Below are positions 1-64,000 of a stretch of 64,000 nucleotides of DNA, one piece after another (position 1 is the stretch's first letter; each line of letters opens with the position of its first letter). The stretch is taken from positions 62,001 through 126,000 of the forward strand of contig JAGWMJ010000011.1 of assembly GCA_028871815.1 (NCBI GenBank). Direction: 5' to 3'. Origin of the DNA: Armatimonadota bacterium (lineage in GTDB: Bacteria; Armatimonadota; Chthonomonadetes; Chthonomonadales; Chthonomonadaceae). The notes under the pieces are model-generated. The model was not told the DNA's origin. It ran no database searches and saw only the letters and a list, made by a program, of their open reading frames with translations. The translations under genes were made by a program, and so were the position numbers.

Positions 1-1
1 G

Positions 2-2353
2 CGCTTTCGGCAGATGGCCGACTGTGCGCCGGTTATGATCTGGCAGACCGATGCCGATAACCTGGGTTCATATTTCAGTGCAGGCTGGCGGAGGTTTACC
101 GGTCGCACACTGGAAGAGGAGCTGGCGACCGAGCCCCGTCAACGCGTACACCCCGATGACTGGGATCGGTATATCTCGGTAACGGCGTCGGCCAGTGAGA
201 CGCGCAGCGATTTCGATATTGAGTACCGCATGCTGCGGAGCGATGGCACATACCGCTGGATCCTGGACCACGCGGTACCGCGGTTTCTGGATGACGGTAC
301 GTTTGAGGGTTATATCGGCATCTGCACCGACATCACAAACCGGATGCAGGCCGAAGAGAGCCTGCGCCACTTTGTCCGCAGCGCCAATTGCCTGATGTGG
401 AGCGCCACGGTGACTCGCCAGAGCAAGGGCGACTTTGCCTGGGTTGTGGACGCGGTAGACCAGGCGACGGCCGAACGCTTTTTGCCGCTGAGCTATCAGC
501 CTGGGGAGCGCTGGTCCGAGGCGTGGTACCGAAGCAAGCATCCGGATGACACGGCGCATATGGATCAAATGGCGATAGACGCGCTGGAAAATGGCGTCGA
601 CGGATACCGGCAGAGTTTTCGCTGCACCGACGCCAACGGCGCGCTTCGATGGCTGTACGAAGATGTGAGGATCACATCCACCGGACCGGAGTCGTGGTCG
701 GTGGTGGGCCTGTGCACCGACGTTACCGACACCCGGCGGGAGCAGACACTGAACGGTGCGTACGCGGCGGCTTTGGAGCAGATCGCGCGTGGCGCCACCG
801 CCGAAGAGGTACTGGGAGGGCTGATCACTACAGTGGAATCGCTCTATCCCGGTCTGATGTGCGGAGTATGGCTGCTGGATGAGAGCCGAACCGTGCTGCG
901 GGCAACCGTGGCGCCAAACCTGCCGGAGGGATACAAGCAGTTTGTTGACGGCGTCGCGATCGGCGACGGTGTGGGCAGCTCCGGCACCGCGGTTTTCCGG
1001 CGCGAGCGCGTCATCGTGGAAGATATTGCCACCAGCAACCTCTGGACCGGATACGCTGAGACCGCTCTACAGTTTGGTCTTGCGGCATGCTGGGCCGAGC
1101 CAATCGTGTCGGGTGAGGGCGACGTATACGGTGCATTTGCTTTCTATTACACAACACCGCACAAGCCGGAGCCTGCCGAGGAGCGACTTGTTGCCGCTGC
1201 CGCCCGTATCGCCGGTATTGCCATGGATCGAATCCGGTCTGCCGAAGCGCTGCGCAACAGCGAGGAGCGGTTCCGGTGCCTCATCGAACGCAGCTCCGAT
1301 ATTATCGCAATATACGATGAGGAAGGCACCGTCAAGTACATCAGCCCAGCCATCGAAGCGGTTCTGGGATACAAACCGGAAGAAGTGATTGGCGGCAACG
1401 GCTTCGACAACGTGGTGTTTGATGATATTGAGCGCGGTACCGATGTCTTCGATACTCTGTTACAAGACGGCGCCGGCCACAGCACACTGCAGTGCCGGGC
1501 GCTAGCCAAGGACGGTTCCATTCGCTACATGGACGTGGTCTTCACGCCGCTGCTCCACCATCCCGGTATTCAAGGCGTGGTCGCCAACATCCGCGACATT
1601 ACCGAGCAGTCGCTGGCTGCGGAGGCGCTGAGCGAGCAGGCGCAGCAGCTGGCCTACTCCAACGCGGAGCTTGAGCAGTTTGCATACGTGGCGTCGCACG
1701 ACCTGCAAGAGCCGCTCCGAATGGTTTCCAGCTACACGCAACTGCTGTCGCGGCGGTACAAGGGCCGGCTCGACTCGGACGCTGACGAGTTTATCGGCTT
1801 CGCCGTGGACGGCGTCACGCGGATGCAGCGCCTGATACAGGACCTGCTGAAGTACGCACGGGTTGGTACACAGGCAGCGGAGTTTCGATCAGTAGCTATG
1901 GACGCGATAGTCGATGCGGCGCTGAAGAACCTGGAAGTGGCTCTAAGCGAGTGTGGCGCCGAAGTGACCAGCGATCCGCTGCCGGTGGTACATGGCGACG
2001 ACGGACAGCTTCTTCAGCTGATGCAGAATCTGATCGGCAATGCCATCAAGTTCCGCGGCGAGGAAGCGCCAAAAGTTCATATCGCCGCCGAGCGGTCCGC
2101 CGGCCAGTGGCAGTTCCAGGTGCGCGACAACGGCATCGGCATCGAACCGCAGTATGCCGAACGGATATTTGTGATCTTCCAGCGGCTGCAGGGACGGGAC
2201 CAATACCCGGGTACCGGTATCGGCCTGGCGATATGCAAAAAGATTGTGATGCGCCACGGCGGGCAAATCTGGGTGGAGTCGGGCGCCGGCGCCGGCAGTA
2301 CATTCCGGTTCACATTAAACGCGGGCACGGAAGGAGAACCGGATGGAGCCTGA
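2..2353 (+). CDS. PAS-PAS-GAF-PAS sensor histidine kinase, 5'-truncated by window edge
   Basis: Cytoplasmic sensor kinase of a two-component system. The frame is open from the window edge. Codons R-F-R-Q precede the first Met and run into [10 protein letters not shown], the usual opening of a PAS domain rather than of a protein, so the true N-terminus lies upstream. Visible order: PAS (about residues 1-110), PAS (115-235), GAF (245-410), PAS (415-535), HisKA with H-box SHDLQEPLR (about 560-630), and HATPase_c with boxes NAIKF, DNGIGI and GTGIGLAI. No membrane segment is seen. This HisKA type commonly pairs with small Rcp1-like receivers, and such a gene starts 11 bases inside its 3' end. The ligand cannot be read from sequence. 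Confidence 0.93.
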
Positions 2354-2798
2354 CGATCGATCCGCCGTACAGATACTGCTCGTGGAAGATAACCCTGGTG
2401 ACGTTCGTCTCACGCGAGAAACGATGAAGGAGAGCCATCTCGTCAACACGCTGCACGTGGTGAATGACGGCGTGGATGCGATGGCATTCTTGAGGAAGGA
2501 GGGCGCCTTCGCGGCAGCGCCACGACCGGACTTAATTCTTCTGGACCTCAACCTACCTCGCATGGACGGCCGCCAGGTGCTGGAGGAGATCAAGGCGTCG
2601 CCATGCCTGCGCCGAATCCCGGTGGTGGTACTCACCACCTCGGCCGCTGAGCAGGACATTGTGAGGAGCTACGACCTGCATGCCAACTGCTACATCAACA
2701 AACCGCTCGAACTGGATCAGTTCATCGAGGTCGTACAGTCCATCGAGAACTTCTGGCTGAGCATCGTCAAGCTGCCGGCGATGAGCGCAGGTAACTGA
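2343..2798 (+). CDS. Rcp1-like single-domain response regulator
   Basis: A 151-residue stand-alone receiver. Acidic pocket LLVEDNPGD is at residues 12-20, the phosphoacceptor is Asp68 in LILLDLNLP, followed by the Thr/Ser switch in VVLTTS and the conserved Lys in INKPLE. There is no output domain. The start overlaps the upstream kinase by 11 bases and the stop shares one base with the next start (TGATG), so the genes are translationally coupled. Rcp1-type receivers carry phosphate from phytochrome-like kinases, and that role is inferred here from the neighbour. Confidence 0.93.
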
Positions 2799-4024
2799 TG
2801 ACGGCAGGCAACGAGCCACGGTCGCAAAAGAATAGCATGCCAGCTACCTTACGAGCACTGGTTGTAGAGGATAACCCGGGCGATGCGCGCCTTATGCAGG
2901 AAGCGCTGCGCGATGCACGCACGGTTCGGTTCGACGTGACCCACGCGCCATCGCTTGCGACCGCGATCGACTGCCTGGATACCGGCAGCTACGATATCGT
3001 TCTGTGTGATCTTTCGCTGCCCGATTCAAGCGGGCTCGAGACCGTCAACCGACTTAAGGCCACCGCGCCGGGATTGCCGCTCATCGTGCTCACGGGCAGC
3101 AACGACGAGGAAACGGGCCTGGCGGCAATGCAGGCCGGCGCACAGGACTTCATGGTGAAGGGAATCTGCGACGGTGACTCGCTGGCGCGCGGCATTCGCT
3201 ACGCAATGGAGCGTCACCGACTGCAGGCAGCTCTCGAAACTGCCCGCCTGGCTGAGATCGCCACAAAGGACGACTTCCTCTCGCACGTCTCGCATGAACT
3301 CCGCTCCCCGCTGACTACCATCTACCAGTTTGTGACGATCATTCTTGACGGATTGAGCGGGCCAATTTCGGAAGAGCAGCGAGAGTATCTGGAGATCACG
3401 CTCCGCAGCGTCAACCAGCTTCGCCGGATGATCGGCGACCTGCTGGACGTAACACGCGCATCCAACGGCAAGATGCGGATCCAGCGCGAAACACTGAACC
3501 TGGCCGATACCGTCGCCACAGCGGTGCGAGCCATGGCCGAATCGGCAAAGGAGGCCGGCATCGAACTCACTGCCGATGTGGCCTCGGCGCCGACCGTATC
3601 CGGTGACGATGCGCGCATTCGCCAGGTTGTCACCAACCTGCTCGACAATGCCATCAAGTTCACGCAGCGCGGCGGCACCATCACCGTGACGGCGGGAATC
3701 CTGCCCGAATCGGATGGGGCGGCTCTGGTGACCGTTACGGATACCGGCGCGGGTATGGAAACCGAAGACGTAGAGCGTATGTTTGAGCGGCTCTATCAGG
3801 CGCCGGATGCCACCGAAGCCAGTCGCCGCGGCCTGGGACTGGGCCTGCACATCTGCCACGAGATTGTAAGTCTGCATGGCGGCCGGATCTGGTGCGAGAG
3901 TACGCCGGGCAACGGCGCCAGCATCAGTTTCACTGTGCCGGCCAGTGCAGCCACCGAGAATGAAGCCGCATCTGAAGGCGGATCGGCAATGGCGCAAACT
4001 GCAGCATCTGGAGGAGACACCTGA
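2798..4024 (+). CDS. Receiver-histidine kinase hybrid (REC-HisKA-HATPase)
   Basis: A 408-residue cytoplasmic protein with an N-terminal receiver (residues 18-130, phosphoacceptor Asp71 in VLCDLSLP) and a kinase core. The H-box SHELRSPL carries His166, and the ATPase has NAIKF, DTGAGM and GLGLGLHI boxes. The receiver lies in front of the kinase, so this protein probably receives phosphate or regulates its own kinase rather than sensing a ligand: no sensor domain is present. It starts in a TGATG overlap with the receiver upstream. A second Met at residue 14 is a possible alternative start. Third gene of the phosphorelay cluster. Confidence 0.92.
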   Translation: MTAGNEPRSQKNSMPATLRALVVEDNPGDARLMQEALRDARTVRFDVTHAPSLATAIDCLDTGSYDIVLCDLSLPDSSGLETVNRLKATAPGLPLIVLTGSNDEETGLAAMQAGAQDFMVKGICDGDSLARGIRYAMERHRLQAALETARLAEIATKDDFLSHVSHELRSPLTTIYQFVTIILDGLSGPISEEQREYLEITLRSVNQLRRMIGDLLDVTRASNGKMRIQRETLNLADTVATAVRAMAESAKEAGIELTADVASAPTVSGDDARIRQVVTNLLDNAIKFTQRGGTITVTAGILPESDGAALVTVTDTGAGMETEDVERMFERLYQAPDATEASRRGLGLGLHICHEIVSLHGGRIWCESTPGNGASISFTVPASAATENEAASEGGSAMAQTAASGGDT

Positions 4025-4025
4025 T

Positions 4026-4802
4026 ATGAGATCCACGATTCTGATTGTTGACGACGACCCCGATATTCGAACGGGAGTCGCGGTGCGAATGCGTGCGGCC
4101 GGGTACGACGCCGTGACGGCGCCGGATGCGGTGGCGGGTGTTGGTCTCTTTCAAAAGTTTGCGCCTGCTTTGGTGCTTCTCGATATCAACCTACCTGGTG
4201 GCGATGGGTTCCTTGTGATGCAGCGCATACGGGAGCTCGGCAGCAATACTCCGGTCATCGTGCTCAGCGCGCGCGACCCGGAGCTGGCGGAAGAGCGTGC
4301 GCTCGCTGCCGGGGCTGCCGCGTTTTTCCAGAAGCCGGCAGACAATAGCGAGCTGTTGGAGTTGATATCGCGCCTGGCGCCACGGGTAAACAACGACGCA
4401 ACGACTCCCAAATACCGGGTGCTGGTGGTGGATGACGATCCCGATATCCGGAGCGCCATGCAGGTGCGCCTGCGCGGCGCCGGCTTCAGCACGGCCGCCG
4501 CCTCCGACGGGTTGACCGCAATAACCGTCTGGCAGCGCGATCACCCGGATGTCATTCTGCTGGATATCGGTCTGCCGGGCGGCGACGGCTACAGCGTGAT
4601 GCAGAGGCTGAACGATCTCGGATCGCGAACACCGATCGTTATACTGTCGGCCCGAGACCCCGCAGCGCATGCCGATCGTGCCTTTCGGCTCGGCGCGTTC
4701 GCGTACCTCCAGAAGCCGCCGGACAACGGCGAACTGTTCGACACTCTCTATCGGGCAGCGCGCGAGGCAGCTCCCGACGGCATCGGGCTGCGCATTGCTT
4801 AA
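4026..4802 (+). CDS. Tandem double-receiver response regulator
   Basis: 258 residues made of two receiver domains and nothing else. REC1 (about 4-118) has IVDDDPD, Asp53 in LLDINLP and Lys103. REC2 (about 131-250) has VVDDDPD, Asp180 in LLDIGLP and Lys230. Both keep all catalytic residues and share LPGGDG, VMQR and LSARDP, so they look like an internal duplication. The start at 4026 is chosen because GGAGGAG lies just before it and it follows the previous stop by one base. A longer frame starting at 3876 would run inside the upstream gene. It has no DNA-binding or enzymatic output, so it must act through protein contacts or as a phosphate sink. Confidence 0.93.
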   Translation: MRSTILIVDDDPDIRTGVAVRMRAAGYDAVTAPDAVAGVGLFQKFAPALVLLDINLPGGDGFLVMQRIRELGSNTPVIVLSARDPELAEERALAAGAAAFFQKPADNSELLELISRLAPRVNNDATTPKYRVLVVDDDPDIRSAMQVRLRGAGFSTAAASDGLTAITVWQRDHPDVILLDIGLPGGDGYSVMQRLNDLGSRTPIVILSARDPAAHADRAFRLGAFAYLQKPPDNGELFDTLYRAAREAAPDGIGLRIA

Positions 4803-4811
4803 GGAGCGGCC

Positions 4812-5042
4812 ATGAAATCCCATCTATTCGGAAACCTGGGTCAGCCGCCCGGCAAGCGGCGCTTGTTACTCACCCGAACGTCACGGCGCATTCGCGAGCG
4901 GGCGAACGGGATGGCGAGCGCAAGCCGCCATTTTGAACGAGAGCCAAGTGGATTCACGCTTCAGGCGCCAGCGACAACGGCGCCACTGCAAGCCGACACG
5001 CAGCCTGAAGCGGCGCCAGATACTGCGCTCCAAAATGGTTGA
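4812..5042 (+). CDS. Possible small basic protein, doubtful
   Basis: A 76-residue frame beginning 9 bases after the double-receiver stop, with a good ribosome site (AAGGAG, 5-base spacing). The first half is rich in Arg and Lys, the second in Ala, Pro and Thr. No domain is recognised. Its last third lies antisense to the 3' end of the fructosamine-kinase gene, which is clearly coding. It could be a last gene of the signalling operon or chance. The ribosome site is the only positive evidence. Confidence 0.28.
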   Translation: MKSHLFGNLGQPPGKRRLLLTRTSRRIRERANGMASASRHFEREPSGFTLQAPATTAPLQADTQPEAAPDTALQNG

Positions 5043-5868
5043 GGTGGTTTAGCAGCGGATAGATCTGGTAAACGGCGCGACGGCGCCGGTATCCGGGTGA
5101 CAATGGCCAGGCCGCCTCGTACGCCGCAAACAGTTCCGGCTCGAAACCCGGAAAAAGTTGCATATACGCCAGCTCCAGTTCACGGTGACTGTAGCTAACG
5201 GCTGGATCCACCAACACAGGCTCCCCACTTTCGCCGGTGAGCAGGTTGCCGCTCCACAAGTCGCCGTGCAGCAGCGATGGTGGCTCATCCACGTCCGCCA
5301 GCAGCTCTGGAAGCGCCTCCGTTACCCTAATCACGTCTCGCTCCAAATCCGGCGTGAGCGCCCTACTCTGCCGCGCCAATGCGATCTGCGGCGCAAGGCG
5401 TCGCTGTGCATAGAACCCAGCCCAGGCCACCATTCTGCCGTTTTGTTGCGGCATCAGCCCAATGAAGTTGTCGCGCTCCAGGCCGAAATCGCTTGCGGTG
5501 AAGCGGTGGAGGCGCGCCAGCCGTTCACCAACTTCGGCCGGCCGGGCCGTTTGCCGCTCATGCGGCCGGATGGCCTCAAGCAGTAGGAACGCCGGTTCGG
5601 CGCCTTGTTCGGAGTCGCGGAATGCAATTACCGCTGGAGTCCGAAAGGCGTCCGCGCGCCGGAGAATCTCCAGACCGTGGGCCTCGGCAGCAAAAAAGCC
5701 TGGCGCCGCGCGGCTGCGCCATTTGCCGAAGATCGTGCCGATGTTGGTGTGAAGTATGGCGCTCTCGTTGATCATGCCGCCGTGAACAGGCTGAACCGCG
5801 GTGACCACAAGTCCAAGCAAACGCATCTGCTCGAGCAAGGAGGCGGATAACGAGGTTTGCCCTACCAA
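4954..5868 (-). CDS. Fructosamine/ribulosamine kinase family protein
   Basis: Cytoplasmic kinase of the fructosamine-3-kinase fold, related to aminoglycoside phosphotransferases. It phosphorylates ketoamine adducts on proteins so that the sugar is lost. Visible: the P-loop-like PVHGGMINES, catalytic loop LLHGDLWSGN, metal-binding VDPAVSYS, and the family's C-terminal pattern VYQIYPLLNHLNHFG. I chose a TTG start at 5868, which gives about 28 residues before the GG motif as in relatives and overlaps the upstream phosphatase stop. ATG 5826 is the alternative and would be short at the N-terminus. Characterised bacterial members often prefer ribulosamines or erythrulosamines and are often next to a low-molecular-weight phosphatase, as here. 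Confidence 0.88.
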   Translation of the reverse strand: MVGQTSLSASLLEQMRLLGLVVTAVQPVHGGMINESAILHTNIGTIFGKWRSRAAPGFFAAEAHGLEILRRADAFRTPAVIAFRDSEQGAEPAFLLLEAIRPHERQTARPAEVGERLARLHRFTASDFGLERDNFIGLMPQQNGRMVAWAGFYAQRRLAPQIALARQSRALTPDLERDVIRVTEALPELLADVDEPPSLLHGDLWSGNLLTGESGEPVLVDPAVSYSHRELELAYMQLFPGFEPELFAAYEAAWPLSPGYRRRRAVYQIYPLLNHLNHFGAQYLAPLQAACRLAVAPLSLAPEA

Positions 5869-6353
5869 CCGTGTTCGCGCCGAATAGCGCTCAACAGGCC
5901 CTCCACAGCCGGGCCAACGAGACAAGCCGTCTCCTGGAAGTCACCGGTATACCACGGGTCCGGCACATCCAGTACGCGAGCATCGGGCGCATATTCCATG
6001 AGCAGTCGCGCCTGGCTCAGGCCGGTGGACCTTATCTGTGCCAGTATTGCGCTGTCCAGGGCGAGCAGATGCGCATAGATCTGCCCATCCCTCGGCAGCA
6101 GCGGACGCGCGGTGTGGTGGAACCGGATCCCCATCCTCTGCAGCTGCAGCCGTGTGCCGATATGTGGCTGCTCACCCAGATGCTCGCGGCTGGTTCCCGC
6201 AGAGTCCGCAGAGATCCGCGAATCCAGACCGGCGCGCCTCACGCGGTCCTCAAACAGCGCCTGAGCCATGGGCGAGCGGCAGATGTTACCATAGCAGACG
6301 AAGCATACCGATACTCCGAGTGCCGTCGGCCCTTCATCGCTGCTACCGGTCAC
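5862..6353 (-). CDS. Low-molecular-weight protein tyrosine phosphatase family
   Basis: 163-residue cytoplasmic phosphatase with the P-loop CYGNICRS (CX5RS) near the N-terminus and the catalytic Asp in VPDPWYTG, both intact. Start: GTG at 6353, preceded by GGAG at 7 bases and overlapping the stop of the upstream gene by 11 bases. No Met start lies near the P-loop and the codons just before it (GTA, TCG, GTA) cannot start. The kinase gene downstream overlaps its stop. In bacteria this pairing is known for repair of glycated proteins, where the phosphatase may act on protein-bound ribulosamine phosphate. A general phosphotyrosine role remains possible. Confidence 0.9.
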   Translation of the reverse strand: MTGSSDEGPTALGVSVCFVCYGNICRSPMAQALFEDRVRRAGLDSRISADSAGTSREHLGEQPHIGTRLQLQRMGIRFHHTARPLLPRDGQIYAHLLALDSAILAQIRSTGLSQARLLMEYAPDARVLDVPDPWYTGDFQETACLVGPAVEGLLSAIRREHGW

Positions 6354-9054
6354 CAGCAAACTCCAGTGATATCGTGTGGTGACCCGCGAGGTAGAGCGCC
6401 AGGCGATTGCCTTCGGCATCCACGCGTACGCGCGGGTCGTCCGCGCCCAGCAGCCGGCCATCCACATGAATCGTTGGCCGGACCCGAAAGCCGACCACGA
6501 GGAGCGCTGACGGCTTGTTCGGCCACAGGTCCACCTGGAACGTTATCGCGCTACCGCTGCTGCCGGGCTTCGTGATGGAACCTGCCGCGTGCACGATCAC
6601 GCCAAGATCGCGGAAGACGTGGTAACTGTAGATGGGCGTTTCGCGATACAGCCGGACGGCATCCATCTGGACGGTTGCAGGATTGATACCCGGGTTGTTC
6701 CGCGACTGGCTGATGAGGTTGTACGAGTCCGGCAGGAGGCCCGAACGTGTGGGATCGCTTCTGGCCGGCCACGTTTGCTGAATGCCGCTCGCGGTAATAC
6801 CATCGGCCAAAAGGCGCCAGAGCCAGGTTTCGGAGTACTGACTCAGCCCATACAGCGCATCGGCGTAGACCAGCCCGCACCACTGCACCGGCACACCAAG
6901 CCAGTAAGCCGCGTTCCAGTCACTGGCGCCGAACACAGGTATTGTAGCGAACATACCAACTGGCTTGTAGTCGCCATCCAGATAGATGAACGGGATGCCG
7001 GTCCATGCCCAGTATTCCGCGCGGGCAAGCAGCGTGGTGTCGCCGGTAAGCGCGTAGCCAAGCGTGAACGCTTTGACCAGCCATGCGGCCGCCAGAATGT
7101 CTGGCGTGTGCAGCGGTACCTCCCACGTTTGGGCTCCTCGTGGCGCCGTGCCATCGTACTTCTCCAGCGCGCGCAGAGCGGCGATCGCATCGTGGATTTC
7201 GTTCCAATCGCCGGCAAACGACGCATGCTGCAGCGCGGAGGCCACCACCGCAGCCGTCAGGCCATTTGCCTGATCGGACCCGTTCGTACGCGAAAGGTCG
7301 AGTCGCCCCGGCGCCGCGCTGTAATGAATGGTGAACGAAGGTCCCAGGCGCTGAAGCTCGTCGCGAGCCTGAACTTGCGCCTGCTTTGAGGCAGCCAGCG
7401 GGTCTCCAAACATCAGCGCCGGGGCAGGCGTGACGATGTGCCCGATATGAGCGTCGTTCCATCCGCCCTTCGGAATCGCTGCTACCGCCTGGCTCGCGGC
7501 ATCCGTCAGCTCGCTGCGCAGCGTTTTATCACGTGTGTGCTGTGCCAGCCATGTCATCATCATGCCCGCGTCGGCCGCAGGCTGCAGGCCGAACGATCCG
7601 GGAATCGCGTGATGAAAGAGCCCGCCGCTGCGAATGCCGCTGTGCAGCCAACCGTCATCGGCCATCCCCTCCCATACCGATTCGGCCGGCTTGACAATTG
7701 TGGGCTGTGGCATCAGGTCCACGTACTGCGAAACGGCGCCAATAGCACTGTCATCACGCCCGCCAAGGATGGTAGCCTGAAGCGTGATCGGTTGGTTGGC
7801 CTGCACCAGTTCAGGAGCGTATGGCAGCAGGCTTCCATCCGCGCGGCTGGCCGTATCCGCGCCGGGAAAGAGCACGCCCAGTACGTTGGCGCCGGAGTGA
7901 AACGTGCGATCCGGTGCGTCGAACAGTGCGCAATACTCGGAACTGCGCTGCCACGTGATGCCAACAAAACGACTATCCGCAGCCAGCGCCATCATGGGGA
8001 AGGTCACCTTCTCATTTGGCGGCACACGCCGGTCGGCTTGCGGACCAACGAGGTCCTTCGTCGAACTGCTGGGCTCATCGCCGTCCAGATACTCAAGACC
8101 AGGAAGTATCGCCTGAGTTTTGGATGCGCCGTATGCGCCGAGACCGGGGAATATCATCAGCATGGGCAGGTAGATCACCTGGCGATCCTGGTCCACAGTC
8201 ACCGTTGTTTGCACCTGCACGCCGTCGCGCGGAGAAGCAGGGTCGGTTGTTCGGCTGGTGAACGTCTGCACAAACGTCCATGCGGCGCCGCCGGCATCCC
8301 GCGCCGTCGCAGTAACAGTGACTGTCGCACCCTTTTGGGCCTGGACCGCGTCGCTGTGAGCCAGGTCAAGCCACTGTTCCTTGCCGTTTGCAAGTACGCC
8401 GATGAGCGGCCGGCTGCCGCCCATGGCCATCAGCTTGCCCGCCACAAGCACATCGAAACGCTGCCAGGTGTGGGGATCGATTCTTATTGACACGTCGCCG
8501 GAAGCAACCGACAAGGCATCGGCGCCAATGGGACCGACCGACGGCTTGAGCCACACCGGATCCTGCAGAATCACGCGACGTGACACACGTATCCCGGAAA
8601 CAACAACGCTGCCGTGTGCTCCGGGCGGGTCGAGGCGAAGGTGGTAACCAGGACCGAGCGGTGGGAGCGGAACCTGGCAGGTTTCCCACGCGCCGGCCCT
8701 CACGGGAAACTTGACCGAGTGCGGCTCGGAAGGGGCATTCCGGTAGTAGTAGATCTGCCCGGTGCCGCCCGCCTGGGAGTCGAGCCGTACGGTGCACCAC
8801 AGCGGCTGGCCAACTGGATAGTCACGCGGCGGTCCAAAGATATAGGGATCGCTGCCGGTGATCGAGATTTTGAGGCCGGCGGCGTCGCTGCTCAGCGGTC
8901 CCATATCGTGCGTGGGGCCCCATTCGCTCGCGGTTGTAGGCTGGGTGAAATCGAAAAGCGCGAGTGATTGTGCCGCAGCCGGCGGTGTGAGCCAGGGCGT
9001 CGCCGCCGAGCAGAGCGCGACTGCAAATGCAGCAAGATGCTTCTTGATACTCAT
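6343..9054 (-). CDS. Large secreted protein, glycosidase-like, family not recognised
   Basis: 903 residues with a clear signal peptide (MSIKKHLAAF... ending PPAAAQS, about 28 residues). The N-terminal 150 residues look like a beta-sandwich with Trp-rich strands, as in carbohydrate-binding modules. The central and C-terminal parts (about 450-800) contain repeated helical pairs such as ILAAAWLVKAFTLGYALTGD and many Trp, Tyr and Asp, which resembles an (alpha/alpha) toroid glycosidase or lyase. The last 100 residues look like a beta-domain. I cannot name catalytic residues or a GH/PL family. Secreted polysaccharide degradation is an inference. Its stop overlaps the phosphatase start. Confidence 0.8.
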   Translation of the reverse strand: MSIKKHLAAFAVALCSAATPWLTPPAAAQSLALFDFTQPTTASEWGPTHDMGPLSSDAAGLKISITGSDPYIFGPPRDYPVGQPLWCTVRLDSQAGGTGQIYYYRNAPSEPHSVKFPVRAGAWETCQVPLPPLGPGYHLRLDPPGAHGSVVVSGIRVSRRVILQDPVWLKPSVGPIGADALSVASGDVSIRIDPHTWQRFDVLVAGKLMAMGGSRPLIGVLANGKEQWLDLAHSDAVQAQKGATVTVTATARDAGGAAWTFVQTFTSRTTDPASPRDGVQVQTTVTVDQDRQVIYLPMLMIFPGLGAYGASKTQAILPGLEYLDGDEPSSSTKDLVGPQADRRVPPNEKVTFPMMALAADSRFVGITWQRSSEYCALFDAPDRTFHSGANVLGVLFPGADTASRADGSLLPYAPELVQANQPITLQATILGGRDDSAIGAVSQYVDLMPQPTIVKPAESVWEGMADDGWLHSGIRSGGLFHHAIPGSFGLQPAADAGMMMTWLAQHTRDKTLRSELTDAASQAVAAIPKGGWNDAHIGHIVTPAPALMFGDPLAASKQAQVQARDELQRLGPSFTIHYSAAPGRLDLSRTNGSDQANGLTAAVVASALQHASFAGDWNEIHDAIAALRALEKYDGTAPRGAQTWEVPLHTPDILAAAWLVKAFTLGYALTGDTTLLARAEYWAWTGIPFIYLDGDYKPVGMFATIPVFGASDWNAAYWLGVPVQWCGLVYADALYGLSQYSETWLWRLLADGITASGIQQTWPARSDPTRSGLLPDSYNLISQSRNNPGINPATVQMDAVRLYRETPIYSYHVFRDLGVIVHAAGSITKPGSSGSAITFQVDLWPNKPSALLVVGFRVRPTIHVDGRLLGADDPRVRVDAEGNRLALYLAGHHTISLEFAGDR

Positions 9055-9177
9055 TTTGAACAGTGGCTCCGTCCACGGTATCGACGCGGTGGTGCGCCGG
9101 GCCTACCGGCGCTGCGAACCTTTGCGCCATTAGGCCTGCGGCAGGTTCTGCGCCGCCTGACGACGAACTTGATCCGA

Positions 9178-10365
9178 ATGATCATTGAGGCTGAAGCGCT
9201 TGCCGGTGAGCTGAGCCGGCTGTTGAGCCTGGGACAGTTTGTATCCGGCTCGGCATCGGTTGGGCATGGAAACCCGCTGTGGAAACTGAGACCCATAACG
9301 CTGCGAGGCAAAGCCGTCATTCAGATCGAGGAGCGGGATGGTGCGACCGCTGCTCATCGTAACTGTTCGCCGATGGATGCCGGCCCACGGCTGGCTGAAC
9401 GGATAGTGGTTTCCAACTGGCGCACGCACCTGAAGTTTACCGACTCCACCATCAGTATTCGGCGAGAAAGCTCCGGGCGCGTTCGGGTATCGCGAAGTGC
9501 GGCAACCCGGCCCGCAGCGCAATCGCTGCATAACCGGGCGCAAAACCACATCTTGCCCGAAGGCGCGCCCTGCCCTTTTCTGACGGCGGTAGGCATTATG
9601 ACGCCGGATGGGCGCGTTCTCGCCGCCCATTACCATAAGTTCCGGCAGGTGAACCGGTTTCTGGAATTGATCCGCGATATTGCTCCGCATCTACCCGCGG
9701 AGGGACCAATCTCTATTGTCGATTTCGGCGCTGGTCGGGCGGTGCTGACACTGGCGACTTACCACTACGTGAGCCAACACTTGAATCGCAACGTACGCGT
9801 GATCGGTGTTGACGTGAAGCAGGATCAAATGGAGCGCGCGGCGGTAGCGGCGCTGGCCGCAGGTTTTACGGGTGCCACGTTCCAAACCTCCAACATTCGT
9901 GACTTCGTTGGCCCGCCGGCTGCCGACCTGGTGCTGTCGCTGCATGCCTGCGATACCGCGACGGATGAGGCGCTGCTCAAGGCGATACAGATGAATGCTC
10001 GCGTCATACTGGCTGCGCCCTGCTGCCAGCACGAACTGCGGAGCAGGATTCAAGCGCCGCAGCTGGCGCCGATGCTGCGACACGGCCTTTTTCGTGAGCG
10101 GCTTGCCGCGCTGGCAACCGACGGCATTCGAACGGCGCTTCTGGAGGCCTTCGGTTACCAGGTGAAGGTGGTGGAGTTTGTGGAGGCCGAGCACACATCA
10201 CGCAATATCCTGTTGCGAGCCGTGCTGACCGGTGAGGTGCGCCCGCATACCCAGGACTGGAGGTCGCTTTGCGATTTCTGGGGTGCGGAACCTGCGTTGG
10301 CTCGGTGGCTCCGAGCTGCGGGCGGAGGCCAGGACGGGAAAACCATATTGGGAGGCAGACCGTGA
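9178..10365 (+). CDS. Class I SAM-dependent methyltransferase
   Basis: 395 residues. The middle holds a Rossmann-type SAM site (IVDFGAGRA), then VIGVDVK as the acidic end of beta-2, and DLVLSLHACDTATD as motif IV. This HACDTATDEAL pattern belongs to the METTL25-like/Methyltransf_32 group. The block AAPCCQHELR follows and is typical of that group. The substrate is unknown. ATG 9178 is the first good start: the frame is open upstream to 8968, but that segment lies across the promoter region of the divergent gene. No strong ribosome site is seen. Its stop overlaps the next GTG by three bases (GTGA). Confidence 0.85.
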   Translation: MIIEAEALAGELSRLLSLGQFVSGSASVGHGNPLWKLRPITLRGKAVIQIEERDGATAAHRNCSPMDAGPRLAERIVVSNWRTHLKFTDSTISIRRESSGRVRVSRSAATRPAAQSLHNRAQNHILPEGAPCPFLTAVGIMTPDGRVLAAHYHKFRQVNRFLELIRDIAPHLPAEGPISIVDFGAGRAVLTLATYHYVSQHLNRNVRVIGVDVKQDQMERAAVAALAAGFTGATFQTSNIRDFVGPPAADLVLSLHACDTATDEALLKAIQMNARVILAAPCCQHELRSRIQAPQLAPMLRHGLFRERLAALATDGIRTALLEAFGYQVKVVEFVEAEHTSRNILLRAVLTGEVRPHTQDWRSLCDFWGAEPALARWLRAAGGGQDGKTILGGRP

Positions 10366-12437
10366 TCCGAGTTCGAGCAAGTTTGACAACACTGTTCGCG
10401 TTCTGCGTGGCAGGCGCTGCTGCGCAGCAGGCGCCAATACGGCCGCCGGCAACACCACTGATTGTGCGTAACCCCTATGTAAGTGTCTGGCAGCCGTCCA
10501 ATACGCTTCCCGGCACGTGGCCGGCGTTCTGGACCGGCAGCACACGAGCGATCACGGGCATCGCGCGGATCGACGGCGAACCCTATGCATTTATTGGCGC
10601 GCCTGGCGGCGTGATCCTGGCCATGAACCAGGTTTCGCTGAAGGTAACGGCAACACAATCCATCTACACACTGGAGCGCGGCGGTATCCGGCTGACGCTT
10701 CGCTTCCTCTCGCCCGTTGAGGCCACCGACCTGCGCCGGCTGTCGATGCCGTTCGGAACGATCTCGGCGAGCGCGGTCAGCATCGACGGGCATTCGCACC
10801 GCGTCTCACTCTACTTCGACATCTCCGGCGAATGGGCTTCCGGCGATCCTTCGGCCAAAATCCGCTGGCAGCGGGTGGAGCAGTCGGCGCCATCCGGCGG
10901 CACGATGGAGGCATGGGACGTTACGCAATCTTCGCCGGGTGTCCTTCAGGAGCGCAGCGACGCGGCAGAATGGGGAGACGTTGTTTTTGCCACTATGGAG
11001 TCAAGCCACACCAGATGGCAGGCAGGACTTCAGGACGATGTGCGCCCTGCTGGAATCCGTGGAAGCCTGACCGATACGGCTTCCACCAGCATGCCTCGCG
11101 CCATCAACGACCACTGGCCGGTGTTCGCCTGGCAGTACCAGCTGGGCATGGTAGGCGACCGGCCAACATCGCCGGTTACGATGCTCCTGGGACTTGCGCG
11201 AGACCCGGCTGTCAGCTACCTCGGTAAGCCGGTTCCCCCATTGTGGAAGTCGTATTGGCCTACATGGCAAGCGATGGCGGCATTTGCGCTTTCGGACGCC
11301 CGAGCGGCATTTAGTCGCGCTGCGGTTGAGGACGCACGCGTCGAACGCGACGCCATGCGTGCCGGCGGAGCGCATTACGCCGCGCTTTGCAATCTGGCGC
11401 TGCGCCAGGCTTTTGGAGCAACCGAGCTGGTGGGTACGCGCAGCGATCCATGGCTCCTGCTGAAGGAGATCAGCAGCGACGGCAACATCAGCACGGTGGA
11501 CGTGGTCTATCCGGCGTTCCCGGCGTTTCTGTATACCAACCCACTGCTGGTCAGGCTGCTGTGCGAGCCGCTGCTTGACTATGCGGAGAGCGGTGGCTGG
11601 CCGAAGCCGTTTGCAGAGCACGACATCGGCTCCTCGTACCCGAACGCCAACGGCCACAACGACGGGCGCGAAGAGGATATGCCGGTGGAAGAGTCGGCCA
11701 ATATGCTGGTGTTGGCCGCCGCGTACGTGGACTACGCTCCCGGTCCCTCCGCATCACGGTGGGCGGCCCGCCACTACAAAGTTCTAAGTGAATGGGCAGA
11801 CTACGAGGAGGCGAATGGCCTCGATCCAGCGCTGCAGAACCAGACGGACGACTTTACCGGCTTCATCAAAAGCAGTTCGAATCTGGCGTTGAAGGCGATA
11901 CTCGGGGTGGGCGCGATGGGCCAAATAGCAAAGGCGGCCGGCCACAACAGGGCAGCTGCCGGCTACCTGGCGAAGGCGCGAGAGATGATGGATAAATGGA
12001 CGCGGTTGGCCCAATCCACCACGGCAGCCCACCTGACGTTGGCGTATGGGCGGAACTCCACCTGGAGCCTGAAGTACAACGCGTTTCCTGATCGGGTTCT
12101 GCGCCTCGACCTGATTCCCGATCGCGTGCTTCGTGAAGAGGCAGCCTGGTACGCGAGTCGCGAGAATCCCTTTGGTATTCCACTGGACGTGCGCCACAGC
12201 TACACAAAGACCGATTGGGAGCTTTGGACGGCGGCGTCGACGGACGATCTGGCGCTGCGGCAGGCCATCATCGATGCGGTGTATCGCTTTGCGAACACGT
12301 CGGGCTTTCGTGGCGCGTTCAGCGACTGGTACGACACCATCAGCGGTCAACAGGTGGGCTTTGTTGCGCGGCCGGTAATTGGCGGCGTTTTCGCTATCCT
12401 GGACCGCCGGATGGCCGATCGCACCGCGGGGCCGTAA
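10362..12437 (+). CDS. Glutaminase A-like secreted protein (DUF5127/DUF4965/DUF1793)
   Basis: 691 residues. The GTG start at 10362 has GGGAGG 6 bases upstream and overlaps the methyltransferase stop. A signal peptide follows (RVRASLTTLFAFCVAGAAA|QQ). The body matches the GtaA-type architecture: an N-terminal beta-domain (LIVRNPYVSVWQPSN), then a toroid with EISSDGNISTVDVVYPAFP, HDIGSSYPNANGHND and EDMPVEESANML, ending near FRGAFSDWYDTISG. The family was named for a fungal glutaminase but most members are uncharacterised secreted proteins, so glutaminase activity is not certain. A terminator hairpin follows. Confidence 0.88.
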   Translation: MIRVRASLTTLFAFCVAGAAAQQAPIRPPATPLIVRNPYVSVWQPSNTLPGTWPAFWTGSTRAITGIARIDGEPYAFIGAPGGVILAMNQVSLKVTATQSIYTLERGGIRLTLRFLSPVEATDLRRLSMPFGTISASAVSIDGHSHRVSLYFDISGEWASGDPSAKIRWQRVEQSAPSGGTMEAWDVTQSSPGVLQERSDAAEWGDVVFATMESSHTRWQAGLQDDVRPAGIRGSLTDTASTSMPRAINDHWPVFAWQYQLGMVGDRPTSPVTMLLGLARDPAVSYLGKPVPPLWKSYWPTWQAMAAFALSDARAAFSRAAVEDARVERDAMRAGGAHYAALCNLALRQAFGATELVGTRSDPWLLLKEISSDGNISTVDVVYPAFPAFLYTNPLLVRLLCEPLLDYAESGGWPKPFAEHDIGSSYPNANGHNDGREEDMPVEESANMLVLAAAYVDYAPGPSASRWAARHYKVLSEWADYEEANGLDPALQNQTDDFTGFIKSSSNLALKAILGVGAMGQIAKAAGHNRAAAGYLAKAREMMDKWTRLAQSTTAAHLTLAYGRNSTWSLKYNAFPDRVLRLDLIPDRVLREEAAWYASRENPFGIPLDVRHSYTKTDWELWTAASTDDLALRQAIIDAVYRFANTSGFRGAFSDWYDTISGQQVGFVARPVIGGVFAILDRRMADRTAGP

Positions 12438-12460
12438 CGGTTGGCGATGCCAAACGGAAA

Positions 12461-12488
12461 CCGGGGCCGTCTGCGGCGACGGCCCCGG
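12461..12488. terminator. Hairpin between convergent genes
   Basis: Perfect 11-base inverted repeat CCGGGGCCGTC / GACGGCCCCGG with a 6-base loop, 23 bases after the glutaminase-like stop and just before the stop of the opposing zinc-ribbon gene. It could serve both strands. There is no strong T-run on either side. Confidence 0.6.
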
Positions 12489-12519
12489 CGGTGGAACGTA
12501 TTGCCGAACCGTCGAGTAA

Positions 12520-12663
12520 CTACTTGCCGGAGCCGATTTTCACCATTACAGTGCCGCACGTCGGGCAGACACCCTTGTTGGCGGGCTTGCCGTTTTTCAT
12601 GGTAAACGGCTTGGCATCCTTCATCTGTTTCTTTGCCTTGCACTTGACGCAGTAAGCTTCCAT
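12520..12663 (-). CDS. DUF5679-type 47-aa zinc-ribbon protein
   Basis: 47 residues, MEAYCVKCKAKKQM at the start and GVCPTCGTVMVKIG near the end. Two CXXC pairs (CVKC and CPTC) frame a basic middle with DAKPFTMKNGKPA, which is the full-length DUF5679 pattern. Start ATG 12663 has GGGAGG 7 bases upstream. It is too short for the usual length cutoffs and lies inside a long repeat-driven reading frame, so it is easy to miss. Probably binds one zinc in the cytoplasm. Function unknown. Monocistronic between a terminator and a repeat array. Confidence 0.88.
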   Translation of the reverse strand: MEAYCVKCKAKKQMKDAKPFTMKNGKPANKGVCPTCGTVMVKIGSGK

Positions 12664-12876
12664 GCGATGACCTCCCGGAGTGTGTGGTTGCGCACGGTGC
12701 CTTCTTTCGAGGCACGCACGAGGATTCCTTCTCGTTATACTTCGGATTCCGCACGTTTTGGCCGATAAGGCCGAAAATCGCCGATTCCATCGTGAAATAA
12801 GCGATTTGCGCGGCGCAATGGCCGGAAGCGCTGCCTGTATCCGAGGCCCCTGCGATACCGTGATCGTGACCGGAAT

Positions 12877-13430
12877 CTCGATGGCAGCGCAGGACGCTTA
12901 CTGAAATGCGACAAATGGGACGTATGAGACATATGCGATAGCCGGAACCGAAGCCCGGCGCGCAGCGAGAGGTGGCTGCTCCGCTTCCCGGCCACGTGTG
13001 CGCGAACCTATATGTCCTATCTGGTGGGCGCGTACCCCAGCGCCGATCGCGATGGCAGCGCGGGACGCTCGCTGAAATGCGACCAATGGGACTTATGAGA
13101 CATATGCGGTAGCCGGAACCGAAGCCCGGCGCACCGGTGGAGGGGCCGCTCCGCTTGCCGGCCACGCGTGCGCGAACCTATATGTCCTAGTTGTCGCATT
13201 GGTCCCATGTGGTGAGCGCGCACCAGGGCGCCAAACGCGACGGCAGCGCGGGACGCCTGCTGAAATGCGACCAATGGGACATATGAGACATATGCGGTAG
13301 CCGGAACCGAAGCCTGGCGCACCGCCGGGGGGGCCGCTACTCCGCTTGCCGGCCACGTGTGCGCGAACCTATATGTCCTAGTTGTCGCATTGGTCCCATG
13401 TGGTGAGCGCGTACTCCGGCGCCAAACGCG
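12877..13430. repeat. Direct repeat array 1 (three ~170-190 bp units)
   Basis: Non-coding array. Units begin with GAAATGCGAC at 12903, 13073 and 13262 (periods 170 and 189). A partial unit end (GATGGCAGCGC...) lies before the first. Each unit reads GACMWATGAGACATATGCG, then TAGCCGGAACCGAAGCC, a GC-rich variable part, GTGTGCGCGAACCTATATGTCCTA, and GATGGCAGCGCGGGACGC. The longer units carry an extra TCGCATTGGTCCCATGTGG, the approximate reverse complement of the unit's start. Frames across it give only low-complexity peptides rich in SHM and SHW. The rest of 12664-13514 holds no gene. The same family recurs at 18290-18783. Confidence 0.9.
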
Positions 13431-13514
13431 CGTTGCAGCCAGCGACGGGACCGGCCATGACGGCGACGGCACACTCTGGCATGCGCCGCCCACGGATCGT
13501 ATTCACAACCGTGA

Positions 13515-13970
13515 TCATCGCAGCCACTTCTCACACGGTCCCGGTGGCGTGAAACTGCCGTCGGTCGACTCACATAGCGAATAACAGCACTCAGCGTAAT
13601 TTGCGATGCCAGCCGCCAACGCACCCACTTTGGGAGTAAGGCAGTCCGCCAGACAGTTCGCCGGCGGGTCGGTGGCGCATTCGTTGACGCACTCCATCAC
13701 GGCCTTGCGTGTGTCGCCGCCGAGATGTTTGACCAACCACTTTCCAAGTTCGCGATCACGTGCACCCTGGCACAGGGTCGGGTCGCTGTCGTGCCCACCG
13801 GGATCGTGCGATCGGCCCTCTTTGGGTGGGGCGTGTTTCTTTGCGTTCAGCGGCGTAACCCTCGCCACCAGCACATCCCCTCCGCCCCCGGCGCTTGCTA
13901 CCGACCCTTCTTCCTCAACGAACCGGCCCTGGAAGCGCCACTGCGTGGCGGACGAGCCGCTTACAACCAT
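13515..13970 (-). CDS. Cys-rich protein, Rhs-like head, last gene of island operon
   Basis: At least 151 residues. The head, from Q-L-Y-H-A-F-G upstream of the chosen ATG through SGSSATQWRFQGRFVEEEG and ASAGGGGDVLV, is nearly identical to that of the gene at 14865-15290. The tail differs but also has nine cysteines (MECVNEC, NCLADC, AECCYSLC). The frame is open upstream to about 14145 without ATG, GTG or TTG, so either ATG 13970 is used, trimming the shared head, or the gene is a broken copy. The LY-x-AFG and WRFQGR pattern recalls the end of Rhs-repeat cores, which carry exchangeable C-terminal domains. That link is an inference. No ribosome site is evident. Confidence 0.55.
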   Translation of the reverse strand: MVVSGSSATQWRFQGRFVEEEGSVASAGGGGDVLVARVTPLNAKKHAPPKEGRSHDPGGHDSDPTLCQGARDRELGKWLVKHLGGDTRKAVMECVNECATDPPANCLADCLTPKVGALAAGIANYAECCYSLCESTDGSFTPPGPCEKWLR

Positions 13971-14121
13971 CAGTGCGCCAAACGCATGGTAGAGCTGGCG
14001 CTGCTCCTTCGCGGCTCCGTCGCGCTCCTCTGGAGACCGCGCGTCGCCGAAGAATCGCTGCGACGTTGCTTCCGCGTGCGTTCCCTTTTCCGCCCGCTGT
14101 ATCAGGAGTTTGCTTCGATGG

Positions 14122-14865
14122 CTATGGCGTTGTTGCCTTCCACGTCAGCCTCTCCGTAAGCGTATCCGGGCTTCCCGGCGCAGGAAGGAGCCTCGCCCGT
14201 ACCACGTAGAGCAGGTGGTTCTTTAACCCGATCCAGAACGTTAATGAGGCAACGCGGGCCGCCGATCGCGTGCCGACCAGGAGTTCGGCGGATCGCATTC
14301 CCGGCGCACCCTTCACGATAGTGACCTGGTGTCCGTCGACCCAGGACTCGCCCGAGTCGCCGGCGCTATCCAGATCTAGCATCGCCTCGGGGGTCACGCC
14401 GCCCAGAACCAAGCCGGATAGCAACAGAGGCGCACCGGTACCTGAATTCGGTCCCAGGTAACCCCCGCGCGCTAGCAGCTGCCAAGCCGAGACCGACGTG
14501 CCGGCCCAGGGTCCCCACCTTCCGTGCGCTTCAACGCGTTCGCGTGCTCCAGCCGGATCGAACTGCTCCCGCCGCGCGGTCTGGCCAGACCCGGTCGCGA
14601 CAGTGACGAGGTGATGACTTCTGGTCACCACATACGTGGTGCTGCGCGGAAAGGAGGTGCGGATCTCCACGCTATACGCTGGCAAGGAGTCAATGTGCGC
14701 AACACATTCGGTTAACGCGTAGTAACGCTGTGCCTCTGGCGGCATCATCAGGCGCTGGAGCCGGCCACACGATGCAGCGGTGAGGCCAACCGTCAGCAGC
14801 AGCGCAACCGCGCCGCTGCCCGGGCGATGCCTGGCTCCCGCCCAATCTTCACGCGGCCCCGCCAT
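14122..14865 (-). CDS. Predicted lipoprotein, possibly LolA/DUF2092-like
   Basis: 247 residues starting at ATG 14865, which shares a base with the upstream stop (TGATG). N-terminus: about 20 residues, hydrophobic VALLLTVGLTAA and a lipobox TAASC, so it is probably anchored at the cell envelope. The mature part alternates polar strands (YSVEIRTSF, TTYVVTRSHHLVTV) with WVDGHQVTIVKG and ends with strands and LTERLTWKATTP. This resembles the curved sheet of LolA/DUF2092 proteins that hold lipids or unfolded partners. I do not recognise a specific family. It sits between the two Cys-rich paralogues. Confidence 0.68.
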   Translation of the reverse strand: MAGPREDWAGARHRPGSGAVALLLTVGLTAASCGRLQRLMMPPEAQRYYALTECVAHIDSLPAYSVEIRTSFPRSTTYVVTRSHHLVTVATGSGQTARREQFDPAGARERVEAHGRWGPWAGTSVSAWQLLARGGYLGPNSGTGAPLLLSGLVLGGVTPEAMLDLDSAGDSGESWVDGHQVTIVKGAPGMRSAELLVGTRSAARVASLTFWIGLKNHLLYVVRARLLPAPGSPDTLTERLTWKATTP

Positions 14866-15290
14866 CACAATAGCCCTATGCAGGTCATGTAGCAACAGTG
14901 CAGGTCATTCCTCGCGTTTTCAAAGCAGAGGAAGGCGGAATACTCGCAGAGGATCCATCCAATTGGGGGGAAGGCCTCCGCCAGACACTCCGCGAATGCC
15001 TCCACGCAGTCCTTCTCGGCGTCCTTGTACCGTTTGTCGCACTCGTGGAAGCAGCGCTGTCTCGGCTCTCCTACCGGGCCGTGCCGCAGTCGCGCAGCAC
15101 GCAGCACGGCAATCCCCCGCCCTACCAGCACATCCCCTCCGCCGCCGGCGCTCGCCACCAACCCCTCCTCCTCCACGAACCGGCCCTGGAAGCGCCACTG
15201 CGTGGCGGCCGAGCCGCTCGTGTACATCAATACCCCAAACGCTTCGTAGAGGTTGTTGCTCAGCACGTTGGCTGAGCCGTCGGTAATCAC
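14865..15290 (-). CDS. Cys-rich protein with Rhs-like head
   Basis: 141 residues. GTG start at 15290 overlaps the previous gene's stop (GTGA), and its own stop overlaps the lipoprotein start. Head (1-60): NNLYEAFGVLMYTSGSAATQ, WRFQGRFVEEEGLVASAGG. Tail (about 80-141): nine Cys, including CFHECDKRYKDAEKDC, ECLAEAFPP and HCCYMTC. There is no signal peptide or membrane segment, although some tail segments are hydrophobic. The DNA of the head is close to identical with 13515-13970 while the tails diverge, the pattern of a conserved core with a swapped C-terminal module. Function unknown. Confidence 0.66.
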   Translation of the reverse strand: MITDGSANVLSNNLYEAFGVLMYTSGSAATQWRFQGRFVEEEGLVASAGGGGDVLVGRGIAVLRAARLRHGPVGEPRQRCFHECDKRYKDAEKDCVEAFAECLAEAFPPIGWILCEYSAFLCFENARNDLHCCYMTCIGLL

Positions 15291-15664
15291 TTGCGCTGCG
15301 CCCGCGTGTGGGCCTGCGACGCATCCACGCGGTCAACCTCCTGCTTAACTAGCTCCACAGTCATTCTGGCAAAATCGCCTTTTGGTTCCAACCGTGGCGA
15401 AGCCTCCAGCTCTTTGTACACATGCATCGTGTAGGATATGTAGTTTGCCGCCTCGATATGTGCCGCGTCTCGCTGGTTTATCCGCCGCACCTCGGCCGGG
15501 GTCAGCTTCCGCGGCTCTGGGATGCGCATCTCCTGGGAGATCGAACTTCGCGTAATGGCATGATGCCGCGAGGGCTTCTTCTGCCATGCACGGCCAGCTC
15601 CCGACGTACCGAGCGCGAAAGCAGCTAGAATACCCAGTAACGCGAAACGCTTGATTGCTATCAT
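15287..15664 (-). CDS. Small exported protein, unknown function
   Basis: 125 residues. Signal peptide MIAIKRFALLGILAAFALGTS with cleavage near AGRA or AWQ. The mature part is basic and helical: TPAEVRRINQRDAAHIEAAN, then YISYTMHVYKELEASPRLEP, ending in a charged tail. ATG 15664 follows a plausible ribosome site (GGAGGA about 6 bases upstream). First gene of a chain of overlapping starts and stops leading through the Cys-rich protein to the lipoprotein, so they are probably made together. Confidence 0.7.
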   Translation of the reverse strand: MIAIKRFALLGILAAFALGTSGAGRAWQKKPSRHHAITRSSISQEMRIPEPRKLTPAEVRRINQRDAAHIEAANYISYTMHVYKELEASPRLEPKGDFARMTVELVKQEVDRVDASQAHTRAQRK

Positions 15665-15799
15665 GTATCGTCCTCCTACGGAGTGCCGGGATCACCGTGG
15701 CGCCCTGCCGATGGTGATCATGGCAACGATATCTGGCTGCACTGGGACTCGCAGTACTTGAACCACGAGATCGCGCAGCGATCACAATGGTCGGCCTGG

Positions 15800-16912
15800 C
15801 TACCCGCCATCGGCCGCTTTCCGCTTCTCATAAGCCTCGACGGCGGTCTCGATCTCCTTTTCAGCGATCGACTCGGGCAAGTCAACCAGCTTCTGGCCGT
15901 CGTTGAACGTCCAGCTGTAGCCGATGGGTTGACGTTCCAATTGCGGGGCCACTGCCATGCCGCGCTGGAGCAGAACCTGAGCGCGCCATGGTTCGGTCAA
16001 AGTGTACTCGTCAAACGGAGACTCCTTGCCCCACACGCCTTTGGTCATCGCAAGGTAATATCCAAGCCGCAACTCCTTTGGGCTGGGCCGGGTCGACGGC
16101 GAGAGAAACAGAATGTAGCGGGCGCCCGGCCTGAGCAGAGGCTGATCGATGTCGCGCGATCCGATGCCGCCGCCGGCGTCGTCCGTCCACGGCAGGTCGC
16201 CGCCACGCACCATCACCTTGATCACATACGGTGCGCCAGCGCCGGGAGAGCGAAGGTATCGTTCCACCACAACCACAAAGGCCGTGAATTCTTCCGGCCC
16301 AAAATCGCCCTGGCGCACGTGCTGCTCCCGCAGCACGGCAGCGATCCGCCCGAGGACGATAACGGGTGCATTCGCCACCATACCAGCCAGGGTGCCGGGC
16401 AGCGGAGCATACTCGCCCTCGCCAAAGGATGCGGACGGCCCATGCGCGCCCTTGCCGAACTCCGGTGGCTGTAGAAACGGCTTGGCGCCTTTCACGATCG
16501 CGGAGATCGTGCCGTCGTCAGGCACCGGTGCAGTGAGATGCCTGCCGTTTACGAAACGGATGGTCCAAGCCGTCTCCTCCATGTGACCCGCGCTGACAAA
16601 GCGTACAGCGCCGGACTTGGGGTCGAACAGCAGGTCACGGGTCGTTCCGTTCCCTACAAGCCAGATGTCGTCGCCGCTATCGGGCGCGAGCCCGGCGGCG
16701 TGAGTGGCCGGCGCGGCAGCGGCCAAAGCATCGATCCGCGCGGAAAGTGGAAGGACGTCGGTAACGCCAGCATACGTACGAACGCCGTTGGCGACGTGGA
16801 AGATCACCGCGTACCGCCAGGGATGCGAGCTTCTTCGCGGCGATGCAAACGCGGCGGACAGGAGAATACCCGCCGCAGCGCAGAATGAGCCCGTACGAAT
16901 TAATCGTGTCAT
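15800..16912 (-). CDS. Exported protein of unknown function
   Basis: 370 residues from ATG 16912, 4 bases after the metzincin stop. Signal peptide MTRLIRTGSFCAAAGILLSAAFA. The mature part has beta-rich segments (PVIVLGRIAAVLREQHV, ARYILFLSPSTRPSPKELRL) that suggest an OB- or TIMP/NTR-like domain. TIMP-type domains inhibit metalloproteases, which would suit the neighbour, but I see no conserved cysteine pattern, so this is speculation. A longer frame to 17029 overlaps the protease gene and is not preferred. Confidence 0.68.
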   Translation of the reverse strand: MTRLIRTGSFCAAAGILLSAAFASPRRSSHPWRYAVIFHVANGVRTYAGVTDVLPLSARIDALAAAAPATHAAGLAPDSGDDIWLVGNGTTRDLLFDPKSGAVRFVSAGHMEETAWTIRFVNGRHLTAPVPDDGTISAIVKGAKPFLQPPEFGKGAHGPSASFGEGEYAPLPGTLAGMVANAPVIVLGRIAAVLREQHVRQGDFGPEEFTAFVVVVERYLRSPGAGAPYVIKVMVRGGDLPWTDDAGGGIGSRDIDQPLLRPGARYILFLSPSTRPSPKELRLGYYLAMTKGVWGKESPFDEYTLTEPWRAQVLLQRGMAVAPQLERQPIGYSWTFNDGQKLVDLPESIAEKEIETAVEAYEKRKAADGG

Positions 16913-16916
16913 AGCC

Positions 16917-17834
16917 TTAGCGTCCCTTCTGTGCGACACACGGCTCATAACCGAGAGCCGCCATGCCCAGTGTCTCATCCGGGGCGGGAGCGGCGACTCC
17001 ACAGAACCACCAGCAGCGGGAGTTGGCATACATCAGGGAGCCGTATTCGTTCGGGAAGGCTGTGTGCGCCAATCCCAGCGCGTGGCCTATCTCATGGGCA
17101 CATACCATCGCCAGGTCGTGGCGCGAGGCCTTTGGCGGAAAGCCGTAAACGCAGTTGAGCCTGGCACTGCACGGGTCGAGTTGATCGTAGTAGAAGGTGA
17201 TGATCCGGCGACCTGCGTTGTCGAGCTGCGTGAACGCAAGGAGGTGGTTGTCCCTTAGGCACTGGTCACAAGACTGGACATTCCACGCGCCCTCCGGCGG
17301 CACCTCGCCGAACGTCGCCCAGTGGCTGTTTTCCCACGCTGCGATGCCGGCAGACACAGCGCTGCCGTAGGTGAAGACGTCTGAGTAGTAGACCGGGCAG
17401 TTGGTGGGCAAAACCGGATATCCGGGCCCGTCGGGACCGCTGTTGCCCGGGCACGGCCCGATTACACCGCCCACGTCACCGCTGGCGGTCCACGCCTTAC
17501 CATTCGGATCCGTCCAGCTAGCCGTCAGCAGGGCGGATCCCTCGCCCGATGGCATTGCCGTAATGAGCGCCCGACCACAGTCGTTCGTCACGGCGGAGCT
17601 TGAACTGAGATAAACCTGCGCACCAGTTTCGTAGCTGAGCGTGAAGTCAACCGTGACGCCGACTTGCACCACGTACGGTTTGCCTGCCGTGACGACAGCG
17701 CAATACGTAATCACCTGGCCGGGATACATAAGTGCCTCAGGCGATTGCCACTCGCTCTCAAGGGAGACGGTGGGGTTGGGTCCCGTCGCAGAACCAGTTT
17801 GCGCGCTTACCGGACCTGCGAACACGACCAGCAT
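16917..17834 (-). CDS. Secreted metzincin metalloprotease
   Basis: 305 residues or longer. Zinc site HEIGHALGLAH (HEXXHXXGXXH) is followed by the Met-turn SLMYAN, which defines a metzincin, probably matrixin-like. Several Cys (CDQC, DPCSARLNC, CWWFC) suggest disulfides outside the cell. About 150 N-terminal residues precede the catalytic part. From ATG 17834 the signal peptide is short (MLVVFAGPVSAQ) and has no basic start. The frame continues upstream as a better one (RGLRCAGRFSVAVV...) but no ATG, GTG or TTG is found there. First gene of the minus-strand island operon. Confidence 0.85.
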   Translation of the reverse strand: MLVVFAGPVSAQTGSATGPNPTVSLESEWQSPEALMYPGQVITYCAVVTAGKPYVVQVGVTVDFTLSYETGAQVYLSSSSAVTNDCGRALITAMPSGEGSALLTASWTDPNGKAWTASGDVGGVIGPCPGNSGPDGPGYPVLPTNCPVYYSDVFTYGSAVSAGIAAWENSHWATFGEVPPEGAWNVQSCDQCLRDNHLLAFTQLDNAGRRIITFYYDQLDPCSARLNCVYGFPPKASRHDLAMVCAHEIGHALGLAHTAFPNEYGSLMYANSRCWWFCGVAAPAPDETLGMAALGYEPCVAQKGR

Positions 17835-18289
17835 TACGACCGCGACGGAAAAACGACCAGCGCAGCGAAGTCCGCGAGATAGCTCATGGCGGGTGGCTCC
17901 GGGCTCGTAATCAATCCGGTCACAATTCAGTTTGCGATTGCCCCCACACCATTCGGAGAGTTGGAGTCGGAGGCGCCGCGCGACTTACGTTTGCCTGCCA
18001 CTACAATTGACCTTTCTCCAGCCTTAGCGGCTGGCAGCCGGACGTCAAACGGTTGCCGTGAGAGGCGTACGTCGCGGGGCAGACTAAGGTCCTGTGGCGT
18101 GCGTCTTATTAAAACGATTGCCGACGATGCCCTGCCGGCTGCCAATTGCTAAAATACCCTGTTAACCAGGATGCTGTGAACTAGTATCCAACGCCTGTTT
18201 CATGCTGTCAAGGCTTTTGCAGCAAAAAGTAAAAAAACTTTGTCGGAATACAACCGCACGAGACGGTCACACCTGAGGCGGGACCGAAA
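17835..18289. other. Intergenic stretch without a recognisable gene
   Basis: About 450 bases between the metzincin start and repeat array 2. Possible frames on both strands have no domain, ribosome site or conserved motif. The part around 18140-18240 is richer in A and T than its surroundings (GCAAAAAGTAAAAAAACTTT) and may hold the promoter of the minus-strand operon, but no clear -35/-10 pair is assigned. Confidence 0.5.
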
Positions 18290-18783
18290 CCGTGTGCGCG
18301 AACCTATATGCCGCAGTGGCCCATCTGGTTAGCGCCTACCCCAGTGCGGGGCGCTTGCTGGAATGCGACCAATGGGACATATGAGACATATGCGGCAGCC
18401 GGAATCTGCGCTTGGAGCGCGGCCTGGGGCCGGTACTCCGCTTGCCACGTGTGCGCGAACCTATATGTCCTATCTGGTGGGCGCGTGCCCCAGCGCCGAG
18501 CTCGATGGCAGCGCGCGACGCCTGCTGAAATGCGACCAATGGGACGTATGAGACATATGCGGTAGCCGGAACCGAAGCCCGGCGCGCGGCTGGGGGGCCG
18601 CACTCCGCTTGCCACGTGTGCGCGAACCTATATGTCCTATATGTCGCATTGGTCCCATGTGGTGGGCGCGTACCCCAGCGCCGAGCTCGATGGCGGCGCG
18701 GAACGCTCGCTGAAATGCGACCAATGGGACATATGAGACATATGCGGCAGCCGGAACCGAAGCCTGGCGCACCGCCGGAACCA
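18290..18783. repeat. Direct repeat array 2, same family as array 1
   Basis: Three units beginning (G)GAATGCGACC or GAAATGCGACC at 18360, 18527 and 18712 (periods 167 and 185), with a partial unit in front from GTGTGCGCGAACCTATAT. Same orientation and order of short and long unit as array 1, about 5.46 kb away. The long unit again holds ATATGTCGCATTGGTCCCAT, complementary to GACCAATGGGACATAT at the unit start, so it can fold. It ends at CTGGCGCACCGCCGGAACC. Not CRISPR-like: the units are long, contiguous and have no spacers. No transposase is nearby. Confidence 0.9.
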
Positions 18784-18914
18784 TCCCACTGAGATGCTTC
18801 CGCGATGCGCGGCGGAGCGCATCGTCATTTTGAGCGAGGCGAAAGCTCTCTCTGCCCGCCCCTTACGTTATTCAGCCACATCGCGGCTCGGAGCGCGCGC
18901 AGCGGGCTGGGACG

Positions 18915-18930
18915 TGCATAATATCGGCGA
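18915..18930 (+). promoter_or_regulatory. Possible -10 element for a leaderless Rieske mRNA
   Basis: TG-CATAAT (an extended -10 form) ends at 18922, only 7 bases before the ATG at 18930. There is no Shine-Dalgarno sequence in ATCGGCG between them. If used, transcription would begin at or next to the start codon. No convincing -35 is visible. Confidence 0.4.
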
Positions 18931-19250
18931 TGAAACTGATTGAACTCCTTACGGCTGCGGAATTGGGACCGGGTGAATGCCGGGTGGTACGGCCGGACGG
19001 TTTGGAGCTGGCTTTATGCAATGTGGACGGCACATACTACTGTGTGGAGAACGAGTGCCCGCACAGCTACGGTCCGCTTGGGGAAGGCACGCTTGAGGGT
19101 GACACGCTCACCTGCCCGATTCATGGCTGGGAATTCAACGTGGTGACGGGCGAATCCATGGACGGCTGGGGAGTCGATCTGACCACGTTCCCGTGCCATG
19201 TGGTGGAAGGGAGAATCTACGTGGAGCTGCCGGAGTCCGGTCCCGCCTGA
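18930..19250 (+). CDS. Rieske [2Fe-2S] ferredoxin
   Basis: 106 residues, a single Rieske domain. Cluster ligands are in CPHSYGPLGEG and CPIHGWEFNV (CXH and CXXH), as in small nitrite-reductase subunits (NirD-like) and dioxygenase ferredoxins. No signal peptide, so it is a soluble electron carrier in the cytoplasm. No oxygenase or nitrite-reductase subunit lies nearby, so its partner is unknown. The last 34 bases overlap the 3' end of the opposing CNNM/CorC gene. Confidence 0.92.
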   Translation: MKLIELLTAAELGPGECRVVRPDGLELALCNVDGTYYCVENECPHSYGPLGEGTLEGDTLTCPIHGWEFNVVTGESMDGWGVDLTTFPCHVVEGRIYVELPESGPA

Positions 19251-20632
19251 TCGCCGTCAGCCTGCGGGACTTCCGGCTCGACCGCTGCGGCGTCGCTGTT
19301 GCCGTTGTCGTCCGAATGGGGTGGTGGCGTGCGGACCAGCAGCACGCTCGTAATGCGTCGACCATCAGTGGATTCCACCGTAAACCGGCAGTCGTTCCAC
19401 GCCGCATGCTCTCCCTTTTCGGGCTGGTGACCCAACAGGCCGAAGACAAAGCCACCGATTGTGTCAGCTTCGTCCTCCGGCAGCTGCAGGTCTGCGACCT
19501 CATTGACCTCATCAATCTGCATCAGGCCGTCCAGCAAAAGCGCCCCATCGGCCCGGCGCTCTGCCTTGGGCGGGTCTTCGTCGGAGTCGTATTCGTCGGT
19601 GATCTCGCCAACGATCTCCTCGACCAGATCCTCGATGGTAACCAGTCCAACCGTGACGCCGTACTCGTCTCGCACAATGGCGATGTGCTGGCGCTTTCGC
19701 CGCATTTCTGCCAACAGCATATCCACCTTCAACGTTTCGGGAATAAACCACGGCTCGCGAATCGCAGACTGAAAGGCGTCTGGGCCACTCTCGGGTGGGA
19801 TCGCCAGCAGATCCTTAGCGTGGAGCGTGCCGACGATGTTATCCAGATCCTCCGCATAAACCGGTATGCGGCTGTGGCCCGATTCCCGGATGATGTCGAG
19901 CAGCTCCTTCATGTTTGCCGTGCTGGGAATCGCTGCGATATCCAGGCGCTGCGTCATCACCTTGCGCACCACCGTGTCGCTGAGATCGAGTACGGAGTGA
20001 ATCATCTCGGTCTCTCCGGACTGCAGCACGCCTTGCTCTTCTCCGGCCTCTACCATCATTTTCAGCTCAGCCTCGTTCACCACGGACGAGCTGAACGTGG
20101 CGGTCCCGCCAAACGGCCTTACTGCAACGTTGCCGAGGTAGGTCAGCACCGCTACCGCGGGCGTGAAGAGAGCCTGCAGTCTCAGCACCGGCCCAACCGC
20201 CACGAGGGCGATGCGCTCCGCGTGTCGTACTGCGAGGCTCTTCGGCGCTATCTCCCCCACGACCAGCGTAACCACGGCCACGGGTATTGTGACCACCAGC
20301 AGGCTGATCGTAGAACCGGCGGCGCCAAACAGATGCCGCTGTTGGAACCACACGTTAAGCGGCGCTACAAATGCCGTAGCAGCGATAGCGGGCGATAACG
20401 TGGCCACCAGCGTCACACCGGTTTGAATGGTGGCCATGAAGCGCGTCGGGTGCGCCAGAAGCTGTTCGATGCGCAGCGCGCTGCGGTTGCCCTCCTCAGC
20501 AAGCTGCCGCACCCGGGTTCTGCGAACCGTGATTAACGCCAGCTCGGCCATCGCAAAAAAGGCGTTGAGCAGGATGAGGCCGCACACCAGGAGCGACGCA
20601 AGCGTGAGGTTGAAGGCGCCGGAAGGCATCAT
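19217..20632 (-). CDS. CNNM/CorC-family membrane protein (DUF21-CBS-CorC_HlyC)
   Basis: About 471 residues. DUF21 membrane domain (about 8-190) with several hydrophobic helices and VVGEIAPKSLAVRHAERIA, then a CBS pair (about 205-335; VMTQRLDIAAIPS, GTLHAKDLLAI), a CorC_HlyC domain (about 350-430; LPEDEADTIGGFVFGLLGHQ) and an acidic tail. Relatives move or regulate Mg2+ and other divalent cations in the inner membrane. Two adjacent ATGs (20632 and 20629) are possible. The second shares a base with the ybeY stop (TGATG). Order PgpH-ybeY-CorC is a known neighbourhood. Confidence 0.93.
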   Translation of the reverse strand: MMPSGAFNLTLASLLVCGLILLNAFFAMAELALITVRRTRVRQLAEEGNRSALRIEQLLAHPTRFMATIQTGVTLVATLSPAIAATAFVAPLNVWFQQRHLFGAAGSTISLLVVTIPVAVVTLVVGEIAPKSLAVRHAERIALVAVGPVLRLQALFTPAVAVLTYLGNVAVRPFGGTATFSSSVVNEAELKMMVEAGEEQGVLQSGETEMIHSVLDLSDTVVRKVMTQRLDIAAIPSTANMKELLDIIRESGHSRIPVYAEDLDNIVGTLHAKDLLAIPPESGPDAFQSAIREPWFIPETLKVDMLLAEMRRKRQHIAIVRDEYGVTVGLVTIEDLVEEIVGEITDEYDSDEDPPKAERRADGALLLDGLMQIDEVNEVADLQLPEDEADTIGGFVFGLLGHQPEKGEHAAWNDCRFTVESTDGRRITSVLLVRTPPPHSDDNGNSDAAAVEPEVPQADGDQAGPDSGSST

Positions 20633-21066
20633 CTGTAGAGGAGCTTCAGCGCCTCGCGCTGCTTCTTCCACATCCGCCGCACCCCACGTTCGGTGTCGTC
20701 TTCGTAGCCGAGGAGGTGCAAGACGCCGTGTGCGGTGAGCAGTTCCACCTCCGCCTGCAGCTGGCCTCCGCGTACGGCCGCCTGGCGAGCGGCCGTAGGA
20801 ACCGCGATAACCACATCGCCCAGCAGGTTTGGGTCAACCTCGATCGGTGTTTCGCCTTCTATTTGCGAGAACGACAAAACATCGGTGGGAGCATCAATGC
20901 CGCGATAGAGGAGGTTGAGAGCATGAACCCGACGGTCACTCGTCAACACGACGTTCAATTCCGCCGTCGCCGGTCGGCGCTCCACGTGCAGCACGCACTC
21001 TGCGGCGCGCCGCAGACCTGCTGCCCGAATGGGATACCGATTCTTGTTGATAATCGCTATGGGCAT
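20629..21066 (-). CDS. ybeY: Endoribonuclease/rRNA maturation factor YbeY
   Basis: 145 residues from ATG 21066. The family core is clear: ELNVVLTSDRRVHALN, YRGIDAPTDVLSFS and LLTAHGVLHLLGYEDD. YbeY normally binds zinc with H-x3-H-x5-H. Here the first two are His but the third is Asp (HGVLHLLGYED, checked at codon level), an odd substitution that could still bind metal. It acts in 16S rRNA 3'-end processing and ribosome quality control. Longer starts (21096, 21156) add unlike residues. The first 131 bases overlap the 3' part of the 7TM-HD gene. Confidence 0.92.
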   Translation of the reverse strand: MPIAIINKNRYPIRAAGLRRAAECVLHVERRPATAELNVVLTSDRRVHALNLLYRGIDAPTDVLSFSQIEGETPIEVDPNLLGDVVIAVPTAARQAAVRGGQLQAEVELLTAHGVLHLLGYEDDTERGVRRMWKKQREALKLLYR

Positions 21067-23401
21067 ATAGATGGTGAGGTTCGGCGGCCTCGGCATTAGC
21101 GGGCCGGTTCGCGGGCGGATCGTCATCGGGATAGGGAAGCTCTCCCGAGTGAGCAAGACCGCCTGCAGCCATTGGTAACTCCAGCTCCGGCGGCTCCGGC
21201 TTCAGATCCGCGCGCACCACCTCCATTGGCATGCCGGAGGCTCCGCGCGGAAGCGGATCCGGATAGTCGATTCGGTGGTGCATCATGGCGGCCAGAACAT
21301 GCAGAAACGCATCCGAGACCGCTTTCACGTCACGGAACGTGATGCTGCAATCATCAAACTGACCGTCTTCAATCTTTTCGCGCACGATACCGGCGATCAG
21401 CGCTTCCAGCCTCTCCGGGTTTGGCTTCTGCAGGCATCGCGCCGCCGCTTCCACCGAGTCGGCCAGCATCACGATGGCCGATTCGCGCGTCTGAGGCTTT
21501 GGACCCGGGTACCGGAACCGCTCCTCCAGGCCGGGCGGCGCTTCATCGGTGCCGCCGCAGTCGGTGAGCGCCCGGTGATAGAAGTAGCGGATCAGCGTGG
21601 TGCCATGGTGCTGCGCAATGGCGTCGCGTATCTCTCGCGGCAGGCGGTTTGCCGCGGCCATCTCCAGGCCGTCGCGCACATGCGCGGTTATGATGAGGGC
21701 CGAGAGCGAAGCGCTCAGGCGGCCGTGCACGTTCTCATGCTGCTGATTTTCGATGAAGAACTCCGGACGCCGCATCTTGCCGATATCGTGGTAGAACCCG
21801 GAGACGCGGCACAGGAGCGCGTTGGCGCCGATTGTTTGCGCGCCGGCATCGGCCAGCGTACCCACCAGCATACTGTGAGCATACGTGCCCGGAGCCACGG
21901 CGCAGAGTTCGCGCAGCAGAGGCTGGTCAATGGACGAGAGGTCCAGAAGTGTTGCAGGAGTCAGGATGCCGAACGGCCGCTCAAGTACGAGCGCGCCGAT
22001 CCAGAACATGAAGGTGGCGAACGCCGCGGAGCCGACTGCCCATGCCGAACCGGTAAGTAGCTCCGGTAGCGAGTCGCGCAGCAGAATGCCAAGGAGCCAT
22101 ACCAGCGCGAGGTTGGTACCTGCCAGCGCGGCGGTCACCAGCAGCAGTCCGGAGCGTGTGCGAGCAAGTGACACGCTGAATATGCCAACGAGGCTGCTCA
22201 TCAACGTCATGATGGTGAAGCGGATCTCGTGGTTCATGATGAGACCGCTCTGCACCGAAAGGAGCGCGGCCACTAGTACAGCCAGTTGAACATCCAGCAG
22301 CGCCGCGACCAGCATCCCGGCGGCCGCCACACTCATCATTCCAAGGTAGCCGAGCTGGCCCGATGAAAACGAGAGGCCGAGCATGCTGGCGCCAACCTTG
22401 AGGCCCAGCACACTCAATAGCGCGATTACCGCAAGGAGCGCAAGCCGTCGCGTGTCGCGGTAGAGCGCCGGCAGCGTTCGGGCAACAACCACCAGAACAA
22501 GCAGCACCATGAAAGCCGCAAGCAGGCAGACCATGGCGCCCGTGGTTACATCCAGGCGCGGGTTCAGCAAGCCCACGGCGGCAAACTTGTCCAGAGTCTC
22601 CTGCGTAACCGTGTCGCCGCTGGAGATGATCTTGTCACCACGCGCGATGCGGTGGTACTGCATCGGCACTGCGCGTTCGGCTGCATCGCGCGCCTGCTCC
22701 GTCCGCTCCGGGTCGATGGTTCGCTCGGGGCGTATAGCGCGCGCAGCGATTCTGGAAGCAATTGCTGCGTCGGCCGGCGGCAGCGCCTGAGCTGCGGAGG
22801 CGGCGGCAACTGTATCGGCATCCTGCAGATCGTGCGTGCCCTGCCGGATATCTCCGTTCATGGCGTGCTGAACAACCCGCTGCGTAACCGCTCGCAGATG
22901 GGCAAAGTCGGAAGATGGCATGGACAGCAGGTGGCTTACTGCGCCGGCGCCGAGAAACGCCAACGACGCCGGGAGCGGCTTGCCACGGGCCCGCGGACCT
23001 GCTGCTGTCCGCATCGGCGCCAGTGAGCCGAATGCCTCCTGCACGGTTGCCAAACTCGCGGATTGAGCGTCGCTGTCGGTTTCATACACTGGACGGGTAT
23101 CCAGGCGCGCAGCCTGCTGCAGTCTACCGGTGGCCACGCTATCGATGTATACGACCGTTCGTGGCGCACGGATATCACGTGGACTGACCTCGCCGAGACG
23201 AAGCGCCACGCGATCGGGCAGCAGGTTCACCGACATGAGGAGCGAGAGGGAGCCGACCGTAACACACGCTAATAGGAGTCGACGCCAGGAGATGGTGGGT
23301 CGCCGTACGATCCCGGAGGCTGCTGCAGCCCTTCGTGCCGCGAACCGCACAACCGAACTATGAGGCCTGCGACCGGAGACGCGATTGAGCCAGTTCAGCA
23401 T
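20936..23401 (-). CDS. PgpH-like 7TM-HD membrane phosphodiesterase
   Basis: About 821 residues from ATG 23401. N-terminal TM (RRLLLACVTVGSLSLLMSVN), a large extracytoplasmic 7TMR-HDED region (to about 285) and a block of seven TM helices (about 300-490). The cytoplasmic HD domain has TYAHSMLVG, YHDIGKMRRPEFF, ITAHVRDG and AQHHGT metal ligands. PgpH members hydrolyse c-di-AMP. Signal sensed unknown. GTG 23443 is an alternative start. The C-terminal about 40 residues are read through the start of ybeY in another frame, and are basic and low in complexity, so the ancestral stop may have been lost. Confidence 0.92.
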   Translation of the reverse strand: MLNWLNRVSGRRPHSSVVRFAARRAAAASGIVRRPTISWRRLLLACVTVGSLSLLMSVNLLPDRVALRLGEVSPRDIRAPRTVVYIDSVATGRLQQAARLDTRPVYETDSDAQSASLATVQEAFGSLAPMRTAAGPRARGKPLPASLAFLGAGAVSHLLSMPSSDFAHLRAVTQRVVQHAMNGDIRQGTHDLQDADTVAAASAAQALPPADAAIASRIAARAIRPERTIDPERTEQARDAAERAVPMQYHRIARGDKIISSGDTVTQETLDKFAAVGLLNPRLDVTTGAMVCLLAAFMVLLVLVVVARTLPALYRDTRRLALLAVIALLSVLGLKVGASMLGLSFSSGQLGYLGMMSVAAAGMLVAALLDVQLAVLVAALLSVQSGLIMNHEIRFTIMTLMSSLVGIFSVSLARTRSGLLLVTAALAGTNLALVWLLGILLRDSLPELLTGSAWAVGSAAFATFMFWIGALVLERPFGILTPATLLDLSSIDQPLLRELCAVAPGTYAHSMLVGTLADAGAQTIGANALLCRVSGFYHDIGKMRRPEFFIENQQHENVHGRLSASLSALIITAHVRDGLEMAAANRLPREIRDAIAQHHGTTLIRYFYHRALTDCGGTDEAPPGLEERFRYPGPKPQTRESAIVMLADSVEAAARCLQKPNPERLEALIAGIVREKIEDGQFDDCSITFRDVKAVSDAFLHVLAAMMHHRIDYPDPLPRGASGMPMEVVRADLKPEPPELELPMAAGGLAHSGELPYPDDDPPANRPANAEAAEPHHLYAHSDYQQESVSHSGSRSAARRRVRAARGAPTGDGGIERRVDE

Positions 23402-23606
23402 GGCAAAACGCCGGCCAGCCGCATACCGGGCCACCTGCCGCACGCGTCAGCAAGACCCCTGGCGCCACCGGCTGGCGGGTGGTCACCCTCAAAGGTCCGC
23501 TTTGGTAACTCGTTCAATGCAAGACTCATTATAACGGTGAGCCGCCCGCAAGTCAATGCCGGCTGTAAGTGGCCGCGCTGCCGCCGGACGTCGCGTGCCT
23601 GGGACA

Positions 23607-23635
23607 TTGACAATTGACTTGAGGTCTGGTATACA
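23607..23635 (+). promoter_or_regulatory. Sigma-70 type promoter of ars operon
   Basis: TTGACA at 23607-23612 and TATACA at 23630-23635, separated by exactly 17 bases. This is the best consensus promoter noticed in the window. It lies about 40 bases before the arsR ATG, whose ribosome site GGAGG is at 23664-23668. Confidence 0.75.
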
Positions 23636-23639
23636 TAAT

Positions 23640-23661
23640 TCGATAGTTCACGAAATATCGA
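23640..23661 (+). promoter_or_regulatory. Candidate ArsR operator
   Basis: Inverted repeat TCGATA - 10 bases - TATCGA just downstream of the -10, covering the expected transcription start. Its place suits blocking of polymerase by a dimeric ArsR. ArsR/SmtB operators are typically imperfect 12-2-12 palindromes, so the exact boundaries are uncertain. Confidence 0.55.
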
Positions 23662-23674
23662 TCTGGAGGCGGAT

Positions 23675-24037
23675 ATGGCTGATCGTGCGCGTTTCGCCGT
23701 CATGTTCCGCGCATTGGGCGATCCTACGCGGCTGCGCATCTTCCAGATGCTCTGCAGCTGCCGCTGCCCGGTGAGCGTGGAGGCTGGCGGCGGTGTGCGT
23801 CCTGCTGCAGGCCCTTCGGCCGGCGAGGTCTGCTGCACAATCACCGGCTCAGAGCGGATCACATCCACCGTGAGCCACCATCTGAAGGAGCTGCGACTTG
23901 CCGGCTTGATCACGCTGGAAAAGTGCGGGCAGCGGCGCATCTGCGCCGTGAACACGGAGGCGCTGGATGCGCTCGGGAGTTGGGTGCAAGGCTTGACACA
24001 AACGGAGTACTGCGTTGCGGAGAGGCTGACACGATGA
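23675..24037 (+). CDS. arsR: ArsR/SmtB-family arsenic-responsive repressor
   Basis: 120 residues. Winged-helix core: FRALGDPTRLRIFQML, then ITSTVSHHLKELRLAGLI as the recognition helix and LEKCGQRRICAVN as the wing. Cysteines cluster in CSCRCP (27-32) and GEVCC (51-55), separated by a Gly/Pro/Ala-rich insert, and are likely As(III) ligands. Their position differs from the E. coli ELCVCDL helix site. Represses its own operon until arsenite binds. Start ATG 23675 has GGAGG 6 bases upstream. Its last bases overlap arsM (ATGA). Confidence 0.92.
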   Translation: MADRARFAVMFRALGDPTRLRIFQMLCSCRCPVSVEAGGGVRPAAGPSAGEVCCTITGSERITSTVSHHLKELRLAGLITLEKCGQRRICAVNTEALDALGSWVQGLTQTEYCVAERLTR

Positions 24038-24897
24038 ATGCAACAGACCTGACAGGCCGCGAGGATGTGTGGAAACTGGTCCGCGAGAAATATGGCGCCG
24101 CGGCCGTCACCGTGCTGAAGGGCGCCGGCGCCGCCTGCTGCGGAGGCAGCGCTGGAGGCGGGAGCGAAAGCTGCTGCGGAGGCGCTGCTATCACAGGCGG
24201 GCTGTACGATGAGACCGAAGCAGCCGAAATACCTGAGTCGGCGCTGCTGGCCTCGCTCGGCTGCGGAAACCCCACGGCTCTGGCCGAGCTGCGCCCGGGC
24301 GAGAAGGTGCTGGACCTGGGCAGCGGAGGCGGTATTGATGTGCTGCTCTCCGCACGACGCGTCGCGCCGGATGGGTTTGTCTGGGGACTGGACATGACCG
24401 ATGAGATGCTGGCCCTGGCGAACCGAAACCGCGCTGAGGCAGGCGCCGACAACGCGATGTTCCTTAAAGGGCACATCGAAGAGATTCCCTTGCCGGACAA
24501 CACCGTGGATGTGGTGATCTCGAACTGCGTGATCAACCTGGCGGCAGACAAGGACGCCGTGCTGCGAGAGACGTTCCGGGTGCTGCGCCCCGGTGGACGC
24601 CTGGCCGTTTCCGATGTGGTGGTGGATGGGCCGTTACCCGCGGTGATCCGCGCCGACATGGAGGCGTATGTGGGCTGCGTTGCCGGAGCTCTGGAGCGAG
24701 AAGATTACCTGGAGCGCCTGCATCGCGCCGGGTTCGGGCAGTGCTCCATCGAGCCCGTCAGACGGTACACGTTCGCCGATATGGAGGCCACTGCCTGCTG
24801 CTCGGCCGAGATCGCCGCACTGCCGGAGGATGAGCGTGCTGCGCTGGATGGCCGCGTTATGGGAGCCTTCATTCGCGCCGTCAAGCCTTGCCCGTGA
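24034..24897 (+). CDS. arsM: Arsenite S-adenosylmethionine methyltransferase
   Basis: 287 residues, starting at ATG 24034 inside the arsR stop. SAM-binding motif VLDLGSGGGID, then WGLDMTDEML. Cys sites of ArsM are present: AACCGG and SCCGG in the N-terminal part, ISNCVINL in the middle and YVGCVAG after it, plus CCSAE near the end. These match the Cys triad that binds As(III). It methylates arsenite to methylated, partly volatile species using SAM and thiols in the cytoplasm. A longer frame to 23923 only repeats arsR DNA in another frame. Confidence 0.94.
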   Translation: MNATDLTGREDVWKLVREKYGAAAVTVLKGAGAACCGGSAGGGSESCCGGAAITGGLYDETEAAEIPESALLASLGCGNPTALAELRPGEKVLDLGSGGGIDVLLSARRVAPDGFVWGLDMTDEMLALANRNRAEAGADNAMFLKGHIEEIPLPDNTVDVVISNCVINLAADKDAVLRETFRVLRPGGRLAVSDVVVDGPLPAVIRADMEAYVGCVAGALEREDYLERLHRAGFGQCSIEPVRRYTFADMEATACCSAEIAALPEDERAALDGRVMGAFIRAVKPCP

Positions 24898-25304
24898 AAA
24901 CCGTGTTGTTTGTCTGCGTTCACAACGCAGGGCGCTCACAGATGGCTGAAGCCTTCCTCAACCGGATGGCCCGTGAGGGCAGCTTGCCGGTACAGGCGGT
25001 TTCCGCCGGTGTGGAGGCCGGCGCCTCAATCAATCCTGTGGTGCGTGAGGTTATGGCGGAACTCGGCTATATGATGGAGGGCCAGGCGCCGAAAATGCTT
25101 ACACCCGAGATTGCGGCAGGCGCGTACCGAATCATCACAATGGGCTGTGGCGTGGATGCAAGCTCGTGCCCAGCGCGGATCCTGGTTTCCGAGGACTGGG
25201 GCCTCGCCGATCCGGCCGGGCAGCCGCTTGAGGCCGTCCGCCTGGTACGCGACGAAATCCTGCGCCGGGTCGGATGCCTGCTGGAGGATCTGGCGCGGCC
25301 ATGA
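24894..25304 (+). CDS. arsC: Thioredoxin-type arsenate reductase
   Basis: 136 residues, low-molecular-weight phosphatase fold. P-loop CVHNAGRSQMAEAF carries the nucleophilic Cys (CX5R). The redox pair lies in MGCGVDASSCPA, followed by EDWGLADP. This is the thioredoxin-coupled ArsC of the S. aureus pI258 type, reducing As(V) to As(III). GTG 24894 is the start, overlapping the arsM stop (GTGA). An upstream TTG at 24888 adds two residues and is less likely. Confidence 0.93.
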   Translation: MKTVLFVCVHNAGRSQMAEAFLNRMAREGSLPVQAVSAGVEAGASINPVVREVMAELGYMMEGQAPKMLTPEIAAGAYRIITMGCGVDASSCPARILVSEDWGLADPAGQPLEAVRLVRDEILRRVGCLLEDLARP

Positions 25305-26026
25305 CGGCGGCGATGGCCCGTCGATACGCGGCTGAGATGGCGGGCACCTTCGGCATCGTTTTTGCGCCGGCGTCGCTTGCCGGCAGCAGTCATCTCGCCG
25401 GCGGTGCACCCGGCTTGCTGGCCGCCGCATGCGCATCGGGCCTGGCGGTTAGCGCCATGATTTACGCGCTTGGCCACATCAGCGCCGCTCACTTCAACCC
25501 GGCTGTTACCCTGGGGTTTGCGGTGGCCGGGCGTTTCCCATGGCGGTACGTGCCCGGCTACTGGGCCGCACAGTTTGCCGGCGCGATCGCGGGCGGGGCT
25601 TTTGCCGTGTGGTTATTTGGAGCCGGAAGCGGCGTGCAGGTCCCCGCAGCCGGGCCGGTCCTGCGCAACGTGGCGCTAGAAGCGGCGATCACGTTTCAGC
25701 TTATGCTGGTGATAATCTCGGTAGCGACAGACCGTCGTGTGAACGGCGCCGTGCCGGGCCTGGCAATCGGCTTCGCGGTGATCGTGGGGGTTCTCATCGG
25801 CGGCCCCGTGACCGGAGGCTCAATGAACCCGGCTCGATCACTTGGGCCGGCGCTGTTTGCCGGCGGCGCTGCAATCGCACATCTGTGGATCTATTTCGCC
25901 GGTCCAGCGGCGGGGGCAGTTCTGGCTGCGCGCACCTATGAACTGCTGCGGGGCGGAGAGCACCACGCACAGGGTGCGCCAAATGACCTGTTTGTGGCGC
26001 TGCAAAGCATTCGGAGCGAAGCTTAG
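25301..26026 (+). CDS. MIP-family channel (AqpS-like aquaglyceroporin)
   Basis: 241 residues with six hydrophobic helices and both NPA boxes, HFNPAVTLGF and SMNPARSLGPAL. It starts at ATG 25301 inside the arsC stop and is the last gene of the ars operon. No Acr3 or ArsB pump is in the operon. In Sinorhizobium an aquaglyceroporin (AqpS) replaces the pump by letting arsenite made by ArsC flow out down its gradient. The same role is inferred here. General glycerol or water transport cannot be excluded, but the tight coupling argues for arsenic. Confidence 0.9.
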   Translation: MTAAMARRYAAEMAGTFGIVFAPASLAGSSHLAGGAPGLLAAACASGLAVSAMIYALGHISAAHFNPAVTLGFAVAGRFPWRYVPGYWAAQFAGAIAGGAFAVWLFGAGSGVQVPAAGPVLRNVALEAAITFQLMLVIISVATDRRVNGAVPGLAIGFAVIVGVLIGGPVTGGSMNPARSLGPALFAGGAAIAHLWIYFAGPAAGAVLAARTYELLRGGEHHAQGAPNDLFVALQSIRSEA

Positions 26027-26204
26027 ACCCGGGCTGCGTTGGCAAGATGCACGTGCCGGACGCCACGTGGCACGCTGCAGTTCGGGTAGAATCGTTCGGG
26101 CGATTCGGGATGGCGCCTTGCGGCGCCGGTGCTGCCCGTTGGCCGTTTGAACACACCACGATGGCGCCCCGCACCCATACTCCAGACGATTCAAGGAGGA
26201 ATCC

Positions 26205-27533
26205 ATGAGAGTTTCAGCTCCGCCGCGCGAGGCGCAGCGCGTCCGTAAACCGCTGCCGGCGATGGCGAGCCGTGAGGGCATGCCACAGGAGAGCAGCAAC
26301 CCGTATCATAACGCCGTTGAGCAGTTGGGCATTGCCGCCGATTATCTGAACCTGGATTCGGGCCTGCACGAAGTGCTCAGGTACCCCGAGCGAGAGTTGA
26401 CCGTGCACTTCCCGGTCAAGATGCAGGATGGTGCGGTGCGCGTATTTACAGGCTTCCGCGTTCAGCATAACCTCTCACGCGGGCCGACAAAGGGTGGCCT
26501 CCGATTTAGCCCAAACACCGATCTGGATGAAGTGCGCGCTCTGGCCATGTGGATGACGTGGAAGTGTGCGATTGTTGATATTCCGTTTGGCGGCGCCAAG
26601 GGTGGTGTTGAGTGCGATCCAAAGCACCTGACCATGCTGGAAATGGAGCGCCTCACACGCCGGTACACGTCGGAAATCAGCATCATCATCGGGCCCGATA
26701 CGGATATCCCGGCGCCTGACATGGGCACCAATGCCCAAACGATGGCGTGGGTAATGGATACCTACTCCATGACGCGCGGGCGGTCGGTGCCCGCGGTGGT
26801 TACTGGAAAGCCCGTCGCCATCGGCGGTTCTGCCGGGCGCAACGATGCTACCGGCCGCGGAATCGTAGTGGTAACGCGTGAGGTCGCCAAGGAGTTTGGC
26901 AAATCGCTCCGCGGCTTGCGCGTGGCCGTGCAGGGATTCGGGAACGTGGGCGGAGTGGCCGCGAATCTTTTCCACGAAATGGGCGCCACGGTTGTGGCCG
27001 TGAGCGACGCGATGGGCGGCCTCTACAACCCGAAGGGTCTGGACGTGCCGGCGCTGCGCGACTGCGCTAACCGCGACGGAACCCTTACGACGCATCCCGG
27101 CGGCGATGTTGTGGATACACAGCAGCTGCTGGAGCTGGACGTGGACGTTCTGGTACCGGCCGCCATCGAGAATCAGATCACTGCGGAAAACGCACCGAGG
27201 ATCAAGGCTCCGATCATCGTGGAGGGAGCAAACGGACCCACAACGCCGGCTGCGGATACTATTCTGCGAGAAAAAGGCGTGTTTCTCGTGCCCGATGTGC
27301 TGGCGAATGCGGGCGGTGTAATCGTGTCGTACTTCGAATGGGTGCAAGATCTGCAGTTCTTCTTCTGGCACGAGGATGAAGTCAACCGGAAGATGGAGGA
27401 TATTCTCGTTCGCGCCTACAACCAGGTGCGTGAGATGGCGCGGTCGCGCAATGTGGATATGCGACTTGCTGCCCACCTGATCGCCGTAAAGCGAGTGGCC
27501 GACGCCATAACGATCCGCGGAATCTATCCATAA
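26205..27533 (+). CDS. gdhA: Glutamate dehydrogenase
   Basis: 442 residues, the normal length for hexameric bacterial enzymes. Substrate and catalytic parts: GPTKGGLRFSP, IPFGGAKGGVECDP, GPDTDIPAPDMGT. Dinucleotide fold VAVQGFGNVGG. Interconverts glutamate with 2-oxoglutarate and ammonia, and cofactor choice is not certain from sequence. Strong ribosome site AAGGAGG 6 bases before ATG 26205. About 180 bases separate it from the ars operon and contain a GGCGCC-TTGC-GGCGCC hairpin. Confidence 0.95.
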   Translation: MRVSAPPREAQRVRKPLPAMASREGMPQESSNPYHNAVEQLGIAADYLNLDSGLHEVLRYPERELTVHFPVKMQDGAVRVFTGFRVQHNLSRGPTKGGLRFSPNTDLDEVRALAMWMTWKCAIVDIPFGGAKGGVECDPKHLTMLEMERLTRRYTSEISIIIGPDTDIPAPDMGTNAQTMAWVMDTYSMTRGRSVPAVVTGKPVAIGGSAGRNDATGRGIVVVTREVAKEFGKSLRGLRVAVQGFGNVGGVAANLFHEMGATVVAVSDAMGGLYNPKGLDVPALRDCANRDGTLTTHPGGDVVDTQQLLELDVDVLVPAAIENQITAENAPRIKAPIIVEGANGPTTPAADTILREKGVFLVPDVLANAGGVIVSYFEWVQDLQFFFWHEDEVNRKMEDILVRAYNQVREMARSRNVDMRLAAHLIAVKRVADAITIRGIYP

Positions 27534-27595
27534 CCGCGGGGCAAGCGCAAACATCATCATCGCGTCGGCGTCGTTTCGAATGAGGAGGTGAGGAG

Positions 27596-27988
27596 ATGAG
27601 CGGATTACCGGCGCGCGCCGAAGCTATAACGCTGTTTGTAGCAGATCGGCATCGGTCAAAAGCGTTCTACCACGCCGTCTTCGCGATTGAGCCCATCTTC
27701 GAGGATCAGAACTCCGTCGCGTTCAGGTTCGAGAGCCTGATCGTGAACCTGCTGGAGGTGCGAGAGGCGCCAACGCTGATCGGACCGGCAAAAGTTGGTT
27801 CACCGGAGTCCGGCGCGCGCTTCCAGCTGACGATAGGCGTAACCGACATCGATGCCGCTTGCGCCACACTTGCGGAGAATGGCGTCTCGCTGATCAATGG
27901 GCCAATGGATCGGCCGTGGGGCATGCGAACGGCCTGCTTCATGGACCCGGATGGGCACATCTGGGAGGTAGGCGCCGAGTTGCGCTGA
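27596..27988 (+). CDS. VOC/glyoxalase-family protein
   Basis: 130 residues forming one vicinal-oxygen-chelate unit: ITLFVADRHRSKAFYHAVF at the start, IVNLLEV in the first module, and RTACFMDPDGHIWEVGAEL at the end. Metal-binding positions are only partly clear. Such proteins include glyoxalases, dioxygenases and resistance proteins, and a specific substrate cannot be given. Ribosome site AGGAGG with a second AGGAG just before ATG 27596. Follows glutamate dehydrogenase by 62 bases and may share its transcript. Confidence 0.88.
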   Translation: MSGLPARAEAITLFVADRHRSKAFYHAVFAIEPIFEDQNSVAFRFESLIVNLLEVREAPTLIGPAKVGSPESGARFQLTIGVTDIDAACATLAENGVSLINGPMDRPWGMRTACFMDPDGHIWEVGAELR

Positions 27989-28030
27989 GGCTTAAATGGC
28001 CGGACCGGCGGGCGTGCCGCCGGCGACGGG

Positions 28031-30007
28031 CTACGCCTCCTCGCCGGCGTGAAGTTCCTGCAGGGATGCGACCACAGCAGGATCGGCCAACGTGGTCGTG
28101 TCTCCCAGTATCCGGCCCTCGGCAATATCTCGCAGCAGGCGCCGCATAATCTTGCCGGATCGTGTTTTTGGCAGGTCCGCGGTGAGGATCACCTCGTCCG
28201 GCCGGCAGATCGCTCCAAGACGGTGGGCAACAAACTCCTTCAGTTCGTTTGACAGCGCGTCGCGCAGCTCCGCGGTTGTCATATCGGCAAGGCGGCTTTC
28301 GCGAATGATGACGAACGCCACCGGCGCCTGACCTTTCACATCGTGCGTACGGCCGATCACCGCGGCCTCGGCAACTGCCGGGTGCTCCACCAGCACGCTC
28401 TCCATCTCCATGGTGCTGATGTTGTGGCCGGCAACCAGCATAATGTCATCGATGCGCCCTAGCAGCCAGAAGTTGCCGGCGTCATCGCGCAGCGCACCGT
28501 CGCCCGGAAAGTAGAGGCCCGGAAAGCGGCTCCAATAGACCTGCTGGTATCGATCATCATCGCCCCATATCGTGCGCAGCATCGAAGGCCAGGGATTTCG
28601 AATAACCAGAATGCCTTTCCTGCCGGGCGGGACCGGCGTACCGGCCTCATCCACCACATCCGCGATGATGCCTGGAAAGGGACGGCTGGCAGAACCGGGG
28701 CGCGTTGTTGTCAGCCCCGGTAGCGGTGTGATCATGATGGCGCCGGTTTCGGTTTGCCACCAGGTGTCCACAATAGGACAGCGGCCGTGGCCAATGTGCC
28801 GGTTGTACCAGAGCCAGGCTTCGGGGTTAATCGGCTCGCCCACACTGCCAATAAGCCGCAGCGATGACAGGTCATGCCCGGCGGGATGTTCATCTCCCCA
28901 CTTCATACAGGCACGAATCAGCGTGGGCGCCGTGTACAGGATCGTGATTCTGTGGCGCTCAATCATCTCCCAGAAACGGTCGCGCGCCACGGCGCCGCTG
29001 CTGCCCCAATCTGGCGAGCCTTCATACATAAACACCGTGGCGCCATTGGCAAGCGGCCCATAAACCACATAAGAGTGGCCGGTCACCCATCCTACATCTG
29101 CTGTACACCAGTAGAGGTCGTCATCCTTGAGGTCAAATACCAGCTTGCTGGTAGCCGTCACGCCGGTAAGGTAGCCGCCCGTGGTGTGGAGGATTCCCTT
29201 CGGCTTGCCTGTGCTGCCCGAGGTGTAGAGAACAAAGAGCGGGTCTTCCGATTCCATCGGCTCGGCATCGCAGACGTCTCGGGCGCTCTCCATGAGTGTG
29301 TGCCACCAGACGTCGCGACCGGACTGCATCTCCACGTCGGTACCCGAACGCTTCAGCACAACCACATGCTTCACATCGGGACAGTCCGCAAGCGCCTCAT
29401 CCACGGTCTGCTTGAGCGGCACCACCTTGCCGCGGCGCCAGTAGCCGTCGGCAGTTACCACTACCTTTGCCGCGCAGTCTTGCGTCCGTTCCTTGAGGCT
29501 GTCTGCCGAAAATCCTCCAAATACCACCGAATGTGGTGCGCCGATATGCGCGCACGCCAACATGGCTACAGCTGCTTCAGGCACCATGGGCATGTAAAGC
29601 ATGACGCGGTCGCCCCGCTGCACGCCAAGGTCCTTGAGGACCGACGCGAAGCGCACTACCTGCTGCGATAGCTCCTCATACGTGAGCGTGCGCGTGTCGC
29701 CGGGTTCACCCTCCCACACAATAGCGCGGCGGTGCCGGCGGTGAGTGGCCAGGTGCCTGTGCACGCAATTTGTTGCAGCGTTCAGCCGGCCACCAACAAA
29801 CCACTTTGCATGCGGCGGAGTCCACTGCAGTACCTCGGTCCACGGCTGATCCCACTGCAGCTTTAGCGCCCACTCGGCCCACCAGGCCTCCGGATTCTGC
29901 TCCGCCCGAGCGTAGATGGCCGGATCGCCGGCGTTCGCCGCCGAGGCGAACTGCGGTGACGGGGCAAACGACTCACCTAACTGCCAGGCGGCTTCCTCAT
30001 TCGACAT
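28031..30007 (-). CDS. acsA: Acetyl-CoA synthetase (AMP-forming)
   Basis: 658 residues, family length. N-terminal ACAS domain, ATP site [11 protein letters not shown], the WWQTETG motif with the Trp that restricts the pocket to acetate, core motif GRIDD and catalytic [10 protein letters not shown], whose Lys is the known acetylation switch. Makes acetyl-CoA from acetate, CoA and ATP in the cytoplasm. Start ATG 30007 has AAGGA 7 bases upstream. ATG 30040 would add 11 unlike residues. Convergent with the VOC gene, 42 bases apart. Confidence 0.95.
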
Positions 30008-30167
30008 CGATGGGTCCTTCTGTTCACGGCGTTTCGACACGGTATGGTTCCGTGCGTTTCACCGGAAATAGGCTCAACTCCTGCCGTGCTCCCACACGGC
30101 AGCCACCTGGTCGAGTGATACGCTGCGGCGTCCGGCAGCTCGTGACCTCCAGAGGCGCCTGAAACGA

Positions 30168-30205
30168 GAGTGCCCGGGCCAACGACATCGCTGGCCCGGG
30201 CACTC
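30168..30205 (-). terminator. Long perfect hairpin after cytochrome-porin gene
   Basis: Inverted repeat GAGTGCCCGGGCCA / TGGCCCGGGCACTC, 14 perfect pairs with a 10-base loop, 33 bases beyond the stop of the minus-strand cytochrome-porin gene. The minus-strand continuation has only a short T tract (CGTTTCAGG). Confidence 0.75.
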
Positions 30206-30237
30206 GACCGGGACTGCTGCCAGTTGCCTGTTCGTGC

Positions 30238-31428
30238 CTAGAAGGTGAACATCAACGTGCCAATCAGGGACTCGTCACCGGGGCCGTGTTGGCGACGGTA
30301 CTCCGCTCCCAGCTGGAGCGTCTGATTGAAGCGATGCTGCACTCCAAACGTGAGGGCTTCGGTGACCGGGGTACCGGCCACGTCGGCGGATTTCACCGAG
30401 TCGTAGCGCGCAACCAGAGCGGTTGCATTGTGGAAGTAGACGTCACCTTCCAGAAGGCCGCCGTAACTGTTTACGTTGGTACCGGCGGCATCCACGGTAT
30501 CCTGGCCCCACAGCAGGCCGCCGTTTAGTTCAACATGCAGCGCCGGGATGCCAAATCGCCCCGGCTTCGTCATTCTGCTGTATGTTCCAAACAGCCCCGC
30601 CCGGCCGAAGTGGTTTGTAAAGCCGACCGACGGCAGGGGGCGCGAACCGTGGTAGTAGAACGCCCCGATGGCGCTGCCCTGGTTGCCGATGAGGTAGTCG
30701 GATTGCAACGCGAAGTCGTTGTAGCCGCCATGCTCTATCCCCGTAGCGCCATCGCCCGACTCGTCCACGCCTTGAAGCCACGAGATGCGCGCATCAAACG
30801 GCGCGCTGGTGTAGCCGACCTCCACGCCACGCTCCAGCCCGGCGATGCCGAAGTTGCCCACGGTGTTCGCCGTGAGCGGGCCACTGGCTCCGAACAGGCT
30901 GGCGTCGGTGGTCGTCACTCCGCGATCGCCAAGCAGTTGGTAGCCGTCCAGAACCGGCATCTGCCCGACGCGTACGGACCAGAAGCTGCCACGCGCAGCC
31001 GTGTTGTACTGAACCCAGGTCTCATCGAATCCTGACGAACTCGCCGTGGATGTGCCGAAGATGTAGTGAACATGCACGGTGACGTGATTGCCCAGCGGCG
31101 CGAACATCGCCGAATCGATCTGCGGGATCGAGATGTCGCTGCTTCCACTGCCCTTGACGTGCTGGGCAGTGAGCGTGGAGACGAAGCTGACGTAGTTGGC
31201 CGTGTTGGTGGGTTTGGGTATTGGCTGCGGCAGTCGGAACCCAGCTCGAAAGAACGCATAGCCAAACGGTGTCAGCCTTGGCGCCATATCGTGACATCTG
31301 GCGCACGGCAAGTGGTAGGTGCGCGCGAACATGGGGTATGCCGCGGCGGAGCCTCCACCGACTGCAGAGAGAATCAGGGCCGTGGCGAAAGCGACAACCC
31401 CGGGGGCGCGATTGCGATTTGCAGACAT
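30238..31428 (-). CDS. Outer-membrane porin-like protein with N-terminal c-type heme motif
   Basis: 396 residues. Signal peptide to about 30 (ATALILSAVGGGSAAA), then TYHLPCARCHDMAPRLTPFG, a single CXXCH heme site, followed by about 330 residues of alternating beta-strands with aromatic girdles, ending TLMFTF, the terminal-Phe signature of outer-membrane barrels. The best reading is a cytochrome-barrel fusion able to hold a heme at the mouth of a barrel. It may pass electrons or act as a porin; neither is proven. Downstream of an exported Cys-rich protein on the same strand. Confidence 0.8.
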   Translation of the reverse strand: MSANRNRAPGVVAFATALILSAVGGGSAAAYPMFARTYHLPCARCHDMAPRLTPFGYAFFRAGFRLPQPIPKPTNTANYVSFVSTLTAQHVKGSGSSDISIPQIDSAMFAPLGNHVTVHVHYIFGTSTASSSGFDETWVQYNTAARGSFWSVRVGQMPVLDGYQLLGDRGVTTTDASLFGASGPLTANTVGNFGIAGLERGVEVGYTSAPFDARISWLQGVDESGDGATGIEHGGYNDFALQSDYLIGNQGSAIGAFYYHGSRPLPSVGFTNHFGRAGLFGTYSRMTKPGRFGIPALHVELNGGLLWGQDTVDAAGTNVNSYGGLLEGDVYFHNATALVARYDSVKSADVAGTPVTEALTFGVQHRFNQTLQLGAEYRRQHGPGDESLIGTLMFTF

Positions 31429-31469
31429 GCCAGTGACTCCTTACTAAGCGATCGTTAGATAGCCGGCGC

Positions 31470-32186
31470 CTATTTCGTTGGGTTAGCGGCTGGCGCAGCC
31501 GTGGTCGCTCCCGTGGCAACTGCCGTGATCGGCAATGACGTCAGAGACCCGCCAAGTGCGGCAATGGCCTTGGCAACGGCCTTTTCCGGACCGACATCCC
31601 AGTGCTTCTTGGTGTGCAGCAACAGCTGCGTGTTCCCTGCCACGAGCTCCGCGGATGTGATGCCGATGGACTTCATGGCCGCCAGCAGGTCAGCCGGAGA
31701 CTTACCGGAAAGGCCGGATACAGGCAGCAGCGCTACAGACCGGTCAATAATCAGCTTTTGAGCGACGCCCGGCGACGCGGTGGGATCCGCTGCTGTGAGC
31801 CGTAAGACCGTGCCAAACGGAAGCGACTGCAGTGCGTCAAGGAACGTGTTGTGCTTGATGCTGCCCCACGCTACACACACGGCATTTGGCTGGCCACAGC
31901 CGCACATTTTGCAGGTGCTGCCCGACTGACCGGGTTTGAACAGCTGCAACCCCAGACAGTCCTGGCAGATGCCCCCGACTGTGCTGGAATCGGCAACGCT
32001 GACCGTGACGGGCGCCGTTTTGCCCATCGGCAACAGCGAGATGGAGCCAAGGCTGGTCGGCTGCGCCGCCAGAGTTGTGACCGTACCGGGAATCGGCGTG
32101 TCTTGTGCCCCGGCAACCGGGCCGGCGACTGCGAGCACCGCAGCCGTCGCGAGGATGATCAATTGCCGTCTTGACGTGGTTCTCAT
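31470..32186 (-). CDS. Exported Cys-rich protein of unknown function
   Basis: 238 residues. Signal peptide MRTTSRRQLIILATAAVLAVAGPVAG. The mature N-terminal half has a cysteine cluster, GICQDCLG then STCKMCGCGQPNAVC, which could bind a metal or heme-free iron-sulfur centre. The C-terminal half has AAMKSIGITSAELV and WDVGPEKAVAKAIAALGG, a helical pattern without known match. Lies 41 bases before the cytochrome-porin gene on the same strand, so they probably form one transcript. I do not recognise the family. Confidence 0.75.
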   Translation of the reverse strand: MRTTSRRQLIILATAAVLAVAGPVAGAQDTPIPGTVTTLAAQPTSLGSISLLPMGKTAPVTVSVADSSTVGGICQDCLGLQLFKPGQSGSTCKMCGCGQPNAVCVAWGSIKHNTFLDALQSLPFGTVLRLTAADPTASPGVAQKLIIDRSVALLPVSGLSGKSPADLLAAMKSIGITSAELVAGNTQLLLHTKKHWDVGPEKAVAKAIAALGGSLTSLPITAVATGATTAAPAANPTK

Positions 32187-32494
32187 TTTCGTTTCCTTTA
32201 CTATCCCGCTTACCGACTGGGTCCTTTGCAGACCGCCTTCGGACCTGTCGTTCGCGTTCGTTCCAACAGGATAACCGGATATTGTTATCTATTTCTCAAT
32301 CTATTACATTATACAGTCTATTTTATGCGGTCGTTCCCTTGTTTCCTCGTGCATCACGCCCGAAAACCGCCAGGAAACAGGCTTCACGAGGAGCTGTTTA
32401 CCCGGATTGTGCTTTAATTCACAGAATCGCGGCACAGTATTTATCCTCACTACCCGTTCGGAGAATCGAACTCAGGTTCGAGCGGCAAATCGCA
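32187..32494. other. AT-rich upstream region
   Basis: Gene-free region between the Cys-rich protein and the scdA terminator. The part at 32260-32345 is strikingly AT-rich (TATTTCTCAATCTATTACAT, ATACAGTCTATTTTAT) compared with the GC-rich surroundings and probably holds the minus-strand promoter of the 32186-30238 pair. No gene is seen. Confidence 0.5.
32270..32289. promoter_or_regulatory. Palindrome GATAAC-N8-GTTATC, possible operator
   Basis: Perfect 6-base arms, 84 bases before the start of the exported Cys-rich gene. A related pattern, GATAA-N10-TTATC, sits before scdA at 33351-33370, so the two transcripts may share a regulator. The regulator is unknown. Confidence 0.45.
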
Positions 32495-32528
32495 CAAAAA
32501 TGCCCGGCGCCGGGAAGTGGCGCCGGGC
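32495..32528 (-). terminator. Intrinsic terminator of scdA
   Basis: GCCCGGCGCC / GGCGCCGGGC, 10 perfect pairs with a 7-base loop. On the minus strand it is followed by ATTTTTGTG, a proper T-run. It lies 24 bases after the stop of the iron-sulfur repair gene. Confidence 0.8.
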
Positions 32529-32551
32529 GTTTCGCTTAGAACCGCGGTGCG

Positions 32552-33295
32552 TTATGACCGAAAAGCGGCTCCAACCGGTTCAGCCAGCTTCGATTCGAGC
32601 TCCAAGGCTCGCGGAAACAGCAGGTTGTTCTCTTCGCTGATGTGCAGATGCAGATCTACTTCCAGCGCCAGCAGCAGCATAAGCATGTGATCCCAAACAG
32701 CGCTGGAGGTGTGTGGCGACGCGAACCCATCCGTCAGCTCGCTCAGCCGGTCCAGAGCGATGTTGACGCGGAGGTGGTCGTCCTCCATGATCCGGACCGG
32801 CTGTGCGATGGATCGGCCGTGCAGCCGAGGCGTACCGAACTCCGACTCCAGTCGGCGGCAATACGGAAACAGTACATGCTCCTCCTTCGCCATGTGCGTT
32901 TCCAGCTCGACATGCAAGTCGGAAAAAACCTTCCGGATTTCGGCAAGTTCGGGGCGCTGGCGGCCGTGCTCCTGATCCACTTTGTCGATTACCGCTGCGA
33001 GGTCCGGGAGCGCGTGAACCAGGTAGGCGTGATGAACGCTTACGATGTGGTCGACCAGCTCGTTGATACTGGCCCTGTTCCAATCGGTGTCGTCCGGCGC
33101 CGGCGTTCGCGCATCGCTTGCCGCAAGCTCGCCGATCATCTCGAACAGGTCGATGCCTGCGCGATGGCACGCTTCGTCCAGGGGAAGCCCTCCCTGGCAG
33201 CAGTAGTCCAGGCCAAATCGCTCGAACACCATGGCTCGGCTTTGCCGTTCCGCGACCAGTTTGGCCACAGAGATAGTTGGTTCGATGACGCTCAT
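32552..33295 (-). CDS. scdA: Iron-sulfur cluster repair di-iron protein ScdA/YtfE
   Basis: 247 residues. N-terminal DUF542 (about 5-60) with the paired Cys DYCCQGG, then a hemerythrin-like four-helix domain. Di-iron ligands are in HIVSVHHAYL, ELETHMAKEEHVLFP, EDDHLRVNI and HLHISEENNLLFP. It repairs Fe-S clusters damaged by nitric oxide or oxidants in the cytoplasm. Ribosome site GAGGTGAGC precedes ATG 33295. Its place beside a heme-porin protein suggests a response to nitrosative or redox stress. Confidence 0.94.
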   Translation of the reverse strand: MSVIEPTISVAKLVAERQSRAMVFERFGLDYCCQGGLPLDEACHRAGIDLFEMIGELAASDARTPAPDDTDWNRASINELVDHIVSVHHAYLVHALPDLAAVIDKVDQEHGRQRPELAEIRKVFSDLHVELETHMAKEEHVLFPYCRRLESEFGTPRLHGRSIAQPVRIMEDDHLRVNIALDRLSELTDGFASPHTSSAVWDHMLMLLLALEVDLHLHISEENNLLFPRALELESKLAEPVGAAFRS

Positions 33296-33340
33296 GGGAT
33301 GCTCACCTCGCAGAGTGCGCGGCTGCGCGCGCTCGCCGCC

Positions 33341-33371
33341 GGATAATACCGATAACTGGATCGTCTTATCC
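33341..33371. promoter_or_regulatory. Inverted GGATAA/TTATCC and GATAA/TTATC upstream of scdA
   Basis: GGATAA at 33341-33346 faces TTATCC at 33366-33371, and inside it GATAA 33351-33355 faces TTATC 33366-33370 with a 10-base spacer. It lies about 50-75 bases before the scdA start, where an operator would be expected. Similar to the palindrome at 32270-32289. Confidence 0.4.
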
Positions 33372-33466
33372 TTTCACCGAAGTATGGCCAATCACCAACC
33401 ACATGTCAAGCTAAAATCTGCGGTCGGCGCCGAAAAGGCGAAACCTCTGCCGATCTAAAGTGTCTC

Positions 33467-33497
33467 TTAATGTGAATTAATCATTTACGTACATTAA
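33467..33497 (+). promoter_or_regulatory. Palindromes upstream of RND operon, possible MarR operator
   Basis: TTAATGTGAATTAA (TTAAT-GTGA-ATTAA) at 33467-33480 lies inside a wider inverted repeat TTAATGT...ACATTAA ending at 33497, only 16 bases before the adaptor gene's ATG. MarR proteins bind AT-rich short palindromes like this, and a marR gene is in the same operon. Confidence 0.55.
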
Positions 33498-33512
33498 GCA
33501 TAGGATTGATGG

Positions 33513-35123
33513 ATGAAAAGCTGGCTCGTACCGGGAATCGCTTTTGTTTGCCTGGCCGCCCTGATCGCCTGGCGGCTGCACTTCAATGCCGTTCAGGGCG
33601 CAATTGCCGACAAGCAGCGCGTCGCGCAGATGCATGCGCCGGTTGTGGTGGGCGTGGCGGATGCCGTCATCGGCAACATCGCGCACCAGTACGAGGGTAT
33701 CGGCTCGGTGGAGTCGCCATTTGATATCAAAATCTCTGCGCGAGTTACGGCCCGGATCCTGTACCTGCAGGTTCGGCAGGGTGACCGCGTAAAGGCCGGG
33801 CAGGTGCTTGTGCGGCTCGATCCCGGCGACTTGACGGCGGCAGTAACCCAGCAGCAGGCAGCTCTTGCCGAGGCCCGCTATCGTTTGGCGCAGGCAGCGC
33901 TGACCCAGAACTCAACCAACGTCGGCGTATCCACTCAGATCAGTCAGGGCGCAGCCGGGCTGGCAAGCGCGCAAGCCAATCAGATGGATGCCGAGCGCAC
34001 GTTGGATGCGCAGCGCGCTTCCGCCGAAGCGGCAGTTACCGACGCGAAGGCAAAACTGGATGCGGCCACCGCGCAGATTGGTACTGCGCAGGCTGCGGTA
34101 GCCGCAGCGAAAGCGAACATGAGTGACGCCCGCGCCAAGCTGGACCGCACCACGGAGTTGTACAGGCAGTCCTTTGTGGCAGCCCAGGATGTGGACGATG
34201 CGCGCGCTGCCTTTTCGGTAACCCAGAGTGCGGTAAATAGCGCCATAGCCCAGGTGAACGCGGCGAAATCGGCACAAGGCTCGATGGCTGCTGAGCTGAA
34301 CGCTGCCAGGCAGAACCAGACCGTAACGGTAAGCAAGGCAGTTGCCGACCTGGCGGTTGCCCGCGCGGCCACCCAGCAAGCCGCGGCTACGCTGAAGCTG
34401 GACCGCGCGAACCGCTCGCAAGCGCCGGCGTACGAAGCCAACATTGCCGCACTTAGAGCGGCTGTTACCGCCAGCGAAGCACAGCTGAGCAGTGCGGAAG
34501 CAAACCTGAGCGACGTGGTTATCCGCGCGCCGCTGGATGGCACGATTACCGAGCGCGATATGGACCCAGGGGCAATGGCCACGCCCGGCGCTCCGATCGT
34601 TGCGCTCCAGACAATTCACCAGGTGTGGGTAAGTGTGGCGACCCCCGAAGAGGTTACGCAGCACATGCACATCGGGATGCCGGCCACGGCAGACTTTGAC
34701 GCCCTGCCCGGCCGCACTTACCATGGCGCGATCGTGCAGATGAACCCGGCAGGCGACGTGCTCAGCCGCCAGTTCACGGTGAAGGTGGCAATTAACAACA
34801 CGGACGACAGGCTCAAACCCGGTATGTTTGGCCGGGTCACGTTTGCGGTTGGCGGCGAACGCGGGGTGCTGCTTGCGCCGCATGAAGCCATTCAGGTGGT
34901 TCCCGGCGGCGGCAGCAGTGTGACCGTGGTCGGAGCCGATGGCATCGCACACAAGGTATCCGTAACCACCGGAGACAGCGATTCCTCAAACGTGGAGGTG
35001 ACCTCCGGGCTCGCCCCAGGGGACCGGGTAGTGGTCATGAGCGCCGCGCCCGTCAAGGACGGCAGCGCGGTAAAGATTTCCGGCGGCTCGCCGGGCGGCT
35101 CACGGAAGCAGGCGGCGCCATGA
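33513..35123 (+). CDS. RND efflux periplasmic adaptor subunit (HlyD/AcrA family)
   Basis: 536 residues, long for the family because of an expanded alpha-hairpin. N-terminal signal anchor WLVPGIAFVCLAALIAW. The lipoyl half-motifs are ITARILYLQVRQGDRVKAGQ and VIRAPLDGTITERDMDPGA. Between them (about 110-340) is a very Ala-rich coiled coil (QAALAEARYRLAQAAL and similar). Beta-barrel and membrane-proximal domains follow. Joins the inner-membrane pump to TolC in the periplasm. The stop overlaps the pump start (ATGA). Confidence 0.93.
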   Translation: MKSWLVPGIAFVCLAALIAWRLHFNAVQGAIADKQRVAQMHAPVVVGVADAVIGNIAHQYEGIGSVESPFDIKISARVTARILYLQVRQGDRVKAGQVLVRLDPGDLTAAVTQQQAALAEARYRLAQAALTQNSTNVGVSTQISQGAAGLASAQANQMDAERTLDAQRASAEAAVTDAKAKLDAATAQIGTAQAAVAAAKANMSDARAKLDRTTELYRQSFVAAQDVDDARAAFSVTQSAVNSAIAQVNAAKSAQGSMAAELNAARQNQTVTVSKAVADLAVARAATQQAAATLKLDRANRSQAPAYEANIAALRAAVTASEAQLSSAEANLSDVVIRAPLDGTITERDMDPGAMATPGAPIVALQTIHQVWVSVATPEEVTQHMHIGMPATADFDALPGRTYHGAIVQMNPAGDVLSRQFTVKVAINNTDDRLKPGMFGRVTFAVGGERGVLLAPHEAIQVVPGGGSSVTVVGADGIAHKVSVTTGDSDSSNVEVTSGLAPGDRVVVMSAAPVKDGSAVKISGGSPGGSRKQAAP

Positions 35124-38100
35124 ACTTTGCGCGATTCTCCGTAACGAGGCCGGTAGCCGTCACCATGCGCATCGCCGCGCTGGTGCTTCTTGGCGCCATC
35201 TGCTTCACGAAACTGCCGGTGGACCTTCTACCGAACGTCTCTATTCCCACGGTCGCGGTCATCACCGACTGGCCGAATGTGTCGCCGGAAGAGATCGAAA
35301 CACAGGTTACGAGGCCGATTGAGCAGGCTGTGAGCTCCGTCGCCAACATGTACGAGGTCAGCTCCCAAACCACCGAAGGCAGCTCCACCGTTCGCGTCCA
35401 GTTCACCTGGGGATCCGACATCGGTCAGGGCGCCGTTGACGTGCTCCAACTGGTGGAGCGTGCGCGAAGGAACTTCCCTCCGGACCCAACGCTCGAGACG
35501 CCAATCGTCTTCAAGTACGACCCATCGCAGCTTCCGATCCTCATCTACGCGGTCTCGGGTGGTGGCGACCCCGTCAAGCTGCGCACTCTGCTGGACAACG
35601 AGATCACGCCGATCCTCGAATCGGCCGATGGTGTGGCGGCAGCCACGGTCTCGGGCGGCGAGGACCGCGCGATCCTCATCGATGTGGATCCGGCCAAGTT
35701 GCGCGCATTCAATCTGGGCCTCAGTCAGATCTCCACCCGTATCGCGCAGGAGAACATCAACCTGCCTGCGGGCATCGCCAAGATGGGAAACACGGAGTAT
35801 ACGATACGGAGTCTCGGCTGGTTCACCTCACCCCAACAGATCGCAAAAATCCCGATAGGCAGCTACAACGGCAACGAGGTTCTGCTCGGCGATGTGGCGC
35901 AGGTGAAGGACTCGCACGCGGAAACGCGCCTCTATACGCGCCTGAACGGTGTTCCTGCCTGCGGCGTGATCGTCACCAAGCAGAGCGCGGCCAATACCGT
36001 CTCAACGGCAGCCGGTGTCATGCAGAAGGTCGCCGAGATCCAGAAGCTCTATCCGGACCTTACCTGGCGCATCGCGTACAACCAGGCTCAGTTCATCTCG
36101 GCCTCCGTCGCCGACGTTGAAACCAGCGCCATCATCGGCGGCATCCTGGCGCTGCTCATCCTGCTGCTCTTCCTGAGGAACGTCCGCAGCACGCTCGTGG
36201 TGGGACTCTCCATTCCAATCTCGATCATCAGTACGTTTGCGCTGCTCTACCTTGGCGGCTTTACGCTGAACACCATGAGTCTGGGTGGCCTTGCACTGGC
36301 TACAGGTCTTATTGTAGATGACGCTATTGTAGTTTTAGAGAATATTTTCCGGCATATTGAACGCGACAAGCTGCGGCCGGCGGAGGCGGCCGTGTCGGGT
36401 ACGGGAGAAATAGCATCCGCCGTTATAGCATCAACGCTGACCATCGTCGTCGTCTTCCTGCCACTGTTCTTCATCAAGGGCCAGGCGGGCCAGATGTTTA
36501 CGCAATTCGCGCTGGTTGTCATATTCTCACTGGCGGTTTCACTCCTCGACGCCACCACCGTGGTGCCCATGCTGGCCTCGCGCCTGATCAGCAGCCAGGA
36601 TGTGGAGGAGAGCGAGTCGCTGGATGAGCGGCCCGGATTGCTGCACAAACTCTTCACCATCAGCGGCCGAGCCATGCATCAACTGGACGTCCGGTACCGG
36701 CGAATGCTCGCGTGGGCGGTCCATCACCGCATCTGGGTACTTACCGGCGTGGCAGCGGTTACCCTGTTGAGCTTTCTGCTGCTTGGCCAGATCGGCACCG
36801 AACTGATGCCGGCAACCGACAGCGGCGACTTCAACATCGTGGTAAAGCTGCCGATCGGCACGGCGCTAGCAAAGACCAATGCGGTGATGAAGCAGGTTGA
36901 AGCTATCGTCATCAAGAATCCGAACGTCCAAACGGCTTTCTCGGCTGCGGGAACCACGCTGAGCCAGTTCAACGGCAGCACCACCGAGCTAATTCCATAC
37001 GAAGGCTCGGTTACCGTAAAGCTCAAGGATAACCGGAAGGCGAGCACACTCCAGGTTATGGGGCAGCTGCGGTCACAAATCGCACGCCTTGCCGGGGTAA
37101 GGCCGCTAGTAAGCCAGTTCGACATCGTTTCAATGATTTTGAGCGGTGGACCGAGTAACGTGGAGGTCGACGTCTTTGGCTCCGACCTCACGAAGCTGAG
37201 CGCAATGGGAGCCAAGGTCATGGCCAAAATGCGCACTATTCCCGGACTGGCCAATGTAGATGTGAACTGGCAGGAGGCGACACCGGAGATCCAGTGGCAT
37301 GTCAATCGGCAGAAGGCGGCGGAACTTGGCCTCAACTTTTCGGATGTGGCGAATACGGTCAATACGGCCACGAACGGCAATATCGCCAGCTATTATGAAG
37401 AGAACGGTTACCAGTATCCGATAATCGTTCAGTTTCCGCAGGCCGATCGCAAAACGATCAGCCAGTTGAATACGATGCCGCTGTATGTGGCGCCTGTAGG
37501 TGGCGGCACGCCCACCGAGATAGAACTACAGCAGGTTGCTCATCCAGATCTCTCTACCGGGCCCAGCGAGATAACCCGCCTCAACCGGCAGCGCTATATC
37601 GCCATTAGCGGGCAGCCGCAGGGCCGCTCCTCGGGAGCTATACAGGCCGATATCGCCGCGGCGATGAAGGGCATTTCGATGCCGAACGGCATGTACTGGT
37701 CGTGGGGCGACTTTCAGAAACGCCAGGCTCAGGAGTTTGGAGGAATGGGCCTGGCGGTATTCATGGCGATTGCGCTGGTGTACATGCTGCTTGCCTCACA
37801 GTTTGAGTCGTTTGTACATCCACTCACCGTGTTATGCTCCATTCCTCTATCGGCTGTCGGCGTGATTCTGGCGCTGTTCCTTACTGGTCGATCCTTTGGC
37901 CTGACGGCCTTCATAGGCCTGTTGATGCTGGTAGGCATTGTGGTTAAAAACGGTATTCTGCTGGTGGACTATACCAACGTGCTGCGACGGCGCGGGGTTC
38001 CACGCGATGAGGCCGTACTCACGGCCGGCGCCACCCGGATGCGGCCTATTATGATGACGGCCTGCACGGCAGTGCTTGGCATGCTTCCGTTGGCCATCGG

Positions 38101-38347
38101 CATCGGCAAGGGCAGCGAAACTCAGGCTCCTATGGCAACCGCCGTTATCGGCGGATTGATCACTTCCACCATCCTGACCCTGTTTGTTGCCCCAACGGTT
38201 TACACGATGTTCGACGATCTGGGCCGTATTATGCGGCGCGACCGCAGAGACCTGGCCGGGCCGCCGATGGTAGAGCCGAGTGTGGAGGCTGTTGAACGCG
38301 AGCAGCGGCCTGAAGGATCTGAGCCGATTACCGAGGCTGCCGATTGA
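35120..38347 (+). CDS. RND multidrug efflux permease (AcrB/MexB-like, HAE1)
   Basis: 1075 residues, normal length, twelve TM helices and two large periplasmic loops. It starts RFSVTRPVAVTMRIAALVLL. TM4 has GLIVDDAIVVLENIFRHIE with the two Asp of the proton relay, TM10 region has LVGIVVKNGILLVDY. Uses the proton gradient to drive substrates out through the adaptor and TolC. The long, partly hydrophobic substrate-pocket sequence does not reveal specificity. Codon use shifts toward TTA/ATA around 36300-36350 but the frame is intact. Confidence 0.95.
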   Translation: MNFARFSVTRPVAVTMRIAALVLLGAICFTKLPVDLLPNVSIPTVAVITDWPNVSPEEIETQVTRPIEQAVSSVANMYEVSSQTTEGSSTVRVQFTWGSDIGQGAVDVLQLVERARRNFPPDPTLETPIVFKYDPSQLPILIYAVSGGGDPVKLRTLLDNEITPILESADGVAAATVSGGEDRAILIDVDPAKLRAFNLGLSQISTRIAQENINLPAGIAKMGNTEYTIRSLGWFTSPQQIAKIPIGSYNGNEVLLGDVAQVKDSHAETRLYTRLNGVPACGVIVTKQSAANTVSTAAGVMQKVAEIQKLYPDLTWRIAYNQAQFISASVADVETSAIIGGILALLILLLFLRNVRSTLVVGLSIPISIISTFALLYLGGFTLNTMSLGGLALATGLIVDDAIVVLENIFRHIERDKLRPAEAAVSGTGEIASAVIASTLTIVVVFLPLFFIKGQAGQMFTQFALVVIFSLAVSLLDATTVVPMLASRLISSQDVEESESLDERPGLLHKLFTISGRAMHQLDVRYRRMLAWAVHHRIWVLTGVAAVTLLSFLLLGQIGTELMPATDSGDFNIVVKLPIGTALAKTNAVMKQVEAIVIKNPNVQTAFSAAGTTLSQFNGSTTELIPYEGSVTVKLKDNRKASTLQVMGQLRSQIARLAGVRPLVSQFDIVSMILSGGPSNVEVDVFGSDLTKLSAMGAKVMAKMRTIPGLANVDVNWQEATPEIQWHVNRQKAAELGLNFSDVANTVNTATNGNIASYYEENGYQYPIIVQFPQADRKTISQLNTMPLYVAPVGGGTPTEIELQQVAHPDLSTGPSEITRLNRQRYIAISGQPQGRSSGAIQADIAAAMKGISMPNGMYWSWGDFQKRQAQEFGGMGLAVFMAIALVYMLLASQFESFVHPLTVLCSIPLSAVGVILALFLTGRSFGLTAFIGLLMLVGIVVKNGILLVDYTNVLRRRGVPRDEAVLTAGATRMRPIMMTACTAVLGMLPLAIGIGKGSETQAPMATAVIGGLITSTILTLFVAPTVYTMFDDLGRIMRRDRRDLAGPPMVEPSVEAVEREQRPEGSEPITEAAD

Positions 38348-38808
38348 AGCCTGACGCATCGCCCGCACCGCGCACACTGGCTGAAGACGCCGCGGAGATC
38401 GAGGCAATACTGCCGAGAATCGCGCGCAGGCTGTTTCAGTTGGACCACGCCCACCCTGCCAGCAACCTCCCGGTCGCTCAACTCAAGGTCTGCTCGATTC
38501 TGCTGCACGGTCCGCGTCCTATGAACTGCATCAGCGCAGAGTTGGGCATATCACTGAGCGCTACCACGCAGATCGCCGATCGCCTGGAGCGCGCCGGGCT
38601 TGTAATGCGCGAGTCGGAGCCGGATGACCGGCGCGTCCGGCTGTTGGCTCTCACGGAGGTGGGAAAGGAGATCATGGAGACGCGTCGTGCGTTCCGCCTG
38701 AATGGCGCCATGCAGGTGCTTGGTAGAATGACGCCGGAAGTGAGGCGAAGCGTTCTGGAGGCCATGGAAAGGCTGATGGCGGCATGTAGGGAGACCGGCG
38801 ATGCGTAG
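38344..38808 (+). CDS. MarR-family transcriptional regulator
   Basis: 154 residues, TTG start overlapping the pump stop (TTGA). Winged helix: LGISLSATTQIADRLERAGL as recognition helix and ESEPDDRRVRLLALTEVG as the wing with the family's D-x-R signature. MarR dimers release DNA on binding phenolic or drug ligands. Encoded inside the pump operon, so it probably represses its own transcript, perhaps at the palindromes at 33467-33497. It overlaps the TolC gene by 8 bases. Confidence 0.92.
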   Translation: MKPDASPAPRTLAEDAAEIEAILPRIARRLFQLDHAHPASNLPVAQLKVCSILLHGPRPMNCISAELGISLSATTQIADRLERAGLVMRESEPDDRRVRLLALTEVGKEIMETRRAFRLNGAMQVLGRMTPEVRRSVLEAMERLMAACRETGDA

Positions 38809-40231
38809 AGGCGCCACACTTCTTGCCAGCATCGCACTTTCGTTCGTCACGGTCCTTTCGTGGGCCCAGTCCGGTGGCAAAACGCCGCGTACACCGCCCA
38901 TCGAGCCACCAATGCGCCAGACACCGCTACCCACGCCCCTCACGATAGAGAGCAGCGTTCCGGTACCGGCCGATGTGCCTAACCGACCGCTTACAGCTGC
39001 GGAGGCTGTGCAGATCGCGCTCCACAACCAGCCGAGCCTTGCGATTGCGCGTGCAGCCGTGGCAGCGGCTCATGGCGCTGTTTTGCAGGCTCGCAGCGGG
39101 CTGTTGCCGTCGCTTGCGCTCTCGGCCAGCTACACGAACACACAGACGATCGCACACCCCGCGGCGCAGTCGACGGGCGGCACATCGAGCGGAAGCGGAT
39201 CGTCCGGTGCGGCAAACGCGCTTCTCAGCTTCTCCGGCTTTAATACCGGCGCTTCCGTGAAGCAGCTGCTGTTCGATTTCAACCACACGCGTGACACCGT
39301 CCGCCAGGAAGAGGCGCTCGAGCGTTCCGCCAACGCGGCGTACAGCACGGCCGATGCGGACCTGGCGCTGCAGGTCAAGCAGCTGTTTTACGCCTATGAT
39401 GAGGCTAAGCACCTCGTGACGCTGAACGAGACAAACGTGTCCGACCAGCAGTCCCATCTGGACCTGGCCCAGGCTCGACTACGCTCCGGCCTTGGCGAAC
39501 CCTCCGACGTGCTGCTTGCTCGCACGGCGCTGGATGCCGCGATCCAGGCGCTGACAACGGCCCGGAACGCAAACCTGATTGCACGGCTGACGCTGGCCGC
39601 GGCAATGGGTGTGGATCCACGACTGCCACTGGTACCGGCCGATGCGCACGAGTCGGCGCCTGTTTCCGTGAACATTGACCAATCGGTTGCGGAAGCGCTT
39701 ACTCACCGCCCTGAGATGGCTCAGTTCACTGCCGACGTTCAGGCAGCCGCAGCCGGCCTGGATTCCGCGCGCACGAGCGCTGCGCCGAGCCTGTCGGCCA
39801 GCCTGGGGCTTAGCGGGCGTGGTTCGGCATTCACGCCACAGGATCAGTTCTTCAGCGCCGGCTTAAGCCTTCAGTGGACTCCTTTCGACTCGGGCTTGAC
39901 GACCGGGCGCATCAAATCTGCCCAGGCGGGCGTGCAGAGCAGCCAGGCTGCGCTGATTGGAGAGCGCCAGCAGATTGTGTCCGACGTGGCCTCAGCGGCC
40001 GTAAACCTGCAGGCTGCGATGCAGCACGCGCAAACGGCCGCGTCCGAGGTGGCGAATGCACAGGAGAGCGTGAGAATTGCTGAGGGCCGGTATCGCTCGG
40101 GCGTCGGTATTTTCCTCGACCTGCTGGATGCCCAGTCGGCCTACGTGACGGCCCAAACGGACCAGATTAATGCCGACGCTGCGGTTGACGAGGCGCGGGC
40201 AGCATTGGCGCACGCAGTTGGAGCGCCGTAG
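38801..40231 (+). CDS. TolC-family outer-membrane efflux channel
   Basis: 476 residues. Signal peptide MRRGATLLASIALSFVTVLSWA. Two OEP repeats (about 65-260 and 290-470) with long helices; LTAAEAVQIALHNQPSLAIA opens the first and VAEALTHRPEMAQFTADV the second. The family ending GRYRSGVGIFLDLLDAQSAY is present. Forms the trimeric outer-membrane duct of this pump. A Ser/Gly-rich loop at about 125-140 is an insertion. With it the operon is a full tripartite system. Confidence 0.94.
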   Translation: MRRGATLLASIALSFVTVLSWAQSGGKTPRTPPIEPPMRQTPLPTPLTIESSVPVPADVPNRPLTAAEAVQIALHNQPSLAIARAAVAAAHGAVLQARSGLLPSLALSASYTNTQTIAHPAAQSTGGTSSGSGSSGAANALLSFSGFNTGASVKQLLFDFNHTRDTVRQEEALERSANAAYSTADADLALQVKQLFYAYDEAKHLVTLNETNVSDQQSHLDLAQARLRSGLGEPSDVLLARTALDAAIQALTTARNANLIARLTLAAAMGVDPRLPLVPADAHESAPVSVNIDQSVAEALTHRPEMAQFTADVQAAAAGLDSARTSAAPSLSASLGLSGRGSAFTPQDQFFSAGLSLQWTPFDSGLTTGRIKSAQAGVQSSQAALIGERQQIVSDVASAAVNLQAAMQHAQTAASEVANAQESVRIAEGRYRSGVGIFLDLLDAQSAYVTAQTDQINADAAVDEARAALAHAVGAP

Positions 40232-40246
40232 ACCGGGCTCGGGCGC

Positions 40247-42196
40247 CTACTGGGATGGAATGTGGGCCAAAACCCATTGCCGGTTATTCATAACAGCCTG
40301 ATTGATGGAAGCGCCCGCTTCCGTATCCAGCATTACGGTATAGGTTAATACGCCCACCCAGGCTACCGCGAGGCACAATGCCATTGCAGGCGCCGCACGC
40401 CGACAGGCGACCGAGCATGCAGCCGCCGGGCTGATGCCGGCGCGGAGCGCCCACATAACCGCACCCACGATCAGAATCGCCGACAGGGAAAACGACAGGG
40501 CAATTCGAACCCACGCTGCCTCCACCAAAATCGGCTGACCCAACCCCGTGGATGACGAGAGCAATTCAGCGAGCGGATGCAGTAGCGCCAACTGCGGCAG
40601 CGCCAGCGCAATCCCGGCTGCTGCGGCAGCAGCGAGTAGAGCCAGCGCTACGAGCACATGCGACCACCTCCAGTGCGCCCGCGCCTCGGCAATCGCCTCG
40701 GTCCACTGATCGCGTGGCAGAATGCTGGCGGTGCTCAAGTGGTGATGTTCGAACCACCACTCCGCAGCCATGGCGAGAAGCGCCACGCCGCAACCCGCGA
40801 CAATAGTATCGATTGGGCCGCTGCGGAGGCCGGCCGTGGCGGAAACAACGCACGCACCTGCGGCGCCGACTACGAACAGCCATGCCGCCAGCCTGCCCCA
40901 ACCTGCCCGCAGCCGCAACCGCAAGCTTGAGCCGAGCCAGAGCGGAAGCGTGACCGCAATCAGTATCAGTAGACCCGCCTGGCGAAGTATCAGTACACCC
41001 AGCATCCACGTGCCCAGCAGTTCGGCGACAGGAGCCTCAGCAATAACCGGATCCGAAGAGAGCGAGCCGGATCGCTGAGCGTCCTTCCTCAAATCCAGTG
41101 AGGCCTCGGCCTGGTTGTGCAGCCAGCCGATGTCGCTCACGTAGTAGCCCCCATGGAGCAGATTGCGCATCTGGCTAGATAAGCCAATCCATTGCGCCAG
41201 CGACGCGGGCGGTTCCACAACGGTAGCGTTTGTGGATGCCAACACCTCCATATCGGCGCCGCACAGCGCTTCCAGCATCCAATCGGAGTTGGTACGGAGG
41301 TTGTGACCCACCCACGCTACGTTGACCAGCAAGCGCGACGCACGGTTGGCGTGCCCGGCGCCGGCAAGTTTATATGCGCGGGCGCGCGCCAGCAGGGTCA
41401 TCTCACGCAGCAGGCGCAGGTGGGCAAACTGAAGGTACGACAGAGGCTCGGTAAGGCGGGCGGCATCCAGATCGCCGTAGGCGGCGGCGGTAAGCCGCCA
41501 CTGCCCGAGAACCTGCTCGTAGAGGTATGAATTCCACCTCGGCATCCGCGCAGCTGCGCTCAGCGTGGACTCCGCCTGCCGGTTGCTGCCCACCGCGAAC
41601 TCCACTGCCGCAATGAGCGCCGGGAAGTAGCCGTTCCCCAGGTCGCGGTGCCATCCGGCATGGAGATCCTCCAGTAGGGCTCGCACATCCGCGCTGAACA
41701 GAGCCGGGTTGGCCACTGCCGCCACGTGGCCGCCAGCCGCCGCCTGGCGACGGCTGACAGGCATATCGGCTTCGATGAGGTAGCGCGCGATATGCGCGTA
41801 GATTCCGGGGCTATCCGGATGCTGTGCGGCAATAGCCGCGAGACGCGCGGCAGCGCGCGCGGCGCCGGCACCAGAAACCGATCGGTGGATCACAGGCGAC
41901 GTCGCCGAACCGAGTTGGATCAAATAGTCGGTCGGATAGCGTGCCGCTGTGCGCAGCAGGCGCCGTTTCTGCTCGGAACTGTAGTAACTGCCGGCAGCGG
42001 CTCGCGAAAACCAGTTTTGCGGCGACAGTGCGAACTGCGCCTGGGCTAGCGCCGTTTGGCGAACGGCGGGAAACACCAGCAGCGCAGCGCCAATGCCGAG
42101 AAGGGCGCCGGCCAACCAGCCACCACAGCCTGCGCGACGCGGCGGGGCGGCCGCATTGGCGCCGGCGCGCTCAGCGCCGGCCGCTACCCCGTGCAT
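40247..42196 (-). CDS. Multi-pass membrane protein with TPR-like loop, unknown function
   Basis: 649 residues. One TM near 28-50 (WLAGALLGIGAALLVFPAV), then about 300 residues of helical repeats in the periplasm or cytoplasm that resemble TPR units, and at least six TM helices from about 390 (LLILIAVTLPLWLGSSL onward). No known family. Its start overlaps the anti-sigma gene by 26 bases, so it belongs to the sigma operon and may be its target or a signal sensor. Convergent with the TolC gene, 15 bases apart. Confidence 0.75.
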   Translation of the reverse strand: MHGVAAGAERAGANAAAPPRRAGCGGWLAGALLGIGAALLVFPAVRQTALAQAQFALSPQNWFSRAAAGSYYSSEQKRRLLRTAARYPTDYLIQLGSATSPVIHRSVSGAGAARAAARLAAIAAQHPDSPGIYAHIARYLIEADMPVSRRQAAAGGHVAAVANPALFSADVRALLEDLHAGWHRDLGNGYFPALIAAVEFAVGSNRQAESTLSAAARMPRWNSYLYEQVLGQWRLTAAAYGDLDAARLTEPLSYLQFAHLRLLREMTLLARARAYKLAGAGHANRASRLLVNVAWVGHNLRTNSDWMLEALCGADMEVLASTNATVVEPPASLAQWIGLSSQMRNLLHGGYYVSDIGWLHNQAEASLDLRKDAQRSGSLSSDPVIAEAPVAELLGTWMLGVLILRQAGLLILIAVTLPLWLGSSLRLRLRAGWGRLAAWLFVVGAAGACVVSATAGLRSGPIDTIVAGCGVALLAMAAEWWFEHHHLSTASILPRDQWTEAIAEARAHWRWSHVLVALALLAAAAAAGIALALPQLALLHPLAELLSSSTGLGQPILVEAAWVRIALSFSLSAILIVGAVMWALRAGISPAAACSVACRRAAPAMALCLAVAWVGVLTYTVMLDTEAGASINQAVMNNRQWVLAHIPSQ

Positions 42197-42710
42197 CCGC
42201 GCGTTTCAGCTGCGCAGAAGGGACTGCCTGGAGTGCGGGCCCAGCAAACGCGGCACGGCTGGCGCCAGAGCCGTACCCGGATGCCAGGTTTCGGACGGAG
42301 ATGCCCGGTGGTGGGGCCGTGATTCCCGTTCGCGCTGGCTGCGGCCGCAAGCTGAGAGCCAGCACCAGGGCTGTGAGCGGCATTGTGAGCGCTGCGCCAA
42401 ACGCCATTTGCCACAGAAAGCGCACCCGTACAGCGGATGTGGATCTCGGCGCCTCCAGAACCAGTGTGGGGTCAAACTCCTCCGGCTGCGCCGCCACAGC
42501 CTCATACACGGCCGCATTAAAGTCGGCATCGGGCACTGCGCCGATCTCCTCACAAAGGCCGGCGGCCAACACCAGGTCGGCATCGGCTACCGAGGCGCAG
42601 TCACGGCAAACAGCAAGATGGGCTGTGAGAGCAAGGTAATCGCCATGCGATATCTGCGCCTCATTCCTCACGTCCAGCAGCCGGCGAAAGGGCCGGCAGC
42701 CGTCAAACAC
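42171..42710 (-). CDS. Membrane anti-sigma factor with zinc-finger (ZAS) domain
   Basis: 179 residues from GTG 42710, overlapping the sigma-factor stop by 8 bases. The ZAS motif HLAVCRDC (HX3CX2C) is in the N-terminal cytoplasmic part, followed by ADLVLAAGLCEEIG. One TM helix (FGAALTMPLTALVLALSL) places the C-terminal 60 residues outside. It holds the ECF sigma factor inactive until a signal arrives. The first ATG in frame (42767) lies deep within the sigma gene and is rejected. Confidence 0.87.
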   Translation of the reverse strand: MFDGCRPFRRLLDVRNEAQISHGDYLALTAHLAVCRDCASVADADLVLAAGLCEEIGAVPDADFNAAVYEAVAAQPEEFDPTLVLEAPRSTSAVRVRFLWQMAFGAALTMPLTALVLALSLRPQPARTGITAPPPGISVRNLASGYGSGASRAAFAGPALQAVPSAQLKRADARGSGRR

Positions 42711-43305
42711 GGTTTTCCTCGGCCTGCAGTGCCAGCCACCTCTGACGGAACTGCTTGCGAGCAGCATTCAGACGCGAACGGACTGTGCCGACGGGAATCT
42801 CCAGCAGCACCGCGATCTCGGCGTAGTCAAAGCCCTCAACATCGCGGAGCAGCAGCGCAGCCCGAATGGTTGGGCTCAGCGAATTGAGCAGTTGCTGGAC
42901 CAGAATCTTCTTGTCGAGGTCGGGTGATGATGCCGCAAGCGCCGGCGGCGCAGCATCCAGTGAGACCTCCGCCGTCACGTGCTTCCGGCGCATCTTGTCG
43001 AGGCAAAGGTTCACCACGATGCGATAGAGCCACGCATAGAAGCCGCTCTCAGCGCGAAATTGGCCGATCTGGCGGAAAGCCTTGATGAAGGCCTCCTGCG
43101 CAACATCCTCGGCCTCCCGCGGGTTGCGGAGCACGGTTGCCGCAACGTGAACAATCCGATCACGATACCTGTGAAGCACCCAGTCGATAGCCTGACGGTC
43201 CCCGAGGGCGCACCGATCCAGCCAGGCGCGCTCTTCGGACCTGGCCTGCGGATCGGCCGGCGCTGCGACTTGAATCGGAATAGTCTGTATGGCATCGCTA
43301 ACCAT
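42703..43305 (-). CDS. ECF-type RNA polymerase sigma factor
   Basis: 200 residues. Region 2 has EDVAQEAFIKAFRQIGQFR and FYAWLYRIVVNLCLDKMRR; region 4 has RDVEGFDYAEIAVLLEIPVG then TVRSRLNAARKQFRQ. This is the RpoE-like ECF group with a membrane anti-sigma factor directly downstream. Ribosome site AGGAG lies about 8 bases before ATG 43305. Likely controls an envelope response and its own operon. No matching promoter motif was identified. Confidence 0.94.
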   Translation of the reverse strand: MVSDAIQTIPIQVAAPADPQARSEERAWLDRCALGDRQAIDWVLHRYRDRIVHVAATVLRNPREAEDVAQEAFIKAFRQIGQFRAESGFYAWLYRIVVNLCLDKMRRKHVTAEVSLDAAPPALAASSPDLDKKILVQQLLNSLSPTIRAALLLRDVEGFDYAEIAVLLEIPVGTVRSRLNAARKQFRQRWLALQAEENRV

Positions 43306-43421
43306 ATTTCACGCTCCTGTCCGGCTGCACAGCAGTCCGGCTGCAGCAACGGACATCGATAGATTGTAGACGATATCAGGGGTCCATCAAGTTCGCACTA
43401 CCACGAAAGGGAGTGAAACGC

Positions 43422-46076
43422 TCACTCCTCGCCTTCATCTTCCCCAACTGCCCCATCTTCGCCTTCCATCTCCTCATCATTCGGTTCAAGCCCGTCGCTT
43501 TCGCCTTCAGCCGACCCCGGATCCTCGTTCACGATCGGAGTGGCTGCCGACGCTGCCGCAGCGCGGTCGGCAGCCTCCTGCGCATCTTCGGCGCTCAGCA
43601 GGCGTTCGATCGTAACCACGCGGTCGCCGGCATCCAGATTGATGAGACGAACCCCTTGTGCGCTGCGACCCGTAGACCGGATTCCCGCTATATCCATCTG
43701 GATAGCTACGCCGGCCTCCGTCAAAACCATCAACCGGTCGGTTGGCTCAACCACGGCTGCATCCACGATTGGTCCGGTGCGCTGCGTGACATTCATCGTA
43801 AGGATGCCGCGACCACCGCGAGACTGCGGTCGATACTGGCTGAGCACCGTGCGCTTTCCATATCCATGCTCACTGGCGACCAGCAGCTGGCTGGTGGGAG
43901 TGACCAGGTCGGTGGCAACAACCCGGTCAGCAAGCTCACGCGTGGTTCTGTGGCGCATCTCGATGCCACGTACGCCACCGGCGCCACGGCTTCGGGTGGG
44001 AACCTGCGATTCCAGGAAGCGGATCGACTTGCCTCCACTTGTGATCATGATGACTTCCTGATTGCCATCGGTGTGCTTGACCCATCGCAGGTTGTCGCCA
44101 TCCTCGATATCAAAGCAGATGAGGCCGTTGTTTCGCAGGTTGGCAAAGAAGCTGAGCTCGGTACGCTTCACCTCACCGTATCCTGTGGCCATCAACAGGT
44201 AACCACCCTCACCGAGGTTTCTCAAGGGCAGAATCGCCGTTACGGTGTCACCCGACTCGGTTTGAATGAAGTTGTTCAGATGCTGGCCGCGTGCCTGGCG
44301 CGTAGTCTGCGGTATCTCGTAAGCTTTCAGGCGATAGACGCGGCCGCGGTCGGTAAAGAAGAGGATCAGGTGCGTGGTGGTGGCTACAAACAGATGCGCC
44401 AGTTGATCCTCCTCCTTCAGATTGGCGGCCTGAACTCCACGTCCACCGCGCTTTTGCGTGCGGTATGTATCCAGCGGCACGCGCTTTACGTAGCCATCAC
44501 GCGAGATGGTTACCAGCGTATCCTCTTCGGTAACGAGATCGTCTTCCGTGATCTCATCGGCTTCCTGGGCAAGTATGCGTGTTCGTCGATCATCGCCATA
44601 CTTGTCTCGCAGAGCGGTCATCTCGTCCTTGACGATTGTGGTGACGCGCGCCGGATTGACAAGAATATCCTCGTAGAAGCTGATCAGTTTCAACTGGCCG
44701 CGATACTCGTCTTCAATTCGCTGGCTTTCCAGTTGCGCCAACTGCCGCAGCTGCATGCTGAGGATGGCCTCCGCCTGCAAAAACGAAAGCCCAAATCGCT
44801 CAACCAGTCCGCGCCGCGCTGCCTCGCCGCTGGCGGCAGAGCGGATGAGCGCGATGATCTCATCCAGGAAATCGAGGGCGATTTTCAGCCCTTCGCGGAT
44901 GTGAGCCGTATGGCGCGCGCGGGCCAGCTCGTAGCGCGTGCGGCGAATTACCACCTCACGCCGGTGCATGATGAACTGTGCCAGCACCTGCAGCATGTTC
45001 AACTGGCGCGGCTGTCCGTTGACCAGCGACAGCATGATGATGCCGAACGTCTGGCGCAGCGACGTGTGCTTGAACAGGAAGTTGAGAACGCGGCGAGGCA
45101 TCACGTCACGCCGCAGTTCAATAACCACGCGCATGCCGCGCTTGTCGCTGAAATCGTTGAGGTCGGTCACACCATCCAGTCGCCGACTTTTCACCAGGTC
45201 GGCGATGGTCTCCAGCAGCCGGGCCTTGTTCACCTGGTACGGCAGCTCGGTAACCACAATGCTGCTCTTGCCGTTCTCCAGCTGCTCAATTTCAACCTTG
45301 GCCTGCATAATCACACGGCCGCGCCCGGTTCGATAGGCTTCCTGGGCGCCTTTTTTACCCAGGATAAACGCGGCCGTTGGGAAGTCTGGTCCGGGGATAA
45401 TCCGGATGACGTCATCGACCGTGGCGTCGGGATGATCCAGCAGGTGGATGCACGCATTGGCGACTTCCCGCAGGTTGTGCGGGGCCATCGACGTGCTCAT
45501 CCCTACCGCAATGCCTTCACCTCCATTGCAGACGAAGTTCGGAAACTTGCCTGGCAGCACAATCGGCTCGCTGCGTGACTGGTCGTAGTTCGGCATCCAA
45601 TCGACCGTGTCACGGTCGAGGTCCTCAAGCATCTCCATGGCAAGCGGCGTGAGCCGGCACTCGGTGTACCGCATCGCCGCAGGAGGGTCGCCGTCAACGC
45701 TGCCCCAGTTGCCCTGGCCATCGACGAGTGGATACCGCAGCGAGAAGGACTGCGCCATGCGGACCAGTGTGCCGTAGATGGCTTGATCGCCATGGGGATG
45801 GTAGTTGCCCATGGTTTCACCGACAACCTTGGCCGACTTCACGCGCGCTGCACCTGCGCCGGCGCCGATTTCACGCATCGCGTACAGCAGTCTGCGCTGC
45901 ACCGGTTTGAATCCATCGCGGACATCGGGCAGGGCACGGGAGACGAGCGTGGAGACTGCGTAGCCCAGATACGAGCGACGCAATTCCAACTCAATCTCCA
46001 CGAGCGTTACAGGCGCGTCGGCGGCATCTCCGCCATCGATTTCATCGGGCGGGAGGTCTATCGGTTCGTCGGGCAA
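43422..46076 (-). CDS. gyrA: DNA gyrase subunit A
   Basis: 884 residues. Breakage-reunion domain with active Tyr in [10 protein letters not shown]. The C-terminal beta-pinwheel has the GyrA box QKRGGRGV, so it is gyrase and not topoisomerase IV. The quinolone region reads [12 protein letters not shown], with Gln and Gly where E. coli has Ser83 and Asp87. Start: TTG 46076 with AGGAG 6 bases upstream fits better than GTG 46136. The C-terminal 40 residues are strongly acidic. Introduces negative supercoils together with GyrB, which is not in the window. Confidence 0.95.
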
Positions 46077-46255
46077 ACGGAGCTCCTGAGTAGCTAAAGA
46101 GACGCAGCAAGCCGGTCGCGGCAGGGCGCGGCCCACAACACGGGCGCGGAGGCCGCTGCCGCGTACTTACGTCTGATTATACCCGCGGCCCGCTTATATA
46201 TTGCGCTTGGAGCTTTTACAAATCATGGACGTCCGCACGACCGTCGGGCCGGGGA

Positions 46256-49237
46256 CTATTTGGAGACCCAGGGTATGGAATGGACAAGGCCGATATTGCG
46301 GATTTCGGCAATGTCGTTATAGTCGCCCATGTTGGCGTTCTCCACCCCGGTACCGTGGAACGCAACGAGCAGGTTGTCGTTGGATGCATCTTCCCCACCG
46401 AACCAGCGGAGGGCAAAGGCGATATCGCCGCGGAACCAGCAGGCGCCAGGACCGGACCGGCTCTGTGTCCATTCATCGTAGTACCGCTTGGTGAGCCAAC
46501 CGCCATTCACCGTCTTGTCGGCGATTTTCATGGAGACGTAGTGGCACGAAATCGGCGGATCCTTGCCGAGCAGGCCGCAAGAGAAGAGGAGCGGCTGTCC
46601 GTGCTTGAAACCTGCTGCGGCGTGCCACAGCAGAACCGTTCGCGCAGCCCCGCGTTCGCCGCCCTTGTCACCGCCAACCCACTCCATCGCCAACAGTTTC
46701 AACTGCCCGCCCGGAAGCATCTGGTACCGGCGAACCTGGAATCGCGCCGTGGCAGTTGCGCTCTGGTCCTGCATAAGGCCGAACCACACAACCGGCTCGC
46801 CGTTCGCGTTCGCGCCCTGGAATGCGCCGGGAGGATCGTCGCACTTCAGGTCGAGCGTTTGCACGGCGCCAGGTTCCAGCGATTCACCCCTGGGACTCAG
46901 CAGGCGCGTCGTGACTTCCTTCGTCGGTCCATTCCAAAGCAGCAAAAGCAGCTGTCCGTTGACGGCCACGAGCGTTGGCGCCGCACCGGTCGAGTCGGGT
47001 ATGGCGACTACGGGTCCGAATGACGGATCGTGGCCGTCGGGTGCGAGCACGGAGCGGACCTTGACGCCGGCTAGCGTGGGATATGCCACCCAAACGCGGC
47101 CGTGAACACCGGCAGCGCTGGCGGAACCGATCACATCGTGAGCCTCCACGGTCACCGGCGGATCAAACTTGGCGTGGTCTGCAACCCCGGCCTTTCCGGG
47201 CCATGCATAGACGATCAGCTTTCCGGGATTATCGGCAGCAAGGTTTGGCTTCTTGAGATCCGCTGGACCGCTTAGAATCGGGCTTTTGCCGTCCAAAACA
47301 CCGGAAAACACCAGCAGGCGCGCCCGGGCGCCACTTCCGGACGCTGCAAGCGCGGGCGCGGTCATGGTTTTGCCAACCGGATGGCGATCACCCGCCGTGG
47401 TGCTGTAACCGTAGTTGATGTCGGCCGAGATGTTCTTCTCCCCAAAGATGCCGTTCCAGTTCCAGTCGATAAGCGTCGTCTTGCCATCCGGCCCCGGCTT
47501 GATGTGGTAGTGGTACGGCGGCCCGGCGAGAAACCGCACTTTGTCGATTGGAAACGGCAGGACCTCCGAGAGATGCTTTTCATTAAGCACAAAACCGGCG
47601 AGCGCACCGTTGGAGTAGCCGATATCGTTGCCGTTTCCGTTTAACTGGTAGGAGTACGGATAGTTCATCAGGCTGGGATAGAGCGGGCAGTGATCCACGG
47701 GATAGAATCCCGTATGGTCCAGGCCTACCTGATGACCGAATTCGTGGAGAAACACGGCCCAAAGCGCGGAGTCGCCGCAGCTACCGCGGTCGGCCATCTC
47801 ATCACTCTGCCCGCCACCGCCGTGGTAAACCACCATATAGTGCGTAATCCCGCGGTGGCGTTGATATTCGTCGGCCAGGGTCCACCATGGCTTTCCGGCC
47901 TCCGTCATCGGGATCGGTTTGCGGAAGATCACGTGCAGGTTGATGCCGGGCTTGCCGTCGGGGTTCTTGACGGGCAATTTAGCATAGTACGCAACTGCCC
48001 GTGCAAGGTCTTCGTGCAGGTGTTTCTGATCCACGTTGGCAAATGGCTGAACTTCCACGATTACGTCGGCGTGAAGCGGCGAACAGCCCATAGCCTTCAG
48101 GTCGAGCCCGTCGGGCTTGATCGCGCCTGTTTCCCACGCATCGGGAAGTCCATCGTTATCCTGATCCCGGTCTGGATTGACCGCGCCGGCAGGAGACGCA
48201 AATTGGATGAGCGTATCGTCACCAACCAGCGGCGCTCCGGTGTGCGTCAGTCGCACCAATGCGTCGCGGCCGGTTGCGTCAAAGTCGCCGGTCAGCCACG
48301 CGCGGTCCGATGCCGCAGCCTTGACACTGGGCAGCGCTGCCATTATCGACGCATGCGAGGGATCGCAGTCCGGCAGAAAGCTCCGACCCACAATCAGGTC
48401 GTCACGGTGGCCACCTCGAAAGCAGCCGGTTGCGAAGTGTTCGCCCGGACTTCCCTTCCATAGGAGATGCGTGGCGGCCGAAACCTCACCGGCGCGGCTC
48501 ACGGTGAGCTCCGTGCTGTAGAGCTGGCCGGCTGCATCCTGCCAGATCACGTTCTGAGCGCCGGTCGCGCCGGTGGTTGCCGGGGCAAGCGTGGTAATGC
48601 GGTTGAATTGCGCGCGGACGCGGTGCAGCGAAAAGCTGAGTTTGCCCGGAGCGCTGGTATTCACCAGCAGCGCCGCATCCCCGCTGCCATTCACAATCAA
48701 CACATCCTGCGCCTTGCCGTCTGCAAGCTGCAGTGAGCATGCGTGTACCGGCGGTGCACTGCGCAGCCAGAGCGGGGCATCGGCGATGAAATCATTCCGC
48801 GTGAACGTGCCGTTCACGATGTCGTGCGCCAACCGAACTTCACCATCGTGAAACATGGCGATCACGCCCAGTTGGCCGGAGCCATCAAACTTGCCGGCTG
48901 CCGCCGCCAGCGCATCGGATCCAAAACTGGAGAGCGCGCGCGCGGGCGACACCGGCTTGCCGATGGCGGAGGTGCGCACCACATCGATAAAGGCATCGCC
49001 CGACGGATTCAGGCAGAGGATGGCGTCACGTCCGCTGCCGTCAAAATCGCCAGCCATCGGGATACCGGGCGGCGTGCAGATTCCAGGCGTCCAGAATGTG
49101 GCAGCCTGAATGGTGACCTTTGGCGCCTGGGCCGTAGTTACTGCCAGCGCGGCAACAAGCAGGCATGCGGCCGCCGGAGCAGCCGAGATCCGTCGCGCCG
49201 CGTTTGTCCAGAAGATGCCCAGAGCGTTACGGGCCAT
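46256..49237 (-). CDS. Secreted FG-GAP/metzincin metalloprotease-like protein
   Basis: 993 residues. N-terminal signal segment (AAACLLVAALAVTTAQA). Residues 50-330 contain VCBS/FG-GAP-type repeats (MAGDFDGSGRDAILCL, AAGKFDGSGQLGVIAM, LTGDFDATGRDALVRL). Then a calcium-site-like DRDQDNDGLPDAWE. Zinc site HEFGHQVGLDH followed by SLMNYPYSYQ as the Met-turn gives a metzincin catalytic part at about 500-540. The C-terminal 400 residues are beta-rich. The repeats probably bind substrate or calcium outside the cell. Substrate unknown. Confidence 0.87.
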   Translation of the reverse strand: MARNALGIFWTNAARRISAAPAAACLLVAALAVTTAQAPKVTIQAATFWTPGICTPPGIPMAGDFDGSGRDAILCLNPSGDAFIDVVRTSAIGKPVSPARALSSFGSDALAAAAGKFDGSGQLGVIAMFHDGEVRLAHDIVNGTFTRNDFIADAPLWLRSAPPVHACSLQLADGKAQDVLIVNGSGDAALLVNTSAPGKLSFSLHRVRAQFNRITTLAPATTGATGAQNVIWQDAAGQLYSTELTVSRAGEVSAATHLLWKGSPGEHFATGCFRGGHRDDLIVGRSFLPDCDPSHASIMAALPSVKAAASDRAWLTGDFDATGRDALVRLTHTGAPLVGDDTLIQFASPAGAVNPDRDQDNDGLPDAWETGAIKPDGLDLKAMGCSPLHADVIVEVQPFANVDQKHLHEDLARAVAYYAKLPVKNPDGKPGINLHVIFRKPIPMTEAGKPWWTLADEYQRHRGITHYMVVYHGGGGQSDEMADRGSCGDSALWAVFLHEFGHQVGLDHTGFYPVDHCPLYPSLMNYPYSYQLNGNGNDIGYSNGALAGFVLNEKHLSEVLPFPIDKVRFLAGPPYHYHIKPGPDGKTTLIDWNWNGIFGEKNISADINYGYSTTAGDRHPVGKTMTAPALAASGSGARARLLVFSGVLDGKSPILSGPADLKKPNLAADNPGKLIVYAWPGKAGVADHAKFDPPVTVEAHDVIGSASAAGVHGRVWVAYPTLAGVKVRSVLAPDGHDPSFGPVVAIPDSTGAAPTLVAVNGQLLLLLWNGPTKEVTTRLLSPRGESLEPGAVQTLDLKCDDPPGAFQGANANGEPVVWFGLMQDQSATATARFQVRRYQMLPGGQLKLLAMEWVGGDKGGERGAARTVLLWHAAAGFKHGQPLLFSCGLLGKDPPISCHYVSMKIADKTVNGGWLTKRYYDEWTQSRSGPGACWFRGDIAFALRWFGGEDASNDNLLVAFHGTGVENANMGDYNDIAEIRNIGLVHSIPWVSK

Positions 49238-49286
49238 AGGAGAACACCCACCCTTTCCAATTGGTACGAGATGGCCGGACCGTTAC

Positions 49287-52200
49287 TCAGTGCCGCGGCG
49301 TGGCTGGTTTCGAGCCGCCGAACAGCATGCTGAGGAGGCTTTGGCCCCCACCGCCGGAGCCACCGATGGTCTCTTGCGCATCAAGAACGCGATTGATCCG
49401 CATGAGCGACTCACGCAGATGGATTTGGGTGTAGGTGTTGTAATGTCCTGCCGGCAGCGCGTTGACAATGCGCGTCCTGAGGTTGACAAGCTGGTACCAG
49501 GCCAACATTCGCGCATCGTCCGGCACGGGAGCGCCGGAGCCCAGCACCATTGCCGTCATGGTGTCGAGGAAGTCGCGCTGCAGCTGCCGCCTCAGCGCGG
49601 ATACGTCTTTGTGCGCCTCCAGCTCGCTCCACACCGATGCCGATACGGCATGAAACAACTCGGTAAGTTTGAAGGCGCCATTGCTGTCTCCAACCTTGAA
49701 CTCGTTATTGGCAATCCGATCCAGCACGGGACCGCTGAACAGGTGCTTGAGCGCGGCGCCCTGAACGTTTTGAAGCGTATCGCGAACCGGAAAGTCGTTT
49801 GCGCCAAATACCAGGCCGTTGAGATCGGTATATTGCGGACCGGTCAGGTTGTTGTAGTAGGCCTTTGGGATTTGCCAGGCATCGGGCCCGAGCACGTACC
49901 GGCTGACCAGCGCCAGCGCTTGCCGCTGCTCATCGGCCGGAACCGGCAGCATTGGCGGGCGCTGCCCCGGGTCACCGCGGAAGTTTTGATTGGCATAAAG
50001 TCCGCCGATATAGAGGCAGCTTACGGCGGCGGCATGCGCATACTCGCCAAGAAGCAGTTCAAAATCTTGCGTGAAGCGTGAATAGCTCTGCCCGTATTTC
50101 GGCACCCGGTCTCCCAGCGAGGTCATCAACTTCCTGCTGAGCTGGATCATGGCGTGCCAGTACTGAAGCGGGTCGGAGCCGAGATCGAATCGAACCACGG
50201 CAGGATCCCACTGGTCGGCCATCTCATCGCTTTCGTAGGCATGGCCGGGCAGATTGCACTCGGATGCGATTGCGTTAAGCCGCCACTTCTTGGCTTCCGG
50301 CGTTGATCCGGGTATCGGCGTGTAGCCATATTCGATGGCCCATTTATCGTAAGTTCCCAACACAGGAGTCCAGTACGGAACGCCGGGATGTCCGATGGCC
50401 TCGATGTTGAACGGCAGGTAGTCCATCACGGAAGCGGTGATGCCTTGCTTCTCGACTAGACTTGCATTCTGAAGGTCGGCGAGACTGTGCCAGGAGCTGG
50501 CAATGAAGTTGTGCCGCAGCCCCAGAATGTGGCCCATTTCGTGCGCCACGGTGCTGCTGAGGAACGAGTCGACGAACTTTTGCGGATCCAGCTGGAGGCC
50601 GGGCGGCGCAAGGAGCGAACTCGCAAGCCATCCGAATTCCGCCGAGGTCTCGGCCCCCTGGGCCATGTCGCATTGCTCCCATGCCAGGGGCGAAGCCGGC
50701 TTTGGGTTGGCGAACCAGGAGGCAGGATCGATAATCCGCTTCTGCTCGATCCGTGTAACGTGAGCCATGCCGGAATCCACGGTGATATCGGCGTTGAGGA
50801 TTTGACCCGTCAAGGGATTCACACGCATCCACGAAACGGCATACGCGCTGTTTGGCGACGCCACCCAGCGCACCACGTTGTAGCGCATGTCGGCGGGATC
50901 CCAGTCTGCATTGTCGGGCATCTGCCGGACCTCGATCGGATCCTCTATTCCGATCTTGTCGAACGCGGCATTCCAGTAGAGCAATCCGTGGCGGATCGCG
51001 GCTCGGTATTGGAGCGGTATCGCGTTGTCCAGCCAGAAGACGATGTGGTGGACGGGTGGCGAGAGCGCCGCCTTCGGATTGGCCTTCTGCAGCTTCCAGC
51101 GGTATATGTAGTGCACCAATGGGTCTTGCCTGGCATCATCGCTGAAGTTCTGCCACGCGGTAAGGAAGTATCCAATCCGCGGGTCGGCGAGCCGCGGGGT
51201 GTAGCCGGTCTCCGGCAGCTGAAACAGCGCGTAGCTCACGCGGATGGCGGCGGAACGCGGGTCCGGCAGCGTGACGCTGCCACCGATGCCGGCGCCGGGC
51301 TTGATGAAGTTGTAGAGCGTTTCTGCCTCGATGTTTTGCGGAAACACCTTCAGCGACTGGATGAATGTGTTTTCGCGATCCATGATGTAGGTGCCGCCAA
51401 ACGACAGCCCACCGCCCAGCGCGAAGCCCGGTCCGCTGAAGAGCGCGCTGACGTTCGCGATATCACCGCGGAACAGGTCACTCACGTTGATGAGCAGGCT
51501 CTTTCGGCTCTTTTGCCGCGCTTCTATGTGGAACGACTCCAGATACGAACTGGCGAAGGAACGCGCAATGGCGCGTGCCATCGGCGTGCCCGGCGTGGCC
51601 CGATACGTTGTGTTGGGCGTTACCATGGCAAGACGATCCGGAGCGACCGTCTGAAACTCAAACACCAGGTCGTCGATCGGCTCGCCGGCGATGACCTGCT
51701 CGGCCGTACCTGAAGCCACCGTCGCCTCAAGCATGTACAGATGGTTGAGCTGGCTTTCCGGTATCTCCATATAGATGGTGTCGCGGCCAAACTCTGATTT
51801 TCGATAGAGCGTAAACAGGCCCGGCAGCTTCTCAAAGCCCTTCACGGTGTCGTCGATCGTCTTGGTGAGCAGGTCGGACGCCGGCGTCAGCGCACCGGAG
51901 GAGAGCGGCCCACCCTCGATACGCTCCTGGTGGACGTCGCCGGACGCGAGCGACGACGATGCGCCGCCGAAAGGAACTGAATCCAGGTGCACGTCGCCGG
52001 ATACGGTATCTCCCGTGGTGAGCTCAATCCAAAGCGTGCCGGAGGCGCCGATATCGGGAGCCGTTCCGGTCTCGTGGTAGCTAAAGGTAATTCGCGCCGT
52101 ATCCACGCCGTGGTTCTTCTCGAATGCCGTCAACGTGTAGTCGCCGTGCGCCGCGCGCAGGCCTAATTCTGCATTCGGCTTATAATCGATACTCCACTTA

Positions 52201-52643
52201 TCGCCCACGCCAAGCGCTCGCGCGGCATAGATTGGGTCGGTGGCCACGTAGAGGCGCGCTGAGACGTGGTCCGGATCGGGATCGCTGGTTTTGTACGCCG
52301 TCAATGTACCGTTGGGTGTAATGACCATGTGCGTGGTGGCGTGCGTGTCATCGTTCGTAGTTTTGCCGTTCACCGTCAACTGGTCCGACTCGTCCAGTCT
52401 GTCCATCGAGATTGAGCCGTCGGCGGCAACTGCCGAAAACGTAACGCGCTCCACCTCGCGCACGCCGACGATGGCAGTTTGAGCTCCGTCGCGCATCGTC
52501 AGCGTGCCGGTTGAGCTATATCGGGCCATAGCGCCGGCTTTTGCCTTGTAAATCAAAATCGCCGTCTTTGCGGGAGCAGCTCCGGCAGCGACAGCGAGGA
52601 GGGTTGCCGCGCTGAGCGCGGCTAGCGGTTTGAGCAGGAACAA
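49287..52643 (-). CDS. Large secreted zinc metalloprotease (DUF5117/DUF4953 type)
   Basis: 1118 residues. Signal peptide MFLLKPLAALSAATLLAVAAGA. The N-terminal 250 residues are a beta-domain. The middle (about 280-520) resembles DUF5117 (FTLYRKSEFGRDTIYMEIPE). The catalytic region has HEMGHILGLRHNFIASS and a later VMDYLPFN Met-turn, with the DUF4953-like C-terminal part after it (YGYTPIPGST, EYAHAAAVSCLYIGG). Predicted to act outside the cell or in the periplasm. It lies 49 bases before the 993-aa protease on the same strand, so both may be co-expressed. Confidence 0.9.
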   Translation of the reverse strand: MFLLKPLAALSAATLLAVAAGAAPAKTAILIYKAKAGAMARYSSTGTLTMRDGAQTAIVGVREVERVTFSAVAADGSISMDRLDESDQLTVNGKTTNDDTHATTHMVITPNGTLTAYKTSDPDPDHVSARLYVATDPIYAARALGVGDKWSIDYKPNAELGLRAAHGDYTLTAFEKNHGVDTARITFSYHETGTAPDIGASGTLWIELTTGDTVSGDVHLDSVPFGGASSSLASGDVHQERIEGGPLSSGALTPASDLLTKTIDDTVKGFEKLPGLFTLYRKSEFGRDTIYMEIPESQLNHLYMLEATVASGTAEQVIAGEPIDDLVFEFQTVAPDRLAMVTPNTTYRATPGTPMARAIARSFASSYLESFHIEARQKSRKSLLINVSDLFRGDIANVSALFSGPGFALGGGLSFGGTYIMDRENTFIQSLKVFPQNIEAETLYNFIKPGAGIGGSVTLPDPRSAAIRVSYALFQLPETGYTPRLADPRIGYFLTAWQNFSDDARQDPLVHYIYRWKLQKANPKAALSPPVHHIVFWLDNAIPLQYRAAIRHGLLYWNAAFDKIGIEDPIEVRQMPDNADWDPADMRYNVVRWVASPNSAYAVSWMRVNPLTGQILNADITVDSGMAHVTRIEQKRIIDPASWFANPKPASPLAWEQCDMAQGAETSAEFGWLASSLLAPPGLQLDPQKFVDSFLSSTVAHEMGHILGLRHNFIASSWHSLADLQNASLVEKQGITASVMDYLPFNIEAIGHPGVPYWTPVLGTYDKWAIEYGYTPIPGSTPEAKKWRLNAIASECNLPGHAYESDEMADQWDPAVVRFDLGSDPLQYWHAMIQLSRKLMTSLGDRVPKYGQSYSRFTQDFELLLGEYAHAAAVSCLYIGGLYANQNFRGDPGQRPPMLPVPADEQRQALALVSRYVLGPDAWQIPKAYYNNLTGPQYTDLNGLVFGANDFPVRDTLQNVQGAALKHLFSGPVLDRIANNEFKVGDSNGAFKLTELFHAVSASVWSELEAHKDVSALRRQLQRDFLDTMTAMVLGSGAPVPDDARMLAWYQLVNLRTRIVNALPAGHYNTYTQIHLRESLMRINRVLDAQETIGGSGGGGQSLLSMLFGGSKPATPRH

Positions 52644-52829
52644 GGAGGCACCTCAGGTGGCGGCGAGATAGTGCGAACGGCTAAGCCCGGAACGGCCAGG
52701 GGAGAGCCGGCTGGACGAAGTTCGCGAAAGCAAACGATAACTTGAAGCGGCAGGCCAACTTGAGTATAGAATGCCATGAACAGAGCGTAACTTGCAATAT
52801 CGGCTCGTTGGCCGGGTTCGCAGACGTGG

Positions 52830-52866
52830 TTCAAGGGGGAGTGGCGGATAGCCGCTCCCCCTTGAA
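52830..52866 (-). terminator. Hairpin after small membrane protein
   Basis: TTCAAGGGGGAGTGGC / GCCGCTCCCCCTTGAA, 15 of 16 pairs and one G-T, loop of 5. It lies 23 bases beyond the stop of the 67-aa gene. No clear T-run follows. The remaining bases from 52644 to 52889 hold no gene. Confidence 0.65.
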
Positions 52867-52889
52867 CGCTTCTTCACAAGGCGCCGCTG

Positions 52890-53093
52890 CTAGTGGCCCG
52901 GCATCGACCCGTGTGGGATGTTCGGGTTAGGCCCGGCCGGGCCGTACTTGCGGAACGCCTCCTTGCTGGGTATCTTCACCGGTTGGCTCTGCTGGTTGAC
53001 CCGCATGCCGGCATAAACCGCTAGGCCGATGGCCAGCACGCAACCGATAACCGCCGCCGCCAGCTTCTTGGGATCCAACCCGGTGGTGGTCAT
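52890..53093 (-). CDS. Small single-TM protein
   Basis: 67 residues. One TM helix (LAAAVIGCVLAIGLAVYAG, about 11-29), then a polar tail with SKEAFRKYGPAGPNPNIPHG. ATG 53093 has GGAG 10 bases upstream. It follows the pilin gene by 49 bases on the same strand and is probably co-transcribed. Orphan pilin-associated small proteins are common in Armatimonadota-like genomes, but I do not recognise this one. Likely inner membrane. Confidence 0.68.
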   Translation of the reverse strand: MTTTGLDPKKLAAAVIGCVLAIGLAVYAGMRVNQQSQPVKIPSKEAFRKYGPAGPNPNIPHGSMPGH

Positions 53094-53142
53094 GCGCTTA
53101 CTGCTCCAGATTGGTCGTCAAGCGGTGTCCGCGCTGCTGCAG

Positions 53143-53826
53143 TCACTGCGCAGGGCATGTCGAGGTCGTGTATGAGTAGGCTCCGTAGCATGCCCACCAG
53201 TCGATGGCCCATCCGGTGTTGTCGGCGATCTGGAAGACAGGGCCGATTGTATTCCACTTCGCGTGGCCATCGGCATAGTTTGCGTTAATGCCGTTAGAGT
53301 GTATGGCGATTGGATAGAACTCGTCGCGACCGTCGTACGTCCACGCGCCGCTCCACGTAGCGCCGGCGTCAACGAATACGGGGCATCGAGCCGGCTGCTT
53401 TACCATGCTTTCGTTTGTCTGCCCATCGTAGATGATCCACCAGTTGGCCATATACGAGGTAACCGCATGCCCCTGCTCAACAAACTGGGTGTTCGTCGCG
53501 CTGGGGCAGACAAATACAGCCTGGCTCTTGATATACGGCATCAGTTCCGACCAGAAGTTTGGCTGGGCAGTCGGGTCGTCCATCGGGTCGCACCACCAGG
53601 GTGTCGGCAGAGTGGCCACGTAGTTACCCGGGTAGGTCTCATCGTAGTCATCGGTGTACATCTGATTGGCGAGATCGATCTGCTTCAGATTGGAGATACA
53701 CGAGATGGCGCGCGCCTTCTCGCGAGCCTGGGCAAAAACGGGAAAGAGGATAGCTGCTAGAATAGCTATGATCGCTATAACGACCAAAAGCTCGATCAGT
53801 GTGAATGCGCTTCTTTTTGCCTGCAC
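53143..53826 (-). CDS. DUF1559-type prepilin-like protein
   Basis: 227 residues from GTG 53826, with AAAGGA 6 bases upstream. Short basic leader QAKRSA then [18 protein letters not shown], the type IV pilin-like N-terminal helix. The residue before the cleavage site is Ala where Gly is usual. Then [14 protein letters not shown] and [20 protein letters not shown], a pattern typical of Armatimonadota and Planctomycetes. C-terminal [15 protein letters not shown] is the DUF1559 H-X9-DG-like end. No prepilin peptidase or assembly genes are in the window. Confidence 0.9.
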
Positions 53827-54104
53827 GGGAAGTCCTTTCGTCATTGAGAGACGCGCTGGATGTTGTGGTGGAACTGTGGGATGATGCCGGGCAGCTACGG
53901 CCCCCACCTACCGGCCCGGCAGAGGCCGGTAACGCCCGAGGCCGGTCGTGACCCGGCGCGGACACGACAACTCTTGCATTTGGGTTGCCGGCGATCCGGG
54001 TCACGGCAACTACGCCGGGGCGCCGGTCAATTGCTCACGTGCTTATCGACGTGTTGAACCTGTGTAATGGTACACACAATCGAACCGTAAAATCAAGTGA
54101 AAAA

Positions 54105-54650
54105 TCAATAGCCGGAATCGAACGGGGAATTGAGCAGCGGACTCTGCTTGAGCCGGCGTCGCGCTTCGTCGTAGCGCTCTTTACTGATCGTTCCTCCGCC
54201 ACGGAGGTGAACCCGGCCGTCCGGTCCTGTTATCGAGCCCGTTGCCCCGGAAGGCTCCGTATTGTCACCCTGCTGTTTCAGCATGCTGCGCGCCTGCGCC
54301 GTAATGGGGTCGGTACCGGCAGTAGTTTGCGGCGACATGCCGTCGCCGGCGGCTGATGGCGAGATAGCGGGGGCGGGCAGACCGCCGGAAGCGCCGGCCA
54401 GGCGGCCGCGCAGGAAAAGCCAGACGGCGAGCCCCACGGCTATCGCCGTGCCGATCCGAACTCCCCACAGTACCGCCTTGACCAGGGCCCCTGCCCCGCC
54501 AGGAGTTTTGCCACCTGCTGCCGGCTCCGCCCAGGGTGGTGGCGCGGCGGGAAACGCCGTTCGATACGCGTGCCCGCACTGTGCGCATGCGCCGGCATCC
54601 AGCGGCGCACGCGCACCACAGCGGGGACAGATCTTCTCCTGGGCGATCAC
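54105..54650 (-). CDS. Zinc-ribbon protein with one TM helix
   Basis: 181 residues. Zinc ribbon at the start, CPRCGARAPLDAGACAQCG (two CXXC). Then a Pro-rich linker, one TM helix (WGVRIGTAIAVGLAVWLFL), a Ser/Thr/Gly-rich stretch and the C-terminal ISKERYDEARRRLKQSPLL, which resembles the short SHOCT-type helix. Start GTG 54650 is about 18 bases after the ThuA stop. Longer starts lie within the ThuA gene. Cytoplasmic ribbon with membrane anchor is likely. Function unknown. Confidence 0.7.
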   Translation of the reverse strand: MIAQEKICPRCGARAPLDAGACAQCGHAYRTAFPAAPPPWAEPAAGGKTPGGAGALVKAVLWGVRIGTAIAVGLAVWLFLRGRLAGASGGLPAPAISPSAAGDGMSPQTTAGTDPITAQARSMLKQQGDNTEPSGATGSITGPDGRVHLRGGGTISKERYDEARRRLKQSPLLNSPFDSGY

Positions 54651-54667
54651 ACCTTTAGAGACGCGCC

Positions 54668-55564
54668 TCAGTGGTTGTTGAGTTGCATGGAACCATGGCC
54701 GATTCCCAGTACAAACTCGATACCACCGGTGATCAGCTTTTGATACAGAGGATCGCGCCACACCTCCTGGCGATGACCAAGCACGGTGTAGAACACCCGG
54801 CCCTTGCCGTATGGCTTGACCCACGCGATCAGGTGATCGCCCGGGGAATTGGCGTTCGGGCTTCCATCCGGCGGCCAGTGATTGATGGAAAGCAAAACAT
54901 GCACATCGGACCGGCTGGAGTTCTTGAGGAGGTAAATCTCATCAAAAACGCGCCACATGCTATTTCCAGCTATCGAGTGCTGGGTTGCATCACCGGTTGC
55001 CATCTCGCCGGCAGGAACGGTCTGCCTGGCTGCTTCTGCAATGGCCCTGGTTGCCGGGTTGTTGGGATCATCGATATGAATGTCGATCGCCGACTGGTTG
55101 TGGTGCTCCTGAAACTCCCCACCCAGCATCTGGATGTATGCGGAGACGCCATCGGTCTGCCCGGGCCACTGATGAAAGGTATCGCTGCCGGAGTGCATGG
55201 CGGCAAAGCCGTGACCTTCATGGATGTAGTCCAGAAAGCCCTGTGGATCGGGAAGTGGCAAAACGCCGGTTGTATTGGCGAAGATGACGGCGTCGTAGTG
55301 ACGCAGCGCATCGCGCGTCATCTTCTGCTGCATCTCGGCATCGGTACGCACGAAATCGGTATCCCACAAGCCGGTCTGCTCGCCCAGCTCCTGTATCGTC
55401 TGCTCGGCAACCGGGATGCTGTCGTGCCGGAAGCCTTTGGTGACCGTAACAACCAGGATGTGCTTTTTGCGGCGCGCCGTAGTGGCGGCTGCCGGCAGTA
55501 CCGCGCCGATGACCAGCATCAGCGCCGGCGCCAGCCAGAAGGCCGAACGAATACCCGAATGCAT
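54668..55564 (-). CDS. Secreted ThuA-domain protein
   Basis: 298 residues. Signal peptide (SAFWLAPALMLVIGAVLPAAA). ThuA fold (class-I glutamine-amidotransferase-like): LVVTVTKGFRHDSIP, DAVIFANTTGVLPLPD, GFAAMHSGSDTFHQWP, LGGEFQEHHNQSA, VFYTVLGHRQEVW. Named from trehalose utilisation, and its actual reaction is unsettled. It follows the glycosidase gene by one base and is probably in the same operon, so a role in processing a sugar product in the periplasm is inferred. Confidence 0.92.
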   Translation of the reverse strand: MHSGIRSAFWLAPALMLVIGAVLPAAATTARRKKHILVVTVTKGFRHDSIPVAEQTIQELGEQTGLWDTDFVRTDAEMQQKMTRDALRHYDAVIFANTTGVLPLPDPQGFLDYIHEGHGFAAMHSGSDTFHQWPGQTDGVSAYIQMLGGEFQEHHNQSAIDIHIDDPNNPATRAIAEAARQTVPAGEMATGDATQHSIAGNSMWRVFDEIYLLKNSSRSDVHVLLSINHWPPDGSPNANSPGDHLIAWVKPYGKGRVFYTVLGHRQEVWRDPLYQKLITGGIEFVLGIGHGSMQLNNH

Positions 55565-55565
55565 T

Positions 55566-58220
55566 TCAGATCTCCTCCGGCGGAACGATCGCGCCGGTGT
55601 TCATATTGATTTTCACACGTGCGGGCCGCGCGCTGTGCCAGCGCTTGTGCCCGTCGATCCAGATCCCAAATCCCTTGAAGTTGGGTGCGTAGACGCCGCC
55701 TCGCCCATCCCAGGCGATGGTGACGGAGTGGCCGCGCAGATGCTGACCATCGAGGAGGTAGTGGCTCCATGCGCCGCGCGGCAGCAAACTGTCCACTTCC
55801 AACACGTCGTCGGACCGCGGCACGATGCCGATAAGACCCGTGATGAGTGGGTCAATCCATGTGGAGTGGTTGTAATCCCGCTGTTCCGTCTTCCATGCAC
55901 CGGTATCGCCGTTATAGTACTCGCCGGTCCATGGATAGACCCGGTCTTGATCGCGGAACTGCGCGCGCGTAAACGACACAAACAGCTCCAGCAGATGGCG
56001 CGGCTGGAGTGCGCAGGCTGGGTAGCTGCGCAGCGTGTTGATCATGGCGCTCATTACCAGACTGTTTGCGTGCGGCCAGGTTGGCCCATTCCACATGCAG
56101 CCGCTGCCACCCGGTCCCAGCCTGTTGGGCCAACCGGTCTGCGAATATGCCGGACAATCTCGCGATGCGGATGCCAGCGGCCAATGCGTCCAGAAATAGT
56201 CGGCGCTGAGCGCGGTGTTCCACAGCGTTTCGTATCCCTTACCCGGCGGCGGCAGATTGAAGTAGAACGGGTAGATTCCGATTATCTCTTTTGCTGGCGA
56301 TGGCTTGAGATCGGAGTACCGCAGTGAGTGAAACCAGTTCGTTGCGGGATTCCAGCAGTGCCGGAGCAAGGCAGCCTGTGTGCTATCGGCCAGGCGCTGG
56401 AGCCGCGCCGCCTCGGCGGCACGCCCCAGTTCCCGATAGATTCTGGCTGCGGCGCCGGCGTTGCCGAAGTTGTAAGCGGTAAGGTCCACGCGTCGCAGAT
56501 GCGTCTCGTCTCCGGGCTTGTTGGTGTGGTAGCCGGCAAACGAGAAGAAGGATGGCTGCCACTCCATTCCGGTCCACCAGTGGCTGTCAACCACCAGGAG
56601 CGGACTGTTATCCCAGCCGTAAACGCGTCGCCAGCCCTCTGCATTGGCGGCAACCGGATCGGCCACACTGGCGAGGCGTTCGCGATCTGCATGGACCTGA
56701 TAGACGTCCCACGCCGTGGATGCGATCCAGTCCGTGTATTGACCGCCCTGTTGGCCGTGAGGCGTGATATGGCTGGGAAATATCCCGTCTGGGCGCGGAT
56801 TCTTGCACCATGTCTGCAGATGGCCCCAAGCGTAGTCGGGATCGCGGAGCCAGCGTGACTCGCGAATCTGGTGGCCGGCGCCATAGCTGATAACGTTGGC
56901 GTACCAGTCGGCGGTCCACCTGCCCTCGGCGAAGGTACGGTACCTGAGGGCGCCCAAACCGGGTTTCATGCTGTTCTTGAGGAGGTTGTACCAGCGATGC
57001 CGGTACATCTTGGTGACCATTGGGTCGCTGCAAGCGAAGACGGCGCAATTCGCCTCAAAGAGCGCGGCGTGGCGCCTTTGCTGTGCGGCGAGCAGCGAAT
57101 CGGGCCGGGCTGAAAGCACCGCGTGAAGGCGAGCGTCGGCCTCGGCTGGCGATCGGCCGGCGGCCATGGCAAACGCCAGGGTGACCGGCTTTCGCGGCTG
57201 TAGGTTCAACCAGAACGAGGTTTGGCGCAGCAGGCCGTCGTCGGCGCCACCGCGCAGATAGACGGGAAAGCCATCCACCAGCCGCTCGTCGGCGAAGCCG
57301 TCCAACGTGCCGCTGAGCTCGGAGTCCATCCTGAGAAATGCGGGCAGTGGCGTCGCACCCGTGTTCTCCAGGCGGATTACCGACACCATCACGTCGTTGC
57401 CGGCGATCCATTTATCGCCACTCACCTGAACGGGAGCGGCTGCGGGACGCGCCGGTCGGTCGCCGGGAGCAAAGCTCGGCTGAAAGCCGTAGAGGCCGGT
57501 ATAGAGGTTCTCGTCGCGGTTGCGGAATGTGAGGCGAATTTCACGAGCAAAGACCGGGGCGGCAAAGCCGATTCTGTTTGGGCCGGCAACCGGGTTCAAG
57601 GGAGCGATCGAGACCTGCCGCCAGCCGCCCTCCATTCGGGTTTCAACCGAAACGGAATCCGGCGGTGCGCAGCCGCCATTGGGCTGGTCACTGTAGAACC
57701 AGACTGTAAGGCCATCGAGTTTGCGCAGGCCGCCGAGGTTAACCTGGTACCAATCGGTGCGGTTACCGCTGCTCCAGCAGGTCCAGCGCTTCTCGGGCAC
57801 AAACGGCTGGGTCAGCGGGTTATCGACGCGGTCGGTGGTGAAGGTGAACGAAGCGAACGCCGTGGGGCCTTCTGCGGGAAGGCCAACCTGATGGACGTGG
57901 CTCGGCATGGAAACGCCATGAGCCGGCGTGTATGCAACACCGTTTACATTCACCACCACTTCGAAGGCGTGAAGGTTGGTGATGTAGAGCAGATGAACGC
58001 TGTCGGGGAAGCCCCAACCCTGCGGATTGCCGGCCCAGAGCAGTTCGCCCGAACTGCCGAACGGCACATCTTCGCTCCAGGGCCGCGCCAGTACGCCGTC
58101 CATATCCAGGCGCTCGGAGGCGAAGATGCGCACCGGTCTCCGGGATGGCGCGGGCGAAGCGCCAACTCCAGATGCCAATGCGGAGGCGGCTGCAATCGCC
58201 TCGCGCCGCGTCAGCTTCAT
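55566..58220 (-). CDS. Secreted MGH1-like glycoside hydrolase with F5/8-like domain
   Basis: 884 residues. Tat-like signal (KLTRREAIAAASALASG). N-terminal beta part, then a discoidin/F5/8-like domain around 155-250 (WYQVNLGGLRKLDGLTVWFY, FAREIRLTFRNRDENLYTG). The (alpha/alpha)6 barrel follows from about 380, with WNGPTWPHANSLVMSAMINT typical of MGH1-like and GH63-like glucosidases and a C-terminal beta cap. The catalytic acids cannot be named with certainty. Starts inside the malate dehydrogenase stop (ATGA). Probably hydrolyses an alpha-linked sugar outside the cytoplasm. Confidence 0.88.
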   Translation of the reverse strand: MKLTRREAIAAASALASGVGASPAPSRRPVRIFASERLDMDGVLARPWSEDVPFGSSGELLWAGNPQGWGFPDSVHLLYITNLHAFEVVVNVNGVAYTPAHGVSMPSHVHQVGLPAEGPTAFASFTFTTDRVDNPLTQPFVPEKRWTCWSSGNRTDWYQVNLGGLRKLDGLTVWFYSDQPNGGCAPPDSVSVETRMEGGWRQVSIAPLNPVAGPNRIGFAAPVFAREIRLTFRNRDENLYTGLYGFQPSFAPGDRPARPAAAPVQVSGDKWIAGNDVMVSVIRLENTGATPLPAFLRMDSELSGTLDGFADERLVDGFPVYLRGGADDGLLRQTSFWLNLQPRKPVTLAFAMAAGRSPAEADARLHAVLSARPDSLLAAQQRRHAALFEANCAVFACSDPMVTKMYRHRWYNLLKNSMKPGLGALRYRTFAEGRWTADWYANVISYGAGHQIRESRWLRDPDYAWGHLQTWCKNPRPDGIFPSHITPHGQQGGQYTDWIASTAWDVYQVHADRERLASVADPVAANAEGWRRVYGWDNSPLLVVDSHWWTGMEWQPSFFSFAGYHTNKPGDETHLRRVDLTAYNFGNAGAAARIYRELGRAAEAARLQRLADSTQAALLRHCWNPATNWFHSLRYSDLKPSPAKEIIGIYPFYFNLPPPGKGYETLWNTALSADYFWTHWPLASASRDCPAYSQTGWPNRLGPGGSGCMWNGPTWPHANSLVMSAMINTLRSYPACALQPRHLLELFVSFTRAQFRDQDRVYPWTGEYYNGDTGAWKTEQRDYNHSTWIDPLITGLIGIVPRSDDVLEVDSLLPRGAWSHYLLDGQHLRGHSVTIAWDGRGGVYAPNFKGFGIWIDGHKRWHSARPARVKINMNTGAIVPPEEI

Positions 58221-59173
58221 GGCAACAGCGGCGGATCGAAGCTGCGCAATGCGGCAACCAGGTCCGTAACGGAGGCGGCCGACGCGTGGAGAGCGGAACG
58301 CTCCGATGAGGTCAGTTCCATGCCCACAACTTCCTCCACGCCATTGGCGCCGAGGCGCGCAGGCAGGCCCACGTACAGGTTATCGATTCCGTATCCGCCT
58401 CCGTTGGCTCCGCTGTATACGGAGCACGGGAGGATGCGGTTGCGATCGTTGAGTACCGCGTCGATCATCTGCGCCAGTGCGGCGGATGGAGCATAGAAGG
58501 CGCTGCCCGTTTTGAGCAGGCCGACGATTTCACCGCCGCCTTTGCGGGTCCTCTCAACGATCCGCTCCAGCCGATCCGGCTTGATGAGCTGCGAAACCGG
58601 CACACCGCCTGCGGTAGTGCAGCCCACGATGGGAACCATGTCGTCGCCGTGGCCGCCCAACACCCACGCGCTGATCTCTGCCACCGAGATGTTGAGTTCC
58701 ATCGCCAGAAATGCACGGAAGCGGGCCGTGTCCAGAATGCCGGCCTGGCCGAAGACGCGCTGTGGCGGCAAGCCGCTGGTGTGAAGCGCCACATGACACA
58801 TCGCATCCAGCGGGTTGGTGAGCAGGATGAGGATGGCGCCGGGCGAAGCCGAAACGGCTGCGCCGGTCACATCGCGCACGATGCCGGCATTCACCTTCAG
58901 CAGGTCATCACGGCTCATGCCGGGCTTTCGTGGAAGTCCGCTGGTGATCACCACGATGCTGCTGCCCGCAGTGTCGTCCCAATCGTTGGTACCGGTGATG
59001 CGGGCATCCGATCCGATAACCGGCATGGCCTCGAGCAGGTCCAGGGCCTTGCCCTGCGGCATCCCCTCAACAATATCAAACAGAACAACGTCGACATCAC
59101 CGCGGAGCGCAAGCCAGTGGGCCAGCGTAGCGCCGGTCTGTCCGGCGCCCGCGATCGTAACTCTCTTTCTCAT
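58217..59173 (-). CDS. mdh: Malate dehydrogenase (LDH-like type)
   Basis: 318 residues. Nucleotide-binding GAGQTGATLA, the MDH-determining SGLPRKPGMSRDDLL with the substrate Arg, LLTNPLDAM, LDTARFR and catalytic ISAWVLGGHGDDMVP. Converts malate and oxaloacetate in the TCA cycle with NAD. Ribosome site GAGGAA lies shortly before ATG 59173. It follows isocitrate dehydrogenase by 29 bases. Its stop overlaps the glycosidase start, an odd pairing. Confidence 0.95.
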   Translation of the reverse strand: MRKRVTIAGAGQTGATLAHWLALRGDVDVVLFDIVEGMPQGKALDLLEAMPVIGSDARITGTNDWDDTAGSSIVVITSGLPRKPGMSRDDLLKVNAGIVRDVTGAAVSASPGAILILLTNPLDAMCHVALHTSGLPPQRVFGQAGILDTARFRAFLAMELNISVAEISAWVLGGHGDDMVPIVGCTTAGGVPVSQLIKPDRLERIVERTRKGGGEIVGLLKTGSAFYAPSAALAQMIDAVLNDRNRILPCSVYSGANGGGYGIDNLYVGLPARLGANGVEEVVGMELTSSERSALHASAASVTDLVAALRSFDPPLLP

Positions 59174-59202
59174 GTTTCCTCTTTGCTTTGCAGAGCGCCG
59201 GC

Positions 59203-60276
59203 TCAGGCAGCCTGCATGGTTTGGATAATGGCGTCGGCCATCTGGCTGGTGCCGACCGCGGTGGGATCACTGCGGTCCGGCTTCATGTCGTAGGTCACCT
59301 GTTTGCCTGCGGCAATCACGGCGGCCACGGCGCTTTCCAGCCGGTTTGCCGCCTCCTCCTCGTGAAGGTGGCGGAGCATCAGCACACCGCTCAGAATGAG
59401 CGCTGTGGGGTTCACCTTGTTCTGACCTTTGTACTTCGGCGCGGAGCCGTGAGTCGGCTCAAAAAGCGCGGCGTGGTGACCAATGTTGGCGCCCGGCGCC
59501 ACACCAAGGCCACCGACCAGGCCCGCGCAGAGGTCCGACAGGATATCTCCGTAGAGATTCGGCAGCACCAGCACGTCGTACAACTCCGGCTTTTGAACCA
59601 GCTGCATGCACATGTTGTCGACCAGGACCTCGTGATACTCGATGTCGCGATACTCCTCCGCAACCTGTCCGCAGACGCGGAAGAAGAGGCCATCGGTGAA
59701 CTTCATGATGTTGGCCTTGGCCACCGAAGTCACCTTGCGGCGTCCGTTTGCCCGGGCGTAGTCAAATGCAAATCGGGCAATGCGCTCCGTGCCGGTGGTA
59801 GAGATCGGTTTGATTGAGATGGCTGCATCCGCCGCTATCTTGCCCCCGGCCATGTCGATAATCGTCCGCGCTTCGGCCGAGTGCGCCTCGTACTCCACGC
59901 CGGCGTACAGATCCTCGGTGTTTTCGCGAACCACAACCAGGTCCACATCCTGGTAGCGAGAGCGAATGCCCGGGTAGTATTTGCACGGCCGAAGGCATGC
60001 GTAGAGGTCCAGCTCCTTGCGCAGCGCCACATTCACCGACCGGAATCCTGTACCGATCGGCGTGGTGATGGGCCCTTTCAGCGCCACGCGATTCCGGCGG
60101 ATGCTGTCGATAACTTCCTGCGGCAGCGGCGTGCCGCGGCTCGCCATGACGTCGACGCCGGCATCCTGCACATCCCAGTTGAACTCAACGCCGGTGGCTT
60201 CCAAAACGCGGCGGGCCGCCTGCACCAGTTCAGGGCCGGTACCGTCGCCACGAATAAGCGTAACGTTATGCGCCAA
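59203..60276 (-). CDS. NAD-type isocitrate dehydrogenase
   Basis: 357 residues from TTG 60276, with AAGGAG 6 bases upstream. [32 protein letters not shown], the substrate motif [18 protein letters not shown] and [15 protein letters not shown] (metal-binding Asp) are all present. The GTGFRS and NTEDLY patterns fit the short NAD-dependent IDH branch rather than isopropylmalate dehydrogenase. Oxidative decarboxylation of isocitrate in the TCA cycle. The frame is open far upstream (to 60783), but that part overlaps the AIM24 gene and is rejected. Confidence 0.93.
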
Positions 60277-60335
60277 TGCGAACTCCTTGGTGCCCCGGCC
60301 GCATCGCGCCGGCGCGATGCGGCGGATGAGCGAGA

Positions 60336-61061
60336 TTACAGATTTCCGAGTACGTCGCCGAGTACGTTTCCAAGGCCGCTGCTGGCGGTATTGGTGGTTT
60401 GGTGAGCAAGAATGGCGCCCGCCATGCGCGAGAACGGCATGGTTGAGAGGATCACGTGTCCGGGTCCGACCATCGAGATCAGAAAGATGCCTTCGCCGCC
60501 GAACAGCGTGTTCTGGAGCCCGCCGATGAACTCCACGTCGTAACTTACCGATTCCTGAAACGCCACCGCGCAGCCGGCTTCCACACGGAGCCGCTGACCC
60601 GGCTGCAAGTCGAACTCCACAAAGTTGCCACCACCGTGTATGAACGCGTCGCCCATACCAGCCAGGCGCTGCAGTATGAAGCCGGCGCCGCCAAAGAACC
60701 CGGCGCCCAGCCGCTTCGTAAGCGCAATGCTGACCTGTACGGAGGTCTGGCTGAAGAGGAACGACTCCTTGGAGCAGAGCCATGCGTCGTTCTTCAGCGT
60801 CAGCTGCCTTGTGTGCCCGGGATAGTGTGCAGCGAAAGCCACCACTCCCGGCGCTCCCACGGCCTGAAAATGCGAGAAGAACGCGGTAGAGCCGCCGAGC
60901 ATCCGCCCGAGGCCAGCCATCAGCCCGCCGGTCATTTTGGTATTGATCTGCACCGAATCGGTGAGGTAGATCATGGCGCCGGCTTCGGCCTGAACCTCCT
61001 CGCCGGGCTGAAGCTCAACAGAAACGCACTGCATGACATCGCCGATTACGCGGTACTCCAT
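60336..61061 (-). CDS. AIM24/TIGR00266 family protein
   Basis: 241 residues. Starts at ATG 61061, GGAGG 6 bases upstream. Beta-helix-like repeat: [20 protein letters not shown], then [20 protein letters not shown], and two Gly/Phe-rich turns ([30 protein letters not shown]). The last residues ([13 protein letters not shown]) are hydrophobic. The family is common, sometimes near phosphatases or kinases, but its biochemical role is unknown. Lies between obg and isocitrate dehydrogenase. Confidence 0.93.
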
Positions 61062-61193
61062 CACTGGCCTCCAATCCGAGAAACTGGCGCGGCGGGAACC
61101 GCACAACCATTATAGTGCGTTTCGAGGCTCCGGCGAGATTCGGAGCAGCCGCGGACGCAATGCGGTTCCGTTTCCGACGAGCTCAGGGCTGCA

Positions 61194-61211
61194 GCCCCGG
61201 TTAACCGGGGC
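61194..61211. terminator. Palindrome after obg
   Basis: Perfect 18-base palindrome GCCCCGGTTAACCGGGGC, 48 bases beyond the obg stop (minus strand). Can form a compact hairpin. No T-run follows on the minus strand, so terminator function is only possible. Confidence 0.4.
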
Positions 61212-61258
61212 CGTGCCGCACGATTGCATTCTGCGGCTGCATGTTCAGCCCGCAGTCT

Positions 61259-62653
61259 CTATTTCGCCGCCGCCGGCTGCCGGCGCTGCTTCTTGCGATC
61301 CTGTTTACCCGGCTTTCGCCGGCCGTCGGGGCCGATGCCTGTTTCTGCCGGACCCTGAGTTTCGTCCCAGGTGTCTTCGTCCTCAAATGAGAACTCCACG
61401 GTGCGGATGCGCACGGTGTCGCCATCTGCCGCGCCGAGCGCCCGGAGCTTGCGCACCACGCCCAGGCGCTCCAGGGTTCGCTGCAGCCGGCGGACCGCGT
61501 GCTCATTGCCGAAGTCGGTCATGGCTACCAACCGCTCCAGCGAGCGGCCCTTGACGCACCACGCCAGGTCTGCGTCGCGCTCCACGGCCCATGAGGTATC
61601 GGCAGTGTCCGGAGGACCGGAAATCAGTACATGGTCGTCGACGGCGGTCGCGACGGGCGGCGGCAGCATTGCGGCAATAGCGAAAACAAGCTCGCGCACT
61701 CCGGCATGGGTTGCTGCCGAGATGCAGACCACGGTGCGGCGACGTTTGCGCAGCGCGCGGCGCACCTGCTCCACCCGCTCCGGATCGGCGATGTCGATTT
61801 TGTTGAGCGCAACCAGCTGCGGCAGGCGGGCCAGGCGCGGATTGTACTGCTTCAACTCGCGGTTGATGATCTCATAATCCTGCAGCGGATCACGACCGTC
61901 GACTCCGCCGACGTCCAGCACGTGCACCAGCAGGCGGGTACGTTCCAGGTGGCGGAGGAACTCGCGTCCGAGCCCTGCGCCGGCGCTGGCGCCTTCGATC
62001 AGTCCCGGCATGTCGGCCATAACAAAGCTGCGCTCGTCATCGATACGAACAACGCCAAGGTGCGGGATGAGCGTTGTAAATGGGTAGTTCGCAATTTTGG
62101 GACGCGCGGCCGATACCGCGCTGATTAACGTCGACTTGCCGGCGTTTGGGAAGCCGAGCAGCGCGACGTCGGCCAGCAGCTTCAACTCAACGCGCACGCG
62201 AAACTGTTCGCCGGGCTCACCCAATTCCGCAAAGCGTGGCGCCTGATGGATGCTGCTGGCAAAATGCGCATTACCGCGCCCGCCAACACCACCGTGAGCA
62301 ACGATGCCGGATGCGCCTGGAGCCACCAGGTCCGCTAACACGGCGCCGGTTTCGGCGTTGGTTACCACCGTTCCCGGCGGCACCTTCACAATCATGTCGG
62401 CGCCGTTGCGGCCAAACATATCCTTGCTGCCGCCATCCGAACCACGCTCGGCAGCGTACTTGTGATGGTAGCGAAGGTGCAACAATGTGGTCAGGTTGGA
62501 ATCGACCGTAAAGAGGACGTTTCCGCCATGACCGCCGTCACCGCCATTCGGGCCACCATGCGGAACGTACTTCTCTTTACGAAAAGTCACCATCCCGGCG
62601 CCACCGCTGCCGCCGGCAACCTCGAACTCCACTTCGTCTACAAAGATGCTCAT
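61259..62653 (-). CDS. obg: Obg-family ribosome-associated GTPase
   Basis: 464 residues from ATG 62653. Obg fold first (IFVDEVEFEVAGGSGGAGMV, HGGPNGGDGGHGG), then the G domain with GFPNAGKST, ADMPGLIEGA and ALNKIDI, and a C-terminal OCT domain (about 350-430), ending in a basic tail. Acts in 50S subunit assembly and stress signalling. Starts 81 bases downstream of the 3' end of tmRNA on the same strand. Longer ORFs to 62773 would run into ssrA. Confidence 0.95.
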   Translation of the reverse strand: MSIFVDEVEFEVAGGSGGAGMVTFRKEKYVPHGGPNGGDGGHGGNVLFTVDSNLTTLLHLRYHHKYAAERGSDGGSKDMFGRNGADMIVKVPPGTVVTNAETGAVLADLVAPGASGIVAHGGVGGRGNAHFASSIHQAPRFAELGEPGEQFRVRVELKLLADVALLGFPNAGKSTLISAVSAARPKIANYPFTTLIPHLGVVRIDDERSFVMADMPGLIEGASAGAGLGREFLRHLERTRLLVHVLDVGGVDGRDPLQDYEIINRELKQYNPRLARLPQLVALNKIDIADPERVEQVRRALRKRRRTVVCISAATHAGVRELVFAIAAMLPPPVATAVDDHVLISGPPDTADTSWAVERDADLAWCVKGRSLERLVAMTDFGNEHAVRRLQRTLERLGVVRKLRALGAADGDTVRIRTVEFSFEDEDTWDETQGPAETGIGPDGRRKPGKQDRKKQRRQPAAAK

Positions 62654-62733
62654 AAACAGCCGCACTCCGTCGGTCCTGACCGGCGCCACACAGCAAGCCG
62701 GCCGCCGGAGCATGCTCCGTGGCCGGCTTGAAT

Positions 62734-63087
62734 TGGTGGAGGTGGGGAGACTCGAACTCCCGTCCCCAACCACTCAACCCCCTGCGTCTACGAGCGTATC
62801 TCCCTCGTTTGTCTCGCGGCGATCTACCTGGGGAGCCCTGCTGACCGCGCGCCAGCCGCCCTTTGATTTTCCTGCCTGGCCGGGCGGCCCCACCAGGCTG
62901 GTGAGTTGGATTTAGTTACGCCCGTTTACCGCTCGTCCAACTGGAGCGGTGCGGACGCGCGGCCATCAGGCCGCGAGCGCGTAGTTTTGTGTGTTCGCGT
63001 TTAGGTTTTTGCCGCTTTTAACGAGGCCTGCGGCACCTCGACTCGCTGCAGAAGGTAACGTGCGCCGGGTCGACACCAATCACCCCC
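62734..63087 (-). ncRNA. ssrA: tmRNA
   Basis: 354 nt. The 5' end GGGGGTGATTGGTGTCGACC and 3' end CACCTCCACCA pair as a 7-base acceptor stem (one G-U), with CCA encoded. The T-arm is GGGAGTTCGAGTCTCCC. Between them lie the resume codon and tag (see next entry), pseudoknot-like GC-rich blocks and the characteristic tail GACGCAGGGGGTTGAGTGG. It rescues stalled ribosomes with SmpB. A long plus-strand frame here is only a shadow. Confidence 0.95.
62966..62998 (-). other. tmRNA tag-peptide reading frame
   Basis: GCG resume codon at 62998 followed by a ten-residue tag, ANTQNYALAA, and TGA. The ALAA end is the usual degron for ClpXP and related proteases. The middle (T-Q-N) differs from the common D-E-N of other bacteria. 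Confidence 0.9.
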
Positions 63088-63326
63088 ATACATACTTCTA
63101 CCAGTATACTGCCACAAAAGTTCGTCAGGCGGAAAAGTCGTCCGATGCAGCACGGATTCTGTCACCAAAAGCCGCGGCGAGCGTTGGCAAACGGAAGTGG
63201 AGGCAGAGCCGGAAGCGGAGCCGTGGATCGTCTGGCAAGCGGCCTTGCCTGCATGGAGGCGTCGCGGACATCAGCCGTGCGGCGACGGGCCGTTGCCAGC
63301 CGACGCAGCGGTTGGAATCGGGCGTC

Positions 63327-63698
63327 TCACTCGTCCAGCTCGTCCGGGACAGGTGCCGACGGGTTGGCCTTCTGACAGCCAGCGCGCAGCGAAGCAACGC
63401 AGCGCCTGTATCGCCGGTGTTCTACTCGCCGGAGTAGCACCCACGGCAGGTGATAGTGCGGCCACAGCGCTATTGCGGCACGACCGAGCACGGCGGCACG
63501 ACGGAGGCGCCCGGCGTTGATCGCCTCAGCGGTGGCCGCCATGAGCGAGATGGATGCGTGGGCCCTCCAGAGCCTGAATCGGGCGCGCGGTACCATGAAC
63601 GGCAACGAGAGTAGAAAGAGACACGTCCGGATCGTGTCCCGCAACCGCGCTCGTCCCTCGGGTATGGGTCGCTCTGACCCGCTGGCGGCACGGTTCAC
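63327..63698 (-). CDS. Small hypothetical protein, GTG start
   Basis: 123 residues. GTG 63698 overlaps the previous gene's stop (GTGA), which supports coupling. One hydrophobic stretch (IRTCLFLLSLPFMV, about 25-38) and helical segments (AINAGRLRRAAVLGRAAIAL) suggest a membrane-associated helical protein. No family recognised. ATG 63740 adds 14 residues inside the neighbour and is less likely. The region 63088-63326 shows no gene. Confidence 0.5.
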   Translation of the reverse strand: MNRAASGSERPIPEGRARLRDTIRTCLFLLSLPFMVPRARFRLWRAHASISLMAATAEAINAGRLRRAAVLGRAAIALWPHYHLPWVLLRRVEHRRYRRCVASLRAGCQKANPSAPVPDELDE

Positions 63699-64000
63699 GC
63701 GAACGCCGCTCCGATGCAACCCTCGAGTAGCCCGAAACAAATCTCAGCATCCGCAAGGGGGGTCGGGGCGCATCCCGCGATCGCGACGTCGTACGTATCC
63801 GCCACCGAATGCTGGAAGAGGCTTATGAGGAGCGGCGACCCCATTCTCAAGCAACCACTGTATGCAGCTGCAGCTACAGCGGCAGCGGCCGCGGCGCATG
63901 CCTTGTACATCGCGGCGGCTTCCTCCAACCACATTTCGAATGTCTGAACGCAGAGTTCAAGTGGCTCAGCCTGAAAAGCCATCGGCATCCCCCTCGCCAC
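63695..64000 (-). CDS. Ala-rich hypothetical protein, 5' end at or beyond window edge
   Basis: At least 101 residues to the window edge. An opening GTG is at 64000, so the gene may be complete or truncated. Contains a run of alanines (ACAAAAAAVAAAAYSG), several Cys and a helical C-terminal part (ICFGLLEGCIGAAFA). No known motif. Its stop overlaps the next start by four bases. Confidence 0.5.
   Translation of the reverse strand: MARGMPMAFQAEPLELCVQTFEMWLEEAAAMYKACAAAAAAVAAAAYSGCLRMGSPLLISLFQHSVADTYDVAIAGCAPTPLADAEICFGLLEGCIGAAFA

Follow-up and report, generated by a model that had tools for sequence, protein, structure and literature searches.

The locus lies in a 64-kb stretch of DNA from a member of the Chthonomonadaceae (Armatimonadota), the whole of which is called the window here. 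The open reading frames confirm that P1, P2 and ScdA follow each other on the minus strand, as the preliminary description had stated. The genes and the predicted features around them are:

30168–30205, no strand assigned: hairpin with 18-nt arms, 3' of P1, in the interval that separates it from the acetate-CoA ligase gene
30238–31428, minus strand: P1, open reading frame of 396 aa, following P2 in the P2-P1 unit
31470–32186, minus strand: P2, open reading frame of 238 aa, first gene of the P2-P1 unit
32270–32289, no strand assigned: predicted P2-P1 operator, GATAAC-N8-GTTATC, 103 bp 5' of the P2 start, GATAACCGGATATTGTTATC
32502–32528, minus strand: terminator-like hairpin 3' of ScdA, between ScdA and P2-P1, ten GC pairs and a T run
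32552–33295, minus strand: ScdA/RIC (YtfE-like) di-iron protein, open reading frame of 247 aa, assigned by Pfam domains
33351–33370, no strand assigned: predicted ScdA operator, GATAA-N10-TTATC, 75 bp 5' of the ScdA start, GATAACTGGATCGTCTTATC
33409–33381, minus strand: promoter-like TTGACA-N17-CATACT, with the ScdA operator just downstream

The gap between P2 and P1 is 41 bp. The terminator-like hairpin at 32502–32528 is not significant by itself, since two such sites are found in the region and shuffled sequences contain 3.2 on average. P2-P1 and ScdA most likely form two separate transcription units side by side. The three genes had been proposed to form one module. They do adjoin here but are not a conserved cluster. 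P2 is located directly 5' of P1 in six of the nine genomes that have a strong P1 relative, and, outside the present genome, ScdA adjoins neither P2 nor P1 in any of the five remaining pair genomes. The conserved unit is P2-P1 and not P2-P1-ScdA.

Proteins encoded at the locus

The single N-terminal CXXCH motif noted previously in P1 is CARCH (residues 42–46), which is invariant in all members of the family alignment (10/10). The segment AYPMFARTYHLPCARCHDMAPRL fits the Cyc2 signature AXPXFAR[Q/K][T/Y] except for Thr in place of Gln/Lys (AYPMFARTY). The strict signature is present in three of the ten family members and a relaxed form in all ten. Four residues past the CXXCH motif, PXL is found as PRL or PGL in every member (10/10). 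With 396 aa, P1 is longer than the Cyc2 minimum of 365 aa, and the family spans 390–413 aa. Cyc2 cytochrome-porins likewise have one CXXCH motif behind an A-x-P-x-F-A-R-like stretch, a PXL motif and at least 365 aa (PMC8406198). An outer-membrane barrel is probable in P1; the published Cyc2 criterion is 16 strands (PMC8406198). The C-terminal residue is Phe, the β-periodicity is weak (3 of 1,000 shuffles are as high) and an AF2 model calculated from four sequences has a pLDDT of only 32. Judged from its sequence, P1 looks like a Cyc2-like cytochrome-porin by most published criteria. It differs from the Cyc2 proteins described in PMC8406198 by the Thr at the Gln/Lys position, by its P2 partner and by the ScdA-type operator. 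Divergent cluster 3 is described there as the Cyc2-like group with the most uncertain function, and the Armatimonadota Cyc2 genes reported to date fall in this cluster according to PMC9671151. A search of plasmids with P1 gave one weak match, in Methylocystis sp. MJC1, covering 14% of the query. This match adjoins three c-type cytochrome genes.

P2 was described as an exported protein with CQDC and CKMCGC clusters. This holds: an apparent signal peptide is recognizable by eye, and the cysteines are Cys74, Cys77, Cys92, Cys95, Cys97 and Cys104, i.e. both clusters and one more. Neither P1 nor P2 has a sequence relative in Pfam, NCBIfam or the PDB; weak hits in the family and PDB searches (Trehalose_recp, dystrobrevin, C1_1) were judged to be chance. 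The earlier statement that both proteins are without a named function is correct for P2, which belongs to no named family, but not wholly for P1 with its resemblance to Cyc2. P2 represents a new family restricted to this taxonomic family and one sister family. The family alignment has 15 members, and two weak matches (G094 and G128; ~50 residues, internal stop) are not counted among them. The AF2 model of P2 has a pLDDT of 74.7. Foldseek found no match below an E-value of 0.001. VIA-align found no match with a Z-score of 5 or above; the best one is CusF (Z = 4.8, 2.4 Å, 74 residues), and the C-terminal part aligns with CopZ (Z = 4.3, 2.4 Å, 64 residues). The two modelled domains may thus weakly resemble the folds of CusF and HMA metallochaperones. 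In contrast to these proteins, P2 has no sequence match, carries a Cys insert and lacks a CXXC motif in its HMA-like part.

ScdA scores above the Pfam cut-offs for ScdA_N (55.9 bits) and Hemerythrin (66.1 bits). This combination of domains is that of the RIC family (ScdA, YtfE, DnrN) as described in PMC9052748, although the score against the equivalog model TIGR03652 (192.5 bits) is just below the cut-off of 204.7. Searches of the same genome for qNOR and COX1-type NOR revealed no NO reductase and one COX1 only, and no NirK scored above the cut-off. Accordingly, an intracellular source of NO is not evident.

The predicted operator and its candidate regulator

Inverted repeats had been noted in both promoter regions, and both were located (GATAACCGGATATTGTTATC and GATAACTGGATCGTCTTATC). 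The exact pattern GATAAC-N9-TTATC occurs at only two places in the 3.68-Mb genome, before P2 and before ScdA. GATAA-N10-TTATC with at most one mismatch is found at 20 places, two of them exact, compared to 12 for a reversed-pattern control. The one-mismatch places are therefore mostly chance, in contrast to the two exact ones. The shorter GGATA-N4-TATCC was rejected as a genome signature. It is not specific, since 89 places match with at most one mismatch (15 in the reversed control) and its three exact places all lie within open frames.

A matrix was built from the ScdA promoters of 13 relatives. In the window, it ranks the P2 site first (29.7) and the ScdA site second (25.8); the next unrelated site scores 9.6 and 60 shuffled windows reach at most 15.2. 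This ranking is partly circular because the training sites were picked with knowledge of the window palindrome. The independent tests are the counts upstream of ScdA in relatives and at qNOR promoters. The former cover 30 loci out of 34 places found. With at most one mismatch, the palindrome is present 5' of ScdA in 14 of these (0.42 expected), or in 13 of 29 when the window locus is left out, and GGAT-N6-ATCC is exact in 8 of 30 (0.24 on average after shuffling). Among the promoters of quinol NO reductase (qNOR) genes, which were outside the matrix training, 7 of 12 score at least 16 (12 loci out of 20 places found). The same threshold is reached by 5 of 32 P2/P1 promoters and by 2 of 461 unassigned genes, both of which are divergently oriented and share a site with ScdA or P1. 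P2 promoters in G014 and G011 likewise carry operator sites; G014 has two P2 genes in tandem, and the one that runs into the contig end was left out here. In the four other intact pairs (G001, G004, G008 and G017) the operator is absent before P2-P1, so any link of the pair to NO is lineage-specific. Genes with strong operators in relatives mostly encode ScdA, qNOR or Rrf2 itself. By sequence, the palindrome is a conserved predicted operator that related genomes share at their ScdA and quinol NO-reductase genes, and this little-studied bacterium appears to induce P2-P1 through the very DNA switch that governs NO-defence genes in its relatives.

The 30 related loci include eight in which an Rrf2 gene lies no more than 1.5 kb from ScdA. 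The orthologue in the genome studied here lies away from the window locus (G000:C7:190404-190787) and is recognized by Pfam Rrf2 with 96 bits (cut-off 30). Against the NsrR equivalog model NF008240 it scores 52.8 bits, below the cut-off of 182; models for NsrR, IscR, RirA and SUF regulators all give scores below cut-off. Glu7, Cys90, His97, Cys102 and His105 are invariant in six Rrf2 orthologues, a pattern that differs from the three Cys cluster ligands of NsrR (PMC5748679). The arrangement resembles the NsrR nitrosative-stress regulon, in which an Rrf2 regulator controls ScdA/YtfE-type and NO-detoxifying genes through one palindrome (PMC1274295). It differs from the regulon described there by its operator (GGATAW-N8-WTATCC instead of gATGyAT-N5-ATrCATc) and by the inclusion of a cytochrome-porin and the P2 family; the conserved Cys pattern of the regulator is also different. 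Among the papers listed in searches of open PubMed Central, none appears to join Cyc2 with NsrR or to describe GGATAW-N8-WTATCC. The earlier proposal of one shared regulator and a role in nitrosative stress is well supported at the level of sequence comparison by the conserved ScdA operator, the qNOR promoter scores and the Rrf2 genes beside ScdA.

Proposed mechanism and alternatives

P2-P1 most probably provides a route for electrons through the outer membrane that is induced by NO. P2-P1 and ScdA would be repressed by one Rrf2-type Fe-S regulator, presumably the orthologue at G000:C7:190404-190787, that binds GGATAW-N8-WTATCC. NO, or nitrite giving rise to NO, would damage its cluster and both units would be switched on. 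ScdA would then act on di-iron/NO chemistry in the cytoplasm. P1 would sit in the outer membrane as a Cyc2-like porin with one haem, and its partner P2 would be exported to the periplasm. P2 may pass electrons through a metal-thiolate centre, or may load or protect one. Such a path could still serve the cell under NO inhibition of the haem-copper oxidase, and also where Fe(II) and nitrite meet. The gene pairing, the shared operator, the operator family and the Cyc2 signature come from computed comparison. The identity of the regulator, repression and NO as the signal are inferred, as are the haem and barrel of P1, the role of P2 as an electron or metal carrier and the direction of electron flow. 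Taken as a whole, this explanation is judged somewhat more probable than its negation.

A periplasmic Cu/Zn chaperone is a possible, though rather unlikely, role for P2. Its CusF-like barrel with a Cys insert and its HMA-like domain would then mature or protect outer-membrane cytochromes and carry no electrons. The alignments with CusF and CopZ point in this direction, but Z-scores below 5 may reflect a common small β-barrel or ferredoxin-like arrangement, Foldseek gave no match at its threshold and all six cysteines precede the HMA-like part. Slightly less likely still is a Cyc2-type Fe(II)-oxidation module under an Rrf2 regulator that follows iron or Fe-S status instead of NO, with ScdA and qNOR sharing the regulator because of their iron centres. 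Cyc2 family proteins oxidize Fe(II), sensors of iron and of Fe-S status are found among Rrf2 proteins, the orthologue gives scores below cut-off with NsrR, IscR, RirA and SUF models alike, and its invariant residues do not form the three-Cys pattern. However, the strong operators of relatives mark a nitrosative-stress set, and the SUF genes of this genome adjoin a different Rrf2 gene.

A direct action of P1 on NO or nitrite at the cell surface, with electrons supplied by P2, is improbable. It would replace the missing NO reductase and would agree with the ScdA operator at P2-P1, but the operator is absent from other P2-P1 pairs and we know of no Cyc2 protein that acts on NO or nitrite. Finally, the shared palindrome might be chance, or might serve only ScdA and a divergent RND pump with P2-P1 unrelated. 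Short palindromes do arise by chance, and the 18 further places with one mismatch, next to 12 in the reversed control, would allow for this. The site in the P2 promoter is exact and ranks top in the window, and sites recur in the P2 promoters of G014 and G011, which makes this reading highly improbable.

The operator and the P2 partner family hint that nitrosative stress and electron transfer at the outer membrane are linked in this phylum, for which little genetics exists. Together they offer a handle on when Cyc2-like cytochrome-porins are used, and the operator could also serve to recognize NO-response genes across Armatimonadota. More tentatively, and with slightly less confidence than for the locus itself, the order around Chthonomonadaceae may possess a new Rrf2-type NO regulon (GGATAW-N8-WTATCC) that includes outer-membrane electron conduits, with the periplasmic six-Cys P2 family serving both Cyc2-like and MtrA-like ones. 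In that case, the response to NO stress and extracellular electron transfer would be parts of a single physiological response. In three related genomes a P2 relative lies beside, and ahead of, a cluster with a DmsE/MtrA-like decahaem cytochrome and an unassigned large protein that may form the barrel for it, which is reminiscent of MtrAB, PioAB and MtoAB. Unlike these systems, P1 is a single-haem fused protein and the window locus has no decahaem cytochrome. Several P2 copies adjoin ABC-transporter or other genes and thus suggest no electron-transfer role in particular. In two genomes the P2 domain is fused to cytochrome c and its Cys set is eroded. One of these fusions is located two genes from a qNOR.

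Gene organization and the two palindromes

The genes for P1 (a Cyc2-like monohaem cytochrome-porin), P2 (an exported six-cysteine protein) and ScdA (a RIC/YtfE-like di-iron protein) are consecutive open reading frames on the minus strand, in a row as the preliminary description had stated. The window corresponds to G000:C11:62001-126000.

30238-31428, minus strand: P1, ORF
31470-32186, minus strand: P2, ORF
32552-33295, minus strand: ScdA, ORF
32528-32502: terminator-like hairpin downstream of ScdA
30168-30205: hairpin with 18-nt arms downstream of P1

P2 and P1 are separated by 41 bp. Because hairpins follow both ScdA and P1, the region probably comprises two transcription units. Each has one palindrome in its promoter region, before P2 (32270-32289) and before ScdA (33351-33370), as described earlier. 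A chance origin had been left to a genome-wide search: the exact form, GATAAC-N9-TTATC, occurs at these two places alone in the 3.68 Mb genome. With one mismatch allowed, GATAA-N10-TTATC is found at 20 places, compared with 12 for the reversed pattern.

The promoter of a divergent RND efflux operon (33513-40231; adaptor, pump, MarR-like regulator, TolC-like) also contains the ScdA operator, so the pump might share its control. Elsewhere in the window, an arsenite methyltransferase-like gene (23923-24897) and an aquaporin-like gene (25274-26026), both assigned by eye, are perhaps an arsenic detoxification pair.

Conservation of the operator

The 350 bp upstream of ScdA were compared across the genome set for 30 genes, the window's own among them. 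In 14 of these regions GATAA-N10-TTATC is present with no more than one mismatch, and in three of the 14 the match is exact (shuffle mean 0.42). The core that it has in common with this pattern, GGAT-N6-ATCC, is exact in 8 of 30 (shuffle mean 0.24). A second ScdA gene of the same genome (locus L107, G000:C8, 6938-7663, plus strand) carries an operator-like site 98 bp upstream that is weaker (score 16.3).

A weight matrix was built from 13 ScdA-upstream sites, leaving out the window, and applied to genes outside the training set. Seven of 12 quinol NO reductase (qNOR) promoters, none used in training, score at least 16. All seven are among the nine whose proteins most resemble the query; the remaining three, with <43% identity, have no site. 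In the window the P2 (29.7) and ScdA (25.8) sites rank highest, and the next unrelated site scores 9.6 (maximum of 60 shuffled windows, 15.2). This ranking is partly circular because the window's palindrome guided the choice of training sites.

Matrix survey of 518 promoters of 39 loci: promoters scoring 16 or more
ScdA: 6 of 11
Rrf2: 2 of 4
qNOR: 1 of 2
YwiC-like: 1 of 5
Cupin: 0 of 3
P2/P1: 5 of 32
Other genes: 2 of 461, both sharing an intergenic region with ScdA or P1

Candidate regulator and signal

In 8 of 30 loci ScdA has an Rrf2 gene no more than 1.5 kb away; this gene is divergent from qNOR-cupin-ScdA in genome G020 and from ScdA in G002. Rrf2, qNOR, cupin, ScdA and YwiC-like genes follow one another at the G020 locus (L108, G020:C5, 3935-8817), and the cupin and YwiC-like genes recur beside ScdA in other genomes. 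Three Rrf2 proteins of the window's genome exceed the Pfam cut-off. The one at C7:190404-190787 (47-56% identity to five others) is the likely orthologue. Its promoter carries a weaker site (11.3; 0 of 500 shuffles as high). The other two genes adjoin SUF and cysteine-synthase-like genes (named by eye). Glu7, Cys90, His97, Cys102 and His105 are common to the six orthologues, but the three-cysteine pattern of NsrR is absent from them. Because of its gene set, we infer that this Rrf2 protein senses NO.

The preliminary description had proposed one regulator and a possible nitrosative-stress module. Shared control of P2-P1 and ScdA is well supported; NO is the likely signal, a reading drawn from the gene set. 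Against an NO-linked role of the pair counts that the operator-type site is absent before the four other intact P2-P1 pairs. A search of the window's own genome for an NO reductase found none, which also counts against it. An electron-conduit role of P2-P1 is plausible.

The P1 and P2 families

P1 matches no model in Pfam or NCBIfam. PMC8406198 gives the Cyc2 signature as AXPXFAR[Q/K][T/Y], then CXXCH, then PXL, in proteins of at least 365 residues with a 16-strand barrel; PMC9671151 records cluster 3 Cyc2 genes in Armatimonadota. The P1 motif, AYPMFARTYHLPCARCHDMAPRL, is one residue away from this signature, which 3 of 10 family members match strictly and 10 of 10 in relaxed form. P1 is therefore termed Cyc2-like rather than proven Cyc2, its barrel and haem being putative. 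Of 61 related genomes, 14 contain P1 or its N-terminal part, nine with a strong relative (E <1e-70). The window's genome encodes a second cytochrome-porin-like protein, AIPAFARKYHTTCARCH (locus L106, G000:C6:166000-182000, 6576-8156, minus strand), whose neighbours are two genes judged cupredoxin-like by eye and one for a NapH-like ferredoxin protein.

P2 is present in 11 of 61 relatives, and through it Chthonomonadaceae MAGs were found among the close named relatives. A profile search across 291 genomes from the phylum picked up 13; 11 are convincing, all from two sister families. Its AF2 model is of fair quality (pLDDT 74.7) and weakly resembles the CusF (Z 4.8) and HMA (Z 4.3) folds.

P2 lies immediately upstream of P1 in six genomes, in one of which the contig edge leaves only a fragment of it. 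In three genomes, one with P2 cut by a contig edge, it adjoins a decahaem cytochrome of DmsE/MtrA-like type, which scores 180 bits on TIGR03508 (cut-off 192), and an unassigned large protein that may be the barrel. A one-CXXCH protein lies between in two of the three, and an eight-haem protein follows in two. In G006, ScdA with an exact operator lies two genes on. G017 and G019 encode the P2 domain as a fusion with cytochrome c, in which its cysteine set is reduced to three of six; the G017 fusion has qNOR two genes away and an upstream site of 17.5 (0.4% of shuffles). Other P2 copies adjoin ABC-transporter genes, two of these three with a site (21.4, 16.4). The G006 locus (L087, G006:C144, 7446-16728) holds P2, the one-CXXCH protein, the decahaem MtrA-like cytochrome, the large unassigned protein, the eight-haem protein and, beyond them, this ScdA gene.
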